Part shown: piece after piece, positions 1-64,000 of the stretch
How the letters are laid out: every line of letters starts with the position of its first letter
Position numbering within the stretch: position 1 is the first letter of the stretch
NCBI GenBank assembly: GCA_021770095.1
Contig: JAETRQ010000007.1
Location: 1-64,000 of the forward strand
Reading direction: 5' to 3'
DNA: 64,000 bases
Source: Eubacteriaceae bacterium
Lineage (GTDB): Bacteria; Bacillota; Clostridia; Oscillospirales; Acutalibacteraceae
Position numbers and translations under genes: made by a program
Notes under the pieces: generated by a model
What the model saw: only the letters and a program-made list of their open reading frames with translations
Database searches by the model: none
What the model was told of the DNA's origin: nothing

Positions 1-74
1 GAGGTTATTTTTTCGCCAACACTCTTGCCTTGCATTAAGCTCGGCGATTTTATTTTTACTAAAGCTTTTTATTT

Positions 75-93
75 CCCCCGGTTGAACCGGGGG
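75..93. repeat. GC-rich perfect inverted repeat
   Basis: CCCCCGGT and ACCGGGGG form an 8-bp perfect stem around a TGA loop, followed by TTTA on the plus strand and AAAT on the other side. It looks like a strong hairpin, possibly a terminator for whatever lies left of the window. The T-tract is too short for a firm call. Confidence 0.5.
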
Positions 94-122
94 TTTATTC
101 TTTGCTGAAGAGACAACATTGG

Positions 123-151
123 TAACGGCAAGGAAAAAATCCTTGCCGTTA
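123..151. repeat. 12-bp perfect inverted repeat with A5 loop
   Basis: TAACGGCAAGGA (123-134) and TCCTTGCCGTTA (140-151) pair perfectly around AAAAA. There is no T-tract on either side, so it is not a classical terminator. It may be an RNA hairpin or a palindromic repeat unit. Confidence 0.5.
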
Positions 152-250
152 TCTCTCAAAAGTCTCTCACCTAAACGCTCCCAATCGCTCTCGTTCGGTT
201 TTGGATATGAAAGATTTTTAGGTCTCTGAAAGTCTCGCAGAAAATCTCAA

Positions 251-304
251 CAGAAAAAACAAAAAAGAAATCGCCCTTAATCAGTAGCAGATTGAGGGCG
301 ATTT
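251..304 (-). terminator. Terminator of tRNA-Gln
   Basis: Positions 268-282 pair with 290-304 over 15 bp (one wobble) around a 7-nt loop. Read on the minus strand the stem is followed by a T-rich tract (251-267, complement of an A-rich run). It lies about 60 nt downstream of the tRNA 3' end and fits a Rho-independent terminator for that transcript. Confidence 0.75.
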
Positions 305-365
305 TGGACTATTTACGGCAATTTTGCAAAGAAAAAAGGCTTAGAACATCCAAATTCCAAGCCTG

Positions 366-439
366 TGGCAGAGGTATAAGGATTCGAACCTTAAATGACG
401 GAGTCAGAGTCCGGAGTGTTACCGTTACACTATACCTCT
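366..439 (-). tRNA. tRNA-Gln (anticodon CTG)
   Basis: On the minus strand the sequence folds as a cloverleaf. The acceptor AGAGGTA pairs with TACCTCT, followed by discriminator G and an encoded CCA. The D-stem is GTGT/ACAC. The anticodon arm is CCGGA-CTCTGAC-TCCGT, with T33, anticodon C34-T35-G36 and A37. The T-arm is TAAGG-TTCGAAT-CCTTA. The outermost anticodon-stem pair is a C-T mismatch; every other stem pair is canonical or wobble. CUG decodes to glutamine. A promoter sits just upstream (459-487) and a terminator downstream, so it appears to be a single-gene transcript. Confidence 0.93.
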
Positions 440-458
440 GTATCGCTATTGCTGGATA

Positions 459-487
459 ATTTTATCACAAAAAAATTCAAATGTCAA
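459..487 (-). promoter_or_regulatory. Promoter of tRNA-Gln
   Basis: On the minus strand a consensus -35 TTGACA (487-482) and a -10 TAAAAT (464-459) are separated by exactly 17 bp. Transcription would start near 452, about 13 nt before the mature tRNA 5' end. Confidence 0.8.
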
Positions 488-537
488 GAATATATTTTAA
501 TAAATTCAAATTAATATATTTTCACTTTTGCTATATA

Positions 538-570
538 GTAAAAACAGCCGCAGAAATTGCCTGTGACTGT
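538..570 (-). terminator. Terminator of the 52-residue small protein gene
   Basis: ACAGCCGCAG (544-553) and CTGTGACTGT (561-570) form a 10-bp stem with two wobble pairs and a 7-nt loop. On the minus strand a run of Ts follows. It lies 16 nt beyond the stop codon of the small gene at 586-744. Confidence 0.65.
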
Positions 571-585
571 TCTTTGAAAATTGAT

Positions 586-744
586 TTAACCGAAAAGAGT
601 AATAATATCTACAACTTCGTCATTCTTATCTTTGATATGAGCATCTTTATGAATTATCATACCATTTTCTGACTCAAATATTGTTTCAACTAATATAATA
701 TCTTTGTCTTCAAATAAATCTTTTGTTGATTTTAACTCAAACAT
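586..744 (-). CDS. Small hypothetical protein, 52 residues
   Basis: This short minus-strand gene has an ATG at 744 preceded by a clear AAAGGGG Shine-Dalgarno sequence about 6 nt upstream, a TAA at 588-586, and its own terminator just downstream. The product is acidic and soluble (starts MFELKSTKDLFED, ends DIITLFG), with no signal peptide, membrane segment or cysteine. I do not recognise a family. The expression signals make it more likely real than chance. The opposite strand here also carries an open frame, but that one has no ribosome site. Its neighbours are tRNA-Gln and the LOG-family gene; no function is inferred. Confidence 0.6.
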   Translation of the reverse strand: MFELKSTKDLFEDKDIILVETIFESENGMIIHKDAHIKDKNDEVVDIITLFG

Positions 745-843
745 CTTCTGCCCCTTTCACTTTATTGTGATTTCAACCACAATAAAATAATACGACTTTT
801 GAGTACATATTACAAAAGATAATTAAAGTTTATAAAAATTTCA

Positions 844-1425
844 TCATCCGTTTTTGACATCTTTAACAGAAAGATTCAGATTTGTGTCATTGCTGAGGCA
901 ATCTATTATATCATCATATGATGAACAATAATGATAGAGCAATTTAAAGTTATCATTCATAAAGTGCTGTTCAATCGCACGGTCAATCATAGATTCCATA
1001 GAAGAATAATAACCATTTATATTATAAATAATAATCGGTTTGTTATGTCTGCCGAGTTGCTTTAATGTTAAAATCTCAAACAATTCTTCAAAAGTACCGA
1101 TACCTCCCGGCACTATAATAAACGCATCTGCTCTGTTTTCCATCTCTGCTTTGCGTTCACGCATAGTCTCAGTAAAAACAAGTTCGTCACAATCTTCATA
1201 AATTGCTTCAACGTCCGCCTCCTGAAAGAATGTAGGAATAACACCTGTAATTTTAGCGCCGCCTTGCTTAAATCCACGTGCTGCTGCACCCATTAAGCCC
1301 ATTGCCCCTGCACCAAAAACAAGATTATGATGATTTTTTGCAAGAAGTGTTCCCATATCCTCAACCGTTTTTATATAACTGCAATCTATTTCATTACTGG
1401 CAGCACCGAATACACAAATATTCAT
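844..1425 (-). CDS. LOG-family (TIGR00730) nucleotide hydrolase
   Basis: The 193-residue protein has the Rossmann-like fold of the LOG/YvdD family, once misnamed lysine decarboxylases. The diagnostic motif PGGIGTFEELFE lies near residues 105-116, and the family's upstream Arg/Glu cluster (TMRERKAEM) is present. Characterised members cleave the N-glycosidic bond of nucleoside 5'-monophosphates, including cytokinin ribotides, releasing the base and ribose 5-phosphate. The substrate here cannot be read from sequence. The ATG at 1425 follows AAAGGAGG. The gene is monocistronic, divergent from the ymdB operon, and has a strong promoter carrying a palindrome (1481-1493), which suggests regulation. 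Confidence 0.88.
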   Translation of the reverse strand: MNICVFGAASNEIDCSYIKTVEDMGTLLAKNHHNLVFGAGAMGLMGAAARGFKQGGAKITGVIPTFFQEADVEAIYEDCDELVFTETMRERKAEMENRADAFIIVPGGIGTFEELFEILTLKQLGRHNKPIIIYNINGYYSSMESMIDRAIEQHFMNDNFKLLYHYCSSYDDIIDCLSNDTNLNLSVKDVKNG

Positions 1426-1476
1426 TACTGTCCTCCTTTAATATTTATATTAATAATATATGCCAAATTCAAAATA

Positions 1477-1505
1477 ATTTTAACACAGTGTTAATTTTGT
1501 GTCAA
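1477..1505 (-). promoter_or_regulatory. Promoter of the LOG gene with palindromic operator candidate
   Basis: On the minus strand TTGACA (1505-1500) and TAAAAT (1482-1477) are spaced by 17 bp. The spacer contains the 13-bp perfect palindrome TAACACAGTGTTA (1481-1493), one arm of which touches the -10 box. A dimeric repressor bound there would block RNA polymerase. No regulator gene lies next to it. Confidence 0.7.
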
Positions 1506-1510
1506 TTCAA

Positions 1511-1539
1511 TTGTTTTTATTAAACATTTATAGTATAAT
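1511..1539 (+). promoter_or_regulatory. Promoter of the ymdB-recG operon
   Basis: TTGTTT (1511-1516) and a perfect TATAAT (1534-1539) are separated by 17 bp. A start near 1546 leaves a leader of about 26 nt before the TTG start at 1572. It is back-to-back with the LOG promoter. Confidence 0.65.
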
Positions 1540-1571
1540 ATTTTAAATTTATTATAGAAACTGGTGCAATA

Positions 1572-2345
1572 TTGAAAATTTTAGCAATCGGTGACGTTGT
1601 ATCTCAGCAAGGCTGTGATTATTTAAGAAAAGAATTACCAAAACTAAAAAAAGAACTCGGTATTGATATTGTTATTGCTAACGGAGAAAATTCTGCCGTC
1701 GGCAACGGCGTTTTACCGCAAAGTGCAAATCATATATTAGACAGCGGAGTGGATGTTATCACTCTTGGTAATCATAGTTTGAAAAGAAAAGAAATATATA
1801 ATTATCTTGATGATGATAATCCGATTATCCGCCCTGCAAATTATCATAGCAGTGCACCCGGAAGAGGATATATGATAATAGATAAAGGCTACTGCCAGGT
1901 TGCAGTAATCAATCTGCAGGGTACTATGTTTATGGATAATATAGAAAATCCTTTTGTAATTATAAATAACATTATTGATACAATAAAAAAGCAAGGTATC
2001 CATAATATCCTTATTGATTACCATGCAGAAACTACATCTGAAAAAAGGGCAATGGGATTTTTCCTTGACGGACAAGTATCTGCTGTTTTCGGTACACATA
2101 CACATGTGCAAACCAGTGACAATCAAATTTTGCCTAATGGGACAGGTTATATCACTGATCTTGGCATGACAGGACCTTATTACGGTGTACTCGGAGTTAA
2201 TCCTGAGTGCGTAATTCATAAATTCAGAACGAATATGCCTGTCAGATTCACAGTTGATGACGGACCATGTGTACTTGAGGGATGCTTGTTTGAAATTGAC
2301 AACAGTACAGGCAAAACAATCAATACCCAATTAATTAGGAGATAA
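1572..2345 (+). CDS. ymdB: YmdB-like (TIGR00282) metallophosphoesterase
   Basis: The 257-residue enzyme belongs to the dimetal phosphodiesterase family of Bacillus YmdB, which hydrolyses 2',3'-cyclic nucleotides and influences biofilm and motility decisions. Family motifs are in order: MKILAIGDVV at the N-terminus, ENSAVGNG, TLGNHSLKRKEI, YHAETTSEK, GTHTHVQTSDNQILP and DLGMTGPYYGVLG. These supply the usual Asp/Asn/His metal ligands. The start is a TTG at 1572 at the conserved N-terminus, with a weak GGTG site upstream. It is the first gene of a plus-strand operon. The next gene starts two bases after its stop, so the two are probably translated together. Confidence 0.9.
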   Translation: MKILAIGDVVSQQGCDYLRKELPKLKKELGIDIVIANGENSAVGNGVLPQSANHILDSGVDVITLGNHSLKRKEIYNYLDDDNPIIRPANYHSSAPGRGYMIIDKGYCQVAVINLQGTMFMDNIENPFVIINNIIDTIKKQGIHNILIDYHAETTSEKRAMGFFLDGQVSAVFGTHTHVQTSDNQILPNGTGYITDLGMTGPYYGVLGVNPECVIHKFRTNMPVRFTVDDGPCVLEGCLFEIDNSTGKTINTQLIRR

Positions 2346-2347
2346 CA

Positions 2348-3829
2348 ATGCAAAAAAAATATTTTGCTTTGATATTGGCAATCATAATGCTCATTTCCTG
2401 TTTTACGGGGTGTGCAAACAACAATGATGATACAGTGGTTACTACACAAACAACTACTGCAAAAGAAAAAGACAACTCATCTTTTAAACTGAGTTTCACA
2501 CAGGCTGACAGTCTTGACCCGTTCAAAGCAACCACACAGAACAATCAGGTACTTGCATCACTTGTATTTGAATCACTTTTTGACCTTGATGAGAATTATG
2601 AGCCGATAGCCAATATCGCCACAGGATATGCATTTATTGATTCAAAAACATTAAAAGTGGATATAAATCAGCAAATCCGATTTTCAGACGGAAGTGAGCT
2701 GGATCTTGAAGATGTTATATTTTCAATCAATGCAGCAAAAAAATCAGCAGCATACGGCAGTTCACTTGACTCTATCGGCAATGTGGAAGCAGACGGAAAT
2801 TCTGTGATTATAAAACTGAACTATGCTAATCCAAATGCAGTAAACCTGCTCACCTTCCCCATCACATCAATAAAAGATAATGAAGACGGATTTCCTGTCG
2901 GCAACGGAAGATACAAATATCAGAACAATAACGGAAAAATCACTTTAGTAGTTAACGGTGAGGACTTTGATCCTTATATCAACACAATAACACTTGTCAA
3001 CATTGCGTCATCCGATTCAATTGACAATGCAGTGAATATCGGCAACATTTCATATGCGTTCAGAGATATGAGTATTGACGCATCAAAACGAATGTCCTGC
3101 TCAAAAAAGGCTGTTGATATGAACAATCTTGTTTATATCGGTGTTAATTCAAAATACGGTATAACATCGAACAATCAGATAAGACAGGCAATATCCTTGG
3201 CAGTAAACAGAAACACTTTGGTTGAAAGTGCATATTCAGGATACGCACAACCGGCACTGTCCGTATTCAATCCAAATTTCAAAATGACAGAAAACATATC
3301 CATCTTTTCTGAAAATGAAGATTTATCCGCCGCAAGACAGGCAATAAATCAAAGCGGATATGAAAGTGATAAACTGACACTTTCTATCCTGGTTGACAAA
3401 AATGAAAACAAGAATGCCGCTGCCAACCTGATTAAAACGCAGCTTGAGAGTGTAGGGTTCAGTGTTAAGGTTGAAAGCGTTAATTACAAAGAGTATGCAA
3501 GACGTATCGGAAAAGCAGAATTTGATCTATATATCGGTGAAGTTAAACTTGCAAGTGATATGTGTCTGTATCCGTTTCTTGATTCAAAAGGCGGAGTAAG
3601 TTATGGAATTGATCACAAAAAATTGAATTGTGATAATCTGTATATAAGATACCTTAACGGCTCTGTTGAACTTGAAAAATTCATTTTGTCATTTTATAAC
3701 GAAATGCCTTATATTCCACTGCTTTACAAAAAAGGAATGATATGTTATTCCAAAGCAATGAACGGAGATATGCAGGGATATTATAACAATTTCTTCTCAA
3801 ATATTGACAGTTGGAATTTTAATTCTTGA
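2348..3829 (+). CDS. Extracellular solute-binding lipoprotein, peptide-transport family 5
   Basis: The 493-residue protein has a lipoprotein signal peptide with lipobox FTGC (Cys22), a Thr-rich linker, then an SBP_bac_5 domain (DppA/OppA type): SFTQADSLDPFKA at the start of the mature part, IRFSDGSELDLEDVIFS, and RQAISLAVNR in the second lobe. Such proteins capture peptides or other ligands at the outer face of the membrane for an ABC importer. No permease or ATPase gene is nearby, so it is an orphan and would have to share a transporter encoded elsewhere. Its start overlaps the ymdB Shine-Dalgarno region (GGAGATAACA then ATG). Confidence 0.87.
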   Translation: MQKKYFALILAIIMLISCFTGCANNNDDTVVTTQTTTAKEKDNSSFKLSFTQADSLDPFKATTQNNQVLASLVFESLFDLDENYEPIANIATGYAFIDSKTLKVDINQQIRFSDGSELDLEDVIFSINAAKKSAAYGSSLDSIGNVEADGNSVIIKLNYANPNAVNLLTFPITSIKDNEDGFPVGNGRYKYQNNNGKITLVVNGEDFDPYINTITLVNIASSDSIDNAVNIGNISYAFRDMSIDASKRMSCSKKAVDMNNLVYIGVNSKYGITSNNQIRQAISLAVNRNTLVESAYSGYAQPALSVFNPNFKMTENISIFSENEDLSAARQAINQSGYESDKLTLSILVDKNENKNAAANLIKTQLESVGFSVKVESVNYKEYARRIGKAEFDLYIGEVKLASDMCLYPFLDSKGGVSYGIDHKKLNCDNLYIRYLNGSVELEKFILSFYNEMPYIPLLYKKGMICYSKAMNGDMQGYYNNFFSNIDSWNFNS

Positions 3830-3882
3830 TTTAAGTAATAACAGGACATATAATTAGTATATAGAATATTGGAGGTGTTCAA

Positions 3883-4239
3883 ATGATTAAATTGGAAAAC
3901 CCTAATGGATATATTGAAATTACAAATAATTATTTTGCAAATCTGGTAGGCAGAGCAGCACAAAGCTGTTTTGGTGTAACAGGTATGGTAAACTCAAATC
4001 CATACAGGTCACTGAAAAGTGCAATCAAAAGCAAGGTGTCAGGTGACAATTCCGACCAAGGTGTTATTGTTAAGAGTGTTAACGGCAACCTAATTATTGA
4101 TTTGCATATTTCTGTTTCATACGGTGTAAATATAAGCGCAATTGTTGAAAGTATTGTCAACAAAGTCCGCTACACTGTTGAGGAAGCAACTGACTTAAAA
4201 GTATCAAAAGTAAATGTTTACATTGATGCTCTTAACTGA
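3883..4239 (+). CDS. yloU: Asp23/Gls24-family protein YloU
   Basis: The 118-residue alkaline-shock/Asp23 family protein starts with the typical LENPNGYIEITNNYFANLVGRAA. It has the central DLHISVSYGVNISAIVESI segment and ends VYIDALN. Family members are membrane-associated or cytoplasmic oligomers linked to envelope stress; biochemical activity is unknown. In many Bacillota yloU directly precedes yloV and recG, exactly as here, with 13 nt to the next gene. The ATG at 3883 follows GGAGGTG. Confidence 0.9.
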   Translation: MIKLENPNGYIEITNNYFANLVGRAAQSCFGVTGMVNSNPYRSLKSAIKSKVSGDNSDQGVIVKSVNGNLIIDLHISVSYGVNISAIVESIVNKVRYTVEEATDLKVSKVNVYIDALN

Positions 4240-4252
4240 TTGGAGATAATTT

Positions 4253-5914
4253 ATGATAACTGGTTTAATGTTTCGTGACTCAATAATATCTGCTGCAAAT
4301 AATATTGCAAACAGCAGACAGGCTGTTGATGCACTGAATATATTCCCTGTTCCTGACGGTGATACAGGTACAAATATGAGTATGACAATCGGTGCTGCTG
4401 CAAAAGAAATGGCAACACTGCCTGACAACTGCACAATTGAAGAGGCATCTGCACACTGTGCTTCTGCCCTGTTAAGAGGTGCAAGAGGTAATTCAGGTGT
4501 TATTCTTTCTCTTATTTTCCGAGGATTTTCAAAAGGATTCAAAGGACTTAAAGAGGCAGGGAGCAAAGATATTGCAAACGCTTTTAAAGAAGGCGTAGAT
4601 GCCGCATACAAAGCAGTAATGAAGCCAACCGAAGGAACAATTCTGACTGTAATCAGAGAAGCAAAAGATGCCGCTGTTGAAATGGCAGAAATTCAGGATG
4701 ACCCGCTTGAAGTTGCTTTTGCAGCACTTCAGGCAGGAAAAGAGGCATTGGCTAAAACACCTGACCTCCTCCCTGTTTTGAAAAAAGCAGGCGTAGTTGA
4801 TGCAGGCGGACAGGGTCTTATTCTTGTATTTGAAGGTATGGAGAGCGTATGGCACAATGGTGTGATCATACAATCTCTTGACGGATCAGGCGTAACCCCT
4901 GTTTCCGTTCCGTCAAAGTCAACTGTTGCCAATGCATCAGATGATATAGAATTCGGATACTGTTCCGAATTCCTGATTGAAAAAAGCAACAATGCAAAAG
5001 AAAAAGATCCGCTCAGACTCAGAGCATATCTTGAATCAATCGGTGACTGTGTGGTTGTTGTTGATGACAATGATATAATCAAAGTACATGTACATTCAAA
5101 TGAACCGGGCAATGTTATACAATCCGCACTTAAATACGGTCAGTTGATTAATATTAAAATTGATAATATGAGATACCAGCATGCAAATGCCGAGGTTGGT
5201 GTAAAAGACGGTGATAAAATCATTGAACCGATTGCAGCCGAACCTAAAAATGATTACGGATTTGTAGCAGTATGTGCAGGTCAGGGACTTGAAGAACTGT
5301 TTTCTGACATTGGTGCCGATGTCGTAGTCAGCGGCGGACAAACAATGAACCCTTCAACGGATGATATTTTAAACGCAGTAATGAGTACACCGGCAAAGAC
5401 AGTCTTTGTTCTGCCAAACAACAAAAATATTATAATGGCGGCAGAACAAGCAATACCGCTCGCCAATGACAGAGAAGTGAGAGTACTGCAAACAAAAACA
5501 ATTCCGCAGGGAATTTCTGCTCTGCTGTGTTTTGATGACACTTGTGATGCTGATGAAAACCAGATGAATATGATGGCGGCAGCACAGGCAGTTGAAACCG
5601 CACAGGTTACTTTTGCCGCTCGTGACAGTGAGGTTGATGGACAACAGGTTCACGAAGGCGAAATTATGGGACTATGCAACGGCAAAATAAAATATATCGG
5701 CAAAGAGATAACCGATATAGCTTTCAAAACAACTGACAAATTGTTCAGAAAAAATGAGCATTCCCTCATCACAATTATATATGGTGAAGGGGTTACCGAG
5801 GAAGACGCTGATGCCGTGACACAAAAACTGCAGAACAAATACGGAAATGATGTTGAAATCAGTGTTGTAAACGGCGGTCAGCCTGTATATTATTTTATAA
5901 TATCAGTAGAATAA
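4253..5914 (+). CDS. fakA: DAK2/FakA-type kinase YloV (fatty acid kinase subunit A)
   Basis: The 553-residue protein has an N-terminal DAK2 ATP-binding domain, with NIFPVPDGDTGTNMSMT (about 27-43) as the Mg-nucleotide loop and LLRGARGNSGVILS following. A central domain and a C-terminal DegV-like domain follow (QGLEELFSDIGADVVVSGGQT onward). Homologues phosphorylate fatty acids presented by a FakB (DegV) partner, feeding exogenous or recycled fatty acids into phospholipid synthesis. No fakB is in this window. The synteny yloU-yloV-recG supports the call. The length matches the family. Confidence 0.92.
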   Translation: MITGLMFRDSIISAANNIANSRQAVDALNIFPVPDGDTGTNMSMTIGAAAKEMATLPDNCTIEEASAHCASALLRGARGNSGVILSLIFRGFSKGFKGLKEAGSKDIANAFKEGVDAAYKAVMKPTEGTILTVIREAKDAAVEMAEIQDDPLEVAFAALQAGKEALAKTPDLLPVLKKAGVVDAGGQGLILVFEGMESVWHNGVIIQSLDGSGVTPVSVPSKSTVANASDDIEFGYCSEFLIEKSNNAKEKDPLRLRAYLESIGDCVVVVDDNDIIKVHVHSNEPGNVIQSALKYGQLINIKIDNMRYQHANAEVGVKDGDKIIEPIAAEPKNDYGFVAVCAGQGLEELFSDIGADVVVSGGQTMNPSTDDILNAVMSTPAKTVFVLPNNKNIIMAAEQAIPLANDREVRVLQTKTIPQGISALLCFDDTCDADENQMNMMAAAQAVETAQVTFAARDSEVDGQQVHEGEIMGLCNGKIKYIGKEITDIAFKTTDKLFRKNEHSLITIIYGEGVTEEDADAVTQKLQNKYGNDVEISVVNGGQPVYYFIISVE

Positions 5915-5948
5915 ACGGAAATGATAACATTTATATCGGAGCATAAGT

Positions 5949-7979
5949 ATGCTTAACTTAGAAAGTGATATTAAATTCATTAAAGGCGTTGGTGCAAAAA
6001 GAGCTGAGTTATTTTATAAACTCGGCATTTTTTGCGTTGATGCCCTTATTCATTTTTATCCCAGAAAATATGAGGACTGGACGCAGACCAAAACAGTAAG
6101 CGAAGTCAATAACGGTGATAACATTTCAATAAAAGCCACTATGATTACACCGGTTAAAGAGCATATGATAAGACGAGGAATGACGCTTTATAAATGCAGA
6201 TTCAGTGATGGTGATAATATCATTAATGTCACTATTTTCAACAACACATATCTGGCACAGTCACTCCGAATTTATGAAGATTATATATTATTTGGTAAAA
6301 TTGAAAAGAATTTAACCACAGCAGCAATGTCATCACCTAAAATAGAAAAGATAGATACAGGAATACGGGTACACCCCATTTATCCGGCAAGCGGCAAACT
6401 GACATCCAATATGATTGCCAAAGTAATCAAAACCGCACTTGATAATCTTGATACAATTCCTGAGACCCTTGACATTGGCATACGGAAAAAATACAATTTA
6501 ATCTCTCTTGATAAGGCTGTCAGAAGCATACATTCCCCTGAAAATGAAAGCGAAATATATGAAGCACGAAAACGACTGATTTTTGAAGAACTGCTCACGC
6601 TGCAACTTGGATTATTAAAACTAAAGTCGAATAAAAAAAGCAAAACATCCATACACATAACAAAAGACTATACAGATGAATTTTTGCCGCTTCTCCCATA
6701 CGCACTGACCAATGCTCAGCAAAGGGCAATTAGCGAATGTATAACCGATATGCAGGGAGTTTATCCTATGAACCGACTGCTGCAGGGTGATGTCGGGTCC
6801 GGTAAAACCGCAGTTGCATCGGGAATAATCTATACTGCAGTAAAAAACGGATACCAATGCGCCTTAATGGCACCTACTGAAATACTCGCTCAGCAACACT
6901 TTGAGAGTATAAGCAAAACATTCAGAAACACAAACATCAAAATCAGATTGCTGACAGGTGCAACAAAAGCTGCGGAAAAACGAGAAATAAAATCACAATT
7001 AATGGAAGGTACAATTGATTTATTAATCGGTACACACGCAATCATCCAAAATGATGTTGCATTCAAAAACGCAGGATTGATGATTACTGACGAGCAGCAC
7101 AGATTCGGTGTGAAGCAAAGAGCAGCTCTTGCAGATAAGGGAGAAGATATACACACACTTGTTATGAGTGCAACACCAATACCGCGTACCCTTGGATTGA
7201 TAATATACGGAGACCTTGACATCAGTATACTTGACGAACTTCCTCCCAACAGACAGGAAATACGAACAGATGTTGTTGATTCAAGATATAACAACCGACT
7301 ATACAAATTCATAAAAGATGCAGTTAACAGAGGTGAACAATGCTATATAATCTGCCCGATGGTTGAAGAAACTGAGGAATCGGTAAATTTAAAATCCGCT
7401 GAACAATTTGCAGAAGAATTATCACAAACCGCTTTCCGCGGATACAATCTGGGACTGCTGCACGGAAAAATGAAAGCAAAAGAAAAGGATGCTGTGATGA
7501 AAGCATTTGCAGACGGAGACGTGCAGATTCTCGTATCCACCACTGTTGTTGAAGTTGGGGTTGATGTGCCCAATGCAACAATTATGGTGATTGAAAATGC
7601 CGAAAGATTCGGACTTTCACAACTGCACCAGTTGCGCGGAAGAATCGGAAGAGGAAGCAAAAAAAGTTATTGTGTACTTGTATCTGACAGTAAGAGTGAG
7701 AATGCAAGGAACCGACTGATGACTATGAAAAAATACAGCGATGGATTTAAAATTGCAGATGAAGATTTAAAGAACCGAGGGCCCGGTGACTTTTTTGGTG
7801 AACGGCAGCACGGTCTTCCAAATCTTAAAATTGCTGACATGCTGGAAGACATTGATATTCTTCATATGGCACAGAACTGTGCAAAAGAGATTCTTGCCGA
7901 AGACAATAATCTTGATGCTGATAAAAATAAACATCTTTGTGAGAATATCACAAAGATGTTCAGAACTATCAATTATTAA
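5949..7979 (+). CDS. recG: ATP-dependent DNA helicase RecG
   Basis: The 676-residue superfamily 2 helicase remodels stalled replication forks and Holliday junctions. It has an N-terminal wedge/OB domain, then Walker A GDVGSGKT, DEQHRFG as the DEAH-box variant, motif III MSATPIPRTL, and the motif VI region QLRGRIGRGSKKSYC. It ends with the RecG-specific tail containing GPGDFFGERQHG. The length is normal for RecG. It is the last gene of the operon and is separated from the convergent pseudokinase gene by a hairpin. Confidence 0.96.
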   Translation: MLNLESDIKFIKGVGAKRAELFYKLGIFCVDALIHFYPRKYEDWTQTKTVSEVNNGDNISIKATMITPVKEHMIRRGMTLYKCRFSDGDNIINVTIFNNTYLAQSLRIYEDYILFGKIEKNLTTAAMSSPKIEKIDTGIRVHPIYPASGKLTSNMIAKVIKTALDNLDTIPETLDIGIRKKYNLISLDKAVRSIHSPENESEIYEARKRLIFEELLTLQLGLLKLKSNKKSKTSIHITKDYTDEFLPLLPYALTNAQQRAISECITDMQGVYPMNRLLQGDVGSGKTAVASGIIYTAVKNGYQCALMAPTEILAQQHFESISKTFRNTNIKIRLLTGATKAAEKREIKSQLMEGTIDLLIGTHAIIQNDVAFKNAGLMITDEQHRFGVKQRAALADKGEDIHTLVMSATPIPRTLGLIIYGDLDISILDELPPNRQEIRTDVVDSRYNNRLYKFIKDAVNRGEQCYIICPMVEETEESVNLKSAEQFAEELSQTAFRGYNLGLLHGKMKAKEKDAVMKAFADGDVQILVSTTVVEVGVDVPNATIMVIENAERFGLSQLHQLRGRIGRGSKKSYCVLVSDSKSENARNRLMTMKKYSDGFKIADEDLKNRGPGDFFGERQHGLPNLKIADMLEDIDILHMAQNCAKEILAEDNNLDADKNKHLCENITKMFRTINY

Positions 7980-7996
7980 ATAATACACAAATAACA

Positions 7997-8020
7997 TAGG
8001 GTGGAGTTTACTCCACCCTA
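7997..8020. terminator. Hairpin between convergent recG and pseudokinase genes
   Basis: TAGGGTGGAG (7997-8006) and CTCCACCCTA (8011-8020) pair perfectly around TTTA. T-runs on both sides are short. The position between two convergent stop codons supports a terminator role in either direction. Confidence 0.6.
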
Positions 8021-8081
8021 AAATCATATTCAGAACAAGTAAAACGCACCTATGCAGAACCTGTTATAACTTTAATAACAT

Positions 8082-9761
8082 TTATTGTGCATCCGTGGTT
8101 TCAGGCTGCGTAGTTGTTACAACTTCACCGTAAACCTGAAGAATAACTTCTTCACCAACGGCAACGGTTTCTCCCAAAGCAGGAGCTGTTCCGTAACTTG
8201 ATTTGACTGTATTTTTTGCATGACCGCCATCATTATATATCTCAACAGTAGAAACTTTGAAACCTAAATCTTCAAGTTTCTTTGTTGCTTCTTCAAGAGT
8301 AAGTCCGCCGACATCAGGTATAACTTCAGTCTTAACACCTTTGCTGACAGTAAGAACAATTTCTGTTTTCTCGTCAACCTCTTCGTCTTTTGCAACACTT
8401 TGCTTGAAAATCACACCTTCTGCTGCTTCATCTGAATAATCAGCAGTGAAAGTAATCGTGAACTGCTCATTCCATACACCGTTATTTTCAATATCACTTT
8501 GCGTATAACCAGGTGATACAAAATCAGGTACAGCATAAGTTGCCAGAGTTGTAACAGGGGCAGTCGTATCTTCTTCTTTTCCAAAACTGAAACCGCCTGT
8601 TTTCATAACATACACACCCACTGCAACAGCAGCAATAATCAGAACAACAAGAATTGCAATTACCGCTTTTGTACCCTTTTTTGCCTTCTTGTCTTCAGGG
8701 TATTCAGGATACCCTCTGTAATGCTCCTCCTGTTCAACAGGGGTAATTTCAGGCTCTTTTTTTATTATCGGATTTGGCTGAGCTGCTGCAGCAACAACAG
8801 AAGGTGCCACATTCAGCTGCTCACGGAATGATTCAACAGACTGTGTTCTTTTCTCAGGATAAACCTGAAGTCCGCCGCCCAATGCTTTGATTACATGAGT
8901 AGGAATTTTTTCTGCAATAATATTAGGAATCATGAGTTTGTCATTTGTCTCCCTTGACTTCGCGTCAGGGGGATTCTGCCCTACCAATGCACGGAAAATA
9001 CATGCAGAAAAAGCATAAATATCGGTTGCAGAACACATTTTATGATTATTATCATACTGCTCAAGTGCAGTATATCCCTCATTTGCATTAAATTCCAAAT
9101 CAGATGAGAAAATGTTTGATTCCGAAATACAGAACCCTTTCAGTCTCATCTTTCCGTCACGGCAGAGCACCAAATTTTCAGGGCAAATACCACCATGAAT
9201 GATTCCGTTGGAATGAAGCGACTCAAGCGTTGTAAGAACAGGCATAAACATTAATCTTGCCTGATCCCAAAGGATATTTCCATCAGGATTCCTTAACAGA
9301 AATTCGCGAAGCGGAATGGATTCCATATACTCACTGACTGCATAAGCAGTACCGTTAAGTTCAAACACATCATAGGTCGGAATAACGGCAGAAAGGTTAC
9401 GCATTTTTATTATAGTTGTCCACAAATTAATAAAAGAAGCCTTATACTTCTCATAATTATTCTTATATCTTTCTCTGATATGAACCTCTCGGTTACCCTC
9501 AAGTCTGTTGGCAATACCTTTCGGCAGGAATTCTCTTACAGTAATTTTTGATTCCAACTGCATATCATATGCCATATATACAACAGCATCACTGTCATGG
9601 CACACAACGGCACCGATAACATATCTGTCATTAAGAACAGTTTTAGGTTGAAGATACATCATATCAACTTGTGTATCATTATCATAATCACAATTTGTAC
9701 ACACACTGCCTTCTGTCAGTTCTTCAAAGCAGTTCATACAAAGATTATCTATATCGTTCAC
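8082..9761 (-). CDS. Membrane PASTA-domain protein with a catalytically dead Ser/Thr kinase domain
   Basis: The 559-residue protein starts with a zinc-ribbon (C8, C11, C21, C24), then a kinase fold (about 40-340), a charged linker, one membrane helix (about 365-387) and two extracellular PASTA-like repeats. Every catalytic signature is lost. The ATP-binding lysine of the VAIK-type strand is R76. HRD is replaced by H189-G190-G191, with only N196 kept. DFG is replaced by G209-F210-C211. The glycine loop is degenerate. PASTA repeats bind muropeptides in PknB/PrkC kinases, so this may be a non-catalytic cell-wall sensor or scaffold. The start is set at GTG 9761: GGAGTG lies 5 nt upstream, and the promoter (9792-9820) would start transcription after the upstream ATG at 9809. 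Confidence 0.85.
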   Translation of the reverse strand: MNDIDNLCMNCFEELTEGSVCTNCDYDNDTQVDMMYLQPKTVLNDRYVIGAVVCHDSDAVVYMAYDMQLESKITVREFLPKGIANRLEGNREVHIRERYKNNYEKYKASFINLWTTIIKMRNLSAVIPTYDVFELNGTAYAVSEYMESIPLREFLLRNPDGNILWDQARLMFMPVLTTLESLHSNGIIHGGICPENLVLCRDGKMRLKGFCISESNIFSSDLEFNANEGYTALEQYDNNHKMCSATDIYAFSACIFRALVGQNPPDAKSRETNDKLMIPNIIAEKIPTHVIKALGGGLQVYPEKRTQSVESFREQLNVAPSVVAAAAQPNPIIKKEPEITPVEQEEHYRGYPEYPEDKKAKKGTKAVIAILVVLIIAAVAVGVYVMKTGGFSFGKEEDTTAPVTTLATYAVPDFVSPGYTQSDIENNGVWNEQFTITFTADYSDEAAEGVIFKQSVAKDEEVDEKTEIVLTVSKGVKTEVIPDVGGLTLEEATKKLEDLGFKVSTVEIYNDGGHAKNTVKSSYGTAPALGETVAVGEEVILQVYGEVVTTTQPETTDAQ

Positions 9762-9791
9762 ACTATCACTCCATATATTATATATAAAATA

Positions 9792-9820
9792 ATAATACCA
9801 ATCCGGCACCTCTTTGTCAA
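9792..9820 (-). promoter_or_regulatory. Promoter of the pseudokinase gene
   Basis: On the minus strand TTGACA (9820-9815) and TATTAT (9797-9792) are separated by 17 bp. Transcription would start near 9785, which excludes the ATG at 9809 and supports the GTG at 9761. Confidence 0.7.
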
Positions 9821-9827
9821 GAAGTCA

Positions 9828-9856
9828 TTGAATATAGAAAATAAATATTGTATAAT
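9828..9856 (+). promoter_or_regulatory. Promoter of yhaM-prmA
   Basis: TTGAAT (9828-9833) and TATAAT (9851-9856) have a 17-bp spacer. Transcription would start near 9863, after the in-frame ATG at 9858, so translation must begin at the ATG at 9891. The -35 box is 7 bp from the -35 box of the divergent pseudokinase promoter. Confidence 0.75.
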
Positions 9857-9890
9857 AATGAATAACAAACAGAAAGGTACTATAGATATT

Positions 9891-10820
9891 ATGGCTTCAT
9901 TTGCATTTATTAAAGAATTGGCAGAGAAAAAAGATAAAAACGGAAACGGTTTTCTTGATTTGACGGTTATCGGCAGTGATAAAAAAGAATATCCTGCAAA
10001 AGTATGGAGATTTGAAAATAACGGTCAATTTGAAACCGGACAGGTAGTTGAAATTGAATATACCGTTGATAATTATAAAGGCAAAACACAGTTAACAATA
10101 ACCGGCATCAAACAAGGACCTGATGAGATGATTAAGGAATTTGTTCCGGCATCTGACCATGACGGCAAGGCTGTGTTTTCAATGCTGCTGAATAAAGTAA
10201 ATGATTTCAATGATAATGATTTAAAAACAATTGTATCCGCAATTATGCTGAAATACCGAGATAAAATTGAGGTTTTCCCCGCTGCTTATCGTCTGCACCA
10301 TGCAATTGTCGGCGGACTGATGCTGCATACTGCATCCATTGTGGAAATGGCTGAAAAAATCTGCTCAATCTATCCTAATATCAACAGGGAACTTTTGCTG
10401 TCAGGTGCAATACTGCACGATGTTGCAAAAACATTTGAAATGCAAACAAGCAAGACAGGACTTTGCAGCGGATACACAGTTGGCGGTGAACTGATTGGTC
10501 ATCTTGTGAAAGGTGCAATGTATATTGAAGAAACAGCCAAAGAACTTGGCATAAGCAACGAAAAAGTAACATTGCTTGAACATATGGTTCTGTCTCATCA
10601 TGGTGTACCTGAATACGGCTCACCGGTCAGACCTATGTTTGTTGAAGCAGAAGTTTTATCTGCACTCGACTCACTCGATGCTACGATATTTGAAATCAAT
10701 AATGCTACACATAAGGTGGAGGCAGGTACTTTCACTGAAAGGCAGTGGGCACTTGATAACAGAAAGTTATACAATCATGGACTTTCAACAAATGAACATA
10801 TAGTTAATTTGGGGGATTAA
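9891..10820 (+). CDS. yhaM: YhaM-type 3'-5' exoribonuclease (OB fold plus HD domain)
   Basis: The 309-residue protein has an N-terminal OB nucleic-acid-binding fold (about 1-90) and a metal-dependent HD phosphohydrolase domain. HD-type residues are visible: LHHAIVGGLMLHT, AILHDVAKTFE and LSHHGVPEYGSPV. Bacillus YhaM is a 3'-5' exonuclease acting on short RNA and DNA, and the length matches. The start is the ATG at 9891, preceded by AAAGG about 13 nt upstream. An earlier ATG lies before the predicted transcription start. prmA follows with no gap, so the two are co-translated. Confidence 0.88.
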   Translation: MASFAFIKELAEKKDKNGNGFLDLTVIGSDKKEYPAKVWRFENNGQFETGQVVEIEYTVDNYKGKTQLTITGIKQGPDEMIKEFVPASDHDGKAVFSMLLNKVNDFNDNDLKTIVSAIMLKYRDKIEVFPAAYRLHHAIVGGLMLHTASIVEMAEKICSIYPNINRELLLSGAILHDVAKTFEMQTSKTGLCSGYTVGGELIGHLVKGAMYIEETAKELGISNEKVTLLEHMVLSHHGVPEYGSPVRPMFVEAEVLSALDSLDATIFEINNATHKVEAGTFTERQWALDNRKLYNHGLSTNEHIVNLGD

Positions 10821-11765
10821 ATGGAAAACTTAGTAAATGAAAACTGGACTGAAATAAAAATAACAGTTAAAACAAAAGATATTGAAAGTGCCGGCAATAT
10901 TGCCAATATGGTTGTTCCTTACGGAATATATATCGAAGATTACTCCGACCTTGAAGGCGAGGTAATGGAAATTGCACATATTGATCTTATTGAAGAAGAA
11001 TTACTGAAAGCAGACCGCACAAAAGGTATAATACATGTTTATGTCAATCCGCATGAAAATCCGCTTGAAGCAGTATCATTCATCAAAGAAAGACTTGAAA
11101 ATCTAAATATAGAACATACTATAACAATCGCAGATTGTGCAACAGAAGATTGGGTAAACAACTGGAAACAATATTTCCATCCAATGCCTATTGGTGAAAA
11201 ACTGCTTATACGGCCCACCTGGGAAGATGAATATGATTCTGCCGGCAGAAAAGTGTTGCATATTGAACCGGGACTTGCTTTTGGCACCGGCAGTCATCCT
11301 ACCACTAAATTATGTCTTGAAACACTTGAAAAATACATTGATGAAAACTCGACAGTTCTTGACATTGGATGCGGCAGCGGTATACTGTCAATCGCATCTC
11401 TGTTGCTTGGTGCAAAAACAGCATTTGGTGTTGATATTGATTCACTCGCCGTAAAAACTGCAATCGCAAATGCAAAAGAAAATGATTTGGATGAAAGCCG
11501 TTTCACTGCCGTTCAGGGAAATCTGAGCGATAAAGTAAACGGGAAATACAGCGTTGTAGTTGCAAATATCGTTGCAGACATCATTATGGAATTCAACAAA
11601 GAGGTTGCTGATTTTCTGGATGATGACGGTGTATACATTACAGGCGGAATTATAGAGAACAGAGAAGATGAAGTCCTATTCTCTTTTGCTCAAAATGGTT
11701 TTGAAGTAAAAGAAAGATTTGAAGAAAAAGGCTGGCTGGTTTTTGTAGTTCAAAAAATAAAATAA
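10821..11765 (+). CDS. prmA: Ribosomal protein L11 methyltransferase
   Basis: The 314-residue S-adenosylmethionine-dependent enzyme trimethylates ribosomal protein L11. An N-terminal substrate-binding domain is followed by a Rossmann methyltransferase domain with motif I VLDIGCGSGILSIA (about 178-191). The PrmA-typical LLIRPTWE and EPGLAFGTGSHPTT precede it, and VVANIVADII is the later active-site motif. The ATG directly follows the yhaM stop codon, and GGGGGA inside the end of yhaM serves as ribosome site. Confidence 0.94.
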   Translation: MENLVNENWTEIKITVKTKDIESAGNIANMVVPYGIYIEDYSDLEGEVMEIAHIDLIEEELLKADRTKGIIHVYVNPHENPLEAVSFIKERLENLNIEHTITIADCATEDWVNNWKQYFHPMPIGEKLLIRPTWEDEYDSAGRKVLHIEPGLAFGTGSHPTTKLCLETLEKYIDENSTVLDIGCGSGILSIASLLLGAKTAFGVDIDSLAVKTAIANAKENDLDESRFTAVQGNLSDKVNGKYSVVVANIVADIIMEFNKEVADFLDDDGVYITGGIIENREDEVLFSFAQNGFEVKERFEEKGWLVFVVQKIK

Positions 11766-11776
11766 AGTATCAAAAT

Positions 11777-11808
11777 GACCCCATTCCCTCAATAGAGAGA
11801 ATGGGGTC
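11777..11808. terminator. Bidirectional terminator between prmA and feoB
   Basis: GACCCCATTC (11777-11786) and GAATGGGGTC (11799-11808) form a perfect 10-bp stem between two convergent genes. Confidence 0.7.
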
Positions 11809-11818
11809 TATTATTGCA

Positions 11819-13867
11819 TCAAAAAACCAAATGAATCAAAGCACAGATTATCACACCGACAGAAAGAGGTGTCAACACTGACATAAGCGTCCATTTAATA
11901 CTCTTTGTCTCTTTCCATATTGTCAGCAGTGTTGTTGAGCATGGGAAGTGGAACATGGAGAAAATGCAGGTACAAAGCGCCGTTACCCAAGTCCATCCAT
12001 TATCGACAAGAATGGTCTTAAGACTATCAAGCGATGAATAATCACCCATCTCCCCTGTTGATAAATATGCCATTAATGCAATTGGGATAACGATTTCATT
12101 CGCAGGGAATCCAAGAATAAACGCAAGAAGCATTACACCGTCAAGACCGACAAAATGCCCTATCGGATCAAGCAACTGAGCAATATAACAAAGCAAACTT
12201 GTATCACCAACAGATATATTGGCAAGAATCCATATAATCAATCCCGCAGGTGCAGCAACTATAACAGCACGAAAAAGAACAAATACGACCTTTTCACGTA
12301 TTGTATCACCAAGAAGTTTTAATATCTTAGGTTTTCTGTACGGAGGAAGTTCAAGAACAAATGAACTGTTAACACCTTTGAGCACAGTTGATGTCAGAAC
12401 TTTTGATGAAGCAAAAGTCATCATCATTGAACACGCAATAAGCGCTAATAAGATAAGTGCAGAGACAAAACTGTTGGAGCAGAAGAACATGGATATTATC
12501 GCAATCAAAAGCGGAAATCGTCCGTTGCATGGAGTAAGCGAATTCGTAATAATGGCAACAAGCCGTTCACGCGGAGAATCAATAATACGGCATCCTGTCA
12601 CACCAACAGCATTGCATCCAAAGCCCATACAGGTTGTGAGTGCCTGTTTACCGCATGCCCCGCAGCGTTCAAATGCACCGTCAAGATTGAATGCAATACG
12701 AGGCAGAATTCCGAAGTCCTCGAGCAGTGCAAATAGAGGAAAGAATATTGCCATCGGCGGCAGCATGACTGCCACTACCCATAAAAGCACCCGCAGAATT
12801 CCATTAACCAAAATACTGACAATTGTTTTTGAAATACCTATACCAATCATTGCCTCGGCAAGCCAAACTTCAAAGCTGTCAAAAGCAGTACGCAGTAAAT
12901 CAGATGGATAATTTGAACCTGCAATTGTTATCCATAAAACAACACTAAATAGCAAGAGCATAACCGGAATTGATGTATATTTACCAAGCAGAATTTTATC
13001 AAGCAACCGTTCACGTTTTTCTTTTTTTGACGGAAGGGAATTCACTGCTTTATTATTAATTTCGCTTGCTCTGTCAAGAAGAGCCTTTGTAACCTTCTTG
13101 GTATATATATCAGATGAAATTTCAAACTGTTCCAAAACTCTCTTGCCATTATCAAGTTTACAGCAAAGCGGACATTCTTCAAAAATATTTTCACCGAACT
13201 GTGATTGGAAAGATTGGTTGAAACTATCATTATTTTCAAGTATACGAAGAGCAAAAAATCTGCTGTTTTTATCTGTCTCAATAGAATGTTTAAGCCCTGC
13301 CTCAACATGACTTGCTGCAAGTTCGATTGCACCTGAATATTTTGTTTGGACAACAGTATTCTCAACAGTACCGTTACAAATCAAATGAACCTGTTCAAGC
13401 AGTTCGTTTATTCCTTTACCGCTGCGTGCAGTTGCCTGAACAACAGGAACACCAAGCATGGAACTCAGTTCATGAATATCAATCGTAATATTCTTTTTTT
13501 TCGCCTCATCAGCCAGATTGAGGAGCAGAACGATTTTCTCTGTAACCTCTAACACCTGAAGGACTAAATTGAGATTGCGGATTAATCCTGTTGCATCAAC
13601 CACGCATACCACACAATCATAATCCTCAAAACATATATAATCTCTTGCAAGGCGTTCTTCCTCACTTGATGAAAGAAGGCTGTATGTACCGGGCAAGTCA
13701 ACAAGTTCATAATCATTGAACTTGTAATAATACTCGCCCTTTGCAATATCTACGGTTTTTCCTGTCCAATTCCCTGTATGCTGATGTGAGCCTGTTATCT
13801 CATTAAACACAGTGCTTTTACCGACATTGGGATTGCCCATTAAAAGCACCTTTTTCTTTTTTTTCAC
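11819..13867 (-). CDS. feoB: Ferrous iron transporter FeoB, system 1
   Basis: The 682-residue protein has an N-terminal G-protein domain: G1 GNPNVGKST at 11-19, G3 DLPG, and G4-like NLAD. The linker is followed by two nucleoside-recognition/gate membrane regions with the FeoB-typical GFGCNAVGVTGCRIIDSPRER segment. It imports Fe2+ across the cytoplasmic membrane. It overlaps the upstream feoA by 4 bases (ATGA), so translation is coupled. It is shorter and quite different from the second FeoB at 24121-26298. No TTAGC-type iron operator is seen upstream of this pair, so its control probably differs. Confidence 0.9.
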   Translation of the reverse strand: MKKKKKVLLMGNPNVGKSTVFNEITGSHQHTGNWTGKTVDIAKGEYYYKFNDYELVDLPGTYSLLSSSEEERLARDYICFEDYDCVVCVVDATGLIRNLNLVLQVLEVTEKIVLLLNLADEAKKKNITIDIHELSSMLGVPVVQATARSGKGINELLEQVHLICNGTVENTVVQTKYSGAIELAASHVEAGLKHSIETDKNSRFFALRILENNDSFNQSFQSQFGENIFEECPLCCKLDNGKRVLEQFEISSDIYTKKVTKALLDRASEINNKAVNSLPSKKEKRERLLDKILLGKYTSIPVMLLLFSVVLWITIAGSNYPSDLLRTAFDSFEVWLAEAMIGIGISKTIVSILVNGILRVLLWVVAVMLPPMAIFFPLFALLEDFGILPRIAFNLDGAFERCGACGKQALTTCMGFGCNAVGVTGCRIIDSPRERLVAIITNSLTPCNGRFPLLIAIISMFFCSNSFVSALILLALIACSMMMTFASSKVLTSTVLKGVNSSFVLELPPYRKPKILKLLGDTIREKVVFVLFRAVIVAAPAGLIIWILANISVGDTSLLCYIAQLLDPIGHFVGLDGVMLLAFILGFPANEIVIPIALMAYLSTGEMGDYSSLDSLKTILVDNGWTWVTALCTCIFSMFHFPCSTTLLTIWKETKSIKWTLMSVLTPLSVGVIICALIHLVF

Positions 13868-14085
13868 AATATCACTCCTATCAGATCTGCATCTTTTTTA
13901 CGCAGTGCGACTTTTGTTCCACGAACATTAAAAGCAATGGGAGTACCAAACATTCCCACATTCATACAGGTGATATCCTGACCTTCAACAAATCCCATAT
14001 CAAAAAGTCTTCTTAACAATACAGTATCATTTTGAATATGTGTAATTTTGCCTGCCTGATTTTCTTTCATCTGTGAAAGAGTCAT
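13864..14085 (-). CDS. feoA: FeoA-domain protein, system 1
   Basis: The 73-residue SH3-like FeoA protein contains the family signatures LLRRLFDMGFVEGQDI and a C-terminal VALRKKDADLIGV. FeoA associates with FeoB and modulates ferrous iron uptake. The ATG at 14085 follows GGGGTGATGAT, and the stop overlaps the feoB start by 4 bases. Confidence 0.9.
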   Translation of the reverse strand: MTLSQMKENQAGKITHIQNDTVLLRRLFDMGFVEGQDITCMNVGMFGTPIAFNVRGTKVALRKKDADLIGVIL

Positions 14086-14164
14086 ATCATCACCCCATCA
14101 ATCACATTCTATGATGAGCAATACAAAAGGTGATTATAGACACATACAGATTAAAAATTATATG

Positions 14165-14193
14165 TTGAATTTATATGAATATAATGATAAAAT
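14165..14193 (+). promoter_or_regulatory. Promoter of the methylmalonate-semialdehyde-type dehydrogenase
   Basis: TTGAAT (14165-14170) and TAAAAT (14188-14193) are spaced by 17 bp, giving a leader of about 30 nt before the ATG at 14230. Confidence 0.6.
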
Positions 14194-14229
14194 ATAAGAG
14201 AAAAACCATATAAATAAGGGGTAAATTTT

Positions 14230-15735
14230 ATGGAAAAACTTAAGTATTTTGTTAATGGTGAATTCAAGGATTCAAAAACAGATGTATGGTATGACCTGCA
14301 CAATCCGTCAACAGGTGAAATTACAGGTCAGGCACCATGCTGTACAAATAATGAAGTACTTGAAGCCATTGAAGCTGCTAATGCTGCTTATCCTGCATGG
14401 AGAGCAACTCCGGCAAGAAAAAGAACGCAGATTCTTTATAAAGTAAGAGAACTCTTGCTCAAGCATATGGACGAACTCACTATGCTTGTTTGTGAAGAAA
14501 ACGGCAAAACATGGGGTGAAGCTGAAGGCGACGTCGGCAAAGCACAGGAAGGCACAGAACTTGCAATTCAGGCACCGTCACTTATGATGGGTGAAAGTCT
14601 TATGGACGCTTCAACAGGATTTGACACAGTTAAATACCGTGAACCGATGGGCGTTTTTGCAGGAATTGTTCCTGTCAACTTCCCCGCTATGATACCATTT
14701 GGCTGGATGGCACCTGTATGCCTTGCCTGCGGTAATACTATGGTACTCAAAGCAGCATCGCTTACACCGAGAACGGCTATGAGAATCGGTGAGCTTTATA
14801 AAGAGGCAGGTATACCTGACGGTGTAATCAATATTGTTACCTGCTCAAGAAACGAGATTAACACAATCCTTGAACACCCTGATGTTAAAGGAATCACATT
14901 TGTCGGTTCAACACCGGTCGGTCTTAAGATTTATGAAAAAGCTGCTGCTAACGGAAAAAGATGTCAGGCTCTTTGTCAGGCTAAAAACCATGCACTTATC
15001 CTTGAAGACTGTGCACTTGAAAGAACAGTTGCAGGTGTAATCAACTCTGCTTACGGATGTGCAGGTCAAAGATGTATGGCACTTTCATGTGTTGTTGTAC
15101 AGGAATCCATTGCAGACAAATTTGTTGCTGAACTGAAAGCACAGGCACAGAACATCAATTGCGGTCCTGCTTGGGATAAGGCAACGCGTCTTGGTCCGAT
15201 TACTTATGAAAAGCATTATAAAGAAGTGCTTGCAGATATTCAGAAGGGTATTGATGAAGGGGCAACACTTGTGCTTGACGGAAGAAATCCGAAAGTACCT
15301 GAAGGATATGAAAACGGATACTTTGTAGGTCCGACAATTTTTGACAATGTTACAGTAGATATGACAATCGGAAGTGACGAAGTATTCGGTCCTGTTCTTT
15401 GTGTTAAGAGATGCAAAGACTTTGATGAAGGACTTGCAATTATGAACGCAAATCCTTATGCAAACGGCTCTGTTATCTATACACAAAGCGGATATTATGC
15501 CCGCCAGTTTGCAAGATATACAGACGGCGGACAGGTAGGCATCAATGTAGGAATTCCTGTTCCGGTCGGATTCATTCCTTTCAGCGGTCACAAGCAAAGT
15601 TTCTTCGGCGATCTCCACTGCCTTGGCAAGGATGCTTACCGTTTCTTTACAGAAAGCAAATCCGTTACCCAGCATTGGTTTGATGAAGAAGAAAAGAAAG
15701 CAAAAGAAGTTGACACCTGGGATGGCTTGCTTTAA
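14230..15735 (+). CDS. Methylmalonate-semialdehyde-type CoA-acylating aldehyde dehydrogenase
   Basis: The 501-residue ALDH-superfamily enzyme carries the marks of the MmsA/IolA group: FVNGEF near the N-terminus, PVNFPAMIPFGWMAPVCLACGNT in the NAD-binding domain, CQAKNHALILEDC in place of the usual ALDH glutamate segment, and catalytic cysteine motif GCAGQRCMALS. Such enzymes oxidise malonate- or methylmalonate-semialdehyde to acetyl- or propionyl-CoA with NAD, in inositol or valine breakdown. No other iol or valine genes are nearby, so the substrate is open. The gene has its own promoter and a strong terminator. The start follows AAGGGGT. Confidence 0.85.
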   Translation: MEKLKYFVNGEFKDSKTDVWYDLHNPSTGEITGQAPCCTNNEVLEAIEAANAAYPAWRATPARKRTQILYKVRELLLKHMDELTMLVCEENGKTWGEAEGDVGKAQEGTELAIQAPSLMMGESLMDASTGFDTVKYREPMGVFAGIVPVNFPAMIPFGWMAPVCLACGNTMVLKAASLTPRTAMRIGELYKEAGIPDGVINIVTCSRNEINTILEHPDVKGITFVGSTPVGLKIYEKAAANGKRCQALCQAKNHALILEDCALERTVAGVINSAYGCAGQRCMALSCVVVQESIADKFVAELKAQAQNINCGPAWDKATRLGPITYEKHYKEVLADIQKGIDEGATLVLDGRNPKVPEGYENGYFVGPTIFDNVTVDMTIGSDEVFGPVLCVKRCKDFDEGLAIMNANPYANGSVIYTQSGYYARQFARYTDGGQVGINVGIPVPVGFIPFSGHKQSFFGDLHCLGKDAYRFFTESKSVTQHWFDEEEKKAKEVDTWDGLL

Positions 15736-15768
15736 AAGATAATCAATACAAATATTTAAACATACTCA

Positions 15769-15802
15769 ATGCCGTAATGAAAAATCATTACGGCATTTTT
15801 TT
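15769..15802 (+). terminator. Terminator after the aldehyde dehydrogenase
   Basis: ATGCCGTAATGA (15769-15780) and TCATTACGGCAT (15785-15796) form a perfect 12-bp stem with AAAA loop and a T6 tail. This is a textbook Rho-independent terminator. Confidence 0.92.
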
Positions 15803-15832
15803 GCATAAAATATTAAATAAATTTTAGTCTGA

Positions 15833-15877
15833 TTTGTACAAAAATACCATTGACTTTTGTACAGATTGTACTAAAAT
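15833..15877 (+). promoter_or_regulatory. Promoter of the iron alcohol dehydrogenase with GTACA operator candidates
   Basis: TTGACT (15850-15855) and TAAAAT (15872-15877) are 16 bp apart. The spacer holds the inverted repeat GTACA-GAT-TGTAC (15859-15871). A second palindrome, TTTGTACAAA, lies just upstream (15833-15842), 26 bp away. A dimeric repressor or redox-responsive regulator could bind both. The regulator is not identified. Confidence 0.6.
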
Positions 15878-15911
15878 ATAGCTGTTAAATTTTTATCAAA
15901 GAGGAAGATAT

Positions 15912-17066
15912 ATGGGAAATCAATTTATTATGCCAAAACAAGTTTTTTACGGAGAGAATGCACTGCAAAATGCATCTGAATCATTTTCTGCTCTCGGTAA
16001 AAAAGCACTTATAGTCACAGATCCGATGATGGTAAAACTCGGCAACACAAAACTTGTTACCGATATTCTTGATAAAAATAAAATTGAATATTCAATATAT
16101 GACCAAATCACAGGCGAGCCTACTGATAAAATGATTGAAAGCGGTGTAAAAATATACCGTACAGAAAAATGCGACTTTCTTATAGCCGTGGGAGGCGGTT
16201 CACCGATAGATTCCATGAAAGCAATCGGTGCCATTATAACGAACGGAGGCTCAATTGACGATTATCTCGGCAAAATAATCACAATACCGACTCCGCCGAT
16301 GGTTGCAATTCCAACCACTAGCGGAACAGGTTCCGAAGCAACACAGTTCACTATCATTACCAATACGGAAAGGGATATAAAAATGCTGCTTAAGGGTGCA
16401 GTACTTATGCCGGACATTGCAATTGATGATCCTGCATTCACAATGACAGCACCAAAAAGTGTTACTGCTGCAACAGGACTGGATGCACTTTGCCATGCTG
16501 CTGAGGCGTACACATCACGTAAAGCACAACCGCTTACAGACGAATTTGCACTCTCTGCAATCAAAAAGATATTCGACAACCTTCCGCTTTGTTATAACGA
16601 AGGAAAGAATACATATGCAAGAGAGCAAATGTCAATTGCAGCATTTCAGGCAGGTGTAGCATTCAATAACGCGTCCGTAACAATCATCCATGGAATGAGC
16701 AGACCCATAGGTGCCCTTTTCCACGTTCCGCATGGTATCAGCAATGCAATGCTGATGGAAAAATGTTTTGAATATATATATAACGGTGCATATGACCGTT
16801 TTGCAAACATGGCAAGAGCGATAGGCAAAGCATCATTTGAAGATAATGATAAAATTGCAGCAGAAAAATTCATCAAGGCATGCAGAGAGATTTGCAGAAT
16901 TTGTGAAATACCTACACTGGCTGAATATGGCATTGACAAAGAAGAATTCTTTGCTGCTATGGATAAAATGGCAGATGATGCAATTGCATCAGGTTCTCCT
17001 GCAAACACAATAAAAGAAATATCCAAAGAGGATATTATAAAGATTTATAAATCACTTTGGAAATAA
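15912..17066 (+). CDS. Iron-containing (type III) alcohol dehydrogenase
   Basis: The 384-residue protein has an N-terminal NAD(P)-binding domain with AVGGGSPIDSMK (about 94-105) and TTSGTGSEAT. A helical metal domain follows with DALCHAAEAYTS and GALFHVPHG, supplying the Asp and His ligands of the catalytic metal. It interconverts an alcohol and an aldehyde or ketone, commonly in fermentation or diol metabolism; the substrate is not predictable. The ATG follows AGAGGAAG. The secreted repeat protein gene starts 26 nt downstream. Confidence 0.92.
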   Translation: MGNQFIMPKQVFYGENALQNASESFSALGKKALIVTDPMMVKLGNTKLVTDILDKNKIEYSIYDQITGEPTDKMIESGVKIYRTEKCDFLIAVGGGSPIDSMKAIGAIITNGGSIDDYLGKIITIPTPPMVAIPTTSGTGSEATQFTIITNTERDIKMLLKGAVLMPDIAIDDPAFTMTAPKSVTAATGLDALCHAAEAYTSRKAQPLTDEFALSAIKKIFDNLPLCYNEGKNTYAREQMSIAAFQAGVAFNNASVTIIHGMSRPIGALFHVPHGISNAMLMEKCFEYIYNGAYDRFANMARAIGKASFEDNDKIAAEKFIKACREICRICEIPTLAEYGIDKEEFFAAMDKMADDAIASGSPANTIKEISKEDIIKIYKSLWK

Positions 17067-17092
17067 AATTTATATTAAAAAGTTGAGGTATA

Positions 17093-18232
17093 ATGGAAAT
17101 GACAAAGAAAATATTATCAATCGTTCTGGCGACTTTAATATTCATTACCGCATTCCCGATTTCAACTTTAGCGGCAACACATTGTACAAATAACAACAAT
17201 CATGCTGTACGCTGCGGCAATACGGGAAAATGGTTCAAAGACTTTGACGAGGCAGAGGCGTATTGCATTTCTGTACAAAAGAGTTGGAAAGACAAATATG
17301 AAAAAGGCGAAATTTCCGAAAATGAATACAAACAAAAATGCCCTACCGGTTACTCTGCAGTCGGCTGTCACTACTGTGGCAAATGCACAAGTGATTTCTA
17401 CTACGAAGCAATGTGGATAAAGTCAGGCAGTCGTTGGTGGTACAGATATAAAGACGGTTTGTATACTAAAAATGACTGGGCAAAAATCAATGGTAAATGG
17501 TATTATTTTGATAACAGTGGCTGGATGCTGACAGGTTGGCAAAATATTGATAACAAACGCTATTACTTATCATCAAGCGGAGCAATGGTTACAGGCTGGC
17601 AGGAAATCAACGGCATCTGGTATTTCTTTGAGAGTTCAGGAGCAATGAGCCGCAACAGAAAAATCGGAAATTACTACGTTGACGGCAACGGCAAAAGAGT
17701 GGACAAAATCAAATATGAACCATCATGGATTAAAACAGGAAACCGCTGGTGGTTCAGACATGCAGACGGTTCATACACAAAAAACAACTGGGAATATATC
17801 AACGGATGGTATCACTTTGACAATAAAGGATGGATGCAGACAGGCTGGCTGAAGATTGGAAGCAGATGGTATTATCTTGCATCAAACGGTGCAATGAAAA
17901 CCGGTTGGCAGAAAATCGGCGGAGCATATTATTACTTTGACGATTCAGGTGTAATGAAAAGCAACTGCTGGATTGATGAATATTACGTAAATTCCAGCGG
18001 TAAATGGACGACATCAAATGACCACTATGTGCCTTGCGGAAATTCGCATAAGTGGTTTAACAACAAATATGACGCTGAAACATATGTGCACGAAGTCAGC
18101 GCCAAATGGAACCACAAAAAAGAAACCGGCGAGATAACATGGGACGAATATATTAAAAACTGCCCCGGTGGTTATGAATGCTGGTCTTGCGGTCATTGCG
18201 GCAAATGGACACTGAATTTTAAATACGACTGA
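17093..18232 (+). CDS. Secreted protein with cell-wall/glucan-binding repeats between two Cys-rich modules
   Basis: The 379-residue protein has a signal peptide (about 1-28). Repeats of the CW_binding_1 type follow in two blocks (about 108-200 and 208-310), with aromatic/Gly units such as GWMLTGWQNIDNKRYYL, GAMVTGWQEI and GWMQTGWLKIGSRWYYL. These repeats bind choline-decorated teichoic acid or glucan in other Gram-positives. A Cys-rich module of about 65 residues (RCGNTGKWF ... CHYCGKC) precedes the repeats, and a clear copy (PCGNSHKWF ... CGHCGKW) ends the protein. No catalytic domain is seen. A strong hairpin follows the stop. Confidence 0.82.
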   Translation: MEMTKKILSIVLATLIFITAFPISTLAATHCTNNNNHAVRCGNTGKWFKDFDEAEAYCISVQKSWKDKYEKGEISENEYKQKCPTGYSAVGCHYCGKCTSDFYYEAMWIKSGSRWWYRYKDGLYTKNDWAKINGKWYYFDNSGWMLTGWQNIDNKRYYLSSSGAMVTGWQEINGIWYFFESSGAMSRNRKIGNYYVDGNGKRVDKIKYEPSWIKTGNRWWFRHADGSYTKNNWEYINGWYHFDNKGWMQTGWLKIGSRWYYLASNGAMKTGWQKIGGAYYYFDDSGVMKSNCWIDEYYVNSSGKWTTSNDHYVPCGNSHKWFNNKYDAETYVHEVSAKWNHKKETGEITWDEYIKNCPGGYECWSCGHCGKWTLNFKYD

Positions 18233-18233
18233 T

Positions 18234-18279
18234 AACAAAAACCATAGGCAGATAATTAAAACTGCCTATGGTTTTTGTT
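18234..18279. terminator. Bidirectional terminator, 18-bp stem
   Basis: Positions 18234-18251 pair perfectly with 18262-18279 around a 10-nt loop, with A-runs and T-runs inside the outer stem. It lies between the convergent repeat-protein gene and the SCP2-like gene. Confidence 0.88.
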
Positions 18280-18286
18280 TAATATT

Positions 18287-19084
18287 TTATTTTGCCAAAT
18301 CGCCGACGAGCATCATGAAGTCACCAATCTGTACACCAAACTCAGGTGCACCTTCCATAATCAACTGCTGATTTGCAGTCATCTGGAACATATCACCTGT
18401 ACCCAAGAGGATTTTAAGTGCAGATGTTGCGCAATCAAATTTCATACAAAAGAACGGTTTTGCTCTTTTGTATTCACCTCGTCCTGCTCTTGATTTCCCT
18501 GCCTTAACACGCATATATGCGGTACACTCAGGATGGCCCTCAACAGCCCACTGATAACAACGGTCCGGGCTTTTTACTGCCCAATCATGAACAGCAGGAT
18601 GCCCCATTTTGTTAAGTTGTGAAATACCTGATGAAAGCAGATAAAAATACAGTTTACACAGAAGAAGAGAAAGTTCTTCATCATCCTCAGGTGGTTCTGC
18701 AATACCCAAAAGAGAGGACATTTTAAGCAATACCATCATAAACTTAATAAATTTACCGAATGACTTGATTTTCATTTTTGGAAGCGAAGTCATTTTTCCT
18801 TTGAAAAATTCGTTCATCTTTTCAAGAGAAGAAAATTCAAGTTCTGCATCAATTTTTTCCTGTCCCAGATATTCACCGAGTTTAACACTCCACTCACCGT
18901 TTTCAACAATAAAATGAGTGGCCTCCTTTTCCTCAGCGTTTTTCTTGGCAGATACCTGATATATTGCATTGACGCCTTCGAACTTCTTTTTAAGTTCAGG
19001 AACATCCGTAGCAATCGTCTTGAGCAACGGCAATGCCGCTGCCATAAAGACTTTATTCGTATAACGAGTCATATCGCTTGCCAT
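18287..19084 (-). CDS. SCP2-like (sterol-carrier fold) protein, last gene of the SCP2/aminotransferase/transketolase operon
   Basis: The 265-residue protein appears to contain two SCP2-like stretches. One is near 60-120 (IDAELEFSSLEKMNEFFKGK). The other is at the C-terminus (ATSALKILLGTGDMF ... MLVGDLAK). The SCP2 fold binds lipids or other hydrophobic ligands in a tunnel. The family call rests on pattern resemblance and is moderate. No signal peptide or membrane helix is present, so it should be cytoplasmic. It is fifth and last in a tightly spaced operon and resembles in layout the protein encoded first (22338-23105). The ATG at 19084 follows AAAGGAG. Confidence 0.65.
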   Translation of the reverse strand: MASDMTRYTNKVFMAAALPLLKTIATDVPELKKKFEGVNAIYQVSAKKNAEEKEATHFIVENGEWSVKLGEYLGQEKIDAELEFSSLEKMNEFFKGKMTSLPKMKIKSFGKFIKFMMVLLKMSSLLGIAEPPEDDEELSLLLCKLYFYLLSSGISQLNKMGHPAVHDWAVKSPDRCYQWAVEGHPECTAYMRVKAGKSRAGRGEYKRAKPFFCMKFDCATSALKILLGTGDMFQMTANQQLIMEGAPEFGVQIGDFMMLVGDLAK

Positions 19085-19123
19085 AAATAATACACTCCTT
19101 TCTTGATGATGTTGATTGGATTT

Positions 19124-20134
19124 TTAGAATTCATCATCCCAAGCATCATCTGCTTCAAAATCTGCGTGCATCATTTCTGAAATTGCTTCGTTAATACCAT
19201 TCGCATCAATCTTAGCAATTGCAAGCAAATCTTCCTGCAATCCGATTGTTGAAAAAGCATCTTGATGGCCGAGCATTTTGAACGCACAAGCCTTTCCTGA
19301 TTTTGCAACAACTTCTGCAACTGCTGAACCGAGACCGCCCATAACTTCATGGTCTTCAACAGTGATAATACGGCGTGTATCCATTACTGCTGAAAGTACT
19401 GCCTCTTCATCAATCGGTTTAATTGTATGCATATTGAGGACACGGACTTTGAGCCCTGCATCAGCCTCAGCCATACGGGCAGCCTGCATTGCCTCAAATA
19501 CACACGAACCACAGGCAATAACAGTAATATCCGTACCGTCATTCATAAGAGAAGCCTTTTTATAATCAAACTTACAGTCATCAATATTTTTATAAATAAC
19601 CTGATCAAATCCACGGTTAATTCTGATATAAACAGGACCCGGAATATCATAAGCAGCCTTAACTGCATGATACGTTTCTGAACCGTCACAAGGACAGATA
19701 ACAGTCATATTAGGAAGAGATCTCATACAAGCCATATCTATAAGAGAATGGTGTGTTGAACCTGCCTGACCAAAAGAAGTACCTGCGTGAGTAGCAATAA
19801 TTTTTACCGGAACATTCTGATAACAAATATCAGTATGAATCTGGTCAAGAGAACGTGCTGCTGTAAAAATTGCAAAAGTAGAAGCAAATGGAATCAAGCC
19901 GTTTTTCGCCATACCTGCTGCAACACCAAACAAGTTCTGTTCAGCAATACCTACATTGAAAAATCTGTCAGGGAAATGTTCACCGAACATACCGATTTTG
20001 GTTGACTTGGCAAGGTCTGCAGTAAGGGCAACAACATCCTTATGTTCTTCACCAAGTTCACACAGAGCAATACCGTAACATTCAGCAGTTGAAAGTTTTG
20101 TGGTATCAGTCATTGTATATGTCATACCGCCCAT
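19124..20134 (-). CDS. Transketolase, C-terminal subunit (split transketolase)
   Basis: The 336-residue protein comprises the pyrimidine-binding and C-terminal domains of a thiamine-diphosphate transketolase. The cofactor-activating glutamate is in NVGIAEQNLFGVAAG, THAGTSFGQAGSTHHS follows, and the C-terminal part has RIITVEDHEVMGGLGSAV. It must pair with the N-terminal subunit encoded three bases upstream. Split transketolases transfer two-carbon ketol units between sugars or related aldehydes. The genetic setting (aminotransferase, SCP2-like proteins) differs from a housekeeping pentose-phosphate transketolase. The AAGGAGGCG site lies at the end of the upstream gene. Confidence 0.9.
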   Translation of the reverse strand: MGGMTYTMTDTTKLSTAECYGIALCELGEEHKDVVALTADLAKSTKIGMFGEHFPDRFFNVGIAEQNLFGVAAGMAKNGLIPFASTFAIFTAARSLDQIHTDICYQNVPVKIIATHAGTSFGQAGSTHHSLIDMACMRSLPNMTVICPCDGSETYHAVKAAYDIPGPVYIRINRGFDQVIYKNIDDCKFDYKKASLMNDGTDITVIACGSCVFEAMQAARMAEADAGLKVRVLNMHTIKPIDEEAVLSAVMDTRRIITVEDHEVMGGLGSAVAEVVAKSGKACAFKMLGHQDAFSTIGLQEDLLAIAKIDANGINEAISEMMHADFEADDAWDDEF

Positions 20135-20137
20135 TGC

Positions 20138-21031
20138 TTACGCCTCCTTTTCTGCACGCTCACAGCGTTCTTTATAATATTTATCAAGGCTTTCAGCAGC
20201 CTGTTTTTCCATTGCATCATCAAGTGAGCCGTAATGCCAGAGGTAATTGTCTTTCATAAAGTCAACACCTTCACCCTTGAATGTATCCATAACAATTGCA
20301 GTCGGCTTATCTCCGCCGTCCTGATGATTTTTGATGGAAGCCTCGATAGCATCGTTGAGTTCTTTGATATTATGACCGTCTACGCGAATCACATTAAAGC
20401 CGAATGCTTCAAACTTTTTATCGACAGGTTCAACCTTCATTTCATCGTCAACTCTTCCGTCAATCATACATTTGTTGATGTCCGCAAGAACCACAACATT
20501 GGAAAGTTTGAACTGTGCAGCACTCATTGCTGCCTCCCAATTTGAACCTTCATTCAGTTCACCGTCACCGGTCAAAACAAAATTCATATAATCAATGCCT
20601 TTCACTTTTCCGGCAAGGGCAAAACCTACAGCCAATGAAAGACCATGACCCAATGAACCTGTTGAGCAGTCAGCACCTTTAACCTTATTGCAGTCAAGAT
20701 GCATACCAACTTTTGCTCCGGTAAGATTGAATATCTTTAACTCATCAACCGGGAAATAACCAAGATCACAAAGAATAGGTGCATAACCTACTGCACAGTG
20801 CCCTTTAGACAGAATAAATCTGTCTCTGTCTTCCATATCCGGATTAGATGGATCAATCTTCAAAAAACGATAGTACAATGTGACCATTGCATCCATTGCA
20901 CTGAGTGAACCTCCAATGTGACCTGAACCGCCCCAAATTGCTGTTTGGATAGCCATTCTTCTCATTTCGTCCGCCTTTTTCTCGAGACGGAGCCATTCTG
21001 ATTTATCAAATGGCTTGTAATTAGCAGGCAT
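20138..21031 (-). CDS. Transketolase, N-terminal subunit (split transketolase)
   Basis: The 297-residue protein is the thiamine-diphosphate (PP) domain half: GGSGHIGGSLSAMDAM near the N-terminus, DRFILSKGHC, GSLGHGLSLAVGFAL, and the Mg/TPP motif GDGELNEGSNWEA ending near N at DINK. It forms the active site with the C-terminal subunit encoded directly downstream. It lies 19 nt downstream of the aminotransferase gene in the same operon. Confidence 0.9.
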   Translation of the reverse strand: MPANYKPFDKSEWLRLEKKADEMRRMAIQTAIWGGSGHIGGSLSAMDAMVTLYYRFLKIDPSNPDMEDRDRFILSKGHCAVGYAPILCDLGYFPVDELKIFNLTGAKVGMHLDCNKVKGADCSTGSLGHGLSLAVGFALAGKVKGIDYMNFVLTGDGELNEGSNWEAAMSAAQFKLSNVVVLADINKCMIDGRVDDEMKVEPVDKKFEAFGFNVIRVDGHNIKELNDAIEASIKNHQDGGDKPTAIVMDTFKGEGVDFMKDNYLWHYGSLDDAMEKQAAESLDKYYKERCERAEKEA

Positions 21032-21050
21032 AAATTTTCCCCCTTAAATA

Positions 21051-22322
21051 TTATTTTAAATTTAATTCAGGATGATTTTTGGCAACAACACCAAAAGCAT
21101 CCTCTGCAATATCAATAGCGAGTTTAACATCTTCATCCGTAATTGCAGCATTGATAAAGTGATTGTGATGAGAAGCAAGGAACAAGCCCCTTGATACACA
21201 TTCTGCAATCCATTCCTGATGAAGCATAAGGCTGTCATCATTTGCTATTCTGAGATAGAACAATGCAGGCTCACCCGAAACAACAAGGTTAAAACCATGT
21301 TCCTTTGCTGCTGCTTTGAAGCCGTCGGTTATTTCTGTACCGATTTTTCTAAACATAGTCGGTATATCCAATTTCTTCATTTTAGGAATACATGCAAGGC
21401 AAGCAGCAAACGGTTCGGCACTCATCCAATAAGAACCTGTATAAACTACGGAAGAAGCAGTATTCTTCATATGTTCCTGACCGCATACTGCAGACATATT
21501 ATAGCCATTTGCAAGAGCTTTGCAGAAACAGATGAGGTCTGCCTTAAAGCCGTAATAATGGTCCGAACCCTGAATATCAAGTCTGAATCCGGTACGAACA
21601 TCATCAATAATAAGAACCATTCCGTGGTCATCACAGAACTTACGTACCTTTGCCCACTGCTCTTTGGTAGCACATTCATTATCCTTGAAGTTGCCGTGGT
21701 CATAAGGCTGAGCAATCAAACCTGCAACATCTCCGCCGCAAGCATCATAAGCAGCCTGCATAGCATCAATGTCAAACCATGGAACAACAATGTTGTTTTC
21801 AACTTCTTCAGGAAGGATTCCCGGATAGTCAATCTTTTGTGCCCACTGGAAATCGCCGTGATAATATCCCTTAAAGAACATCATTTTCTTTTTGCCTGTA
21901 TGTGCACGTGCACACATTACGCTGAAAGTGGTTGCGTCTGAACCATTCTTCATAAAAAAGGCCCAGTCGGCACTTGCAACAGTATCTTTAAGAAGTTCTG
22001 CACATTCAACCATTTTGTATGAAGGCGAAGTTGTACAATTCCCTGTTTTCAACTGCTCCATTGCAGCAGCATCAACATCATCGTCACAATAACCGAGAAC
22101 ATTCGGACCGTAAGCACACATAAGATCAAGGTATTTATTTCCATCTACATCCCAAAAATATGTACCCTTGGCTTTCTGAGACATAAGAGGCCATTTTGTG
22201 ATAGGAAGGAACAGACCTTCTGACGGACCGAGATGTCCGTAAACACCTGACGGAATTGCATTTAAAGCTCTTGAAAACCACTCCTGTGATTTTTCATGTT
22301 TATATTCAGGAAATTTACTCAT
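21051..22322 (-). CDS. Class III aminotransferase, glutamate-1-semialdehyde aminomutase-like
   Basis: The 423-residue fold-type I PLP enzyme has motifs of the HemL-like group: KNGSDATTFSVMCARAHTGK, the PLP-phosphate/ring region IIDDVRTGFRLD, and the Schiff-base lysine in LICFCKALANGYN. HemL itself is unlikely because no tetrapyrrole genes accompany it; the neighbours are a split transketolase and SCP2-like proteins. A plausible role is transamination of a keto or aldehyde product made or used by the transketolase, but the substrate is unknown. The ATG follows GGAGGTATAACAAC. Confidence 0.87.
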   Translation of the reverse strand: MSKFPEYKHEKSQEWFSRALNAIPSGVYGHLGPSEGLFLPITKWPLMSQKAKGTYFWDVDGNKYLDLMCAYGPNVLGYCDDDVDAAAMEQLKTGNCTTSPSYKMVECAELLKDTVASADWAFFMKNGSDATTFSVMCARAHTGKKKMMFFKGYYHGDFQWAQKIDYPGILPEEVENNIVVPWFDIDAMQAAYDACGGDVAGLIAQPYDHGNFKDNECATKEQWAKVRKFCDDHGMVLIIDDVRTGFRLDIQGSDHYYGFKADLICFCKALANGYNMSAVCGQEHMKNTASSVVYTGSYWMSAEPFAACLACIPKMKKLDIPTMFRKIGTEITDGFKAAAKEHGFNLVVSGEPALFYLRIANDDSLMLHQEWIAECVSRGLFLASHHNHFINAAITDEDVKLAIDIAEDAFGVVAKNHPELNLK

Positions 22323-22337
22323 GTTGTTATACCTCCG

Positions 22338-23105
22338 TTAACCTAAATACACAGCAACTCTGTCAAGAATTCTGTTAATATTATCAACCATAGAAATCAT
22401 ACCTGCCATATAAATATTGCCTGCACAAAGTTCTGCCATAGTGGATGCAGTACCTGTGAACAGTCCATAGGCAAGGTCTATGGTTTTAAATTCCATAATT
22501 GCTCTTGGTGTGTCCGGTTTTTCCTTAATCGTTTCAAAATGATGGTCACGGATTCGAAGTGTTGCATAACAAACATCTGTGATACCCATCTGAACATCAC
22601 CGTCAACAGTATAAAGAGCAGATTGCTTTGAAATCGAGTCAGAATTGGCAAGAGCAGACAAAGCCCCTGAAATTGTGTAGAAGGTTAATATTGTTGACTC
22701 TTCAAAAAATGCCCTGTTCTTCAAATCTTCCTCATTTGGCATTAAAAGTTGTGTAAGTCTGTTTGTCAGCTTTGTAAACGGACCGAGTAAAAATGCAAGC
22801 ACCTGCGGTGCATTCTTTACAGGCATACCCGGTTTGCTGTTATCAATAAGAGCATTGAATTTTTCAGGTGAAGAAAAATTCATCTTACAGGTGCAGCCAT
22901 AACTGCCTTCACTCATTTTGCAACCGTCTTTGGTAAAATGGAAAGTACAGCAAGGACCGCCGGTTACATCAAAACATAAAGAAACAGGTTTCTTCAGTGA
23001 CGCACAAACAGATTTAGCCTGTTCATCAATTTCACAAAGATTTTCAAGGGTTGCAAGCACGCCGTACATATTAACATACGCCATTGCTTTTGCTTCTTTA
23101 ACCAT
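22338..23105 (-). CDS. SCP2-like protein, first gene of the operon
   Basis: The 255-residue cytoplasmic protein has a Cys-rich N-terminal half (GGPCCTFHF, GCTCKMNFSSPEKFNALI). The C-terminal stretch IMEFKTIDLAYGLFTG ... DNINRILDRV has the look of an SCP2 domain. The architecture parallels the protein encoded last in the operon. The start is the ATG at 23105, with AAGGAGAAGATT directly upstream; a longer frame exists but would begin upstream of this site. A strong promoter lies at 23142-23170. The next gene is 15 nt downstream. No function is claimed beyond possible binding of a hydrophobic ligand. Confidence 0.65.
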   Translation of the reverse strand: MVKEAKAMAYVNMYGVLATLENLCEIDEQAKSVCASLKKPVSLCFDVTGGPCCTFHFTKDGCKMSEGSYGCTCKMNFSSPEKFNALIDNSKPGMPVKNAPQVLAFLLGPFTKLTNRLTQLLMPNEEDLKNRAFFEESTILTFYTISGALSALANSDSISKQSALYTVDGDVQMGITDVCYATLRIRDHHFETIKEKPDTPRAIMEFKTIDLAYGLFTGTASTMAELCAGNIYMAGMISMVDNINRILDRVAVYLG

Positions 23106-23141
23106 AATCTTCTCCTTATATAATATAATAAATTTAGTATC

Positions 23142-23170
23142 ATTATAGCACATATATATAACTTTATCAA
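23142..23170 (-). promoter_or_regulatory. Promoter of the five-gene SCP2/aminotransferase/transketolase operon
   Basis: On the minus strand TTGATA (23170-23165) and a perfect TATAAT (23147-23142) are 17 bp apart, about 37 nt before the ATG at 23105. No palindromic operator is obvious around it. Confidence 0.75.
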
Positions 23171-23181
23171 CAGATATAACT

Positions 23182-23868
23182 TTACAATTTAGTTAAAACG
23201 CCGAATACTTGTTCAAGTTTTTTAATTTCATAATCAGGAACAATATCTGTTGCATTTTCCTGGTTATGCGGATTAAACCACACTGTTTTTATCCCCGATT
23301 GAGCACCGCCTTTTATATCACTTGATAAACTGTCACCGACAATAATGGTTTCAGACGGATTAAAATCTTTTATCTTTGAAAAACAAAAATCAAAAAACGC
23401 TTTATTCGGTTTTTCTGTTCCCACGACTTCGGATATAAATATATTTTCAAAATAATGAGAGATTCCTGCACTCTTTAATCTGCCGTCCTGAACACGTTTT
23501 GCACCGTTTGAAACAAGATAAAGATTATATTTTCCATACAACTTATCAAGCAGTTCTTCAGCATAGTCAATAAAGAAATGCCCGAAGCACAAATTATCTT
23601 CATAAATCTCAGTTGCTTTGTGCGGTGACGCATTGATTCCGAATTCTTCAAACAAAAGTCTGTAACGATTAACCTTAACTTCTCCCCTGCTGATTTCACC
23701 AAGTTCAAGACGTTTCCATTGAGATATATTAATTTCGCTGTAACGAGTCAAAATATTTTCATTAACAGGAATCCCCATCGTTTTTAATGTTTTGGTAAGA
23801 GCCACACGTTCTGCTTTTTTAAAATCAAGAATCGTATCATCGAGGTCAAATAATATATTCTTTATCAT
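23182..23868 (-). CDS. YjjG-type HAD noncanonical pyrimidine nucleotidase
   Basis: The 228-residue HAD subfamily IA phosphatase begins MIKNILFDLDDTILDF, with both catalytic aspartates in FDLDDT. LYLVSNGAKRVQDGRL is motif II and TIIVGDSLSSDIKGG carries the Mg-binding aspartate. It resembles YjjG/YfnB, which dephosphorylate pyrimidine or noncanonical nucleoside monophosphates. The start is ATG 23868, with GGAGAAGG just upstream. An earlier in-frame ATG at 23898 lies inside the terminator hairpin and is rejected. Confidence 0.85.
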   Translation of the reverse strand: MIKNILFDLDDTILDFKKAERVALTKTLKTMGIPVNENILTRYSEINISQWKRLELGEISRGEVKVNRYRLLFEEFGINASPHKATEIYEDNLCFGHFFIDYAEELLDKLYGKYNLYLVSNGAKRVQDGRLKSAGISHYFENIFISEVVGTEKPNKAFFDFCFSKIKDFNPSETIIVGDSLSSDIKGGAQSGIKTVWFNPHNQENATDIVPDYEIKKLEQVFGVLTKL

Positions 23869-23885
23869 AATCCTTCTCCAAATAA

Positions 23886-23926
23886 AAAATCCATCCATGT
23901 CATTATAACAGACACAGATGGATTTT
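23886..23926. terminator. Terminator between the Feo system 2 genes and the YjjG-type gene
   Basis: AAAATCCATC (23886-23895) and GATGGATTTT (23917-23926) form a 10-bp stem, with further TGTC/GACA pairing inside the loop. A- and T-rich flanks fit a terminator for the feoB operon reading leftward. Confidence 0.65.
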
Positions 23927-23943
23927 ACTATATTTATTATGCT

Positions 23944-24108
23944 TTATTGACCGTGAGGACATCCGTGGCAGTTACTGCAGTCGCCGCCGCATAATCCTTT
24001 ACCTGATTTTTTATCTTTCACCAAAGTTCTTATAATAAGACCTACAATCACAATCAATATAACAACGACAATAATTGTAAGAATATTGGCTTTTAAAAAA
24101 CTTAACAT
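23944..24108 (-). CDS. FeoB-associated Cys-rich membrane protein
   Basis: The 54-residue protein was found by reading directly downstream of feoB (12 nt gap). It has one N-terminal membrane helix (ANILTIIVVVILIVIVGLII) followed by KDKKSGKG and a short Cys-rich tail (CGGDCSNCHGCPHGQ). This is the arrangement of the FeoB-associated Cys-rich family (Pfam PF12669). These small proteins accompany FeoB in Bacillota and are thought to help iron handling at the membrane. The ATG at 24108 follows AAGG. Confidence 0.88.
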   Translation of the reverse strand: MLSFLKANILTIIVVVILIVIVGLIIRTLVKDKKSGKGLCGGDCSNCHGCPHGQ

Positions 24109-24120
24109 ATTGAACCTTCT

Positions 24121-26298
24121 TTATTTTTTTACTGTATCCCTTGTTTTTACAGTCAATTTGTTTTCATCATACTTATTTTTTCTTACTAACATATAAACAA
24201 GGAAGGCAAGAGCAACAACTGCTGCAATAACACCAATGATATTTGCATCACCTGCAAACAGGCAGCCAAGCTGGAATACGATGAGTGAGATAAGATAAGC
24301 AAATCCGCACTGATAACCGATTGCCAGCCAAGTCCATTTTGCACTGTTCATTTCTTTTTTGATTGCACTGATTGCAGCCATACACGGTGCACAGAGGAGA
24401 TTGAAAATCAGGAATGAATAGGAGGCAAGAGCCGGATGACCGCCACTGAGTTCAGACATATTCTGTGCAAATGCTGTCCATATTTCGTTACTGTTTTCAG
24501 AAAGTTCTCCGCCGGCAAAATGATAAAGGACACCAAAGGTACTGACAACATTTTCCTTAGCGATAAGTCCCGTTAAAGTAGAGACAGCCGTTTTCCATCC
24601 TCCCCAGCCAAGAGGAACAAAAAGCCAAGCAAATGCTTTGCCGATATAAGCAAGGATGGATATATCCATATCATCTGTCATATGAAGTCCATCGACAAAA
24701 GTGAAACTCTGAAGAAACCAGATAACAATAGTTGAGAGTGTGATGACTGTACCTGCTTTTTTTATAAACGACCAGCCGCGTTCCCATGTTGAGTGAAAAA
24801 CTGTATCAAAGGTTGGGAGATGATATGCAGGAAGTTCCATAACAAACGGAGAAACATCACCGGAAAATATTTTTGTCTTTTTTAAGATAATACCTGAAAC
24901 TACAATCGCTGCAACACCAATAAAATATGCTGAAGTTGCAACCAATCCGGATTCACCGAAGCATGCACCTGCAATAAGACCTATAATAGGCATTTTAGCG
25001 CTGCATGGAATAAACGTGGTTGTCATAACAGTCATACGGCGGTCACGCTCATTTTCAATTGTTCTGGAAGCCATAATGCCGGGAACACCGCAGCCTGTAC
25101 CGATGAGCATAGGTATAAAGGATTTACCGGAAAGACCGAAATTGCGAAAAATTCTGTCCATAACAAATGCAACACGACTCATATAACCGCATCCTTCAAG
25201 GAAAGCAAGGAAGATGAAAAGCACAAACATCTGAGGAACAAATCCAAGTACCGCACCAACGCCCGAAATAATTCCATCCTGTAACAGACCATAAGCCCAG
25301 TCAGCAATACGACCTTCAAGCAATGTTTCAATCAAGCCGGGAACCCATTCACCGAACAATACATCGTTCACCCAATCACTTGCCCAGCCGCCTACAGTAG
25401 ACATGGATATGTAGTATACAGCAAACATAATTAATGCAAAAATTGGCAAACCTAAAATCCTATTTGTAACAATTTTATCGATCTTATCCGAAGTTGAAAG
25501 TTTGCCTTTACCTGCTTTTTCATATGCTGTTTTGATAACAGATGCGATATACACATATCGCTCATTGATAATAATACTTTCGGCATCATCATCAAGTTCC
25601 TCTTCAGCCGATTTTATATCACCCCTAATATGTTCAAGTACTGTATTATCAAGATTAATTTTTTCAATTACTTTTTCATCACCCTCAAAGATTTTGATTG
25701 CATACCATCTTTGCTGTTCAATCGGCATATCATGAACCGCAGCCTCTTCAATATGTGCCAGTGCATGCTCAACTACGCCCGAAAAACTATGATGCGGTAC
25801 GGTTGCCTTGCCATTTGCAGCATCAATAGCCGCATTTGCCGCATCAGCAATGCCTGTTCCTTTAAGAGCGGAAATTTCAACAACCTTGCATCCAAGCTGA
25901 CGTGAAAGTTCATCAATGCGGATTTTATCGCCGCTTTTTTTGACAACATCCATCATATTGATTGCAATGACAACAGGGATGCCCAGTTCAACAAGCTGTG
26001 TGGTTAAATAAAGATTTCTCTCCAAATTTGTACCATCCACGATATTAAGAATCGCATCAGGTTTTTCGTCGATAAGATAATCTCTGGCAACAATTTCTTC
26101 AATGGTATACGGAGATAATGAATAAATACCCGGCAAATCCGTGATAATAACATCACTGTACTGTTTAATTTTGCCTTCCTTTTTTTCTACCGTTACACCC
26201 GGCCAGTTGCCGACATACTGGTTAGAACCTGTCAGGGCATTGAACAAAGTTGTTTTACCGCAGTTCGGATTGCCGGCAAGAGCAATTTTAATTCCCAT
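24121..26298 (-). CDS. feoB: Ferrous iron transporter FeoB, system 2
   Basis: The 725-residue Fe2+ importer has an N-terminal GTPase domain: G1 GNPNCGKTT (9-17), GNWPGVTVEKKEG switch region, G3 DLPG, G4 NMMD. A regulatory helical spacer and membrane domain follow, with GTGCGVPGIMASRTIENERDRR and PCSAKMPIIG typical of FeoB gate regions. It is preceded by two FeoA genes and followed by the Cys-rich partner. A hairpin terminator and a regulator-type palindrome (26335-26350) separate it from feoA, so it can be controlled both with and apart from the feoA genes. Confidence 0.95.
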   Translation of the reverse strand: MGIKIALAGNPNCGKTTLFNALTGSNQYVGNWPGVTVEKKEGKIKQYSDVIITDLPGIYSLSPYTIEEIVARDYLIDEKPDAILNIVDGTNLERNLYLTTQLVELGIPVVIAINMMDVVKKSGDKIRIDELSRQLGCKVVEISALKGTGIADAANAAIDAANGKATVPHHSFSGVVEHALAHIEEAAVHDMPIEQQRWYAIKIFEGDEKVIEKINLDNTVLEHIRGDIKSAEEELDDDAESIIINERYVYIASVIKTAYEKAGKGKLSTSDKIDKIVTNRILGLPIFALIMFAVYYISMSTVGGWASDWVNDVLFGEWVPGLIETLLEGRIADWAYGLLQDGIISGVGAVLGFVPQMFVLFIFLAFLEGCGYMSRVAFVMDRIFRNFGLSGKSFIPMLIGTGCGVPGIMASRTIENERDRRMTVMTTTFIPCSAKMPIIGLIAGACFGESGLVATSAYFIGVAAIVVSGIILKKTKIFSGDVSPFVMELPAYHLPTFDTVFHSTWERGWSFIKKAGTVITLSTIVIWFLQSFTFVDGLHMTDDMDISILAYIGKAFAWLFVPLGWGGWKTAVSTLTGLIAKENVVSTFGVLYHFAGGELSENSNEIWTAFAQNMSELSGGHPALASYSFLIFNLLCAPCMAAISAIKKEMNSAKWTWLAIGYQCGFAYLISLIVFQLGCLFAGDANIIGVIAAVVALAFLVYMLVRKNKYDENKLTVKTRDTVKK

Positions 26299-26334
26299 TA
26301 TATGTATTCCTTTCCATCTTTAAAATCAGTGCTG

Positions 26335-26350
26335 ATTAGCGACAACTAAC
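26335..26350 (-). promoter_or_regulatory. Third TTAGC-N5-CTAAC operator, upstream of feoB system 2
   Basis: ATTAGC-GACAA-CTAAC matches the two sites at 26872-26887 and 26897-26912 at the conserved TTAGC and CTAAC halves. It sits between the feoA terminator and the feoB start, so a DtxR-type repressor could control feoB separately. Confidence 0.65.
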
Positions 26351-26358
26351 CCAGCGCT

Positions 26359-26383
26359 AAAAAATTAAGGGATAATCCCTTAA
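26359..26383 (-). terminator. Terminator or attenuator between feoA and feoB, system 2
   Basis: TTAAGGGA and TCCCTTAA (26365-26383) pair perfectly around a TAA loop, and on the minus strand a T6 run follows. It begins 3 nt after the feoA stop codon. Confidence 0.75.
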
Positions 26384-26385
26384 AA

Positions 26386-26604
26386 TTATTCAACTTCAAT
26401 AAGTTCTGCATCTGCCTTACGAAGTGATAACTCATAATTTCTTACAGTAATTTCAATAGGGTCACCAAGAGGAGCAACCTTGCGGACATAAATATCAACA
26501 CCTTTTGTTATACCCATATCCATAATTCTTCGCCTTAAAGCACCTTCTCCGTTAACTCGTCTGACTTTGCAGGAATGACCGACTTTTACTTCTTTAAGAG
26601 TCAT
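26386..26604 (-). CDS. feoA: FeoA-domain protein, system 2 (second copy)
   Basis: The 72-residue FeoA protein has LRRRIMDMGITKGVDIYV, and ends LRKADAELIEVE. The start is ATG 26604, with AAAGGAGA 8 nt upstream. A longer frame would overlap the upstream feoA and lacks this site. It is an accessory to FeoB for ferrous iron uptake. Confidence 0.9.
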   Translation of the reverse strand: MTLKEVKVGHSCKVRRVNGEGALRRRIMDMGITKGVDIYVRKVAPLGDPIEITVRNYELSLRKADAELIEVE

Positions 26605-26629
26605 TGAATATTCTCCTTTAAAAACAACA

Positions 26630-26845
26630 TTACTGAACAAAAATTTTCATCGCCATAGATTCGCCGATTGCAACTCTTGCTCCCTTAACATTAACAATCA
26701 AATTCCCTGCAAGCGAAGATACAACCGTAACTTCCCCGCCGACAACAAATCCAAGGTCGGCAAGATGATTTTTAACTTCCTGATTTCCGCCGATTTTTTT
26801 CATAATAAAAGATTTATTCAAATCAGCAAACTTCAACGGCATCAT
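26630..26845 (-). CDS. feoA: FeoA-domain protein, system 2 (first copy)
   Basis: The 71-residue FeoA-like protein (KKIGGNQEVKNHLADLGFVVGGEV, ending ESMAMKIFVQ) diverges in the first helix from the other copy. It is the first gene after the iron-controlled promoter. The ATG at 26845 follows AGGAGGA; a second ATG comes directly after. Two FeoA proteins in tandem are common in Clostridia; the division of labour is unknown. Confidence 0.88.
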   Translation of the reverse strand: MMPLKFADLNKSFIMKKIGGNQEVKNHLADLGFVVGGEVTVVSSLAGNLIVNVKGARVAIGESMAMKIFVQ

Positions 26846-26871
26846 AAGTATCTCCTCCTGTATCGGAATAA

Positions 26872-26923
26872 GTTAGCATTTTCTAACCAGATATATGTTA
26901 GCACCGACTAACTTGTTTGTCAA
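26872..26923 (-). promoter_or_regulatory. Iron-responsive promoter of feo system 2 with two operators
   Basis: On the minus strand TTGACA (26923-26918) and TAACAT (26900-26895) are 17 bp apart. Operator 2, GTTAGC-ACCGA-CTAAC (26897-26912), overlaps the -10 and spacer. Operator 1, GTTAGC-ATTTT-CTAAC (26872-26887), starts right at the expected transcription start. The sites are 25 bp apart. The half-sites resemble DtxR/IdeR boxes, and the gene for a DtxR-type regulator is adjacent and divergent. Confidence 0.8.
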
Positions 26924-26970
26924 GACCAAAATAAAAAATATTTACAAAAAATCTATATGCTGCCAAAATC

Positions 26971-26999
26971 TTGAAAATAACATTCCCTTATGCTATAAT
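26971..26999 (+). promoter_or_regulatory. Promoter of the DtxR-type regulator
   Basis: TTGAAA (26971-26976) and TATAAT (26994-26999) are 17 bp apart, with AAAGGGG before the ATG. It carries no TTAGC box, so the regulator seems not to repress itself directly at this promoter. Confidence 0.7.
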
Positions 27000-27024
27000 A
27001 AAAAAACATTAAAGGGGTGTAAAT

Positions 27025-27384
27025 ATGAAAATCCACGAATCTGCCGAAAATTACCTTGAAACAATACTTATGATAAAAAACAAAAAAGGATCTGTACGCT
27101 CTATTGACATAGCAAATGAACTTGAATTTTCAAAACCAAGCGTCAGTGTAGCAATGAAAAATCTGAGAGAAAACGGATTTATCGAAGTTGACCAGAATGG
27201 TTATATCACACTGCTTGAAAGCGGAAAAGAAATTGCAGATCGTATGTATGAACGCCACACAACATTGTCAAACTGGTTAATCAGCCTTGGTGTTGATGAA
27301 AAGATTGCTGTTGAAGATGCGTGCAGAATTGAACATGTAATCAGTACAGAGAGTTTTGAAGCAATAAAAAAACTAACAAAATAA
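27025..27384 (+). CDS. Short DtxR-family metal-dependent repressor
   Basis: The 119-residue protein starts with a winged helix-turn-helix of the DtxR/MntR type (ESAENYLETILMI, SIDIANELEFSKPSVSVAMKNL). The helical metal-binding dimerisation region follows (MYERHTTLSNWLISLGV, EDACRIEHVIS), with the usual Glu/His/Cys ligand positions. It lacks the C-terminal SH3 domain of full DtxR. It is divergent from the feo operon, where three matching palindromes lie, so it is very likely the Fe2+-dependent repressor of that operon. A strong terminator follows. Confidence 0.87.
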   Translation: MKIHESAENYLETILMIKNKKGSVRSIDIANELEFSKPSVSVAMKNLRENGFIEVDQNGYITLLESGKEIADRMYERHTTLSNWLISLGVDEKIAVEDACRIEHVISTESFEAIKKLTK

Positions 27385-27401
27385 GTTAAAACAACAAAAT
27401 T

Positions 27402-27433
27402 GACCCGTCGGAAAAAGCCGACGGGTCTTTTTT
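27402..27433. terminator. Strong bidirectional terminator
   Basis: GACCCGTCGG (27402-27411) pairs with CCGACGGGTC (27418-27427), loop AAAAAG, then a T-run to 27433. It ends the regulator gene and, from the other side, the GH28-GH5 operon. Confidence 0.92.
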
Positions 27434-27434
27434 A

Positions 27435-27548
27435 TTAATAATGAATTTTTATATTATTCTCTCCGATTGTGCCATTATATTCGACAACACCTTTATCAGG
27501 GATGTAGACAAGCGTTTTGGAATCCAAATTATCCTGCTGCCAAATCAA
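27435..27548 (-). other. Out-of-frame C-terminal tail of the GH5 gene
   Basis: Reading in the -1 frame just before the GH5 stop gives 37 further codons (from LIWQQDNLDSKTLVYIPDKG onward), ending in TAA at 27437-27435 directly before the terminator. This looks like the natural C-terminus of the GH5 protein, displaced by an indel near the T5 run at 27552-27556 or the neighbouring A6 run. Confidence 0.7.
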
Positions 27549-28792
27549 ATTAAAAATTCTTTTTTCTTTTCATTAAATCCCCAATAGATATTGCTCCACT
27601 GATATTTTTCAAATCGGTTCATAATAAAATCAATATGTTTTACCCATTCTGTTCCGAACGCACCGCCGCCCCATTCTCCAAAAATTACAGGGACATTCAT
27701 TTTCAATTGATTCGTTCTGATTATATCTATAATATGCTCTACTCTGGCATTGCTGGAATATCGGTTATATAAAGGTGAATCTACGAAAATATCATAAGCA
27801 TGCGGTGAATAAATACTTTTTTCATTACATTCAATATCAAAGGGTATGCCTAAATTTGAATAATAGTTATGCTCAAAAAAGTTGAACTTGCCGTATGTAT
27901 TGACATGATTGCTCATTTTGTCAAAGAATGGTTTGTAATATTTTGCGTTAAAATCGCTTGTGTATTTTTCAAAATTCCGAACCGCTTTTGCAAAATTCTC
28001 TTTACTGTCCATAACTTCTTTTACGGTTTTCAGATTTTTGAAATTCCCGACAGTCGATACAATTTGAAAAACGGATTTTAAAAATCCTGTTTTATCAGAA
28101 CAATTTTTAAAATTATTTTCAAGGTTCAAATCTTTACCGAGAGAAATTTTTAAAACATTCTCAACAAGATTCAAGAATATTTTTCTTCCGTTTTTATCAA
28201 CAAACGGTTCATTCAAATAATCATAACCGATTACATTGTCAAACGGTTCAAATTCTTTGGCAAAATGCTGCCACGCCTGAACATATTTTTCCTGAATATT
28301 ATTTTTATTGTTCCAAAAATAATGAAAAGATTTTTGAACACTATCCATATAAAAGTAACCTTCTGCCCATATAGCAAACGGACGCTTGGACTTAATATCA
28401 TCCGGCAAAGCCCATTTGGGTGCGCCGTCTCCTTGAGGTTTACAGCAATAAACAGAAAATAAATCCTGATGCATATCAAGGAATACATAAATACCATGGT
28501 CACGGCATTTGCGGACAAACTGCTTATAAACATCAATGATCTCACTGCTGAACTGATTTTCTTTTGGTTCAATCAATTCCCAGGTCAGACCAAGGCGAAT
28601 GATATTTACACCATTATTTGCAAGCACATCAAAATACTTGTCTTCTAAAATTTTAGACAATGCTTTTTTGGTTTTGAATTTATCATTTTTTACACAGACA
28701 TTAATTCCTCTGAACAGCCTTTGCCTGCCCAATTCATCTCTGATTACCATATTATCACAATGGAATCTATCAATTACAGTATTATTTGGCAT
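27545..28792 (-). CDS. Glycoside hydrolase family 5 enzyme, frameshifted near its 3' end
   Basis: The product, about 415 residues in the present frame, resembles GH5 endoglycoceramidase-like or cellulase-type retaining hydrolases: GVNIIRLGLTWELIEPK, VFLDMHQDLFS, acid/base Glu in GYDYLNEPF, and nucleophile Glu in VIFGEWGGG. There is no signal peptide, so it should act on imported glycosides. The present stop at 27545 cuts the last barrel strand (NIYWGFNEKKKEF). The expected tail continues in the -1 frame to 27435. The start overlaps the end of the GH28 gene; ATG 28792 is preceded by TTG 28795, and AGGAG lies upstream. The activity of the shortened protein is doubtful. Confidence 0.8.
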   Translation of the reverse strand: MPNNTVIDRFHCDNMVIRDELGRQRLFRGINVCVKNDKFKTKKALSKILEDKYFDVLANNGVNIIRLGLTWELIEPKENQFSSEIIDVYKQFVRKCRDHGIYVFLDMHQDLFSVYCCKPQGDGAPKWALPDDIKSKRPFAIWAEGYFYMDSVQKSFHYFWNNKNNIQEKYVQAWQHFAKEFEPFDNVIGYDYLNEPFVDKNGRKIFLNLVENVLKISLGKDLNLENNFKNCSDKTGFLKSVFQIVSTVGNFKNLKTVKEVMDSKENFAKAVRNFEKYTSDFNAKYYKPFFDKMSNHVNTYGKFNFFEHNYYSNLGIPFDIECNEKSIYSPHAYDIFVDSPLYNRYSSNARVEHIIDIIRTNQLKMNVPVIFGEWGGGAFGTEWVKHIDFIMNRFEKYQWSNIYWGFNEKKKEFLI

Positions 28793-30329
28793 CAATAATC
28801 ACATTCTCCTTTTTCCACGTTCTTTGCGGATGACGGCAGGTAAAATTTTCTATCGTCATATTCTTTGTATGTCTGCTCCACAGTGCATATGCAGGGAGAT
28901 TTCTGAACCGCCAGCATTCGGGATATTCTTTTGCATATTCAGGTATAAAAATACGTCTGTCTATGGTTTCCGGCATATCGGCATATGTTAAATCAATATT
29001 TTTTAAGGCGATATTTTCAACATATTTGGTTCTGCCATTTTGCCTGTAACCTGCAACAATAATCGGAATTTCAACCCCTGTGGCAGTAACATTTTCAATC
29101 ACAATATCTTTTATGGCACCTTTAAAATCAAACACATTTTTTGCTGCTGAGCCGCCGTCTTTCGGACTTTTACCAAATTCAACTGCGTTTGCGCTCTGCG
29201 CATTTACAAGACTGGCACGATTTCTGTTCCCGAGACGGATGAAAATCGGGCAGGTACATCGGTCCATAGAAATATTTTTGATTATAACATCAGACAATAC
29301 ACTGCCGTCACACGATTCAATGGATATGCCCGAAACACTGCCGGGATACAAATCGGTCATAAACAGTCTGCAATCCTGTATTGAAATGTCGGAGATGTCA
29401 TAAGTTGTTTCCGTACCAATTTTTATTGCATTCGTTCTGCTGATTATTTCACAATCCGTAATTTCTACATTATGCATTGCACCTGTATTACCAAGCCAGA
29501 GAGCGTTCTTTAACACAATTCCATCATCGGCAGTTGAGATAAAAGAATGGCAGATATGAATGTTGCTTGAACCTGCAATATCAATTCCGTCCGCATTGGC
29601 AACATTCCTGTTATTATTAATGATAAAATTTTTTATATTTACCGTATCACAATTAACAAGTTTAAAGGTCCAATATGCACTGTTTTCAACAATAAAATTA
29701 TCAACCATAATATTTTTACAGTTTTTTAAAACAATCGGGCCGCCGAATTTATTCGGATGAGCAAAACGCAGTTGTGCTCTGTAATCTTTACGCATTTCAA
29801 TGACATCAATATATGCAGGAGGTGTTGTATTATTTTGCAATGCCACAGGCTTTCTGCCGAAAAAGTTCCCGCTTCCCTTTATTTTTCCTCCGCCGGTAAA
29901 GATGATATTCTCTGCATTTTCGGCATAAATCAATGCAGAATATTTATCATATCCTTCCCCTGCAGAATTCACACAAATTGCACAGCCTTTTTCAATAAAT
30001 AAAGTAACATTGGATTTAAGCACAATAGTAGCAGAAATATAATCTCCGCCGGATACAAGAACGATTCCGCCGACTTTGCTTGCTTCATCAACAGCACAGT
30101 TAATTGCATCCGCGTTATTATTTTTATGAACATCCGCACCGAAATCACGAACATCAAAAATTTTACCCTTCGGCAATTGCTGATCAGTTATATATTTTTC
30201 TTCAGGATAATAGGAAGAAAAATCATATTCTCTTACCTGAGAATAAATATCGCCTTCCGTTACACGCAGATCTTTGCCAAACAACAAAGTTTTTAATTTA
30301 TCAACAGCATTTCTTCTTTTCTTAACCAT
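28782..30329 (-). CDS. Glycoside hydrolase family 28 (polygalacturonase-like)
   Basis: The 515-residue right-handed beta-helix protein has a pectate-lyase-like N-terminal block (IFDVRDFGADVHKNNNADAI). The GH28 catalytic run follows: NADGIDI, the paired aspartates in STADDGIVLK, and RTNAIKIGTET as seen in exo-acting members. The family hydrolyses galacturonic-acid-containing pectin fragments by inversion. No signal peptide is present, so it probably acts on oligogalacturonides in the cytoplasm. It is the first gene of a two-gene operon with GH5, overlapping it by 11 bases. Confidence 0.88.
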   Translation of the reverse strand: MVKKRRNAVDKLKTLLFGKDLRVTEGDIYSQVREYDFSSYYPEEKYITDQQLPKGKIFDVRDFGADVHKNNNADAINCAVDEASKVGGIVLVSGGDYISATIVLKSNVTLFIEKGCAICVNSAGEGYDKYSALIYAENAENIIFTGGGKIKGSGNFFGRKPVALQNNTTPPAYIDVIEMRKDYRAQLRFAHPNKFGGPIVLKNCKNIMVDNFIVENSAYWTFKLVNCDTVNIKNFIINNNRNVANADGIDIAGSSNIHICHSFISTADDGIVLKNALWLGNTGAMHNVEITDCEIISRTNAIKIGTETTYDISDISIQDCRLFMTDLYPGSVSGISIESCDGSVLSDVIIKNISMDRCTCPIFIRLGNRNRASLVNAQSANAVEFGKSPKDGGSAAKNVFDFKGAIKDIVIENVTATGVEIPIIVAGYRQNGRTKYVENIALKNIDLTYADMPETIDRRIFIPEYAKEYPECWRFRNLPAYALWSRHTKNMTIENFTCRHPQRTWKKENVIIDAK

Positions 30330-30386
30330 AAAAACTCCGAAAATATTTATATAACAATTATATCAAAGGCAATAAATGATGTAAAG

Positions 30387-30413
30387 AAAAATCGGCAGGC
30401 ATATGCCCGCCGA
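30387..30413 (-). terminator. Terminator after the class II aldolase gene
   Basis: TCGGCAGGC (30392-30400) and GCCCGCCGA (30405-30413) pair with one mismatch around ATAT, followed on the minus strand by T5. Confidence 0.75.
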
Positions 30414-30428
30414 CCAAAATCGAATGAA

Positions 30429-31646
30429 TTATTTGCTGATTTGCTTTGAATACTTTGCCAGATATACCGTTCTCATAAGGAAGCATTCTGCTTTAGGTAC
30501 ATAATGAGGACGATTGAAAATATCACAATCAATAACAGCCTGACATCCCTTGTTCATAATAATATCAAGAGCCTGCATATCACCCTCGCTGTTACCTGCA
30601 ACAAGAGCACCGTTGCCCTGAATAAGAACAGCATTTCTTCCGTCGATTGCTTTTGCAATTTCTTTTGCACAATCGTCTGTTTCGCCGTCAACCCATACAG
30701 CAGTCTTAACATCAAGACCGACAATCTGAGCAAAGTCATCAATCATAGGATACATTGTTTCATCAAGGCATGAAACAGCAACCGTATCGGCATCCTTAAC
30801 ATGATCAATCATAGTGAAATCTTCGTTGAGATAAATTTCTCTGTGAATTTTTGCACACTTAGGTGCAATGCCGTTGATACCGAGACCTGTTGTCATATCA
30901 ACATCAACTTTCTTACCATTATCATAAGTAAGAGTGAATACACTTCCGGTTCTGATAGAAGAACCGAGATCACAAATTGATTCAGGCATTGAACCGGCAT
31001 CATTTTTATTGAGAAAATAGTTTCTCTTGTTATCATCTGAATAATCCTTATCCCAAGAATGACGCAGATAGTTGTCTTTGATTACTTTTTCACAGCATTT
31101 TTCGAGTGTTTCTGCAACTTCAAATGCTTTTTCATAAGTAGCTCCAAGGCAGAGGGTACCGTGATGCATAAGCATAAATGCACGGCATTCCGGATTCTGA
31201 AGCATACATTTTTCAACTTTCTTACGAAGCGGATTTGTTGTTGACATTGCATATTCAGCAACAGGAACTTTGTCACCAAGAACACTCTTGAATTCATCAT
31301 ATACATTTCTGATTTCCATACCGGTAATGCTGACGATGGTTGCAGCCTTCTGATGGGTATGAATAACAAAATCAACATCCGGATGATGTTTGTATGAATC
31401 AGCATGAATACCTTTTTCAGAAGACGGCTTGATGTCACCCTCATGTGAACAGTCTTCAATATTAACCACAACAACTTCCTCAGGTGTCAAAGTTTCATAT
31501 GCACGTCCTGAAGGGGTGATAACAAACTGAGTGTCGCTGATTCTTGCAGAAACATTACCCCAAGTACGGGCAATAAGACCGGTTTCAACCAACTTTTTAC
31601 CAGCTTCAACAACTAATCTTTTTGCTTCTTCAATTTCGTAGGCCAT
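30429..31646 (-). CDS. Class II aldolase/adducin protein with duplicated domain
   Basis: Residues about 1-205 form a class II aldolase domain with the metal-site HTHQKA and a later MHHGTLCLGATYEKAFEVAETLE. The remainder (about 210-405) looks like a second copy: RNAVLIQGNGALVAGNSEGDMQAL aligns with the His-containing motif of the first but has lost the histidine. Class II aldolases of this type cleave or epimerise phosphorylated ketoses such as fuculose- or ribulose-phosphate. The TetR locus also encodes an FGGY kinase that could supply the phosphate ester. The start follows AAGGAG. A hairpin separates it from the aminotransferase upstream. Confidence 0.82.
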   Translation of the reverse strand: MAYEIEEAKRLVVEAGKKLVETGLIARTWGNVSARISDTQFVITPSGRAYETLTPEEVVVVNIEDCSHEGDIKPSSEKGIHADSYKHHPDVDFVIHTHQKAATIVSITGMEIRNVYDEFKSVLGDKVPVAEYAMSTTNPLRKKVEKCMLQNPECRAFMLMHHGTLCLGATYEKAFEVAETLEKCCEKVIKDNYLRHSWDKDYSDDNKRNYFLNKNDAGSMPESICDLGSSIRTGSVFTLTYDNGKKVDVDMTTGLGINGIAPKCAKIHREIYLNEDFTMIDHVKDADTVAVSCLDETMYPMIDDFAQIVGLDVKTAVWVDGETDDCAKEIAKAIDGRNAVLIQGNGALVAGNSEGDMQALDIIMNKGCQAVIDCDIFNRPHYVPKAECFLMRTVYLAKYSKQISK

Positions 31647-31689
31647 AAATTTTCTCCTTAAAAATATCCTTTATAATAAATGATACAAA

Positions 31690-31711
31690 GGGAGCGAGAA
31701 TCCTCGCTCCC
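31690..31711 (-). terminator. Hairpin between aminotransferase and aldolase genes
   Basis: GGGAGCGAG and CTCGCTCCC (31690-31698, 31703-31711) pair perfectly around AATC. The T-tract is weak (CTTTG), so it may attenuate rather than stop transcription into the aldolase gene. Confidence 0.6.
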
Positions 31712-31723
31712 CAAAAGAATTAA

Positions 31724-33208
31724 TTAATAATCAATCTTTTCGCACTGTGAAAGTACTTTGTCAAAACGACGGATACATTCATCAATATCCTCTTCAGTAT
31801 AAGCACTTGAGGTGTAAAGACGAGAACCTGCAAGTGTAACAAGACCTTCTGCCATATATGCAGCACCCATATACTGCATTTCTGTCTGACGGATGCCTGT
31901 CTGCTTGAGTGTATTAGGAATTGTCCAAGGCTTCTTCCAATCAACTTTGAAGTGCATTGTAGCAACTGTATGGAGATGACATACAGAACCGATGTTGTAG
32001 CAAACGAACGGAAGATCATATTTCTTGATTGATTCGTTAAGACCCTTAACAAGTCTGTCAGCCATCTGTCCTGCAACCTGACATGCATTTCTCTTTTCAA
32101 TCTCACAAATTACGGTGTAACCTGCACAACAAGAAATCGGAGTAGCAGCCATTGTACCGCCGCACATAGCCTTATGAATCTTCTTGCCTTCAGCCTTATC
32201 AAGACCGGCACCAAGATACTTCATAACTTCTCTGTGACCGCCGATTCCGCCTGCACCGGGATAACCGCCGGCAATAATCTTACCGAAGATTGTAATATCA
32301 GGATCAATACCATAATAACCCTGAGCACCTGAAAGACCGATACGGAAACCTGATACAACTTCGTCACAAACAAGAAGTGCACCATACTTACGGCAAAGTG
32401 CCTGTACTCCCTTAGGGAAGTCTTTATCTACAGGGCGAGTTGCTGATTCAGGACCGATTGGTTCAATGAATACAGCAGCAGTACCGCCGCGGAATTTGTT
32501 GAGAATAAGTTTCTTTTCAAGGCTCTTGAGGTCATTCGGGAAGAATTCCTGTGTATGCTTGAATACGAACATAGGAACACCGTGTGACTGAAGGTTAAGA
32601 GTACCCGGAACACGCATACCCCAAGCAAGCTGATCTGACCAACCGTGGTAAGCACCGCCCATTTTGATTATGTTCTTGTGACCTGTAGCAAGACGAGCAA
32701 CACGAACTGCACACATACAAGCCTCAGTACCTGAACCGAGCATACGGAACATTTCTACTGAAGGAACACATTCGGAAATCTTCTTTGCAAGTTTGTATTC
32801 ATAAGGATGGAAAAGACCTGTTGAAGGACCGCAGTCATCAAGAAGTTCTTTTACCTTTTCCTTAACAACATCATCATTTGAACCGATGATTGTAGGACCG
32901 CCTGCCTGAAGGAAATCGAAATATTCGTTACCATCAATATCATAGAGTTTGTTACCCTTTGCCTTTGTCATAACGATTGGGAAAGGATAGTTGAATGCAA
33001 GGTTATGCTGAACGCCGCCAGGAATAACCTGCTTTGCTTCAGTAATCATTTCCTTAGACTTTGCACACTTCTTTGCGAAATATTCATCTTCATATTTCTG
33101 AAGCGCGTCACGGCTGATTGAATAAATTGGCTTTTTGATGAGCGCATCAAGTTGTGCGGTAAGAAGCGCTGCATCAGGATACTCTGTAATTGCATATCTT
33201 GTATCCAT
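31724..33208 (-). CDS. Class III aminotransferase, glutamate-1-semialdehyde aminomutase-like (second locus)
   Basis: The 494-residue PLP enzyme of the HemL-like group has a ca. 60-residue N-terminal extension before the barrel-like start KEMITEAKQVIPGGVQHN. Motifs are RMLGSGTEACMCAVRVARLATGH, LLVCDEVVSGFRIG, and the PLP lysine in ITIFGKIIAGGYPGAGGIGG. It is a distant paralogue of the protein at 21051-22322. Together with the class II aldolase downstream and the divergent TetR, FGGY kinase and HAD phosphatase, it suggests catabolism of an amino- or keto-sugar derivative. The promoter carries a pair of TetR-type operators. The ATG follows AAGGGGG. Confidence 0.87.
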   Translation of the reverse strand: MDTRYAITEYPDAALLTAQLDALIKKPIYSISRDALQKYEDEYFAKKCAKSKEMITEAKQVIPGGVQHNLAFNYPFPIVMTKAKGNKLYDIDGNEYFDFLQAGGPTIIGSNDDVVKEKVKELLDDCGPSTGLFHPYEYKLAKKISECVPSVEMFRMLGSGTEACMCAVRVARLATGHKNIIKMGGAYHGWSDQLAWGMRVPGTLNLQSHGVPMFVFKHTQEFFPNDLKSLEKKLILNKFRGGTAAVFIEPIGPESATRPVDKDFPKGVQALCRKYGALLVCDEVVSGFRIGLSGAQGYYGIDPDITIFGKIIAGGYPGAGGIGGHREVMKYLGAGLDKAEGKKIHKAMCGGTMAATPISCCAGYTVICEIEKRNACQVAGQMADRLVKGLNESIKKYDLPFVCYNIGSVCHLHTVATMHFKVDWKKPWTIPNTLKQTGIRQTEMQYMGAAYMAEGLVTLAGSRLYTSSAYTEEDIDECIRRFDKVLSQCEKIDY

Positions 33209-33232
33209 TATATAATCCCCCTTATATTAACT

Positions 33233-33273
33233 GTGAGCGACCGCTCACCATTTGAGCGTGAGTAATTGCTCAC
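33233..33273. promoter_or_regulatory. Pair of TetR-type operators
   Basis: GTGAGCG-AC-CGCTCAC (33233-33248) is a perfect palindrome. GTGAGTAATTGCTCAC (33258-33273) shares the GTGAG and CTCAC arms. They are 25 bp apart and lie just downstream of the aminotransferase promoter's transcription start, between divergent genes, one of which encodes a TetR-family protein. Confidence 0.82.
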
Positions 33274-33289
33274 TGAATTTACAGTTATA

Positions 33290-33317
33290 AGTATATCACT
33301 TTTTCATAATTTGTCAA
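33290..33317 (-). promoter_or_regulatory. Promoter of the aminotransferase-aldolase operon
   Basis: On the minus strand TTGACA (33317-33312) and TATACT (33295-33290) are 16 bp apart. The start near 33284 places both operators between about +11 and +52, a position where a bound repressor would block elongation or clearance. Confidence 0.78.
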
Positions 33318-33418
33318 ATGCAAAACAATTAAAATTTGTTCATATTTGTTGCAAAAGTATTAAAATAATGTTAGTATAACAGTACTAAAAGCAAATTTTC
33401 ACAGGAGATTTGTCAGCC

Positions 33419-33450
33419 TTGCACAAAATCAAATTATCTTTTTTGTGCAA
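33419..33450 (+). other. Hairpin at the start of the TetR gene
   Basis: TTGCACAAAA (33419-33428) and TTTTGTGCAA (33441-33450) pair perfectly over 10 bp. The left arm begins at a candidate TTG start codon, 11 nt after AGGAG, so folding could limit translation. It could also be a DNA palindrome bound by the regulator itself. Confidence 0.5.
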
Positions 33451-34135
33451 CAATACAAAATTCAAAAAAATGATTGAAAAAAAATATCATAAAGAAGCCT
33501 TTGACAGAATTGATGATGAAAGAAAAAATCAAATTCTTGAAGTCGGCACGGAGGAATTTGCATCAAAAGGTTACGATGGTGCAAACATAAATATCATTGC
33601 TAAAAAAGCAGGAATATCCATCGGTCTTATGTACAAATATTTTTCTACAAAAGAAGACCTGTTCATTACCTGTTTAAAATACGGAATGGATATTCTGGTT
33701 AAAGCACTGTATGACATTATGGTCAGTGAGGATAAATTGCTGATTAAGGCAGAAAAATTAATAAGAACCATCTGTATGCACTCAAGAAAGCATACAAAAT
33801 ACATTAAAATGTATAATGAAATTAATAATATCAAAAATTCTGCTGAACGGGTAAGAGCCATAGCGGAGGAAATTGAAAGCAAAAGAAGCTCTATTTACAT
33901 CACATCTATTGAAGAAGCCCTCACAAGGGGTGATGTCCGCTCTGATATGGATGCAAAATTCTTTGCCTTTTTCCTTGATAATCTTATGACATCTCTGCAA
34001 TTTGCATATACATGCGATTATTATAAAGAGAAGTTCAGGATTTACACAGGTATAGATGTTAATGAATGTGACGATGAACAGATAATTACAGAATTGTTAA
34101 AGTTCATTGAATCGGCATTTTCATTTGGAAAATAA
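33419..34135 (+). CDS. TetR/AcrR-family transcriptional regulator
   Basis: The protein is 238 residues from the TTG at 33419; TTG 33410 and ATG 33470 are alternatives. The TTG is preferred because AGGAG (33403-33407) is the only ribosome site. The ATG at 33470 would give the usual TetR N-terminus (MIEKKYHKEAFDRI) but has no Shine-Dalgarno. The DNA-binding domain is clear: NQILEVGTEEFASKGYDGANINIIAKKAGISIGLMYKYFSTKEDLF. The ligand-binding half is not predictable. It very likely binds the two GTGAG...CTCAC palindromes beside it and controls the divergent aminotransferase-aldolase operon and perhaps its own operon with the FGGY kinase. Confidence 0.85.
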   Translation: MHKIKLSFLCNNTKFKKMIEKKYHKEAFDRIDDERKNQILEVGTEEFASKGYDGANINIIAKKAGISIGLMYKYFSTKEDLFITCLKYGMDILVKALYDIMVSEDKLLIKAEKLIRTICMHSRKHTKYIKMYNEINNIKNSAERVRAIAEEIESKRSSIYITSIEEALTRGDVRSDMDAKFFAFFLDNLMTSLQFAYTCDYYKEKFRIYTGIDVNECDDEQIITELLKFIESAFSFGK

Positions 34136-34155
34136 ATAATTTACGGGAGAAGTTT

Positions 34156-35769
34156 ATGAGTAAGTATGTAATCACCTATGACATTGGTACAACAGGTATC
34201 AAAACCTGCTTAATCGAGATTGACAAAACAATGCAGATTCTCGGTTCAACAACTGCCGGATATGGTCTTTATGTCAATGAAGAGACCGGAGTAAAAGGCG
34301 GTGCTGAGCAGGATGCTGACGAATGGTGGGAGGCAATGTGCACAACCACAAAGACAGTATTTGAAAAAGTACCTAATGTTAAAAAAGAGCAAATCGAGGG
34401 TATCAGTTTCTGTTCTGCAATGCAAGGACTTGTACTGGTTGACCGTGAGGGCAATTGTATCCGCCGTCCTATGACTTACATGGATCAAAGAGCAATAGAG
34501 GAATTAAAAAAGGGTATTGCACACGGTGTTCAGATTGCAGGTGCTGAGGTTACAAAACTTCTTAAATATCTCAATTATACAGGTGCTGTATCATCATCTG
34601 TCAAAGATCCTATTTGGAAATATAAATGGGTAGAGGCACATGAGCCTGAAAACTTCAAAAAAATATACAAATGGCTTGATATAAAAGAATATTTAATTTG
34701 CCGTGCAAGCGGTGAATTTGTTATGACAAGAGATTCTGCCTTTGCAACGCTTTTGTATGATACAAGAAAAGGTCACGAGGGATGGTGCAAACCGATATGC
34801 AATATGGTCGGTGTTAACATTGAACATCTCCCTCAAATCAAAGAATGTACGGAAAAAGTCGGAGAAATCACAGAAAAGGCTGCAGCTGAACTTGGTCTTG
34901 CACCGGGTACAGCAGTATATGGCGGCGGCGGTGATGCATCACTTATCGGTGTTGGTGCAGGTGCTGTTGAAAACGGTGATACACATATTTATTCAGGTAC
35001 ATCAGGCTGGGTAGGAACCGTATGTGAAAAGCAAACTGTTGATGCCGGTGCGATGATGGCAGCAATCGTCGGAGCAGACCCTACATCTTATAACTATTTC
35101 GGTGAACTTGAAACATCCAACAAATGTGTCGGCTGGGTTAAAGACCATCTGGCCCTTGATGAAATCGGTATATATCTGAAAAAATACGGACACGCAGGAG
35201 ACTCGCTGGAACAAATTCAGTTCAATATGTATGATTATCTTGAAGATGTAATTGATACCATTCCTGCAGGTTCAAACGGAGTTATCTTCACTCCATGGCT
35301 GCACGGCAACAGATGCCCGTTTGAGGATCCGAATGCTGCCGGTATGTTCTTCAACATCCGACTTGAAACAGGAAAAACAGAACTTATCCGTTCAGTTGTC
35401 GAAGGCATTGGTTTCCATATGAGATGGATGCTTGAAAGACAGGAAAAGAAAGTTAAAACATCAGAGTCAATTCGTTTCTGCGGCGGCGGTGCACTCGGAA
35501 CAACAACCTGCAAAATTCTTGCTGATATTCTTCAGCGTGATATAATCGTTGTTGAATCACCGCAGAATATCGGTGCTGTCGGTGCAGCTGCATGTATTGC
35601 AGTTGGTATGGGAATTATCCCTACAATGAAAGATGTTAAGAAACTCATTCCGATTATGACTACATATAAACCAAATCCCGAAACAAAAGAAATTTATGAT
35701 AAGAATTTCAAAGTATTCAAAAACCTTTACAAATGCAACAAAGAAAACTTTGCAATTCTTAATGGATAA
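34156..35769 (+). CDS. FGGY-family carbohydrate kinase (xylulokinase-like)
   Basis: The 537-residue ASKHA-fold sugar kinase begins YVITYDIGTTGIKTCLIEI (phosphate 1 loop). MTYMDQRA is the substrate-loop region, IYSGTSGWVG the phosphate 2 region and FCGGGALGTTTCKILADILQRDI the adenosine loop. FGGY kinases phosphorylate pentuloses, polyols or related sugars; the specificity here is open. It follows the TetR gene by 20 nt (GGGAGAAG ribosome site), so the two are one operon. Its product may be the substrate of the class II aldolase encoded divergently. Confidence 0.88.
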   Translation: MSKYVITYDIGTTGIKTCLIEIDKTMQILGSTTAGYGLYVNEETGVKGGAEQDADEWWEAMCTTTKTVFEKVPNVKKEQIEGISFCSAMQGLVLVDREGNCIRRPMTYMDQRAIEELKKGIAHGVQIAGAEVTKLLKYLNYTGAVSSSVKDPIWKYKWVEAHEPENFKKIYKWLDIKEYLICRASGEFVMTRDSAFATLLYDTRKGHEGWCKPICNMVGVNIEHLPQIKECTEKVGEITEKAAAELGLAPGTAVYGGGGDASLIGVGAGAVENGDTHIYSGTSGWVGTVCEKQTVDAGAMMAAIVGADPTSYNYFGELETSNKCVGWVKDHLALDEIGIYLKKYGHAGDSLEQIQFNMYDYLEDVIDTIPAGSNGVIFTPWLHGNRCPFEDPNAAGMFFNIRLETGKTELIRSVVEGIGFHMRWMLERQEKKVKTSESIRFCGGGALGTTTCKILADILQRDIIVVESPQNIGAVGAAACIAVGMGIIPTMKDVKKLIPIMTTYKPNPETKEIYDKNFKVFKNLYKCNKENFAILNG

Positions 35770-35777
35770 AACCAAAC

Positions 35778-35803
35778 AAGGCAGTGTGAATTCGCACTGC
35801 CTT
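35778..35803 (+). terminator. Hairpin between FGGY kinase and HAD genes
   Basis: AAGGCAGTG (35778-35786) and CACTGCCTT (35795-35803) pair perfectly. Only a weak T-tract follows, so partial read-through to the HAD gene is possible. Confidence 0.65.
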
Positions 35804-35835
35804 TATCATTATAATTATTTTATTGGAGTTAGAAT

Positions 35836-36474
35836 ATGAACGCAGTAATTTTTGATATGGATGGTGTTATGTTTGACACTGAAAAAATATGTATGCTTGC
35901 CTGGGATTGGGCAGGAGAACAGATGGGTGTAGGCAAAGCGGGATATATGGTGATGAAAACACTTGGGATGACTGCAAAAAAAGCAATTGAAATCATCAAA
36001 AATGAATTTGGCAATCATTTTGATGCAGTAAAATTCAAACAGATTGGCAAAGAGTTTTCTTACGACTATTTTGAAAAGCACGGTGTACCTGAAAAAGAAG
36101 GTCTGTACGAAATACTCGATTACCTGAAAAACAAAGGCTGCAAACTTGCAGTTGCATCATCAACAAGCAGTGACAGTGTCCATCACCATCTGAAAGAAAA
36201 AGATATAGAAAAATATTTTGATGCCGTAATATGCGGTGATATGATTGAAAAATCGAAACCCGAACCTGACATATATCTGACAGCCTGCAAAAAATTGAAT
36301 GAAAAACCTGAAAATTGTTTTGCAATAGAAGATTCTAAAAACGGTCTGATTTCTGCACACAGAGCAGGCTGCAAGGTTATTATGGTTCCTGACCTCTGGC
36401 AGGGTGAAGAAGAAACAGACAAATTTCTTTATGCAAAATGCAAAAGTTTGAAGGATGTAATAAGCATAATATAA
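35836..36474 (+). CDS. HAD-superfamily phosphatase, beta-phosphoglucomutase-like
   Basis: The 212-residue HAD IA hydrolase has FDMDGVMFDTE (nucleophile and acid Asp), KLAVASSTSSDSV, GDMIEKSKPEPDIYL (Lys) and FAIEDSKNGLISA (Mg-binding Asp). Family members dephosphorylate sugar phosphates or isomerise beta-glucose 1-phosphate. The position downstream of the FGGY kinase suggests a sugar-phosphate substrate. Its stop codon abuts the stop of the convergent lipoprotein gene with no space. Confidence 0.85.
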   Translation: MNAVIFDMDGVMFDTEKICMLAWDWAGEQMGVGKAGYMVMKTLGMTAKKAIEIIKNEFGNHFDAVKFKQIGKEFSYDYFEKHGVPEKEGLYEILDYLKNKGCKLAVASSTSSDSVHHHLKEKDIEKYFDAVICGDMIEKSKPEPDIYLTACKKLNEKPENCFAIEDSKNGLISAHRAGCKVIMVPDLWQGEEETDKFLYAKCKSLKDVISII

Positions 36475-36963
36475 TTATGCAAAAATAATTTTATAATCGC
36501 ATTCTTTAATTTCAATTGACCGGAAAGAATTATCGTCATTTTGAATTAAAGTAAAATTGCCTATTGATATTTTACCGTCATACCGATACCCTTCATCAAG
36601 TTTTTTCGCATTCAAATCTTCTGTTTTATTTATATAATCAAACACTTCAAAAATAACGATGGCTATATTATTCTTCTCAAACTTACTGCCGTCAAGATCA
36701 TAGGAAAAATCATTGTAAGTAAAAGAAAGATTTGCCCCATCATAAGTCATTGACATACCTTTGGCATTTGTATTTGTAACAAGTGCTGTGACAGACTGTT
36801 CTGTTTTACAAATTTCGCAGGAAAAAGAGAAATCCCCCGTATATACCTCAACATCATTTGTAAATGATATTGGTATAACGGGGGTATATTCTTTTATTTT
36901 ACATCCTGATAAAACGAATAATACGATTAATAAATAAACAGCAAACACCTTTTTCAAGCACAA
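36475..36963 (-). CDS. Hypothetical lipoprotein
   Basis: The 162-residue protein has a type II signal peptide with lipobox LSGC (Cys20). The mature part starts KIKEYTPVIP and contains two more cysteines (CEICKTEQ) that could pair. No known domain is recognised; the alternating hydrophobic pattern suggests a beta-rich extracellular domain. It lies 7 nt downstream of the NAD(P)HX repair gene and is probably co-transcribed with it and lacZ. Confidence 0.75.
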   Translation of the reverse strand: MCLKKVFAVYLLIVLFVLSGCKIKEYTPVIPISFTNDVEVYTGDFSFSCEICKTEQSVTALVTNTNAKGMSMTYDGANLSFTYNDFSYDLDGSKFEKNNIAIVIFEVFDYINKTEDLNAKKLDEGYRYDGKISIGNFTLIQNDDNSFRSIEIKECDYKIIFA

Positions 36964-36970
36964 TCAGTCC

Positions 36971-38479
36971 TTATTCATAATCAGACATCAAAGCACCTAA
37001 AAGAGAAATCATATCATTGACAGTCATACCACGCTGCGAAAGTTCCGCAGCAGTAATATCTCCGCATTGACCATGAATATACACCGCGGATTTTGCCGCA
37101 TCAAACGGATTAATCCCCTGTGCAATAAACGAGGCAATCATACCTGTCAGCATATCACCGCTGCCTGCCATCGCCATACCGGAATTGCCTGTTGTGTTGA
37201 CAAAAACATCCTGACCGTCAGTAACAATCGTATTTGCTCCTTTAAGAACAACGATAACATCATTCTCTGTTGCAAAAGCCTTTGCCACATCTATTCGGTT
37301 TGACTGCACATAACAGGTATCCTCTCCAATCAGCCGTGCCATTTCGGCAGGATGAGGTGTGATAACGAGCGGTGCTTTTTTATCCTTTATAATATCTATG
37401 AAAGGTACTATTGCATTTATTCCGTCAGCATCCAAAACAACAGGAACTTCACTGTTTTTTATCACCTGACCGACGATAACCTGTGTATCATCATTATTAC
37501 CGAGTCCGCATCCGATTGCCACACTGTCTGCCCATTTGAGATCATCAAAAATATCATTGACCGCACCGATTGAAATTGTTTTATTTTCATTCTCACAAAG
37601 AGGTTTGAAAATCGGCTGCGTTAAATTTGTTGTCATAACAGAATAAATAGACTTTGGGAAAGCACATTTTAGAAGACCTATGCCGGTTCTGAGTGACGAA
37701 TTGGCACAGATAACAGCTGCTCCGGGCATTAAATAGGAACCGCAGATATTCAGTTGATGTCCACATGAGCCCTTATGTGCATTTTTATTTCTGGCAACAA
37801 AATTCTTTGTCACATCCGATTTTGTAATGGTATGAACATAAGGTCCTTCGTAACACGTTTCAGGAATACCGATATTGACTGTTACCACTTTTCCGCAATA
37901 ATCATTAGCAGGCGGAAGAACATGAGCAAATTTCAGTGTTGAAATTGCGATTGTCATATCAGCCTTTACAGCATGAACAACAGCACCGGTAGTGGCATCT
38001 GTTCCGCTCGGCGTATCAATACTGATAACAATTGCATCTGCAGAATTAACAGCGTCAAAAACAGCATGGAAAGGAGGTCTCGGTTCACCATGAAATCCAA
38101 TACCAAAAATGGAATCAATAATTATATCTGCTTCAGAAAAATCATATTCCTCAAAATGCGATACACTTGCACCGCTTGCAAGTGCCGCTTGAAAATAAGG
38201 CTCTGTAATCGGAGAATCGGGTTCTTTATCAGCAAGCACAATATCTGTACGGACTCCTTTTTGCGACAGCAAATCAGCAATAACAAACCCATCGCCTGCA
38301 TTTTTACCATTACCGCAGACGATTGCGACAGTTTTGTTTTCAATACCATCACCATAATACTTCAGTATTTTATGAAAACAAGCTGTCCCGGCAAGTTTCA
38401 TCAATCCTTCTTCAGTACAATTGCCTTTGAATGCATTTTTTTCAACCTGTCTTATCTGACTCGCTGTCAAAATCCTCAT
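36971..38479 (-). CDS. nnr: Bifunctional NAD(P)HX epimerase/dehydratase
   Basis: The 502-residue fusion repairs hydrated NAD(P)H. The N-terminal YjeF_N epimerase domain (about 1-210) shows VCGNGKNAGDGFVIADLL. The C-terminal ribokinase-like ADP-dependent dehydratase (about 225-500) shows VLDADGINAI, VITPHPAEMARLIG and NTTGNSGMAMAGSGDMLTGMIASFIAQG. The length fits the bacterial bifunctional form. It lies 26 nt downstream of lacZ, and the ribosome site is weak (GAAAGG at a distance). Confidence 0.93.
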   Translation of the reverse strand: MRILTASQIRQVEKNAFKGNCTEEGLMKLAGTACFHKILKYYGDGIENKTVAIVCGNGKNAGDGFVIADLLSQKGVRTDIVLADKEPDSPITEPYFQAALASGASVSHFEEYDFSEADIIIDSIFGIGFHGEPRPPFHAVFDAVNSADAIVISIDTPSGTDATTGAVVHAVKADMTIAISTLKFAHVLPPANDYCGKVVTVNIGIPETCYEGPYVHTITKSDVTKNFVARNKNAHKGSCGHQLNICGSYLMPGAAVICANSSLRTGIGLLKCAFPKSIYSVMTTNLTQPIFKPLCENENKTISIGAVNDIFDDLKWADSVAIGCGLGNNDDTQVIVGQVIKNSEVPVVLDADGINAIVPFIDIIKDKKAPLVITPHPAEMARLIGEDTCYVQSNRIDVAKAFATENDVIVVLKGANTIVTDGQDVFVNTTGNSGMAMAGSGDMLTGMIASFIAQGINPFDAAKSAVYIHGQCGDITAAELSQRGMTVNDMISLLGALMSDYE

Positions 38480-38505
38480 ATCAATCTACGTAGCCTTTCA
38501 TTCAA

Positions 38506-41500
38506 CTAATCGCATATCGGTTTAATTACCAGAGAAAGTTTTTTACCCTTCAAATTGCCTAAGCAATATTCCTTTGCCGGACGGGGGCCACAGGCATTTG
38601 AACCGGCACCCATAATTTCGGAATCAATATTAATACAAACTGTATTTTTAGTTAAGTTTTCTCTGTGACCTGCTTTTGAACACTGAACAGGAGTAAATGG
38701 CGCAGCAGAAAAAACAAATGCTTTATCGGCTGCTTCAAATCTCAGACCTGTACCTTCTGAATCCGTAACCTCAGCAAAACGGGTATTGCACCTCGTTGCG
38801 CTATCCTGCGGCTTTATATAATCCTCATACATATCATAAACAGTTGCATTGTAAATACCCATCATTGCATGTTCTTTGTAATCAGGAAGATTAACCTCAG
38901 GACCCAGACCAAAATATGTTATGTTTTCAAATTCCCGCGGCATTTCAAGCTGAATACCGAAGCGAGGTATCATCGTAGCAAAGCCTGCACTGATACAATC
39001 ATAATCTGCCTTAATTGTACCGTCACCGTAAATACGAAGTGAAGCACGAAGTTTTGCAAGTTTTGATTTAACAGGCGTTTTAACCTTAATATTACCGGTT
39101 ATAACAACACAATCCTCTTCAACAGAATATTGGCATTTGCTGAAAAATGTTGACTGACTGTCAAGTCTGTACTTTTTCCACGCCTTGTTAAAATACATAT
39201 CATTATCAAGCGGAGCACGATAAAACTGCATTCCAATGCCTTTGAAATCACTGTCAGGGAGCTGATTAATCATCTCTTTACCATTGAACATGTATGAATC
39301 AATAAATCCGGACTCTCTGTCAAATATCATACTTCCGTTATCAAAATAAATGAAGAGTCTCTTTTCGCTTTCCTGAACTGTCGGTGCTTTTGTATTTGGT
39401 TTATCAAAAACAATTGAACCAAAACGAAGTTCAAATTCTTCATATGCAATTACAATTTCATCTTCAGAATCTTTATTAAGATATTCAAACTGAATAACCG
39501 TATTGGCAGACTTATCAATTTCAAAATTATCAAGTTCAATCTTTGTTAATGCCTGCGGATTAATGTTAATATCAAACACACCTGTTGTCAAAACTTCTCC
39601 GTCAGACAAAACAGTATACCTGACTGACATTTCTGCCTTTTCAAAATATCTGTGATTAAAGAAAGTATAGGTTGTGTTATTAATTTTTTCAGCACGGACA
39701 GGGCGGTAACAATTCTTCATCTGCTTTGCACCCGAATGCGGAGTACGGTCAGGGAAGAAAAGTCCATCAACACAGAAATTGCTGTCATGCTTCCATTCAC
39801 CATGGTCACCGCCATAAGTATATTGATACTGACCGTCTTCATGATAAATAGCATGGTCAACAAATTCCCAGATACAGCCGCCCAACATATTCTGTGCACT
39901 GTAAAAACACTGAACATATCTTTCAAGTTCACCTGCACCAACGCCCATTGCATGCGCATATTCACAAAGATAAAACGGTTTTGTATAATACTTATTCGGC
40001 AAACCTTTTCCTTTAGCTATTTTTTCACAAGTGCCGGGTGCAGTATACATTTGAGAAAGAACATCATATGCCCATCTTCTTGTGCGGCACACAGCCTCAT
40101 AATGAATAGGGATGGAAGTGATTTTTTTGAGTTCATCGTAACAATAATCCTGATTGGAATATCCGTGTGCTTCGTTGCCAAGTGACCACATTGTAATGCA
40201 AGGATGATTCTTATCACGTGAAAACATACGGTAAACTCTGTCCCAATAATGCTCTTTCCATGCAGGATTATGTGAGCATGCGCCGCGTCTGTGAAGTTCA
40301 ACTTCACATCCGTGCGTTTCAATATCTGCCTCATCAACAATATAAATACCGTATTCATCACACAAATCGAGGAACGACGGATCCGGAGGATAATGGGATG
40401 TTCTGATACAGTTGCCGTTATATTCTTTGACAAGCCTTATATCCTGTTCCATATCCTCCATCGTAAGGGCATAACCTGTTTTTGGATTTGTATCATGGTG
40501 ATTAACGCCCAAAAGTTTAATCGGCTGATTATTGAAATAAAAAACATTGCCTTTAATCTCAATATGCTTAAATCCGATAAATTTCCTTATAACTTCAATA
40601 ATCTCTTCCCCTTTTGAAAGCGTTATTATCAAATCATAAAGATACGGACATTCAGCAGACCATTCCTTAACCTCTAATGAATCAAACTGAATTTTATCAA
40701 TACCGCTTGGAGAAACATTGATTGACTTTGATGCAATCATCTCACCGTCATCATAAATAAATGCAGTAAGCTGACATTCATCAGTCAATTTGAGAGAGGG
40801 ATGAATCTGAATATTATAAATTCCATTATCAACACAGTCTGTTTTTACTTCAAAATCATAAACGGAATTATCACCTGTTTTATAAAGCAAAACATCACGG
40901 AAGATACCATTGCATCTGAACATATCCTGACACTCAAGATATGTTCCGTTTGACCATTTATGAATAATCAGAACAAGTTCATTGTCCCCTTCAATTAAGA
41001 ATTCATTGAGTTCAAACTGAGAAGTGTTATGACTGCCTTCGCTATAACCGACATACTTACCGTTAACGAACAAATCAAAACAACAAGACACACCTAAAAA
41101 GCAGATGTAATAATTCTGCCGGGCATCTTCAATATGAATCATTTTTCTGTAAACACCTGCCGGGCAGTCATCAGGTATTTCAGGCGGATTCGGTTTGAAC
41201 TGATAGCGCTGATTAACATAATAAGGTGGTTCATATCCTGTATGCTGCCATACTGACGGAACCTGAATTTTATCAAATTCAGCAGTATCCGTATCAAATT
41301 CATCGGGTATATCCTTGCAGTTTTTATAATAGATAAAATCCCATTCGCCTGACAGACATTCAACCATAGATGAACTGTATCTTTCATTCCTAATGTCAGT
41401 CTTATCAAGTTCCTTCAACGATGAAAAAGGAATAAAATATGAGCGCGGTGTCATTACATTGTCTTTAAAGACATTAAACGATTTAAAATTATCTGTTTTC

Positions 41501-41514
41501 AATCTATACTTCAT
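38506..41514 (-). CDS. lacZ: Beta-galactosidase LacZ, GH2
   Basis: The 1002-residue five-domain enzyme begins with RSYFIPF and has the GH2 signatures LLGVNHHDTNPKTGYALTMEDMEQDI and DEADIETHGCE. The acid/base Glu is in MWSLGNEAHG and the nucleophile Glu in PFYLCEYAHAMG. A C-terminal beta-sandwich (Bgal_small_N) has MIPRFGIQLEMPREFENITYFGLGPE. There is no signal peptide, so it is intracellular. It cleaves terminal beta-galactosides. The promoter at 41544-41572 precedes it, and no lactose permease is adjacent. Confidence 0.96.
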   Translation of the reverse strand: MKYRLKTDNFKSFNVFKDNVMTPRSYFIPFSSLKELDKTDIRNERYSSSMVECLSGEWDFIYYKNCKDIPDEFDTDTAEFDKIQVPSVWQHTGYEPPYYVNQRYQFKPNPPEIPDDCPAGVYRKMIHIEDARQNYYICFLGVSCCFDLFVNGKYVGYSEGSHNTSQFELNEFLIEGDNELVLIIHKWSNGTYLECQDMFRCNGIFRDVLLYKTGDNSVYDFEVKTDCVDNGIYNIQIHPSLKLTDECQLTAFIYDDGEMIASKSINVSPSGIDKIQFDSLEVKEWSAECPYLYDLIITLSKGEEIIEVIRKFIGFKHIEIKGNVFYFNNQPIKLLGVNHHDTNPKTGYALTMEDMEQDIRLVKEYNGNCIRTSHYPPDPSFLDLCDEYGIYIVDEADIETHGCEVELHRRGACSHNPAWKEHYWDRVYRMFSRDKNHPCITMWSLGNEAHGYSNQDYCYDELKKITSIPIHYEAVCRTRRWAYDVLSQMYTAPGTCEKIAKGKGLPNKYYTKPFYLCEYAHAMGVGAGELERYVQCFYSAQNMLGGCIWEFVDHAIYHEDGQYQYTYGGDHGEWKHDSNFCVDGLFFPDRTPHSGAKQMKNCYRPVRAEKINNTTYTFFNHRYFEKAEMSVRYTVLSDGEVLTTGVFDININPQALTKIELDNFEIDKSANTVIQFEYLNKDSEDEIVIAYEEFELRFGSIVFDKPNTKAPTVQESEKRLFIYFDNGSMIFDRESGFIDSYMFNGKEMINQLPDSDFKGIGMQFYRAPLDNDMYFNKAWKKYRLDSQSTFFSKCQYSVEEDCVVITGNIKVKTPVKSKLAKLRASLRIYGDGTIKADYDCISAGFATMIPRFGIQLEMPREFENITYFGLGPEVNLPDYKEHAMMGIYNATVYDMYEDYIKPQDSATRCNTRFAEVTDSEGTGLRFEAADKAFVFSAAPFTPVQCSKAGHRENLTKNTVCINIDSEIMGAGSNACGPRPAKEYCLGNLKGKKLSLVIKPICD

Positions 41515-41543
41515 AGCACAAACTCCTTATTATAGATAATTTG

Positions 41544-41572
41544 ATTATACAATAAATACAAACCAAAAGCAA
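41544..41572 (-). promoter_or_regulatory. Promoter of lacZ
   Basis: On the minus strand TTGCTT (41572-41567) and TATAAT (41549-41544) are 17 bp apart, followed by AAGGAG before the ATG. Confidence 0.65.
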
Positions 41573-41594
41573 CAAAAGTCAGAATAAAATTAAT

Positions 41595-41630
41595 AAGAAA
41601 CGCCAATGACTTTTGCCATTGACGTTTCTT
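41595..41630 (-). terminator. Terminator of the P-loop gene
   Basis: Positions 41595-41608 and 41617-41630 form a 14-bp stem with one mismatch and an 8-nt loop. On the minus strand AT-rich sequence with T-runs follows. Confidence 0.65.
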
Positions 41631-41632
41631 AA

Positions 41633-41959
41633 TTAACAAAGCTCAAAAATCTCCGTATATAATTCATCCGACTGCAATTGGTTAATTCTTTTCCAGACGA
41701 ATGCATCACAAATGGATGTTGACCATTTTCTATGTTCTACACATTGGCAGCCATTAGAAATTCTATAAACAAAATTTCTGGTTTTCCCCTTGATATGAGA
41801 AGCACAAAAGTAAATATCACATTCTCCAAGCCATTCAAAATCTTTCTGTTCACAAACTGCATGATTAGCTAAGAGTTTATCAATTAACTCTTTTAATGTA
41901 GAAGTTTTTCCTGAATTGCTTATTCCCATAAGCACAAAATATATTTTTTCCTTGCTCAT
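41633..41959 (-). CDS. Small P-loop protein, probably shortened
   Basis: The 108-residue protein has a clear Walker A loop (LMGISNSGKTSTLKELI, about 10-26) but no convincing Walker B. The second half (CDIYFCASHIKGKTRNFVYRIS, then ICDAFVWKRINQLQ) resembles the C-terminal part of small ATPases that also have a longer middle region. The protein therefore looks internally deleted, although this is by eye only. The ATG at 41959 follows AGGAGTGATAG, so it is expressed in principle. It lies in an AT-rich islet of unknown small genes. Confidence 0.55.
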   Translation of the reverse strand: MSKEKIYFVLMGISNSGKTSTLKELIDKLLANHAVCEQKDFEWLGECDIYFCASHIKGKTRNFVYRISNGCQCVEHRKWSTSICDAFVWKRINQLQSDELYTEIFELC

Positions 41960-42069
41960 ACTATCACTCCTGTTTTAATTCATTTAAGAAACTATCAGTT
42001 GATATACTCTCTATTTTCAATCATACAATTTAAGTGACGAAATATCAATATATTAAAAACAGATCCGTT

Positions 42070-42237
42070 TTACTTATTCCCTTTCAAGGAAACAATACCA
42101 CAAATAATGGAAAACGCTGTAACAATAATCACGAATATTGTTATGATATTCCATCTGCCGACTGCAACACTCGCAATGAGACCAACCAACACTATTATCG
42201 GCAATATGATTTCAGCAAATATCGTAAGTCCTTTCAT
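42070..42237 (-). CDS. Small two-helix membrane protein, 55 residues
   Basis: It was found by reading the gap between two genes. The ATG at 42237 follows AAAGGGG with 9-nt spacing; the stop is at 42072-42070. The product is almost entirely hydrophobic, with two predicted membrane segments (about 5-27 and 30-50) separated by GRWN and ending LKGNK. No family is recognised. It is 37 nt downstream of another small membrane-protein gene and probably belongs to the same transcript. Confidence 0.65.
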   Translation of the reverse strand: MKGLTIFAEIILPIIVLVGLIASVAVGRWNIITIFVIIVTAFSIICGIVSLKGNK

Positions 42238-42274
42238 ATAAAATATCCCCTTTCAATTCATAACCTTTCAAATA

Positions 42275-42826
42275 TCATTCACCAGTCATCTTATAAATCG
42301 CATAGTTTGTCATCCACAGATTATCATATGGATCAACAAAAGTTTTCTCTTTTATATTATATTTAAATGTTATCTCAGCACAATCTTCTGAATACGCTGA
42401 ACCCTCATTAAATCGACTATAACACCTTCCGCTCACAGTAATAATATATCTTTCTTTATTTTCGCTGTCCGGTACAATTTCTATATCATAATACACAAAC
42501 ACAGTATCAATAAACTCAGAAAAATTAATATTGTACACATCATTATAACGAAATGTATATCGGGTTAACTCTCTTCTTATTTCCTCCGAAAGATCTGATT
42601 GAAAAAAATAGGCATCTTGGGATTGATCAGATATTAAATCGTTAACTACATTGTTTCTTTGCTTTTGATTATGTATCAAAAAACCTGTAATAACCGCAAT
42701 AATTAACAAAACAACTAATGGGATTATATAATACATTTTTTTGATTTTCTTTCCCGTATTTTGATTTGGTATTGTATTCTCCATACAATTTTCAATGTTT
42801 TTCAAGGTATCTTTTTCATCGTTCAT
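42275..42826 (-). CDS. Hypothetical single-pass membrane protein
   Basis: The 183-residue protein has a charged cytoplasmic N-terminus (about 1-30), one membrane helix (MYYIIPLVVLLIIAVITGFL, about 31-50) and an extracellular domain of about 130 residues with two cysteines (SGRCYSRF, EDCAEI). No known domain is recognised. The start at 42826 follows AGGAGGAGATATAG. It is divergent from an XRE regulator through a symmetric promoter region, so that regulator may control it. Confidence 0.7.
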   Translation of the reverse strand: MNDEKDTLKNIENCMENTIPNQNTGKKIKKMYYIIPLVVLLIIAVITGFLIHNQKQRNNVVNDLISDQSQDAYFFQSDLSEEIRRELTRYTFRYNDVYNINFSEFIDTVFVYYDIEIVPDSENKERYIITVSGRCYSRFNEGSAYSEDCAEITFKYNIKEKTFVDPYDNLWMTNYAIYKMTGE

Positions 42827-42860
42827 CTATATCTCCTCCTAAAATGTATATATACAATTA

Positions 42861-42911
42861 TAGATAATATCAATCTAAATGTCAATAGACAAATATTATC
42901 TAAGATATAAT
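42861..42911. promoter_or_regulatory. Symmetric divergent promoter of the membrane-protein/XRE pair
   Basis: TAGATAATAT (42861-42870) and ATATTATCTA (42893-42902) form a 10-bp inverted repeat with 22-bp spacing. A TATAAT (42906-42911) faces right and a TATAAT-like element faces left at the mirror position. TGTCAATAGACA (42880-42891) lies in the centre. It is a likely operator for the adjacent XRE protein. Confidence 0.55.
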
Positions 42912-42919
42912 TGTTAAGG

Positions 42920-43129
42920 GTGGTAAAAATAGATACAAGAATTAAAGATTTAAGAATCGATAATGATTTGACGCAAAGCCAAATTGCCGATGCAATTGGT
43001 ATAACACAGCGTAAATACAGTTATATTGAAACCGGAATACAACCATTAACTGATGAAATCATATATAAACTCGCAAAATATTATCATACCAGTGCAGATT
43101 ATATTTTAAAATTAACGGACAAAAAATAA
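42920..43129 (+). CDS. XRE-family helix-turn-helix regulator
   Basis: The protein is about 69 residues and is essentially one HTH_3 domain: RIKDLRIDNDLTQSQIADAIGITQRKYSYIETG, then SADYILKLTD. The start is uncertain. The TTG at 42911 overlaps the likely -10 box, so GTG 42920 is given here; it would be almost leaderless. AAGGGTGG lies just ahead of the conserved part. It probably represses itself and the divergent membrane-protein gene. Confidence 0.75.
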   Translation: MVKIDTRIKDLRIDNDLTQSQIADAIGITQRKYSYIETGIQPLTDEIIYKLAKYYHTSADYILKLTDKK

Positions 43130-43151
43130 GCAGTCACATAAGTGACTGCTT
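43128..43151. terminator. Bidirectional terminator between XRE and alcohol dehydrogenase genes
   Basis: AAGCAGTCAC (43128-43137) and GTGACTGCTT (43142-43151) pair perfectly around a 4-nt loop, between convergent stop codons, with A/T-rich flanks. Confidence 0.8.
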
Positions 43152-43163
43152 AAATTATTATAT

Positions 43164-44372
43164 TTATGCCATGAAAGTACGGATAACTGCTTCGCAGTCT
43201 TTTGCATCCATAATCTTCGGCACAGGATAAAGCGGATTTCCTTCTTTGAGTGCACGCTTAACGAGAAGCGGAATATCTTCTTCCTTAATAAAATCGAATT
43301 TTTCAGGGATATTCATATTCTTATTAAGTGTTCTGATTGCATCAATAAAGGCTCTGCCCTTGCCTGCTGTGTCAAGACCTTTACCCACACCGACAATATC
43401 AGCAAGTTTTGCAAGTTGAGGATAAGCGGTGTCGCCATAATAATCAAGAACATATGGCAGAATGACAGCATTTGCAAGACCATGAGGTGTACCATAAAGA
43501 CCGCCGAGGTTGTGTGCAATGGCATGCACATAACCAACATAAGCATGCGTAAATGCACGACCTGCAAGATATGAACCTTTGAGCATATTGCCTCTTGCTT
43601 CCAAATTCTTGCCGTCATTATATGCTGTTTCGATATTAGCAAAAATGAGCTTTGTTGCCTGTTCTGCTTCCCTTATGGTATCTTTCGTATTACTCTTACC
43701 GATATAGGCCTCAACGGCGTGTGTAAGAGCATCCATACCTGTTGTTGAAGTAATGTGCGGCGGCAGACCAACAGTAAGTTCAGGGTCCAGCACAGCATAC
43801 TTCGGACGAAGGCATGTATCATTGATTGCATTTTTCTCATGCGTTTCAGGGTCAGTAACAACTGCTGCTACTGTTGTTTCCGAACCGGTACCTGCTGTTG
43901 TCGGAACAGCAAAGAATGGCGGGAGCTGCTTATGAACTTTTAACTGACCGCGCATATCACGTACGGTTTGGTTCGGCTTAACAACTCTTGCACCTGCTGC
44001 TTTAGCACAGTCCATAGGTGAACCGCCGCCGAAAGCAATGATACCCTGACAAGCATTTTTCACATACATATCCTTGCATTCTTCAATATTAGGGATTGTT
44101 GGGTTTGGCTGTACACCATCATAGACAACATATTCAATTCCGACTTCTGTAAGTTTTTCAAACATAGGGTCAAGGAGATGGAGACCCATCAATCCTTTAT
44201 CGGTAACTACCAACACTTTGTTAATACCCTTACCTTTGATAAACTCAGGAAGTTTGAGAATACTGCCTGCACCTTCAAGAAGCTGTGGTTCAGACCAATC
44301 CATAAAGCACATTGCAACCTTAAAAACTCTTTGATAAATACGATACCAACACTTTTTAAGTTTCCAGAGCAT
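43164..44372 (-). CDS. Iron-containing alcohol dehydrogenase, second paralogue
   Basis: The 402-residue type III alcohol dehydrogenase has a basic/aromatic N-terminal extension (MLWKLKKCWYRIYQRVFKVAMCF) before the usual start. FGGGSPMDCAKAAG is the NAD-binding loop, TTAGTGSETT follows, and the metal ligands are in MDALTHAVEAYIG and HAIAHNLGGLYGTPHG. It interconverts an alcohol and aldehyde in fermentation; the substrate is unknown. It is only distantly related to the paralogue at 15912-17066. AGGAGGAAG precedes the ATG. Confidence 0.92.
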   Translation of the reverse strand: MLWKLKKCWYRIYQRVFKVAMCFMDWSEPQLLEGAGSILKLPEFIKGKGINKVLVVTDKGLMGLHLLDPMFEKLTEVGIEYVVYDGVQPNPTIPNIEECKDMYVKNACQGIIAFGGGSPMDCAKAAGARVVKPNQTVRDMRGQLKVHKQLPPFFAVPTTAGTGSETTVAAVVTDPETHEKNAINDTCLRPKYAVLDPELTVGLPPHITSTTGMDALTHAVEAYIGKSNTKDTIREAEQATKLIFANIETAYNDGKNLEARGNMLKGSYLAGRAFTHAYVGYVHAIAHNLGGLYGTPHGLANAVILPYVLDYYGDTAYPQLAKLADIVGVGKGLDTAGKGRAFIDAIRTLNKNMNIPEKFDFIKEEDIPLLVKRALKEGNPLYPVPKIMDAKDCEAVIRTFMA

Positions 44373-44441
44373 TTTTCTTCCTCCTTTTCAAAATGATTTC
44401 AATTATTATTTTACATTTTTATGTAATAGTTTGCAAGTGTT

Positions 44442-44471
44442 TTGACAAAATAGTCTTTTAAAAAATAAATA
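44442..44471 (+). promoter_or_regulatory. Promoter of the sialidase gene
   Basis: TTGACA (44442-44447) and TAAATA (44466-44471) have an 18-bp spacer, with GAGATGAGG before the ATG at 44517. Confidence 0.6.
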
Positions 44472-44516
44472 ACTATGTTATTATGGAATCAAATAATTAA
44501 TTCAGGAGATGAGGAT

Positions 44517-45869
44517 ATGGATAATGAAAAATTAATTTTTTGCGGCAACAACAAGGAACTGCTGCCGGAAGAACTGATTGCAAAAAGCAATGAATCAAAC
44601 GGTGGATGGGCATTTCGTATTCCAAGTTTAATCAATTCAAACGGAACTCTGATTGCTGCTATCAACAAATCAGACTGCGGTTCTGACTGGGGTTACATTG
44701 AACTTGCCGTACGTACCAGTGAAGACGGCGGAGAGACATGGAGCGACATTCAGACAATCGCCTCCCCTCCTGCAAGAGAAACCATGTTCAACAACAGTTG
44801 TTATTCATCCGCATTTCTTATTGATCCGTGCATGGCGCTTGCTCCAAACGGTGATGTTATCATGCTCGTAGATTTTTATCCTGAATGTAAAGGATTACAC
44901 AACCGAAAACTGCTTGATAAGAAAAAAGTTCCGTATTCAATGTATAAAAATAAGATGTATCCTGCACTTTATGACCGTGATGGAAAATTTTATCTGGTTA
45001 TTGAAGACGGCATAGTTCTGAACAACAAATTGAAGGAAACCGATTATCGTGTTGCTGACTGGAAAGGGTCTTTATATAAAGGCGAAGAATATGTCGGCAA
45101 TATTTACATCAACGGAAAGACAAATGAAAATCCGATTAACGAATTGGGTGTTGAAACCACATTCGGCGCTCCGCTCAAGGCACCGAAAAGGAATTATATT
45201 TTTATGCTCAGGAGCAGTGATAACGGCAAAACATGGTCTGACCCCGTTGACATAACAAAAGATTTTCTTATCAAAGAAGACGGTGTATTTGCAGGTATTG
45301 CACCGGGAGTCGGACTCACTACTGCAGACGGCAGAATCATTATGCCGCTGTATGTTGACAGGAAAGAAACGATTTCTATCTACAGCATTGACAATGGTGA
45401 AACATGGCACAGAATGACACAGCAGCCATATTCCTGCAATACGGATGAATGGCAGGCGGTACAGTCACCTGACGGTGTTATAATCGGTTTGGGCCGACAG
45501 AAACGATACGGAAAAACACCGATGTCCATATCACACGATGGCGGCAAGCATTGGGTCAAAGCAAAGCCAACTGCCCTTTATGCACCAAAATGTCAGAAAA
45601 GCGTTATAAGTATTGGCAATTATGTTTTCTGTTCTCACGCTTCAGAAAGAAAAAGAGAAAATGGTGTTATTACAATCGGCAGATTCAGAAGAATCAAAGG
45701 CAAAACAGTGGGCATTGACTGGCTTTCCGAAGTTGAAATCAATCACGGTTTCTTTGCATATTCCTGTCTGACGCAGATTGATGATGAACATATCGGTGTG
45801 CTTTACGAAGCTCAGCCATCGTCATACATATTATTCAGAAAATATAAAATCAGCGATTTAATCGGATAG
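44517..45869 (+). CDS. Exo-sialidase, GH33, without signal peptide
   Basis: The 450-residue six-bladed propeller starts at ATG 44517, with GGAGATGAGG directly upstream; a longer frame back to 44475 lacks a site. It has the FRIP motif (AFRIPSL, triad Arg), the acid/base Asp region NKSDCGSDWG, and four Asp-boxes: SEDGGETW, SSDNGKTW, SIDNGETW and SHDGGKHW. Sialidases release terminal sialic acid from glycans. No signal peptide is present, so it would act on imported sialyl-oligosaccharides. No sialic acid catabolic genes (nanA, nanE, nanK) are nearby. Confidence 0.9.
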   Translation: MDNEKLIFCGNNKELLPEELIAKSNESNGGWAFRIPSLINSNGTLIAAINKSDCGSDWGYIELAVRTSEDGGETWSDIQTIASPPARETMFNNSCYSSAFLIDPCMALAPNGDVIMLVDFYPECKGLHNRKLLDKKKVPYSMYKNKMYPALYDRDGKFYLVIEDGIVLNNKLKETDYRVADWKGSLYKGEEYVGNIYINGKTNENPINELGVETTFGAPLKAPKRNYIFMLRSSDNGKTWSDPVDITKDFLIKEDGVFAGIAPGVGLTTADGRIIMPLYVDRKETISIYSIDNGETWHRMTQQPYSCNTDEWQAVQSPDGVIIGLGRQKRYGKTPMSISHDGGKHWVKAKPTALYAPKCQKSVISIGNYVFCSHASERKRENGVITIGRFRRIKGKTVGIDWLSEVEINHGFFAYSCLTQIDDEHIGVLYEAQPSSYILFRKYKISDLIG

Positions 45870-45942
45870 TCCATACCACTGTCCATATTTTTGTACTGAC
45901 CAAATTATTTTGTTGAATTTCAAAAAAGATTGGATTAAAATA

Positions 45943-47160
45943 ATGCCGAAAGGTGTGATTGATTTGAACGAGAATATAATATTATTGGCTGTCTTAGTGA
46001 TAATCATGATTCTGCTGGTTGTCCTTATAGTCAGAAAGCCAAAAAGTGATAATTCTATTGCTCTGCTGGAGCAAAAAATTGATATTAATGCAAAACAGAC
46101 AGATGAAAAAATTGAAAAATTATCTGCACAGATGAAAAATCTGACTGATAAAAATTATGAACAGCAAATCAGATTGATTGAAACACTAAATAATAATGCT
46201 GACAAACAGACAAAAATCACCGGTGATGCAATCAGTTCCATGCAAAAGAGCAATGAAGAAAAACTTGAACTGATGCGAAAAACGGTTGATGAAAAACTGA
46301 CAGAAACACTCAACAAACGCCTCAATGCATCGTTCCAGACTGTCAGCGAACAATTATCAAACGTATACAAAAGTCTTGGTGAGATGAAAGAATTATCAGC
46401 GGGTGTGACAGACAACGTCAAAGGGCTTAACCGTGTACTGACCAATGTTAAAAGCCGCGGCACATGGGCAGAGGTACAACTCGGCAACATACTTGACCAA
46501 ACCATTCCGAATATGTATGACACGAATGTTCAGACCAATCCAAAGTACAACGGCAGAGTTGAATTTGCTATCAGAATACCCAATCAGGAAGGCGGGGGAT
46601 ACACCTATCTCCCTGTTGACTCCAAATTCCCTATGGAAGACTATGCACGACTTTCTTCAGCAGCAGAATCCGGAGATCTTGACGGACTTGAAAAAGCAAA
46701 AAAAGCACTTGAAGCAAGAATAAAAGACGAGGCAAAACTCATCAGACAATACATAAGTTCACCTGAAACGACTCCGTTTGCAATTATGTATCTTGCAACA
46801 GAAGGACTTTATGCTGAAATCACAGCATCAAAAACGGGTATTGCGGAAAAACTGCAGAAAGACGGAATCATGATTGCAGGGCCGTCAACAATAACGGCAC
46901 TTCTTAATTCACTTGCTATGGGATTCCGTACCATGGCTATCAATGAAAAAGCAAATGAAGTATGGAAAGTACTTGGTGCAGCCAAAACACAGTATGATAA
47001 ATTCGGTGATTTGCTTGCAAAAGCACGGAAAAAGGTTGACGAAGCAGGCAAAGTACTTGATGAAGCAGACCACAGAAATGCAATTATTCAAAAAAATCTC
47101 AGAAAAGTTGAAACACTTGATTCATCTGACGCAACAAAAGTATTGGGCATCGAGGAATAA
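45943..47160 (+). CDS. rmuC: RmuC-family DNA recombination protein
   Basis: The protein is about 405 residues: a membrane anchor (about 10-32), a long coiled coil (to about 155), then the RmuC nuclease-like core (VKGLNRVLTNVKSRGTWAEVQLGNILDQ, YLPVDSKFPMEDYARL, FRTMAINEKANEVWKVLGA). RmuC limits inversion between short inverted repeats. The start is uncertain. ATG 45943 lacks a clear ribosome site. TTG 45964 has AAAGGTG about 10 nt upstream and gives a more typical short N-terminus. Confidence 0.9.
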   Translation: MPKGVIDLNENIILLAVLVIIMILLVVLIVRKPKSDNSIALLEQKIDINAKQTDEKIEKLSAQMKNLTDKNYEQQIRLIETLNNNADKQTKITGDAISSMQKSNEEKLELMRKTVDEKLTETLNKRLNASFQTVSEQLSNVYKSLGEMKELSAGVTDNVKGLNRVLTNVKSRGTWAEVQLGNILDQTIPNMYDTNVQTNPKYNGRVEFAIRIPNQEGGGYTYLPVDSKFPMEDYARLSSAAESGDLDGLEKAKKALEARIKDEAKLIRQYISSPETTPFAIMYLATEGLYAEITASKTGIAEKLQKDGIMIAGPSTITALLNSLAMGFRTMAINEKANEVWKVLGAAKTQYDKFGDLLAKARKKVDEAGKVLDEADHRNAIIQKNLRKVETLDSSDATKVLGIEE

Positions 47161-47168
47161 TACGATAA

Positions 47169-47215
47169 AACAAAAAGGTCATTAACTCAAATTTAGAGTT
47201 AATGACCTTTTTGTT
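47169..47215. terminator. Bidirectional terminator, 20-bp stem
   Basis: Positions 47169-47188 pair perfectly with 47196-47215 around a 7-nt loop. A- and T-runs in the outer stem serve both the rmuC and pcrA transcripts. Confidence 0.9.
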
Positions 47216-49392
47216 TATATTTTTTCAAGTCGGGCAAAGTTTGCCATCATTTTCTTTGTACCAGCCTTATCAAAAGCAACTTCCATAAGGACATCGTTGC
47301 CCATTGGCTGAAGGGTAAGTATTGTGCCGGTACCGAAAGATTTATGTATAACCGTATCACCGACATTGTAATCTGCAGACGGTTTTGCTGCCTGATTGCC
47401 TGCCTGACCGAATCTGTGTGCATTTGCACTTGACTGCGTATGCGCCTTTGGAATCTGTGTTGTTTTGACCTGATAAGCAGAAACGGAAACATCATCCGTG
47501 ACAGACACAGGTATCTCTCTCAAAAAGCGAGAAGCCATATTGCGGTTTGTTGTACCATACAGCATACGCTGTTTTGCATTAACAAGATACAACTTCTCTT
47601 TCGCTCTTGTGATACCCACATAAGCCAAACGGCGTTCTTCCTCAAGTTCCTCTTCGCTGTACATGGACTGATTACCCGGAAAAATGCCTTCTTCCATACC
47701 GGGAATAAATACAACAGGAAATTCAAGCCCTTTTGCAGAATGAAGGGTCATAAGTACAACTGAATCTTCGTCTTCATTATAGGAATCAATATCCGTTATA
47801 AGAGCAACATCCTCAAGGAAATCTGACAGATCAGGTTCTTCCGTCTCTTCCTGATATTTGATAAACATGGATGAAAGTTCCTTAATATTATTCACTCTGT
47901 CGTCATAAGTTTCAGGGTCTTCATTCAGATAATCAAGATACTTTGTAGTCTCAATAATCTCCTGCAGCAAATCACTTAACGGCATTTTTTCTTCATAACA
48001 CTGCTGAAAATGCTTAATCATATCTGTAAAAGCCATCAGTTTTGATGCACTTCTCGATGTTTTCTGGAATTCATCGGCACGTTCACAAACCTCAAAAGCA
48101 GACAGACCAAGACCGGTTGCAATCTCCATAACATTGGCAAACATGGTGTCCCCAATCTGACGCTTAGGTACATTGATGATACGCTGAAGTCTGACATTAT
48201 CCGACGGATTGTTAACAACTGCAAAATAAGAAATAATATCCTTGATTTCTTTTCTGTCAAAGAATCGGTGACCGCCGATAATACGATGTGAAATTCCGCT
48301 TTTGGTAAGCATAACTTCAAGATTTCTTGACTGCGCATTCATACGATAAAGAATTGCATGGTCGGAAAGTTTTCTGCCGTCACGTACATTTTTGATAATT
48401 TCATCAATAATATATGAAGATTCTTCACTTTCGTTCATTGCGGTGTTAAGAATAATTTTATCACCTGAACCTGAGCGGGTAAAAAGAGTTTTACCCTTTC
48501 TGTTCTTATTATTGGCAATAACAGCATTTGCAGCGTCCAGAATATTTTGGGTTGAACGATAATTTTCTTCAAGGCGAATAACGACTGCTCCCCTGTAATG
48601 CTGTTCAAAAGAAAGTATATTCTCGATAGTAGCACCACGAAAACGATAAATACTCTGGTCATCATCACCGACCACACAAATATTTTTATACTTATCTGCC
48701 AAAAGAGAAGTAAGAACATATTGTGCATGGTTTGTATCCTGATACTCATCAACCATAACATACTTGAATTGATTCTGATAAAGTTCACGGACATCTTCAT
48801 TTTCTTTCAGTAACTTTACTGTATTGAAAATGATGTCATCAAAATCCATGGCATCTGACTTGAGCAGTTCTTTCTGATACAATTCATAACACTGTGCAAT
48901 CTTGCCTTTTCTGAAATCATTTGCAGAAGAAGCTTTATATTCTTCAGGGTCAATCAGAGCATCTTTTGCCCTGCTGATTTCTGCAAGAATAGACTTATGG
49001 TTAAGAAGTTTATCTTCAATCCCAAGATGCTTTTGGCACTGTTTCATAACTCGCCTTGAATCATCGGTATCATAGATTGTGAAATGATTTGTAAATCCGA
49101 TTCTGTCTCCGTAACGGCGGAGAATTCTTGAGCAGCAGCTATGAAAAGTGTATGCCCAGATGTCATTTGCCTCTTCACCGATAGCCCTGACGAGTCTCTC
49201 TCTGAGTTCACCGGCGGCTTTATTTGTGAAAGTAATGGCAAGAACCTGCCATGGCAATGCCAGTCCTGATTTAATAATATGTTCAACACGGTTAACGAGA
49301 ACTGTGGTTTTGCCTGAACCTGCGCCTGCCAAAATAAGCAAAGGTCCTTCGGTTGTATTGACTGCTTTTTGCTGCATTTCATTAAGCGGCAT
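47215..49392 (-). CDS. pcrA: ATP-dependent DNA helicase PcrA/UvrD
   Basis: The 725-residue superfamily 1A 3'-5' helicase acts in nucleotide excision repair and removes recombination intermediates. Motif I is LAGAGSGKTTVL, motif II VDEYQDTNHAQ, then GDDDQSIYRFRGA, LEENYRS, and VVLMTLHSAKGLEFPVVF for motif V. The C-terminal PcrA tail (VGDTVIHKSFGTGTIL) is the RNA-polymerase-binding Tudor-like domain. The length is standard. The stop codon lies at the edge of the terminator stem. Confidence 0.96.
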   Translation of the reverse strand: MPLNEMQQKAVNTTEGPLLILAGAGSGKTTVLVNRVEHIIKSGLALPWQVLAITFTNKAAGELRERLVRAIGEEANDIWAYTFHSCCSRILRRYGDRIGFTNHFTIYDTDDSRRVMKQCQKHLGIEDKLLNHKSILAEISRAKDALIDPEEYKASSANDFRKGKIAQCYELYQKELLKSDAMDFDDIIFNTVKLLKENEDVRELYQNQFKYVMVDEYQDTNHAQYVLTSLLADKYKNICVVGDDDQSIYRFRGATIENILSFEQHYRGAVVIRLEENYRSTQNILDAANAVIANNKNRKGKTLFTRSGSGDKIILNTAMNESEESSYIIDEIIKNVRDGRKLSDHAILYRMNAQSRNLEVMLTKSGISHRIIGGHRFFDRKEIKDIISYFAVVNNPSDNVRLQRIINVPKRQIGDTMFANVMEIATGLGLSAFEVCERADEFQKTSRSASKLMAFTDMIKHFQQCYEEKMPLSDLLQEIIETTKYLDYLNEDPETYDDRVNNIKELSSMFIKYQEETEEPDLSDFLEDVALITDIDSYNEDEDSVVLMTLHSAKGLEFPVVFIPGMEEGIFPGNQSMYSEEELEEERRLAYVGITRAKEKLYLVNAKQRMLYGTTNRNMASRFLREIPVSVTDDVSVSAYQVKTTQIPKAHTQSSANAHRFGQAGNQAAKPSADYNVGDTVIHKSFGTGTILTLQPMGNDVLMEVAFDKAGTKKMMANFARLEKI

Positions 49393-49443
49393 AATAACTT
49401 GTCCTTTCTGATAGATACAAAATTCTGATTATATAATAAGTTG

Positions 49444-49473
49444 AAAAAACAAGGGTACCTTAAGGCACCCTTG
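49444..49473 (-). terminator. Terminator of the decarboxylase subunit genes
   Basis: CAAGGGTACC and GGCACCCTTG (49450-49459, 49464-49473) pair with one mismatch around TTAA. On the minus strand T6 follows. Confidence 0.8.
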
Positions 49474-49488
49474 CCGTATTTATTAAAA

Positions 49489-50700
49489 TTATCTGAGCAA
49501 AGTAAGAAGAATACCTGCTGCAACTGCTGAACCGATTACGCCTGAGACATTCGGTCCCATTGCGTGCATAAGAAGGAAGTTTGAAGGATTTTCTTTCTGT
49601 CCTTCTTTCTGTGATACACGGGCAGCCATAGGAACTGCAGAAACACCTGCTGAACCAATAAGCGGATTAACCTTACCTTTTGTAAATACATACATCAGTT
49701 TACCGAAAAGTACACCTGAAGCAGTACCAAGTGCAAATGCTACCAATCCCAACAAAATAATGAATGCAGTCTCTTTTTTTAGGAAGGATTGTGCATTTGT
49801 TGTTGCACCAACAGATATACCAAGCATAATTGTGATTATATTCATCAGTTCGTTCTGTGCAGCTTTTGCGATACGCTCTGTTCTGCCGCTCTCTTTGAGC
49901 AAGTTACCGAGCATAAGCATACCAACAAGTGTTGCTGCATCCGGTAAAAGAAGAGAAACAACAACTGTTACCATAATCGGGAAAAGTATTTTCTCAAGTT
50001 TTGATACTGGACGAAGGTTGCCCATAACAACTGAACGCTCTTTTTTAGTTGTCAACGCTCTCATAATAGGCGGCTGAATTACAGGAACAAGAGCCATATA
50101 TGAATATGCCGCCACAGCAATAGTCGGCAAAAGTGCAGGAGCCAGAATTGACGTTACAAATATCGCCGTCGGTCCGTCTGCGCCACCGATGATAGCAATT
50201 GAACCGGCCTCATTCGGAGCAAATCCAAATATACTAACAGCACAAATATAAGTGAAAAAGATACCAAACTGTGCTGCCGCACCGAGAATAAAACTTTTTG
50301 GATTTGCAATAAGCGGTGTAAAGTCGGTCATTGCACCGATACCAAGGAAGATAAGCGGAGGATAAATACCTGCTTTAACGCCGAAATACAAAAAGTCCAT
50401 AAGACCAGGGGTACAGCCTACAAATTCGCCCCTGCCAGCAAGCAAATCCCTGAATCCGTCAAGGTCATGATACTGTACAGCAAGGTTTGCCTCAGGTATA
50501 TTCGCAAGGAGCATACCGAATGCAATCGGAATCATAAGCAAAGGCTCAAAACCTTTTTTTATACCAAGCCAAAGGAAAAAGAAAGCAATAAGAATCATCA
50601 CCAGATTCTTCATTCCGCCTTCAGCCGTAAAGAAGTAAGCATAACCGGAATTTGAGAATATGCTTACAATAACTTCCCAAACACCCTGAAGAATTTCCAT
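49489..50700 (-). CDS. Sodium-pumping decarboxylase, beta subunit (OadB/GcdB/MmdB)
   Basis: The 403-residue multi-pass membrane protein catalyses the Na+-coupled decarboxylation of carboxybiotin. The family hallmarks GGADGPTAIFVTS, LGIGAMTDFTPLIANP and SAVPMAARVSQ are present. It works with a carboxyltransferase alpha subunit and biotin carrier, here not adjacent. Which acid is decarboxylated (oxaloacetate, methylmalonyl-CoA or glutaconyl-CoA) cannot be told from the beta subunit. It lies 18 nt downstream of the gamma subunit gene. Confidence 0.93.
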   Translation of the reverse strand: MEILQGVWEVIVSIFSNSGYAYFFTAEGGMKNLVMILIAFFFLWLGIKKGFEPLLMIPIAFGMLLANIPEANLAVQYHDLDGFRDLLAGRGEFVGCTPGLMDFLYFGVKAGIYPPLIFLGIGAMTDFTPLIANPKSFILGAAAQFGIFFTYICAVSIFGFAPNEAGSIAIIGGADGPTAIFVTSILAPALLPTIAVAAYSYMALVPVIQPPIMRALTTKKERSVVMGNLRPVSKLEKILFPIMVTVVVSLLLPDAATLVGMLMLGNLLKESGRTERIAKAAQNELMNIITIMLGISVGATTNAQSFLKKETAFIILLGLVAFALGTASGVLFGKLMYVFTKGKVNPLIGSAGVSAVPMAARVSQKEGQKENPSNFLLMHAMGPNVSGVIGSAVAAGILLTLLR

Positions 50701-50718
50701 AATTACCTACTCCCTTCC

Positions 50719-51201
50719 TTAAAATGGTCTTGTGTTATCAATTGTGGCAGCGTGTGACCATGGATTTCTGCCGTCGACATTTTTCTTTTTAATTGAACGA
50801 ATAACTGCGCCCTGTCCTTCGGTTGCAACAACTGCTGCCGTGATTGCAGCAACAACCTCACCGCTTATACCCTGTTCAATGACAGGTGACGGAGGCGGAA
50901 CAACTGCTGACGGAATCGGGGTAAGTTTCACTGCCTCTTCAACAACTTCAGATTGCTGATCCTCTTTTTGTTTTGCTTTTTTTCTAGCTGCTCGCTTTGC
51001 CTTTAAATCTTCTTTGATACGGTTTATCTTTTCCTCCGTCTTTAAAGACAGAGCCTCAATCTTAGGTGCAATTTTGCCGAATATCTGAAAGATGAAAATC
51101 AAAAGCACCAACACAGCAATAACAATAGTGATACCTGCAATAACAACCGTAGCCGTAAAAATCGGACTGTTATCCGCAGTTAACAATAAAATCGGACGCA
51201 T
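50719..51201 (-). CDS. Sodium-pumping decarboxylase, gamma subunit-like (OadG)
   Basis: The 160-residue protein has one N-terminal membrane helix (FTATVVIAGITIVIAVLVLLIFIFQIFG), a coiled Lys-rich stretch (KRAARKKAKQKE), a Pro/Val-rich linker and a conserved C-terminus (ISGEVVAAITAAVVATEG ... GRNPWSHAATIDNTRPF), as in OadG proteins of Clostridia. The start is ATG 51201, with GGAGG 8 nt upstream; a longer frame to 51285 is rejected. It anchors the complex with the beta subunit encoded next. Confidence 0.87.
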   Translation of the reverse strand: MRPILLLTADNSPIFTATVVIAGITIVIAVLVLLIFIFQIFGKIAPKIEALSLKTEEKINRIKEDLKAKRAARKKAKQKEDQQSEVVEEAVKLTPIPSAVVPPPSPVIEQGISGEVVAAITAAVVATEGQGAVIRSIKKKNVDGRNPWSHAATIDNTRPF

Positions 51202-51379
51202 TACATATTCCTCCAAAGTAACTGAATATAGTAAAATAAGCGAATTATGATAAGGCCAAATTGCACTTACCACAAATTCCCCCATTATAATTTAAATTAT
51301 TAGTATTATAAAACATATTACTTCATATTTCAACGAAAATTTTGAAATTTTTAAATTATGTCAAATTGAATAAAATTAC

Positions 51380-51407
51380 TTGATTTATTCTCAAAATAGT
51401 ATATAAT
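51380..51407 (+). promoter_or_regulatory. Promoter of the 44-residue membrane peptide
   Basis: TTGATT (51380-51385) and TATAAT (51402-51407) are 16 bp apart, followed by AAAGGAGG (51418-51425) before the ATG at 51435. Confidence 0.7.
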
Positions 51408-51434
51408 ATTATTAACACAAAGGAGGCGGCTTTT

Positions 51435-51569
51435 ATGTCAGAAAAAACATTAATCATCGCAATACTCGTTGCACTCATTCTTCTTTGGTTCGCCGAAACG
51501 CTCAATATGCACAAAACAAGCAGAATTCTCGGTGGTGCAATTGACCTTGGATTCGCAATACTCAGATAG
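51435..51569 (+). CDS. Small membrane peptide, 44 residues
   Basis: It was found by reading the gap between oadG and nfo. It has a complete set of signals: promoter, consensus AAAGGAGG, ATG at 51435, TAG at 51567-51569, and a strong hairpin 38 nt on. The product has one hydrophobic helix (TLIIAILVALILLWFAE) and a conserved-looking tail (RILGGAIDLGFAILR). No family is recognised; it is probably membrane-associated. Expression as a stand-alone transcript seems well supported. Confidence 0.75.
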   Translation: MSEKTLIIAILVALILLWFAETLNMHKTSRILGGAIDLGFAILR

Positions 51570-51607
51570 GTTATAAAACAAAATAATATAAACAAAATAA
51601 TATAGAG

Positions 51608-51645
51608 AACAAGGAATGTACTTTTGTGTACATTCCTTGTTTTTT
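51608..51645. terminator. Bidirectional terminator of the small peptide and nfo
   Basis: AACAAGGAATGTAC (51608-51621) and GTACATTCCTTGTT (51628-51641) form a perfect 14-bp stem with a T-tail on the plus strand. The nfo stop lies right at its edge. Confidence 0.9.
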
Positions 51646-52477
51646 AATTCCTATATAAATTTCTGAGTAAAGAAATCTCTTTTTCATAGCCGTCAAGTTC
51701 ATTCGGTGTCTCAAGGAAAAACGGTAAATCTTTTAACAAAGGATGATTGATAATCCTTTCAAACGCTTCCATACCGATATAACCGTCACCTATTTTTTCA
51801 TGCCTGTCCTTATGAGATGCAATCGGATTCTTTGAATCGTTAAGATGAACAGCTTTCAGTCTGTCGATACCAATGATTCTGTCAAATTCATCAAGAACTC
51901 CGTCAAGATTATTCACTATATCATATCCTGCATCATGAACATGACAGGTATCAAGGCAAACACCGAGTTTTTCATCCAGTTGGGTTTTATCTATTATTGC
52001 TTTGAGCTGTTCAAAAGTTTTTCCGATTTCCGAACCTTTGCCTGCCATCGTTTCAAGCAGGACAGTTGTCGTCATATCAGGGAACAAAACTTTGTTAAGC
52101 GTATCTGCAATAAGCTGAATACCAACATCTTCGCCCTGACCGACATGTGAACCGGGATGAAAATTATAAAGTTGATTTGGTGTATATTCCATTCGTCTCA
52201 AATCATCAGCAAATGTATTGAGGGCAAATTCCCTTGTTTCCGGTTTAGCACTGCAGCAATTGAGCGTATATGGTGCGTGAGCAAGAATAACAGGAAATTC
52301 CTCTGCCTTCATTAATGCAATAAAATGCTCAATATCCTTTTCATCAATAGCCTTGGCACTCCCGCCGCGTGGGTTGCGGGTGAAAAACTGAAATGTATTT
52401 GCACCGATTTCCTTAGCTTGCCTGAGCATTGCAGTATATCCTTTTGATGAACTAAGGTGGGCACCGATTGTAAGCAT
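51644..52477 (-). CDS. nfo: Endonuclease IV
   Basis: The 277-residue TIM-barrel AP endonuclease repairs abasic sites. Zinc-ligand motifs are visible in order: [67 protein letters not shown] and FFLETPN. The length is normal. It is the last gene of the long minus-strand operon that begins with mutL, linking it with other DNA repair functions. Confidence 0.96.
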
Positions 52478-52504
52478 AAAATTACCTCAAATATTCATTA
52501 ATAA

Positions 52505-52753
52505 TCATTTTAATTCTTCATTTTCATCACGGATTAAGCCGAATTCAACTGCAAGTTTCTTTGCCTGTTCAACAAAATCAGAAGATACAATTATGGTTTG
52601 CGGCTGATTCAAATCTCCCCAAGCATATTCCATAAACTGGGTTCCTGCATTATTTTTAAAATAAGCAGGGATTCCCTCTCGGTTGAGCATTTCAACAAAC
52701 ATCTGTGCATCCAACTTATTTTCCGCTACACAAAGTACAACCTCATATGCCAT
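52505..52753 (-). CDS. DUF2007-like small protein
   Basis: The 82-residue protein (AYEVVLCVAENKLDAQMFVEMLNREGIPAYFKN ... QTIIVSSDFVEQAKKLAVEF) has the beta-alpha-beta look of the DUF2007 putative signal-transducing family; the molecular role is unknown. The start is ATG 52753, with GAGG 8 nt upstream; a longer frame to 52816 overlaps the upstream gene and is rejected. It lies between the HAD and nfo genes. Confidence 0.75.
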   Translation of the reverse strand: MAYEVVLCVAENKLDAQMFVEMLNREGIPAYFKNNAGTQFMEYAWGDLNQPQTIIVSSDFVEQAKKLAVEFGLIRDENEELK

Positions 52754-52787
52754 AAATATTACCTCACAAATTTGGGTCAGGCAATCG

Positions 52788-53639
52788 TTATTTACCGATA
52801 TTCGCTTCAGCCTCACCGCTCATAATATATTCAAGCAAATCTGCCACGCAGCCTTTGTTGCAATGGCACGCTTCAAATTTACAGATTTTATGTATAGATG
52901 TCGGGGCCTGACCTGCACAGGCAGGAAGTCCTACTGTTTTAAGCATATCCCAATCATTATAATAATCGCCGATTGCCGCAACGTGGGATTTGTCAATACC
53001 GAGCATATCTGCAAGTTTCATTATGCCGACACCTTTGTGCGTATCTTTTTGCAGCATTTCAAAGCTCCAGAGTGATGAGGACATAAAGTTTGCATCAGGA
53101 TTCGGAAAACGGTCAATAAGTTCACGTAATTTATTCATCGTTATAGGATTGGACCAAAAGATGACTTTCATCCATCCTTCTTTGGGAACATCGTCAATTG
53201 ACCTTACTACTTCATGATTTGCTTTGTCAAAATACATTGTACCTTTTGACAAAAGTCCGTTTTTAACAATATATACATAGTCGTCAAAATAAACACCTAT
53301 GTCAACACTTTTAAAAATCTCATCAAACTCATCGGCAATCTGACGGACAAAGTTCTGTCCCTTCTCACCAATGGTACTGCGCCAAATCATTTTATTTTGA
53401 TTATAATCATAAATACCTGCACCGTTTAATACTACTGCAGGCTGATTTGGTGTTATTCTGTTGTAATTTCTGCCAAGGCTTGATTGAAGTCTGCCTGATG
53501 CGAGAGTAAAGTTACCGCCAAGATCGGTAAACTTCTTTATTGCATCATAATTCCTTCTCGGCAATTTTCTGAACTTATTATTGAGTGTTCCGTCAATATC
53601 CGAAACAACAAGCCAATTTTCAAATGTTTTCTCCATCAT
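52788..53639 (-). CDS. HAD-superfamily IIB (Cof-type) hydrolase
   Basis: The 283-residue phosphatase has WLVVSDIDGTLNN (nucleophile Asp), NFTLASGRL (motif II), a cap domain, and HVAAIGDYYNDWDMLKTVG (motif IV). The C-terminal stretch has a Cys/His cluster (CKFEACHCNKGC), typical of some members. Cof-type enzymes dephosphorylate sugar phosphates or cofactors; the substrate is not known. The start is placed at ATG 53639; a second ATG is at 53636, and AGGTG lies just upstream. It overlaps the end of rluD by 20 bases. Confidence 0.82.
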   Translation of the reverse strand: MMEKTFENWLVVSDIDGTLNNKFRKLPRRNYDAIKKFTDLGGNFTLASGRLQSSLGRNYNRITPNQPAVVLNGAGIYDYNQNKMIWRSTIGEKGQNFVRQIADEFDEIFKSVDIGVYFDDYVYIVKNGLLSKGTMYFDKANHEVVRSIDDVPKEGWMKVIFWSNPITMNKLRELIDRFPNPDANFMSSSLWSFEMLQKDTHKGVGIMKLADMLGIDKSHVAAIGDYYNDWDMLKTVGLPACAGQAPTSIHKICKFEACHCNKGCVADLLEYIMSGEAEANIGK

Positions 53640-54558
53640 AACACCTGTCAAGTTTATTTAAAAACGTGGTAAAATAATCAGGCAAATCAGACCTGAACTC
53701 CATATATTTCTTCGTTCTTGGGTGTACGAACCCAATCTCTCCCGCGTGAAGGCACTGACCACCGAGTGAAGTGATAACTTTTTTCGGGCCGTAAACACTG
53801 TCTCCTGCCAGCGGATGACCGATATAGGACATATGAACTCTTATCTGATGTGTTCTGCCTGTTTCAAGAATACATTTTATAAAAGTAAAAGTGCGGTATC
53901 TTTTAAGCACTTCATAATGTGTTACTGCATCTTTTGAATTTTTAGTGGTAACTGCCATCTTTTTGCGTTCTTTCGGATGTCTGCCGATAGGCTGATGGAC
54001 AGTACCTTTATCTGTTTTAATATTGCCGTATACGATTGCGTAATAAGCACGGTGAAAAGAATGCTCTTTTATCTGCTCAGCAAGGCTCAAATGTGCCATA
54101 TCATTCTTGGCAACAATCAATAATCCTGAAGTATCCTTGTCAATCCTGTGGACTATGCCGGGACGGATAACACCGTTAATTCCGCTGAGGCTGCCTTTGC
54201 AATGATACAAAAGTGCATTGACCAATGTACCTGAATAATTCCCTGCCGCAGGATGCACAACCATACCCTTAGGTTTGTTGACAACGAGCAAATCATCATC
54301 TTCATAAACTATATCAAGCGGTATATTCTCAGGCACAGTCTCAAGTTCAACTGCATCGGGAACATGAACAATAATGCAGTCATTGCGCCTGCACTTATAA
54401 TTTTTTCGGACAATTTTCCCGTCGACTGACACATTTTCTTCTGCAATGAGTTTGGATATGGCACTGCGGGTGAAATCAGTCATTTTCTGAGCAAGAAACT
54501 TATCAATTCTTATTGATACATCATCATTATCGGTTAAAAATTCAAGTGTTTCACTCAT
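53620..54558 (-). CDS. rluD: RluA/RluD-family pseudouridine synthase
   Basis: The 312-residue protein has an N-terminal S4 RNA-binding domain (IRIDKFLAQKM, RSAISKLIAEENV). The catalytic domain has HRIDKDTSGLLIVAKND, which contains the catalytic Asp, and ETGRTHQIRVHMSYIGHPLAGDSVYG. It isomerises uridine in large-subunit rRNA or similar RNA. The start is ATG 54558, with AAGGAG 7 nt upstream, and overlaps the lspA stop by 8 bases. The lspA-rluD order is typical of Bacillota. Confidence 0.93.
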   Translation of the reverse strand: MSETLEFLTDNDDVSIRIDKFLAQKMTDFTRSAISKLIAEENVSVDGKIVRKNYKCRRNDCIIVHVPDAVELETVPENIPLDIVYEDDDLLVVNKPKGMVVHPAAGNYSGTLVNALLYHCKGSLSGINGVIRPGIVHRIDKDTSGLLIVAKNDMAHLSLAEQIKEHSFHRAYYAIVYGNIKTDKGTVHQPIGRHPKERKKMAVTTKNSKDAVTHYEVLKRYRTFTFIKCILETGRTHQIRVHMSYIGHPLAGDSVYGPKKVITSLGGQCLHAGEIGFVHPRTKKYMEFRSDLPDYFTTFLNKLDRCYDGENI

Positions 54559-55036
54559 CCTTGTTCTCCTTTTTAAACAGGTCCAAAACAAGGTATATAA
54601 TCAAACTTACTGCACCCAAAGTAACCGCACAGTCGGCAATATTGAAAATTGCAAAATCAATAAACAGCGGATTAATAAAATCAATTACATAACCCAAAAA
54701 TATTCTGTCAATCAGATTACCTATACCACCTGATACAAGTACCCCCAATGTCCAGAACAGCCACAGATTTTTCTGTCCCTTTTTACTGACCATCACGGCA
54801 ATACAAGCAATAATAGCAGCCGCGGTAACTAAAATAAATATCCATCTGCCGCCGCTTAACATAGAAAATGCAACGCCCGTATTTTCTGCATATCTGAACT
54901 CTAAAAATCCACTGATTACGGTTTTGGCTTTATCAGGAAAAAGATGTGATTTTGCAAGATACTTTGTTATCTGGTCAAAGGCAATAATGAAAACTGCCAT
55001 TACAACTACCCAGATATTCTTATTTCTAAGTTTCAC
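54551..55036 (-). CDS. lspA: Lipoprotein signal peptidase (signal peptidase II)
   Basis: The 161-residue protein has four membrane helices and the conserved aspartyl-protease motifs AFDQITK, AENTGVAFS, GGIGNLIDR and VIDFI ... FNIADCAVTLG, which carry the two catalytic aspartates. It removes the signal peptide of prolipoproteins, such as the two encoded in this window. The start is GTG 55036, with AAAGGATG upstream. Confidence 0.95.
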   Translation of the reverse strand: MKLRNKNIWVVVMAVFIIAFDQITKYLAKSHLFPDKAKTVISGFLEFRYAENTGVAFSMLSGGRWIFILVTAAAIIACIAVMVSKKGQKNLWLFWTLGVLVSGGIGNLIDRIFLGYVIDFINPLFIDFAIFNIADCAVTLGAVSLIIYLVLDLFKKENKDE

Positions 55037-55062
55037 AAAATCACATCCTTTATTATCTGGAA

Positions 55063-57858
55063 TTACTCACCGATTTGTTTCATAACATCTGCACAATGTG
55101 AACACAAGGTCGGGTGAGCTGAATTTTCTCCTACTGTATCTGAATATTTCCAGCAGCGTTCACACTTTTCACCGTCTGCTCTGCTGACAGATACCGAAAG
55201 ACCTTCAACATCGCCCTTAACATCACCTGTACCGGTTGTAACTTCAACAGCTGATGTAATAAAAATCTCAGGCAAATCGGTTTCAACTGATTTCAGGAAA
55301 TCATAAAGTTCACCGTCAGCAAAGAGAGAAACTTTTGCTTCAAGCGGTTTACCGATGATTTTTTCATTTCTTGCAAGTTCAAGTGCCTTTTGAACATCCA
55401 CTCTGACCGCATGAATTTTATCCCACTTAGCAATGAACGCATCATCTGTCTCGATATAATCAGCCTGCGGAATATCATTGAACAGCGGTGACTGTGGATT
55501 TTTGCTTGAATCATGAGGCATAGCAAGCCAGATTTCATCAGCAGTGTATGAAAGAATAGGAGTAAGAAGAAGAGTTAAAGCATCAAGGACTTTATAAAGT
55601 ACGGTCTGTGCTGCTCTTCTTGTGGCACTCTTAGGAGCAGAAATATAAAGTCTGTCCTTGAGAACATCAAAATAGAAATTACTCATCTCAACAACACAGA
55701 AGTTATGGAGAGCATAAGAAGTTGTGTGATAATCATATTCTTCATAGCCTTTACGTGCAACTTCAATGACCTCATCGAGTTTCATGAGAGCATACTTGTC
55801 GAGTTCTTCAAGTTCATCATTTGAAACCATATCTGTATCAGGATTAAAATCATAAAGGTTGCCAAGACAATATCTTGCTGTGTTACGCAGTTTTCTGTAA
55901 TTATCAGAAATCTGCTTGAGAATTTCTTTGCTGATACGAATATCCTGATGATAATCGGCGCTTGCAACCCAGAGACGAAGAATATCAGCACCGTACTGGC
56001 TTACAATCTCCTGCGGGTCAATACCGTTGCCAAGTGATTTTGACATTTTTTTGCCTTCACCGTCAACCGTCCAACCATGGGTAATAATCTGTCTGAACGG
56101 AGTACCATGACCGCCTGCAACAGATGTGAGGAGTGAAGACTGGAACCAACCTCTGTACTGGTCTGCGCCTTCCATATAAACATCAGCAGGACGCTGGAGA
56201 TACGGTCTTTTTTCACATACAGCCTGATGTGATGAACCGGAATCAAACCATACATCCATAATATCTTTTTCTTTATCAAATCCTTTATCGCTGCCGCAAT
56301 GAGGACATTTAAATCCATCAGGAAGGAAGTATGAAGTATCATGAGCGAACCAAGCGTCTGAACCTTCTTCGCCGAAAATCTTTGATACATTCATCATTAC
56401 GTCGTTATCTATAATTTCTTTTCCGCAATCCTGACAATAGATAACCGGAATCGGAACACCCCATTTTCTCTGGCGGGAGATACACCAATCGGCTCTTTCC
56501 TGTACCATTGACTGAAGTCTGTCCTTACCCCACTCAGGATACCATTTTACTTCTTCAGCAGCTTTTACTGCATCTTCTTTAAAATCATCAACAGAACAGA
56601 ACCATTGGCTTGTCGCTCTGAAGATTACAGGTTTGTGACAACGCCAGCAGTGAGGATACTGGTGTTCAATTTTCTTAAGAGCAAAAAGAGCACCTGTTTC
56701 TTCAAGATGAAGCGCAATAGGCTTGTTTGCTTCTTCTGTTGAAAGTCCGGCAAACTGACCTGCTTCTTCTGTAAGTTTACCCTTAGCATCCACAGGAACA
56801 ATAATCGGAATTTCAGGATATTTTTTACAAACAATAAAGTCATCCACACCATGACCGGGGGCAGTATGGACACAACCTGTACCGCTTTCAAGAGTAACAT
56901 GATCACCTACAATCACAAGTGAAGTTCTGTCGATAAACGGATGCTGCGTCTTCATATATTCAAGTTCACTGCCGCGGATAATACCAACAGTTTCATAATC
57001 AGTAACGCCCTTTGCCTCCATGGCAGCAGGAGCAAGGTCTGTTGCCATAACATAAAATTCGTCACCTGATTTGATAAGTGAATATTCATAATTAGGACCT
57101 ACACAAATTGCAACATTTGCAGGAAGAGTCCATGTTGTTGTTGTCCAGATAACAAAATATGTTTTTGACAAATCGGCACCCATTGCAGTGAGTTTGCCCA
57201 TATCGTCCGTTACATTGAACTTAACATAAATAGAATGACAAGGATCCTCAGCATATTCAATTTCTGCCTCTGCAAGAGCAGTATTACAGTCAGGACACCA
57301 ATAAACAGGCTTTAATCCCTTATAGATATAACCTTTTGATGCCATTGTGGCAAATACTTTAATCTGCTCTTCTTCAAACTCTTTTTGAAGTGTGATATAC
57401 GGATTATCCCATTCAGCAATAATACCGAGTCTCTTGAAAGATTCACGCTGCAAATCAACATAACCAAGTGCTGTATCACGGCAAATCTTTCTGAGTTCGA
57501 GATCGGAAATTGAAGTCTCTGCACTGATTCCGGCCTTTTTTCTTGCAGCAAGTTCAGTCGGAAGACCGTGCGTATCCCAGCCCGGTACAAAAGGAGACTG
57601 AAAACCTGTCATATTTTTATACTTAACAATAAAATCTTTAATCGTCTTATTCAGTGCATGACCGATATGAATATCGCCGTTTGCATAAGGCGGTCCGTCA
57701 TGAAGGATGAACAAAGGCTTTCCTTCATTATGCTTCATAAGTTGTCTGTACTGGTCATTTGCTTCCCATCGTGCAAGGAACTCAGGTTCTCTTGCAGGGA
57801 GTCCTGCTCTCATAGGGAATTCTGTTTTGGGTAAATTTAATGTTTTATTGTAGTCCAT
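55063..57858 (-). CDS. ileS: Isoleucyl-tRNA synthetase
   Basis: The 931-residue class I synthetase has HIGH-type motif YANGDIHIGHALNK, editing-domain signatures (TTTWTLPANVAI, HTAPGHGVDDF), KMSKS in GKKMSKSLGNG, and a C-terminal zinc finger (CERCWKYSD ... CSHC). It charges tRNA-Ile. No T-box leader fits in the 31 nt before the gene, so it depends on the operon promoter. Its position between divIVA and lspA is the classic Bacillota arrangement. Confidence 0.97.
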   Translation of the reverse strand: MDYNKTLNLPKTEFPMRAGLPAREPEFLARWEANDQYRQLMKHNEGKPLFILHDGPPYANGDIHIGHALNKTIKDFIVKYKNMTGFQSPFVPGWDTHGLPTELAARKKAGISAETSISDLELRKICRDTALGYVDLQRESFKRLGIIAEWDNPYITLQKEFEEEQIKVFATMASKGYIYKGLKPVYWCPDCNTALAEAEIEYAEDPCHSIYVKFNVTDDMGKLTAMGADLSKTYFVIWTTTTWTLPANVAICVGPNYEYSLIKSGDEFYVMATDLAPAAMEAKGVTDYETVGIIRGSELEYMKTQHPFIDRTSLVIVGDHVTLESGTGCVHTAPGHGVDDFIVCKKYPEIPIIVPVDAKGKLTEEAGQFAGLSTEEANKPIALHLEETGALFALKKIEHQYPHCWRCHKPVIFRATSQWFCSVDDFKEDAVKAAEEVKWYPEWGKDRLQSMVQERADWCISRQRKWGVPIPVIYCQDCGKEIIDNDVMMNVSKIFGEEGSDAWFAHDTSYFLPDGFKCPHCGSDKGFDKEKDIMDVWFDSGSSHQAVCEKRPYLQRPADVYMEGADQYRGWFQSSLLTSVAGGHGTPFRQIITHGWTVDGEGKKMSKSLGNGIDPQEIVSQYGADILRLWVASADYHQDIRISKEILKQISDNYRKLRNTARYCLGNLYDFNPDTDMVSNDELEELDKYALMKLDEVIEVARKGYEEYDYHTTSYALHNFCVVEMSNFYFDVLKDRLYISAPKSATRRAAQTVLYKVLDALTLLLTPILSYTADEIWLAMPHDSSKNPQSPLFNDIPQADYIETDDAFIAKWDKIHAVRVDVQKALELARNEKIIGKPLEAKVSLFADGELYDFLKSVETDLPEIFITSAVEVTTGTGDVKGDVEGLSVSVSRADGEKCERCWKYSDTVGENSAHPTLCSHCADVMKQIGE

Positions 57859-57889
57859 CTGTAATAACTCCTAAAATATAATTTGCTGA

Positions 57890-59104
57890 TTATTTTTTCT
57901 TTTTGAAAAATCCTCTGAATTTTGAAGTATCATCTTCCTCTTCATCATCAGGAGGAATCAAAGAAATTGTCTCATCCGTTCTTTCAACCTCTTTATTCAC
58001 ATTAAAGAAATTTTCAAAAGGCATAGAACTTTCAAATTCAGGCTCATCTTCAATTACAGGAATTGATTTAGCTGCACTTTCATCAACAGGGGTGAGTTCA
58101 TCTGTTGTAAAAGATTCAAGTGCATCCTGCAGTTCTTCTTCTGTCAGCACAACGTCTTCGTCCGGCTCTTCGGTCACTTTAAATTCAGTTGATTCAATCT
58201 CATCAATAATATCGTCAACTTCATCCATATCCTCTGATTCATCAGAAATTTCTTCTATCTCTTCATCCTCTGCAGAATCTTCTATTTCTTCATTCTCAGC
58301 AGGTTCATCAATCATTTCTTCTGCTACAGGCGGGACTTCGGATTTTTCTTCAGCAACAACTTCGTCTTCTTCGATTTCATCTTCAATATCAGCCAACAAG
58401 GAATTGAGTTCATTTTCAAGGCTTTCAATATTTTCTTTTTCCATCTCATATGTATCGGTTGACAAAGTAAGTTCCTTGATTTTATCAAGCTGGGTTTCAT
58501 AAAGAGAAATCAATGTGGTTTTGAAATCACTTGATTCATCTTTCAGTTTTGACACAATTGCACTGTAATAATCTTTCTCACTTTTTGCTTTGCCTACAAT
58601 TTCATTTGCAAGTTTTTTTGCCTGTGTCAAGACATCGTTAGAAACCACTTTTGCACCTTCAATTGCATCATTTGCCGTTTTATTTGCCTGTGCAATAATT
58701 TCTTCGGCTGCCTCTGTCTTTTCTTTTGTAAGAGCGGCAACATAATCTCTTGCCTCACCGACAATTTTGTCTGCTTTTTCTTTTGCATCGACAACTGTCT
58801 GCTGTGCTGATTTGACACTGTCGGATATTGTCTGCTCTGCCTTTTCCTTTGCTTCACTTGTAACCTTAGACGCCATTTTCTGTGCAGAAATAAGTGCAGT
58901 TTTTATGGAATCTTCATCTGCTCTGTATTCTTCTATGCGATTAGCAAGAATTTCCAGTTTACGGTAAAGTTCCTTATTCTCCTCACAAACAGTTTCATAC
59001 GATTGAATAATATCAGTCAAAAACTGATTCACTTCATATCTGTCATATCCGCCGTTTGCAACAGTTGAGATTTTCTTTTCACGAATTTGATCCGGTGTAA
59101 TCAT
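57890..59104 (-). CDS. divIVA: DivIVA-family protein with long acidic tail
   Basis: The 404-residue protein has the N-terminal DivIVA membrane-curvature-sensing domain (ITPDQIREKKISTV, GGYDRYEVNQFLTDII), then a long Ala/Lys/Glu coiled coil (about 45-240), then a very acidic Glu/Asp-rich region (about 240-335). A short basic end (FRGFFKKKK) closes it. DivIVA marks poles and septum and recruits division or sporulation factors. The usual family length is 160-250, so the acidic tail is an extension. It is next to sepF. Confidence 0.9.
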   Translation of the reverse strand: MITPDQIREKKISTVANGGYDRYEVNQFLTDIIQSYETVCEENKELYRKLEILANRIEEYRADEDSIKTALISAQKMASKVTSEAKEKAEQTISDSVKSAQQTVVDAKEKADKIVGEARDYVAALTKEKTEAAEEIIAQANKTANDAIEGAKVVSNDVLTQAKKLANEIVGKAKSEKDYYSAIVSKLKDESSDFKTTLISLYETQLDKIKELTLSTDTYEMEKENIESLENELNSLLADIEDEIEEDEVVAEEKSEVPPVAEEMIDEPAENEEIEDSAEDEEIEEISDESEDMDEVDDIIDEIESTEFKVTEEPDEDVVLTEEELQDALESFTTDELTPVDESAAKSIPVIEDEPEFESSMPFENFFNVNKEVERTDETISLIPPDDEEEDDTSKFRGFFKKKK

Positions 59105-59141
59105 AATTATTTCTCCTACTTCATTTATTCATCACGGCAAG

Positions 59142-59639
59142 TTACATAAACATTCCGTTATTTTCCAATTCATCAATAAGGTCACCCATCACATCTACAT
59201 TGTACGGAGTGATGATATATGTGCTGTTTGCAACACGCTTTATCTGACCGTTGCTTGCATACGCAACACCGCTTAAAAAATCAAGCAGACGGCGGGCAAT
59301 ATCGCGGTTTGTACTTTCAAGATTGAGTACAACTGTTCTTTTTTCATTCAAATTATCACCGATTGCTGCAGCCTCTTCAAATCTTTCAGGCTTAACAAGA
59401 ACCACCTGCAGCTGAGCAGTTGTGTGGATGTTAACAACCTTGTCATTATCATGGCGGCGCATTCTCGGGCGTTCGGAATAGCGTTCTTCTTTTTCAGCTT
59501 TCTCTTCTCGTTCTCTCCTTGAGCGTCTCTCCCTCGGAGGTTCTATACCAAAAGACGGATTGTTATTTTCATAAAAATCATCAAAATCGTCTTCGTCATT
59601 GTCAGTAACAATATCCTTAATTTTATCAAAAAGTCCCAT
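59142..59639 (-). CDS. sepF: Cell division protein SepF
   Basis: The 165-residue protein starts with an amphipathic membrane-binding helix (MGLFDKIKDIV). An Asp-rich and Arg-rich linker follows, then the SepF core (VVLVKPERFEEAAAIGDNLNEKRTVVLNLE, RLLDFLSGVAYA). SepF bundles FtsZ filaments and anchors the Z-ring. The start ATG follows AAGGAGAGCG. It lies between yggS and divIVA as in many Bacillota. Confidence 0.94.
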   Translation of the reverse strand: MGLFDKIKDIVTDNDEDDFDDFYENNNPSFGIEPPRERRSRREREEKAEKEERYSERPRMRRHDNDKVVNIHTTAQLQVVLVKPERFEEAAAIGDNLNEKRTVVLNLESTNRDIARRLLDFLSGVAYASNGQIKRVANSTYIITPYNVDVMGDLIDELENNGMFM

Positions 59640-59662
59640 ATCTCGCTCTCCTTACACTATAC

Positions 59663-60394
59663 TTAAAAATACTTTCTTGCACCAAATATTGCAGAACCTA
59701 CTCTGACAATATTGGAACCATTGGCAACAGCACTTTCAAAATCACCGCTCATACCCATTGACAAAATATCCATATCTACATTATCTAATTTTTTATTCTT
59801 AATGTCAATGAAAGATTGATACATTGTACTGAAATATTGGCAGACTTCTTTTTCACTGTCACAAATTGGCGGGATAGTCATTAATCCCTTGATTTTTATA
59901 TTATCCATCTGAGCAATTTCAAGGAGCAAATCCTCAAGCTGCTCAATATAAATACCGCTTTTTGAATCTTCCTTACCGACATTTACTTCTACAAGAATAT
60001 TTGTAGTCAGATTTTTATTTGACGAAACTCGGCTGATTTCCTTTGCAAGTTTAACAGAATCAACAGATTCAATCATGTCAACTTCACCGACTATCTGTTT
60101 TACCTTGTTGGTCTGCAGATGACCGATAAGATGTTTTTCTACACCGTCAAGATGAAGTTCATCTTTCTTTCCCAAATATTCCTGAACTCTGTTTTCACCA
60201 ATCAAATCTGCACCAAGGTCAAGTGCTTTGTTGATATACACACTTTCAACCGTTTTAGTCACCGCCATAAGTCGTACATCATTCGGATTTCTGCCTGCTT
60301 TGATTGCTGATTCCTCAATCTTTGCTTTGATTTTCTTATAATTATCTTCAACGGATTGAAGCCTTGCTTCATCAACTATAAACTTTTCCATCAT
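59663..60394 (-). CDS. yggS: YggS/YlmE-family PLP homeostasis protein
   Basis: The 243-residue PLP-binding barrel protein has VRLMAVTKTV (PLP lysine), IGENRVQEYLGK, HLIGHLQTNKVKQIV, VNVGKEDSKSGI and LSMGMSGDFESAVANGSNIVRVGSAIFG. It buffers pyridoxal 5'-phosphate. The ATG at 60394 overlaps the end of the HlyD-like gene; a second ATG directly follows. Confidence 0.94.
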   Translation of the reverse strand: MMEKFIVDEARLQSVEDNYKKIKAKIEESAIKAGRNPNDVRLMAVTKTVESVYINKALDLGADLIGENRVQEYLGKKDELHLDGVEKHLIGHLQTNKVKQIVGEVDMIESVDSVKLAKEISRVSSNKNLTTNILVEVNVGKEDSKSGIYIEQLEDLLLEIAQMDNIKIKGLMTIPPICDSEKEVCQYFSTMYQSFIDIKNKKLDNVDMDILSMGMSGDFESAVANGSNIVRVGSAIFGARKYF

Positions 60395-61637
60395 GCAAAT
60401 CCTTTCCTTTTGTAATTATGAGATCATAAAAACGAATTGAATCACTGTTTTGTGTATCCCTTTCAAACACAACATAATCCTTGGTGGAATAAATAATCTT
60501 ACCCTGACGCTTTGCCACCTGATTAGCCACAAGGGCATAAACACATTTGTTGCCGTCCTCATCAACATGAACTGCTGATGACGGAACTTTAAATCCCGAA
60601 TACTCGTTAAATCTGATTTCTATATCCTCAATTCTCATTGAAGTAATCTCAGCATCAATCTGTGAACATTTTAAAATAAGAACGGTTTCACTCTGACCTA
60701 AAGGAATATCGGCACCGCTTACCACTTCACAGTTTATTACCTTATCGCTGTCTTTAAGAGCAATATTCAGGTAATCTCCGTTATCAATCCCCTTGACATC
60801 ATCTGCAGAAAGCACGCAGCAAAAATACCAGTCATAACTGATAATCAGTTTGCCTATACAATTTTCCTGCGGTTGTGATGATTGTGTACTCTCAATATAT
60901 GATTTCAAAGTATCTATATCAATTGATGTAATTTTATCATAGTCAAATGCATCTTCATATCCGTCGGTATATGAAGAAAAAATACCGGATTCGTCAGTAG
61001 TTACATAACCTGTTGGCTTACAGGAGTCTATATTGATTGCATCAATCTGGCTTTGCAGATTTTCCTTAACTGAAGAAAAATCAATATCCTGACCGATAAT
61101 CATCTGACGGCGGGTCAGTTTATCATTCAAATCATTACAGCAGGAAGATAAGGAAGAAAATGACGCCGTGTTGACAAGCCTTACATAATCATTTATGTCA
61201 CTCAGAATATCTTTATCAATTGATGCAACATCGGTTGCAATACCTGCTGCCTTGCTTTCAAGTTCATTATAATATTCCAACTGTTCCTGCAAATCAATGG
61301 AGTTGGAATAATTCTTTGCATTTTCTTCACTTGAAAAAATCATGGCAATATTGCCGCCGAGTTTTACCTTTTCTCCGTCGGAAACACAAGGAACGGTTAC
61401 GGTTCCTCCGCTGTCCTTAACCAAATGTTCATCACGGACAACAAGTGCCTTTGTCTCAACACTTTCATATACAGTTGAAGTTACGGCAGAAATGGTTTCA
61501 ACATCAACATGGGTTGCAGAATAACATTCATAAAAAATGTATGTCCCTATCAATGCAAAAATCAAAATAATTGCAACAACATCTTTTCTGATTTTATCGG
61601 GATTTTTATTCACTTTTTCCGTTTTGGAATTACTCAT
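60372..61637 (-). CDS. HlyD-like membrane adaptor protein in the division operon
   Basis: The 421-residue protein has a short cytoplasmic N-terminus, one membrane helix (VVAIILIFALIGTYIFYECYS, about 19-39) and a barrel-sandwich domain (VVRDEHLVKDSGGTVTVPCVSDGEKVKLGGNIAMIF). A helical hairpin and a C-terminal beta domain (FKVPSSAVHVDEDGNKCVYAL) follow. It resembles HlyD/MacA adaptors but no ABC exporter is adjacent. Similar genes are often seen beside yggS-sepF in Clostridia (from memory), so a role in envelope or division is possible. It overlaps miaA by 8 bases. Confidence 0.78.
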   Translation of the reverse strand: MSNSKTEKVNKNPDKIRKDVVAIILIFALIGTYIFYECYSATHVDVETISAVTSTVYESVETKALVVRDEHLVKDSGGTVTVPCVSDGEKVKLGGNIAMIFSSEENAKNYSNSIDLQEQLEYYNELESKAAGIATDVASIDKDILSDINDYVRLVNTASFSSLSSCCNDLNDKLTRRQMIIGQDIDFSSVKENLQSQIDAINIDSCKPTGYVTTDESGIFSSYTDGYEDAFDYDKITSIDIDTLKSYIESTQSSQPQENCIGKLIISYDWYFCCVLSADDVKGIDNGDYLNIALKDSDKVINCEVVSGADIPLGQSETVLILKCSQIDAEITSMRIEDIEIRFNEYSGFKVPSSAVHVDEDGNKCVYALVANQVAKRQGKIIYSTKDYVVFERDTQNSDSIRFYDLIITKGKDLHDGKVYS

Positions 61638-62541
61638 TTATAAAATCCTTTGCTTGGTTTACTGCAATTTCTGTGCCTGTTACATCAGGCTCGATAACAA
61701 CTGCATCTTTGCGTCGTTTAAACCATGTTATTTGACGCTTAGCATAATTTCTTGTCTTTTGTTTCAACCTGTCAACAGCAACAGCAAAACTGACCTCACC
61801 GTTAAAATACGGTATCAGTTCTTTATGTCCTATTGCCTGGGCAGCAGTTGAAGATTCCTGATTCAAAAATTTCTCTGCTTCCTGTTCAAGTCCGTCTTCC
61901 ACCATTTTATCTACTCTGGTATTAATTCTGTCATAAAGCAGCTGACGGTCTTTATAGTTGAGGAAGAAATACAATACATCATATGGTGATTTTTTCTGTC
62001 TGGAATGAACATTCTGCTGACTTTTGGAAGTACCTGAATAATAGAGTTCAAGTGCTCTGACAATTCTTTTTTTATTGTTAATATGAATATCTTTTGCACT
62101 GTTGCTGTCAAGTAACATCAGTTCATCATAAAGGGAGCGATTATCTCTTTTCATAAGATTTTCACGCAATTTAAAATCAATAGATACATCTTCAAAAATG
62201 ATATTATCAACAAGGCTGTCGATAAAAAGTCCTGTGCCTCCAACGATGACAGGTGTTTTGCCGCGCTGAATCATTTCATTTATCTTTTTTCTTGCCAAAT
62301 CACACCACAATGCAACTGAAAAATTCTCATCTGCATCAAGAAATTCCACAAGATGATGCGGTATCTGTGATTTTTCTTCTGCCGTTGGGCAGGCTGCTGC
62401 AATCGGCATACCTTTATAAACCTGCATAGAATCGGCAGAAATGATTTCACCGTTAACCGCTTTTGCAATTTCTATACCCAATGCAGTTTTTCCTGAGGCA
62501 GTAGGACCTGCAACAACAATAATCTTGTTATCCATAATCAC
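61630..62541 (-). CDS. miaA: tRNA dimethylallyltransferase MiaA
   Basis: The 303-residue enzyme prenylates A37 of tRNAs reading UNN codons. It has P-loop VVAGPTASGKTALGIEIA, SADSMQVYKGMPI, IVGGTGLFIDSL and the C-terminal RNYAKRQITWFKRR. The length is usual. It overlaps mutL by 4 bases (ATGA) upstream and the HlyD-like gene downstream, so all three are translationally coupled. Confidence 0.96.
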   Translation of the reverse strand: MIMDNKIIVVAGPTASGKTALGIEIAKAVNGEIISADSMQVYKGMPIAAACPTAEEKSQIPHHLVEFLDADENFSVALWCDLARKKINEMIQRGKTPVIVGGTGLFIDSLVDNIIFEDVSIDFKLRENLMKRDNRSLYDELMLLDSNSAKDIHINNKKRIVRALELYYSGTSKSQQNVHSRQKKSPYDVLYFFLNYKDRQLLYDRINTRVDKMVEDGLEQEAEKFLNQESSTAAQAIGHKELIPYFNGEVSFAVAVDRLKQKTRNYAKRQITWFKRRKDAVVIEPDVTGTEIAVNQAKDFINE

Positions 62542-64000
62542 ACCCTGCCAAATTGTTTTTCTATATCATATTTTGATATTTTAATAAATACAGGTCTGCC
62601 GTGCGGACAAAATCTGATTTGCGGCATGGAGAGAAGTTTTTTAACAAACAGTTCCTGCTCCTGAGGTGATGTATAGTCACCTGCTTTTACTGCACCGCGG
62701 CATGATGCCGAATGATAAATCCAGTCAATTTTGTCAGGCGTAATATCTGTTTTATGTTCAAGCAGTTTTTGTGCAATTTCAGTTATCAAATCTTTAACAT
62801 AGCTTTCACACACAAGTGATGGAATTGCACGGACGATAACTGCACTTTCGCCAAACGGCTCTGTTTCAAATCCGCATTGTCTGAGCAGTTCATTATGACT
62901 TGTTATAACTTCAAATTCATCTTTTGAAAGCGTTACTGCAGCCGGAGAAAGGAGCATTTGAACTTCTATGGTTTCCTGTGATTTGAAATTTTCATAATTC
63001 ATACGCTCATGTGCAGCATGCTTATCAATAAAATACAGTTCATTTTCTATCTCGACAATAATGTAAGTTTTAAAAACTTCGCCGATTAATCTGAAATTTA
63101 TATTTTCTTTTTCGTCACAAACTGCGGCATCGTACCCTTTATTTTCAGAAATATTCTGCTTATTTTCCGGTTCTGTATAATCAACAGAACGGTTTGAATC
63201 TATATGCTCAACCGTTACGGCAGATGATACATTATAAGCAGGTTTTTCTGACTTATCGGCAAGAGTTTGAGAATGAAGTGTAAATGTGTTTTGATTATCA
63301 AGTCTGAAACTCTGCTGAACAGGCGGTTCTTCTTTTTTCTTAAAGAAATCTGTTTTTGAGGAATATGTATAATGATTATCTTTTGGTTTGTCAAATACCG
63401 AATCAAATTTTGGTGTAAACTCTGCCTGTTTTACGGTTCGGTCTGCTTCTACAGCAGACTTAACACCATAATATACAAGATTGAATATCGGTTTTTCATC
63501 TGCAAATCTGACTTCAATTTTAGCAGGATGCACATTAACATCAACAAGGGATGGGTTAAGTTCTATATTCAGAACACACATAGGAAACCTGCCCACCATT
63601 ATTGAATTTTTATACGCCTGCTCAAGTGCTGCCATAGCGGTTGCAGACTTGACAAGCCGGTTATTGATAAAGAAAAACTGCATTGCCCTGCTTTTTCTTG
63701 ATGCAGTAGGTTTTGATACATATCCCGTAATATGCATATTATCAAAAGTATAATCAACACTTATCAGGGCATCACTTACATCTTTGCCGAAAACCGAATA
63801 TACGGCAGAAAGAAGTTCACCGTTACCTGAAGTAATCAGGGTCTGTTTATCATCACGAATAAATCTGAATGAAATATCAGGATGAGATATTGCCATTCTG
63901 TCAACAATACCCGCAACTGCATTGCCTTCGGTGACATCTTTTTTAAGGAACTTCATCCTTGCCGGAGTGTTAAAAAATATATCACGAACAACAATGGTTG
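62538..64000 (-). CDS. mutL: DNA mismatch repair protein MutL (N-terminus beyond the window)
   Basis: The frame is open to the window edge. The first visible residues (TIVVRDIFFNTPAR) are the conserved MutL motif III region, so about 135 N-terminal residues with the ATPase motifs lie outside. The C-terminal half has the endonuclease signature in the form DKHAAHERMNYE, matching D-x-H-A-x2-E-x4-E with Lys in the Gln position. CPHGRPVF occurs near the end. An intact nicking site fits a Gram-positive MutL that needs no MutH. mutS may lie upstream, outside the window. Confidence 0.93.
   Translation of the reverse strand, partial: TIVVRDIFFNTPARMKFLKKDVTEGNAVAGIVDRMAISHPDISFRFIRDDKQTLITSGNGELLSAVYSVFGKDVSDALISVDYTFDNMHITGYVSKPTASRKSRAMQFFFINNRLVKSATAMAALEQAYKNSIMVGRFPMCVLNIELNPSLVDVNVHPAKIEVRFADEKPIFNLVYYGVKSAVEADRTVKQAEFTPKFDSVFDKPKDNHYTYSSKTDFFKKKEEPPVQQSFRLDNQNTFTLHSQTLADKSEKPAYNVSSAVTVEHIDSNRSVDYTEPENKQNISENKGYDAAVCDEKENINFRLIGEVFKTYIIVEIENELYFIDKHAAHERMNYENFKSQETIEVQMLLSPAAVTLSKDEFEVITSHNELLRQCGFETEPFGESAVIVRAIPSLVCESYVKDLITEIAQKLLEHKTDITPDKIDWIYHSASCRGAVKAGDYTSPQEQELFVKKLLSMPQIRFCPHGRPVFIKISKYDIEKQFGRV

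Follow-up and report, generated by a model that had tools for sequence, protein, structure and literature searches.

To our knowledge, the described routes run through S1P lyase for the breakdown of sphingoid bases and through serine palmitoyltransferase (SPT) for their synthesis. In the gut, sphingolipids have signalling and antimicrobial functions. The sphingosine kinase/S1P lyase route yields a fatty aldehyde by phosphorylation and a PLP lyase, not by transamination and ThDP chemistry. SPT joins an acyl thioester to serine, a chemistry unrelated to that of aminotransferases and transketolases (TK). SCP2 domains bind many lipids, and one of their carriers, UbiJ, is a lipid-binding partner of soluble enzymes. 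FumI-type aminotransferases use pyruvate to convert hydrolysed fumonisin, and fumonisins are described as resembling sphinganine (PMC9858248). DesAB, the steroid-17,20-desmolase of the gut anaerobe Clostridium scindens, is described as a split transketolase acting on a hydrophobic steroid with a CO-CH2OH end, and the C2 unit is suggested to feed into the pentose phosphate pathway (PMC3735941). A literature search, the broader part of which was judged from titles and the beginnings of abstracts, returned no bacterial sphingoid-base route that joins a transketolase to an aminotransferase.

The present study concerns a window of 64,000 nucleotides from an Eubacteriaceae bacterium (contig JAETRQ010000007.1, positions 1 to 64,000). 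As the preliminary description had proposed, it holds a five-gene operon, entirely on the minus strand, and this operon is conserved in gut-type Firmicutes. Gene A (22338-23105) encodes a tandem SCP2-domain protein of 255 aa, and gene B (21051-22322) a class III PLP aminotransferase of the FumI type, of 423 aa. Genes C (20138-21031, 297 aa) and D (19124-20134, 336 aa) encode the N-terminal, ThDP-binding half and the C-terminal half of a split transketolase, the latter with an altered acceptor site. Gene E (18287-19084) encodes an SCP2-type protein of 265 aa. The putative promoter upstream of A (23142-23170, minus strand), a sigma-70-like TTGATA-17-TATAAT with an extended TG, is the top-scoring site in its region as a consensus match only. 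A longer ORF for A from 23153 would run into this promoter, and the 255-aa start was used.

Several neighbours were considered and set aside. Genes for an MMSDH-type aldehyde dehydrogenase, an Fe-alcohol dehydrogenase and a choline-binding protein (14230-18232) are tempting as aldehyde handlers, but they lie on the strand opposite to the operon. Near other operon loci there was no MMSDH or choline-binding match, and the Fe-alcohol dehydrogenase gave two weak matches (26-33%). Four other genes are frequent near the operon in close relatives: glyA (23 loci), a TagB-like gene (24), and trpS and a gene for a class I aminotransferase (29 each). They are mostly gone in a more distant locus set and are therefore taken as near-relative synteny rather than as operon partners. 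No genes supporting a sulfosugar or a plain amino-polyol pathway were recognised by eye among the listed neighbours. A TetR gene lies directly after E in four loci (L100, L113, L171, L172).

B belongs to Pfam Aminotran_3 (PF00202), and both the catalytic Lys of its FCKALANG motif and the DDVR-x-GF/WR motif are kept in all 96 distinct relatives. Among solved class III enzymes, FumI (6hbs; 3e-79) is its closest relative, scoring 270 bits where the runner-up scores 152. The motifs MCAYGPN, KNGSDAT and DDVR-GFR are common to both. FumI deaminates aminopentol (hydrolysed fumonisin), a sphingoid-base analogue and long-chain amino-alcohol, the kind of substrate that we propose for B. The identity is, however, just 35.6%, compared with 28.7% to glutamate-1-semialdehyde aminomutase (GSAM). 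Unlike the operon of B, FumI comes with no mention of a split transketolase or SCP2 partner in the consulted text on FumI-type enzymes (PMC9858248).

C matches Pfam Transketolase_N, and D matches Transket_pyr and Transketolase_C. The best solved match of both is the split transketolase of Carboxydothermus hydrogenoformans (6yak), which has the same two-chain architecture. Together the halves carry ThDP, Mg and ketol-binding residues. Six checked catalytic and cofactor residues of C are kept in 68/68 sequences, and the catalytic Glu of D and the equivalents of H461 and H473 (E. coli TK numbering) in all 69 distinct operon-type sequences. The acceptor site differs. The equivalent of E. coli D469 is Ala in 68 and Ser in one of these 69 sequences and never Asp (0/69), and the R358 equivalent is lost in 66/69, Arg remaining in three. 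By alignment, the 6yak enzyme keeps this sugar-acceptor Asp and Arg, whereas the operon enzyme lacks both, which sets C+D apart from the sugar-phosphate transketolases of the pentose phosphate pathway. Of the residues that we take to form the phosphate site of E. coli TK (S385, H461, R520 and R358), the first three are kept in 69/69, so a sugar phosphate partner for C+D would be possible. Nor is the operon type alone in lacking the Asp: 24 of 27 lower-identity relatives keep it, but L192, L193 and L195 do not. Both points weigh against a lipid role. D469T is one step in the engineering of E. coli TK away from phosphorylated acceptors, first to non-polar aliphatic and later to aromatic ones (PMC5073344), and by this analogy the loss of the Asp469 equivalent beside intact catalytic and ThDP residues suggests that C+D may use aliphatic aldehydes.

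Family-level annotation by itself would make C+D an ordinary accessory transketolase of the pentose phosphate pathway and B an aminotransferase of the glutamate-semialdehyde type, both acting in sugar metabolism. We consider this highly improbable in view of the altered acceptor site of D, the SCP2 partners, the greater nearness of B to FumI than to GSAM, and the second split transketolase found besides C+D.

The Pfam SCP2 model matched neither A, which gave one insignificant unrelated match, nor E, which fell into no family. Nevertheless, an SCP2 fold was found in both halves of A and in the C-terminal half of E, in line with the preliminary description of two SCP2-like proteins. When A and E were compared as profiles, the probability was only 51.5% (E-value 1.5e-4). 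E is possibly double-domain like A. UbiJ and other SCP2-domain carriers share this fold, but A is double-domain, and the partners of A and E are different.

In a family sample of 150 genomes, A occurs in 37, and E and the operon-type transketolase are found together in the same 36 of these 37. E was found in none of the 113 genomes without A, and C-D-E is always accompanied by A (36/36). This co-occurrence upholds the earlier expectation that the genes act together. The opposite case, in which the operon-type transketolase stands without the other genes as the only one of its genome, is not seen in this sample: 35/36 genomes have a second transketolase match at E <= 1e-45, and all 36 have E. 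A adjoins B in the loci examined, except at contig ends and in L053. In G150, G043, G022, G212 and G966, A+B and C-D-E are separate modules, and where C+D is unlinked from A+B, E stays with C+D. Thus, the gene set is modular, [A+B] and [C+D+E], each enzyme having its own SCP2 partner. In eight genomes with A+B (G151-G156, G161, G162), no transketolase match exceeds 45% identity; G748 and G1023 lack both SPT and a transketolase of the operon type. B, with A, might on this basis do no more than detoxify sphingoid bases by deamination, while C-D-E would be a lipid ketol enzyme with no relation to it that has come to be linked. The separated modules and the genomes with A+B but without operon-type transketolase agree with such a history. 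Chance linkage, however, would not leave C-D-E always accompanied by A, and we regard this explanation as improbable.

The nature of the substrate is indicated by neighbours of A+B elsewhere. SPT and KdsR, a 3-ketosphinganine (3-ketodihydrosphingosine) reductase homologue, stand in the same operon as A+B in L160 and L161, both from one genus, and in L162, from another family; enzymes so combined in two genera are expected to concern the same lipid class. The neighbouring SPT scores 402 bits to 3a2b/8guh against 255 for KBL and 246 for cysteate acyltransferase. SPT (516 bits; cut-off 640) and KdsR (218; cut-off 400) are the top NCBIfam models, both under their cut-offs. In L160 a TauE/SafE gene adjoins this operon. 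The kinship of B with FumI, the loss of Asp469 and these shared operons point to sphingoid bases, and the substrate is probably a long-chain amino-diol. A hydrophobic substrate, one of the options foreseen in the preliminary description, is likewise probable. Of its two pathway ideas, amino-ketol lipid synthesis or amino-polyol breakdown, the polyol fits less well than a long-chain amino-diol, and the direction may still be either. FumI, the SPT neighbours and DesAB are better precedents than the sulfosugar enzymes it had named.

Another hydrophobic amino-ketol or ketol, such as a steroid side chain, a sulfonolipid base or a 1-deoxy base, could be handled by an operon working in the same manner. 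The steroid activity described for DesAB (PMC3735941), the lipid range of SCP2 domains and the TauE/SafE gene in L160 would agree with this. Yet a steroid would make the aminotransferase needless, and the neighbouring gene matches SPT over cysteate acyltransferase. DesAB is described with an HSDH and a transporter, whereas C+D have an aminotransferase and SCP2 proteins; only A-E are present in the operon, which lacks the 20-HSDH and symporter of the desABCD type and any other hydroxysteroid dehydrogenase or steroid transporter. Such a substrate is therefore quite unlikely. No chain named DesAB was among the PDB matches of C and D.

Our favoured reading, held tentatively and a little short of even confidence, is that the operon is a sphingoid-base module serving most likely in breakdown or detoxification. 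Through its two enzymes, helped by the two fat-binding proteins, it probably interconverts fatty aldehydes and lipids of the sphingosine type. B would exchange the amine of a long-chain 2-amino-1,3-diol of the sphinganine/sphingosine type with pyruvate/alanine, giving a 1,3-dihydroxy-2-ketone. C+D would cleave this ketol into a fatty aldehyde, the product also of the kinase/S1P lyase route, and a two-carbon unit passed to an acceptor or released. A and E would be the lipid carriers, A for B and E for C+D. Sphingoid bases from diet, host or Bacteroides could thus be broken down or detoxified without sphingosine kinase or S1P lyase.

The reverse chemistry would make sphingoid bases without SPT: a ketose or hydroxypyruvate would supply a C2 ketol for C+D to attach to a fatty aldehyde, after which B would aminate the 2-ketone. 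We consider this unlikely, and slightly more so a variant in which B, with serine as donor, supplies hydroxypyruvate to C+D, fatty aldehyde and serine giving sphinganine and CO2 with the help of two dedicated SCP2 carriers. A hydroxypyruvate donor and a plain aldehyde would fit an enzyme that has lost the Asp, and in most sequences the Arg, with which sugar phosphates are read. In the family sample SPT occurs in 0/37 A-bearing genomes (E <= 1e-60), nor does the genome of the window (G000) have it at this threshold or at 1e-20. SPT of at least 52% identity is present in 8/113 genomes without A, and among a set of 31 genomes it is missing in 15/16 of the transketolase type. Besides, Flavonifractor plautii, a member of the Clostridia, is reported to make phytosphingosine (PMC11914097). 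However, the exclusion of SPT is small (0/37 vs 8/113), G965 has the transketolase operon plus SPT and KdsR, and synthesis leaves B without purpose in SPT+KdsR operons and in A+B-only genomes.

Given a long-chain amino-diol, breakdown is rather likely the direction. We lean to it from one partial genome, G212 (60% complete), where an alanine dehydrogenase (516 bits, cut-off 392) stands behind an Lrp-like gene, divergent from A+B, and the gene for an aldehyde dehydrogenase lies some 70 nt behind C-D-E; both suit breakdown better than synthesis. The TetR gene after E and an excess of ceramidase-family matches in A-bearing genomes (20/37 vs 7/113, kinship ignored) also suggest breakdown. Most of these matches are weak and partial; G040 has a full-length ceramidase, and the window's own genome has no match. 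Ordinary TK makes 3S ketols and natural sphinganine is 3R, so C+D must have altered stereochemistry or use another stereoisomer. Breakdown alone hardly accounts for operons in which A+B are co-transcribed with SPT+KdsR, as the same lipid would be made and deaminated, and the genomes with A+B only or without operon-type transketolase and SPT also count against the favoured reading. So does a mouse study that describes dietary sphinganine label almost only in Bacteroides, with Firmicutes in the unlabelled fraction (PMC7910519).

If the favoured reading is true, a transketolase-aminotransferase route in uncultured gut Clostridia would connect lipid amines with central carbon metabolism in a new way, and would bear on sphingolipid handling by gut microbes. 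SPT-independent synthesis, rather unlikely as it is, would give the sphingolipid backbone a second origin, and this in bacteria that are not known as its producers. C+D may represent a natural transketolase family acting on aliphatic aldehydes, an activity that enzyme engineers had to obtain through mutation. Moreover, A+B and C-D-E may provide a simple marker predicting the consumers or producers of sphingoid bases among gut bacteria.

Scanning genome contigs with A, the tandem SCP2-domain gene, recovered 61 loci, of which 59 were titled MAG and several carried gut, rumen or faeces in their source names. All five genes (A; B, the class III aminotransferase; C and D, the transketolase halves; and the SCP2-type E) stood together in 41 loci, two of which have an incomplete A. 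Among the remaining 20, ten met a contig end at most 5 nt past the last gene and three within 340 nt (L050, L055 and L053, the last ordered C-D-E-A); seven carried only A+B despite at least 1.3 kb of spare contig. Among 150 genomes of the window's family, its own counted, A was present in 37 and E in 36, and operon-type D (called at identity ≥58%, the next match being 47%) occurred in the same 36 as E. E was found in none of the 113 A-less genomes, and in the sole genome with A but without E (G077), A lies 1.4 kb from the contig start. The co-occurrence of A and E gave a Fisher p of 6e-34 with kinship between genomes ignored. The full operon was found in 18 of 20 stretches taken from the 37 A matches, at about 43-76% identity. 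The A profile matched 11/295 genomes of the order, 3/391 of the class and 7/398 of the phylum, counts that take in the window's own genome and relatives. Beyond the family's class, G965, G1106 and G1185 carry the full operon, and G937 carries A-B-C and the start of D, cut by the contig end.

Five genomes (G150, G043, G022, G212 and G966) hold A+B apart from C-D-E, E being no more than a 26% match in G022 and G966. Thus, A pairs with B and E with C+D, so each enzyme has its own SCP2 partner. Eight A+B genomes (G151-G156, G161, G162) gave no transketolase match above 45% identity. A midpoint-rooted tree built from 40 aminotransferase rows placed four sampled rows of this transketolase-less group in one clade inside the transketolase-linked rows (100/100), and the rows linked to serine palmitoyltransferase (SPT), with one row having neither partner, in another (99/94). 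Since transketolase-linked rows lie on either side of the root, linkage to transketolase is probably old and the other states derived.

Several further genes adjoin the modules. Related TetR regulators present in two bacterial families (L100:12715-13371, L113:13002-13712, L171:3103-3750, L172:6128-6775, L037:5266-6012), the next gene after E in the first four, are candidates for a dedicated operon regulator. pntA-pntAb-pntB-like transhydrogenase genes lie beside A+B or C-D-E in L054, L056, L146 (PntA model 363 bits, cut-off 383) and L175, about three lineages. A second, GSAM-like class III aminotransferase and a class II aldolase-like gene diverge from the operon (L037:6020-8748, L097:2968-5690, L110:4748-7513), and a peptidase M28-family gene beside it (L037:13889-15124, L098:6496-7743, L108:13145-14401) might act as an N-acyl lipid amidase. 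In the window, plus-strand genes at 14230-18232, convergent with the operon, encode a CoA-acylating methylmalonate-semialdehyde-type dehydrogenase (528 bits, cut-off 449), an Fe-alcohol dehydrogenase and a choline-binding protein.

The closest solved relative of B was FumI (270 bits; next 152 bits), which acts on hydrolysed fumonisin, the parent toxin being like sphinganine (PMC9858248). Sphingoid evidence independent of this relationship comes from families of the order other than the window's, where A+B share one operon with SPT and a reductase like KdsR (3-ketosphinganine reductase) in L160 and L161 (one genus) and L162 (another family). The SPT neighbour scored 402 bits to solved SPTs versus 255 to KBL, and SPT and KdsR were the top NCBIfam models for the neighbours, each scoring under cut-off. 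The pair is located away from A+B in G197, G202 and G965. Among 31 genomes examined, SPT (≥70% identity) occurred in G197, G202, G270, G283, G415 and G965, the last being the only SPT carrier among the 16 transketolase-type genomes of this set. Within the window's family, SPT (≥52% identity) was found in 8/113 A-less genomes (G001, G038, G045, G065, G069, G074, G079, G104) and 0/37 with A; the contrast is small, and SPT can occur there without A+B. SPT with a KdsR-like gene was seen in six loci of gut-type Firmicutes (L160, L161, L162, L196, L197, L198).

Sphingoid bases terminate in CHOH-CH(NH2)-CH2OH. Transamination would convert this end to CHOH-CO-CH2OH, a ketol of the kind transketolases cut or make, and its cleavage would release a C2 unit, leaving a fatty aldehyde. 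The same two-carbon end is what the split-transketolase desmolase DesAB is proposed to take off cortisol (PMC3735941). We infer that B, then C+D, may act in this way on sphingoid bases.

The checked ThDP and catalytic residues of C were kept in 68/68 sequences, and the catalytic Glu and both His of D in 69/69. Residue numbers and roles, those of the E. coli enzyme, were mapped through alignments to the human and Carboxydothermus enzymes. The D469 position holds Ala in 68 and Ser in one of 69 distinct operon-type sequences, versus Asp in 24 of 27 lower-identity relatives. The R358 equivalent is lost in 66/69 and kept in 22/27 relatives, the other five being four unaligned and one Ser (L133, probably a DXS). 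Equivalents of S385, H461 and R520 are kept in 69/69. Engineering along the S385Y/D469T/R520Q path moved the acceptor range of E. coli transketolase away from phosphorylated aldehydes and towards aromatic and non-polar aliphatic ones (PMC5073344). The acceptor of C+D is therefore probably no ordinary sugar phosphate, although it may still be one, given that three phosphate ligands are kept. The other three lower-identity relatives (L192, L193 and L195), from A+B genomes, have another split transketolase type, with Asp at the H461 position, Asn or Leu at D469 and differences elsewhere; they may represent an additional specialised paralogue, or the alignment may have slipped there.

Weighed together, the evidence makes breakdown of sphingoid bases about twice as likely as synthesis. 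Three points speak against breakdown: the SPT neighbours of A+B, a sphinganine-labelling study that left Firmicutes unlabelled (PMC7910519), and a transketolase site that would suit hydroxypyruvate plus aldehyde and hence synthesis. Only deamination would give B a role in all three contexts (alone, with SPT and KdsR, with transketolase). In G212 (a MAG, 60% complete), an alanine dehydrogenase gene over cut-off lies behind an Lrp-like gene in divergent orientation to A+B, and C-D-E is followed by an aldehyde dehydrogenase gene. Also favouring breakdown, ceramidase-family matches, mostly weak and partial, occurred in 20/37 A-bearing versus 7/113 other family genomes (over cut-off, 14 versus 4), an enrichment that may reflect clade membership; G040 has a full-length ceramidase, and the window's own genome has no match to the family. 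Proteins of ~480-640 aa that align with just a portion of the neutral ceramidase model occur at L203, L204, L206, L207 and other sites, and some genomes have several of them.

A literature search combining sphingoid base, transketolase, aminotransferase and bacteria found nothing, and broader searches gave no description that we recognised as this gene set. The parts belong to known families; their combination and the proposed route are, as far as we know, new, and sphingolipid synthesis in Clostridia seems under-described.
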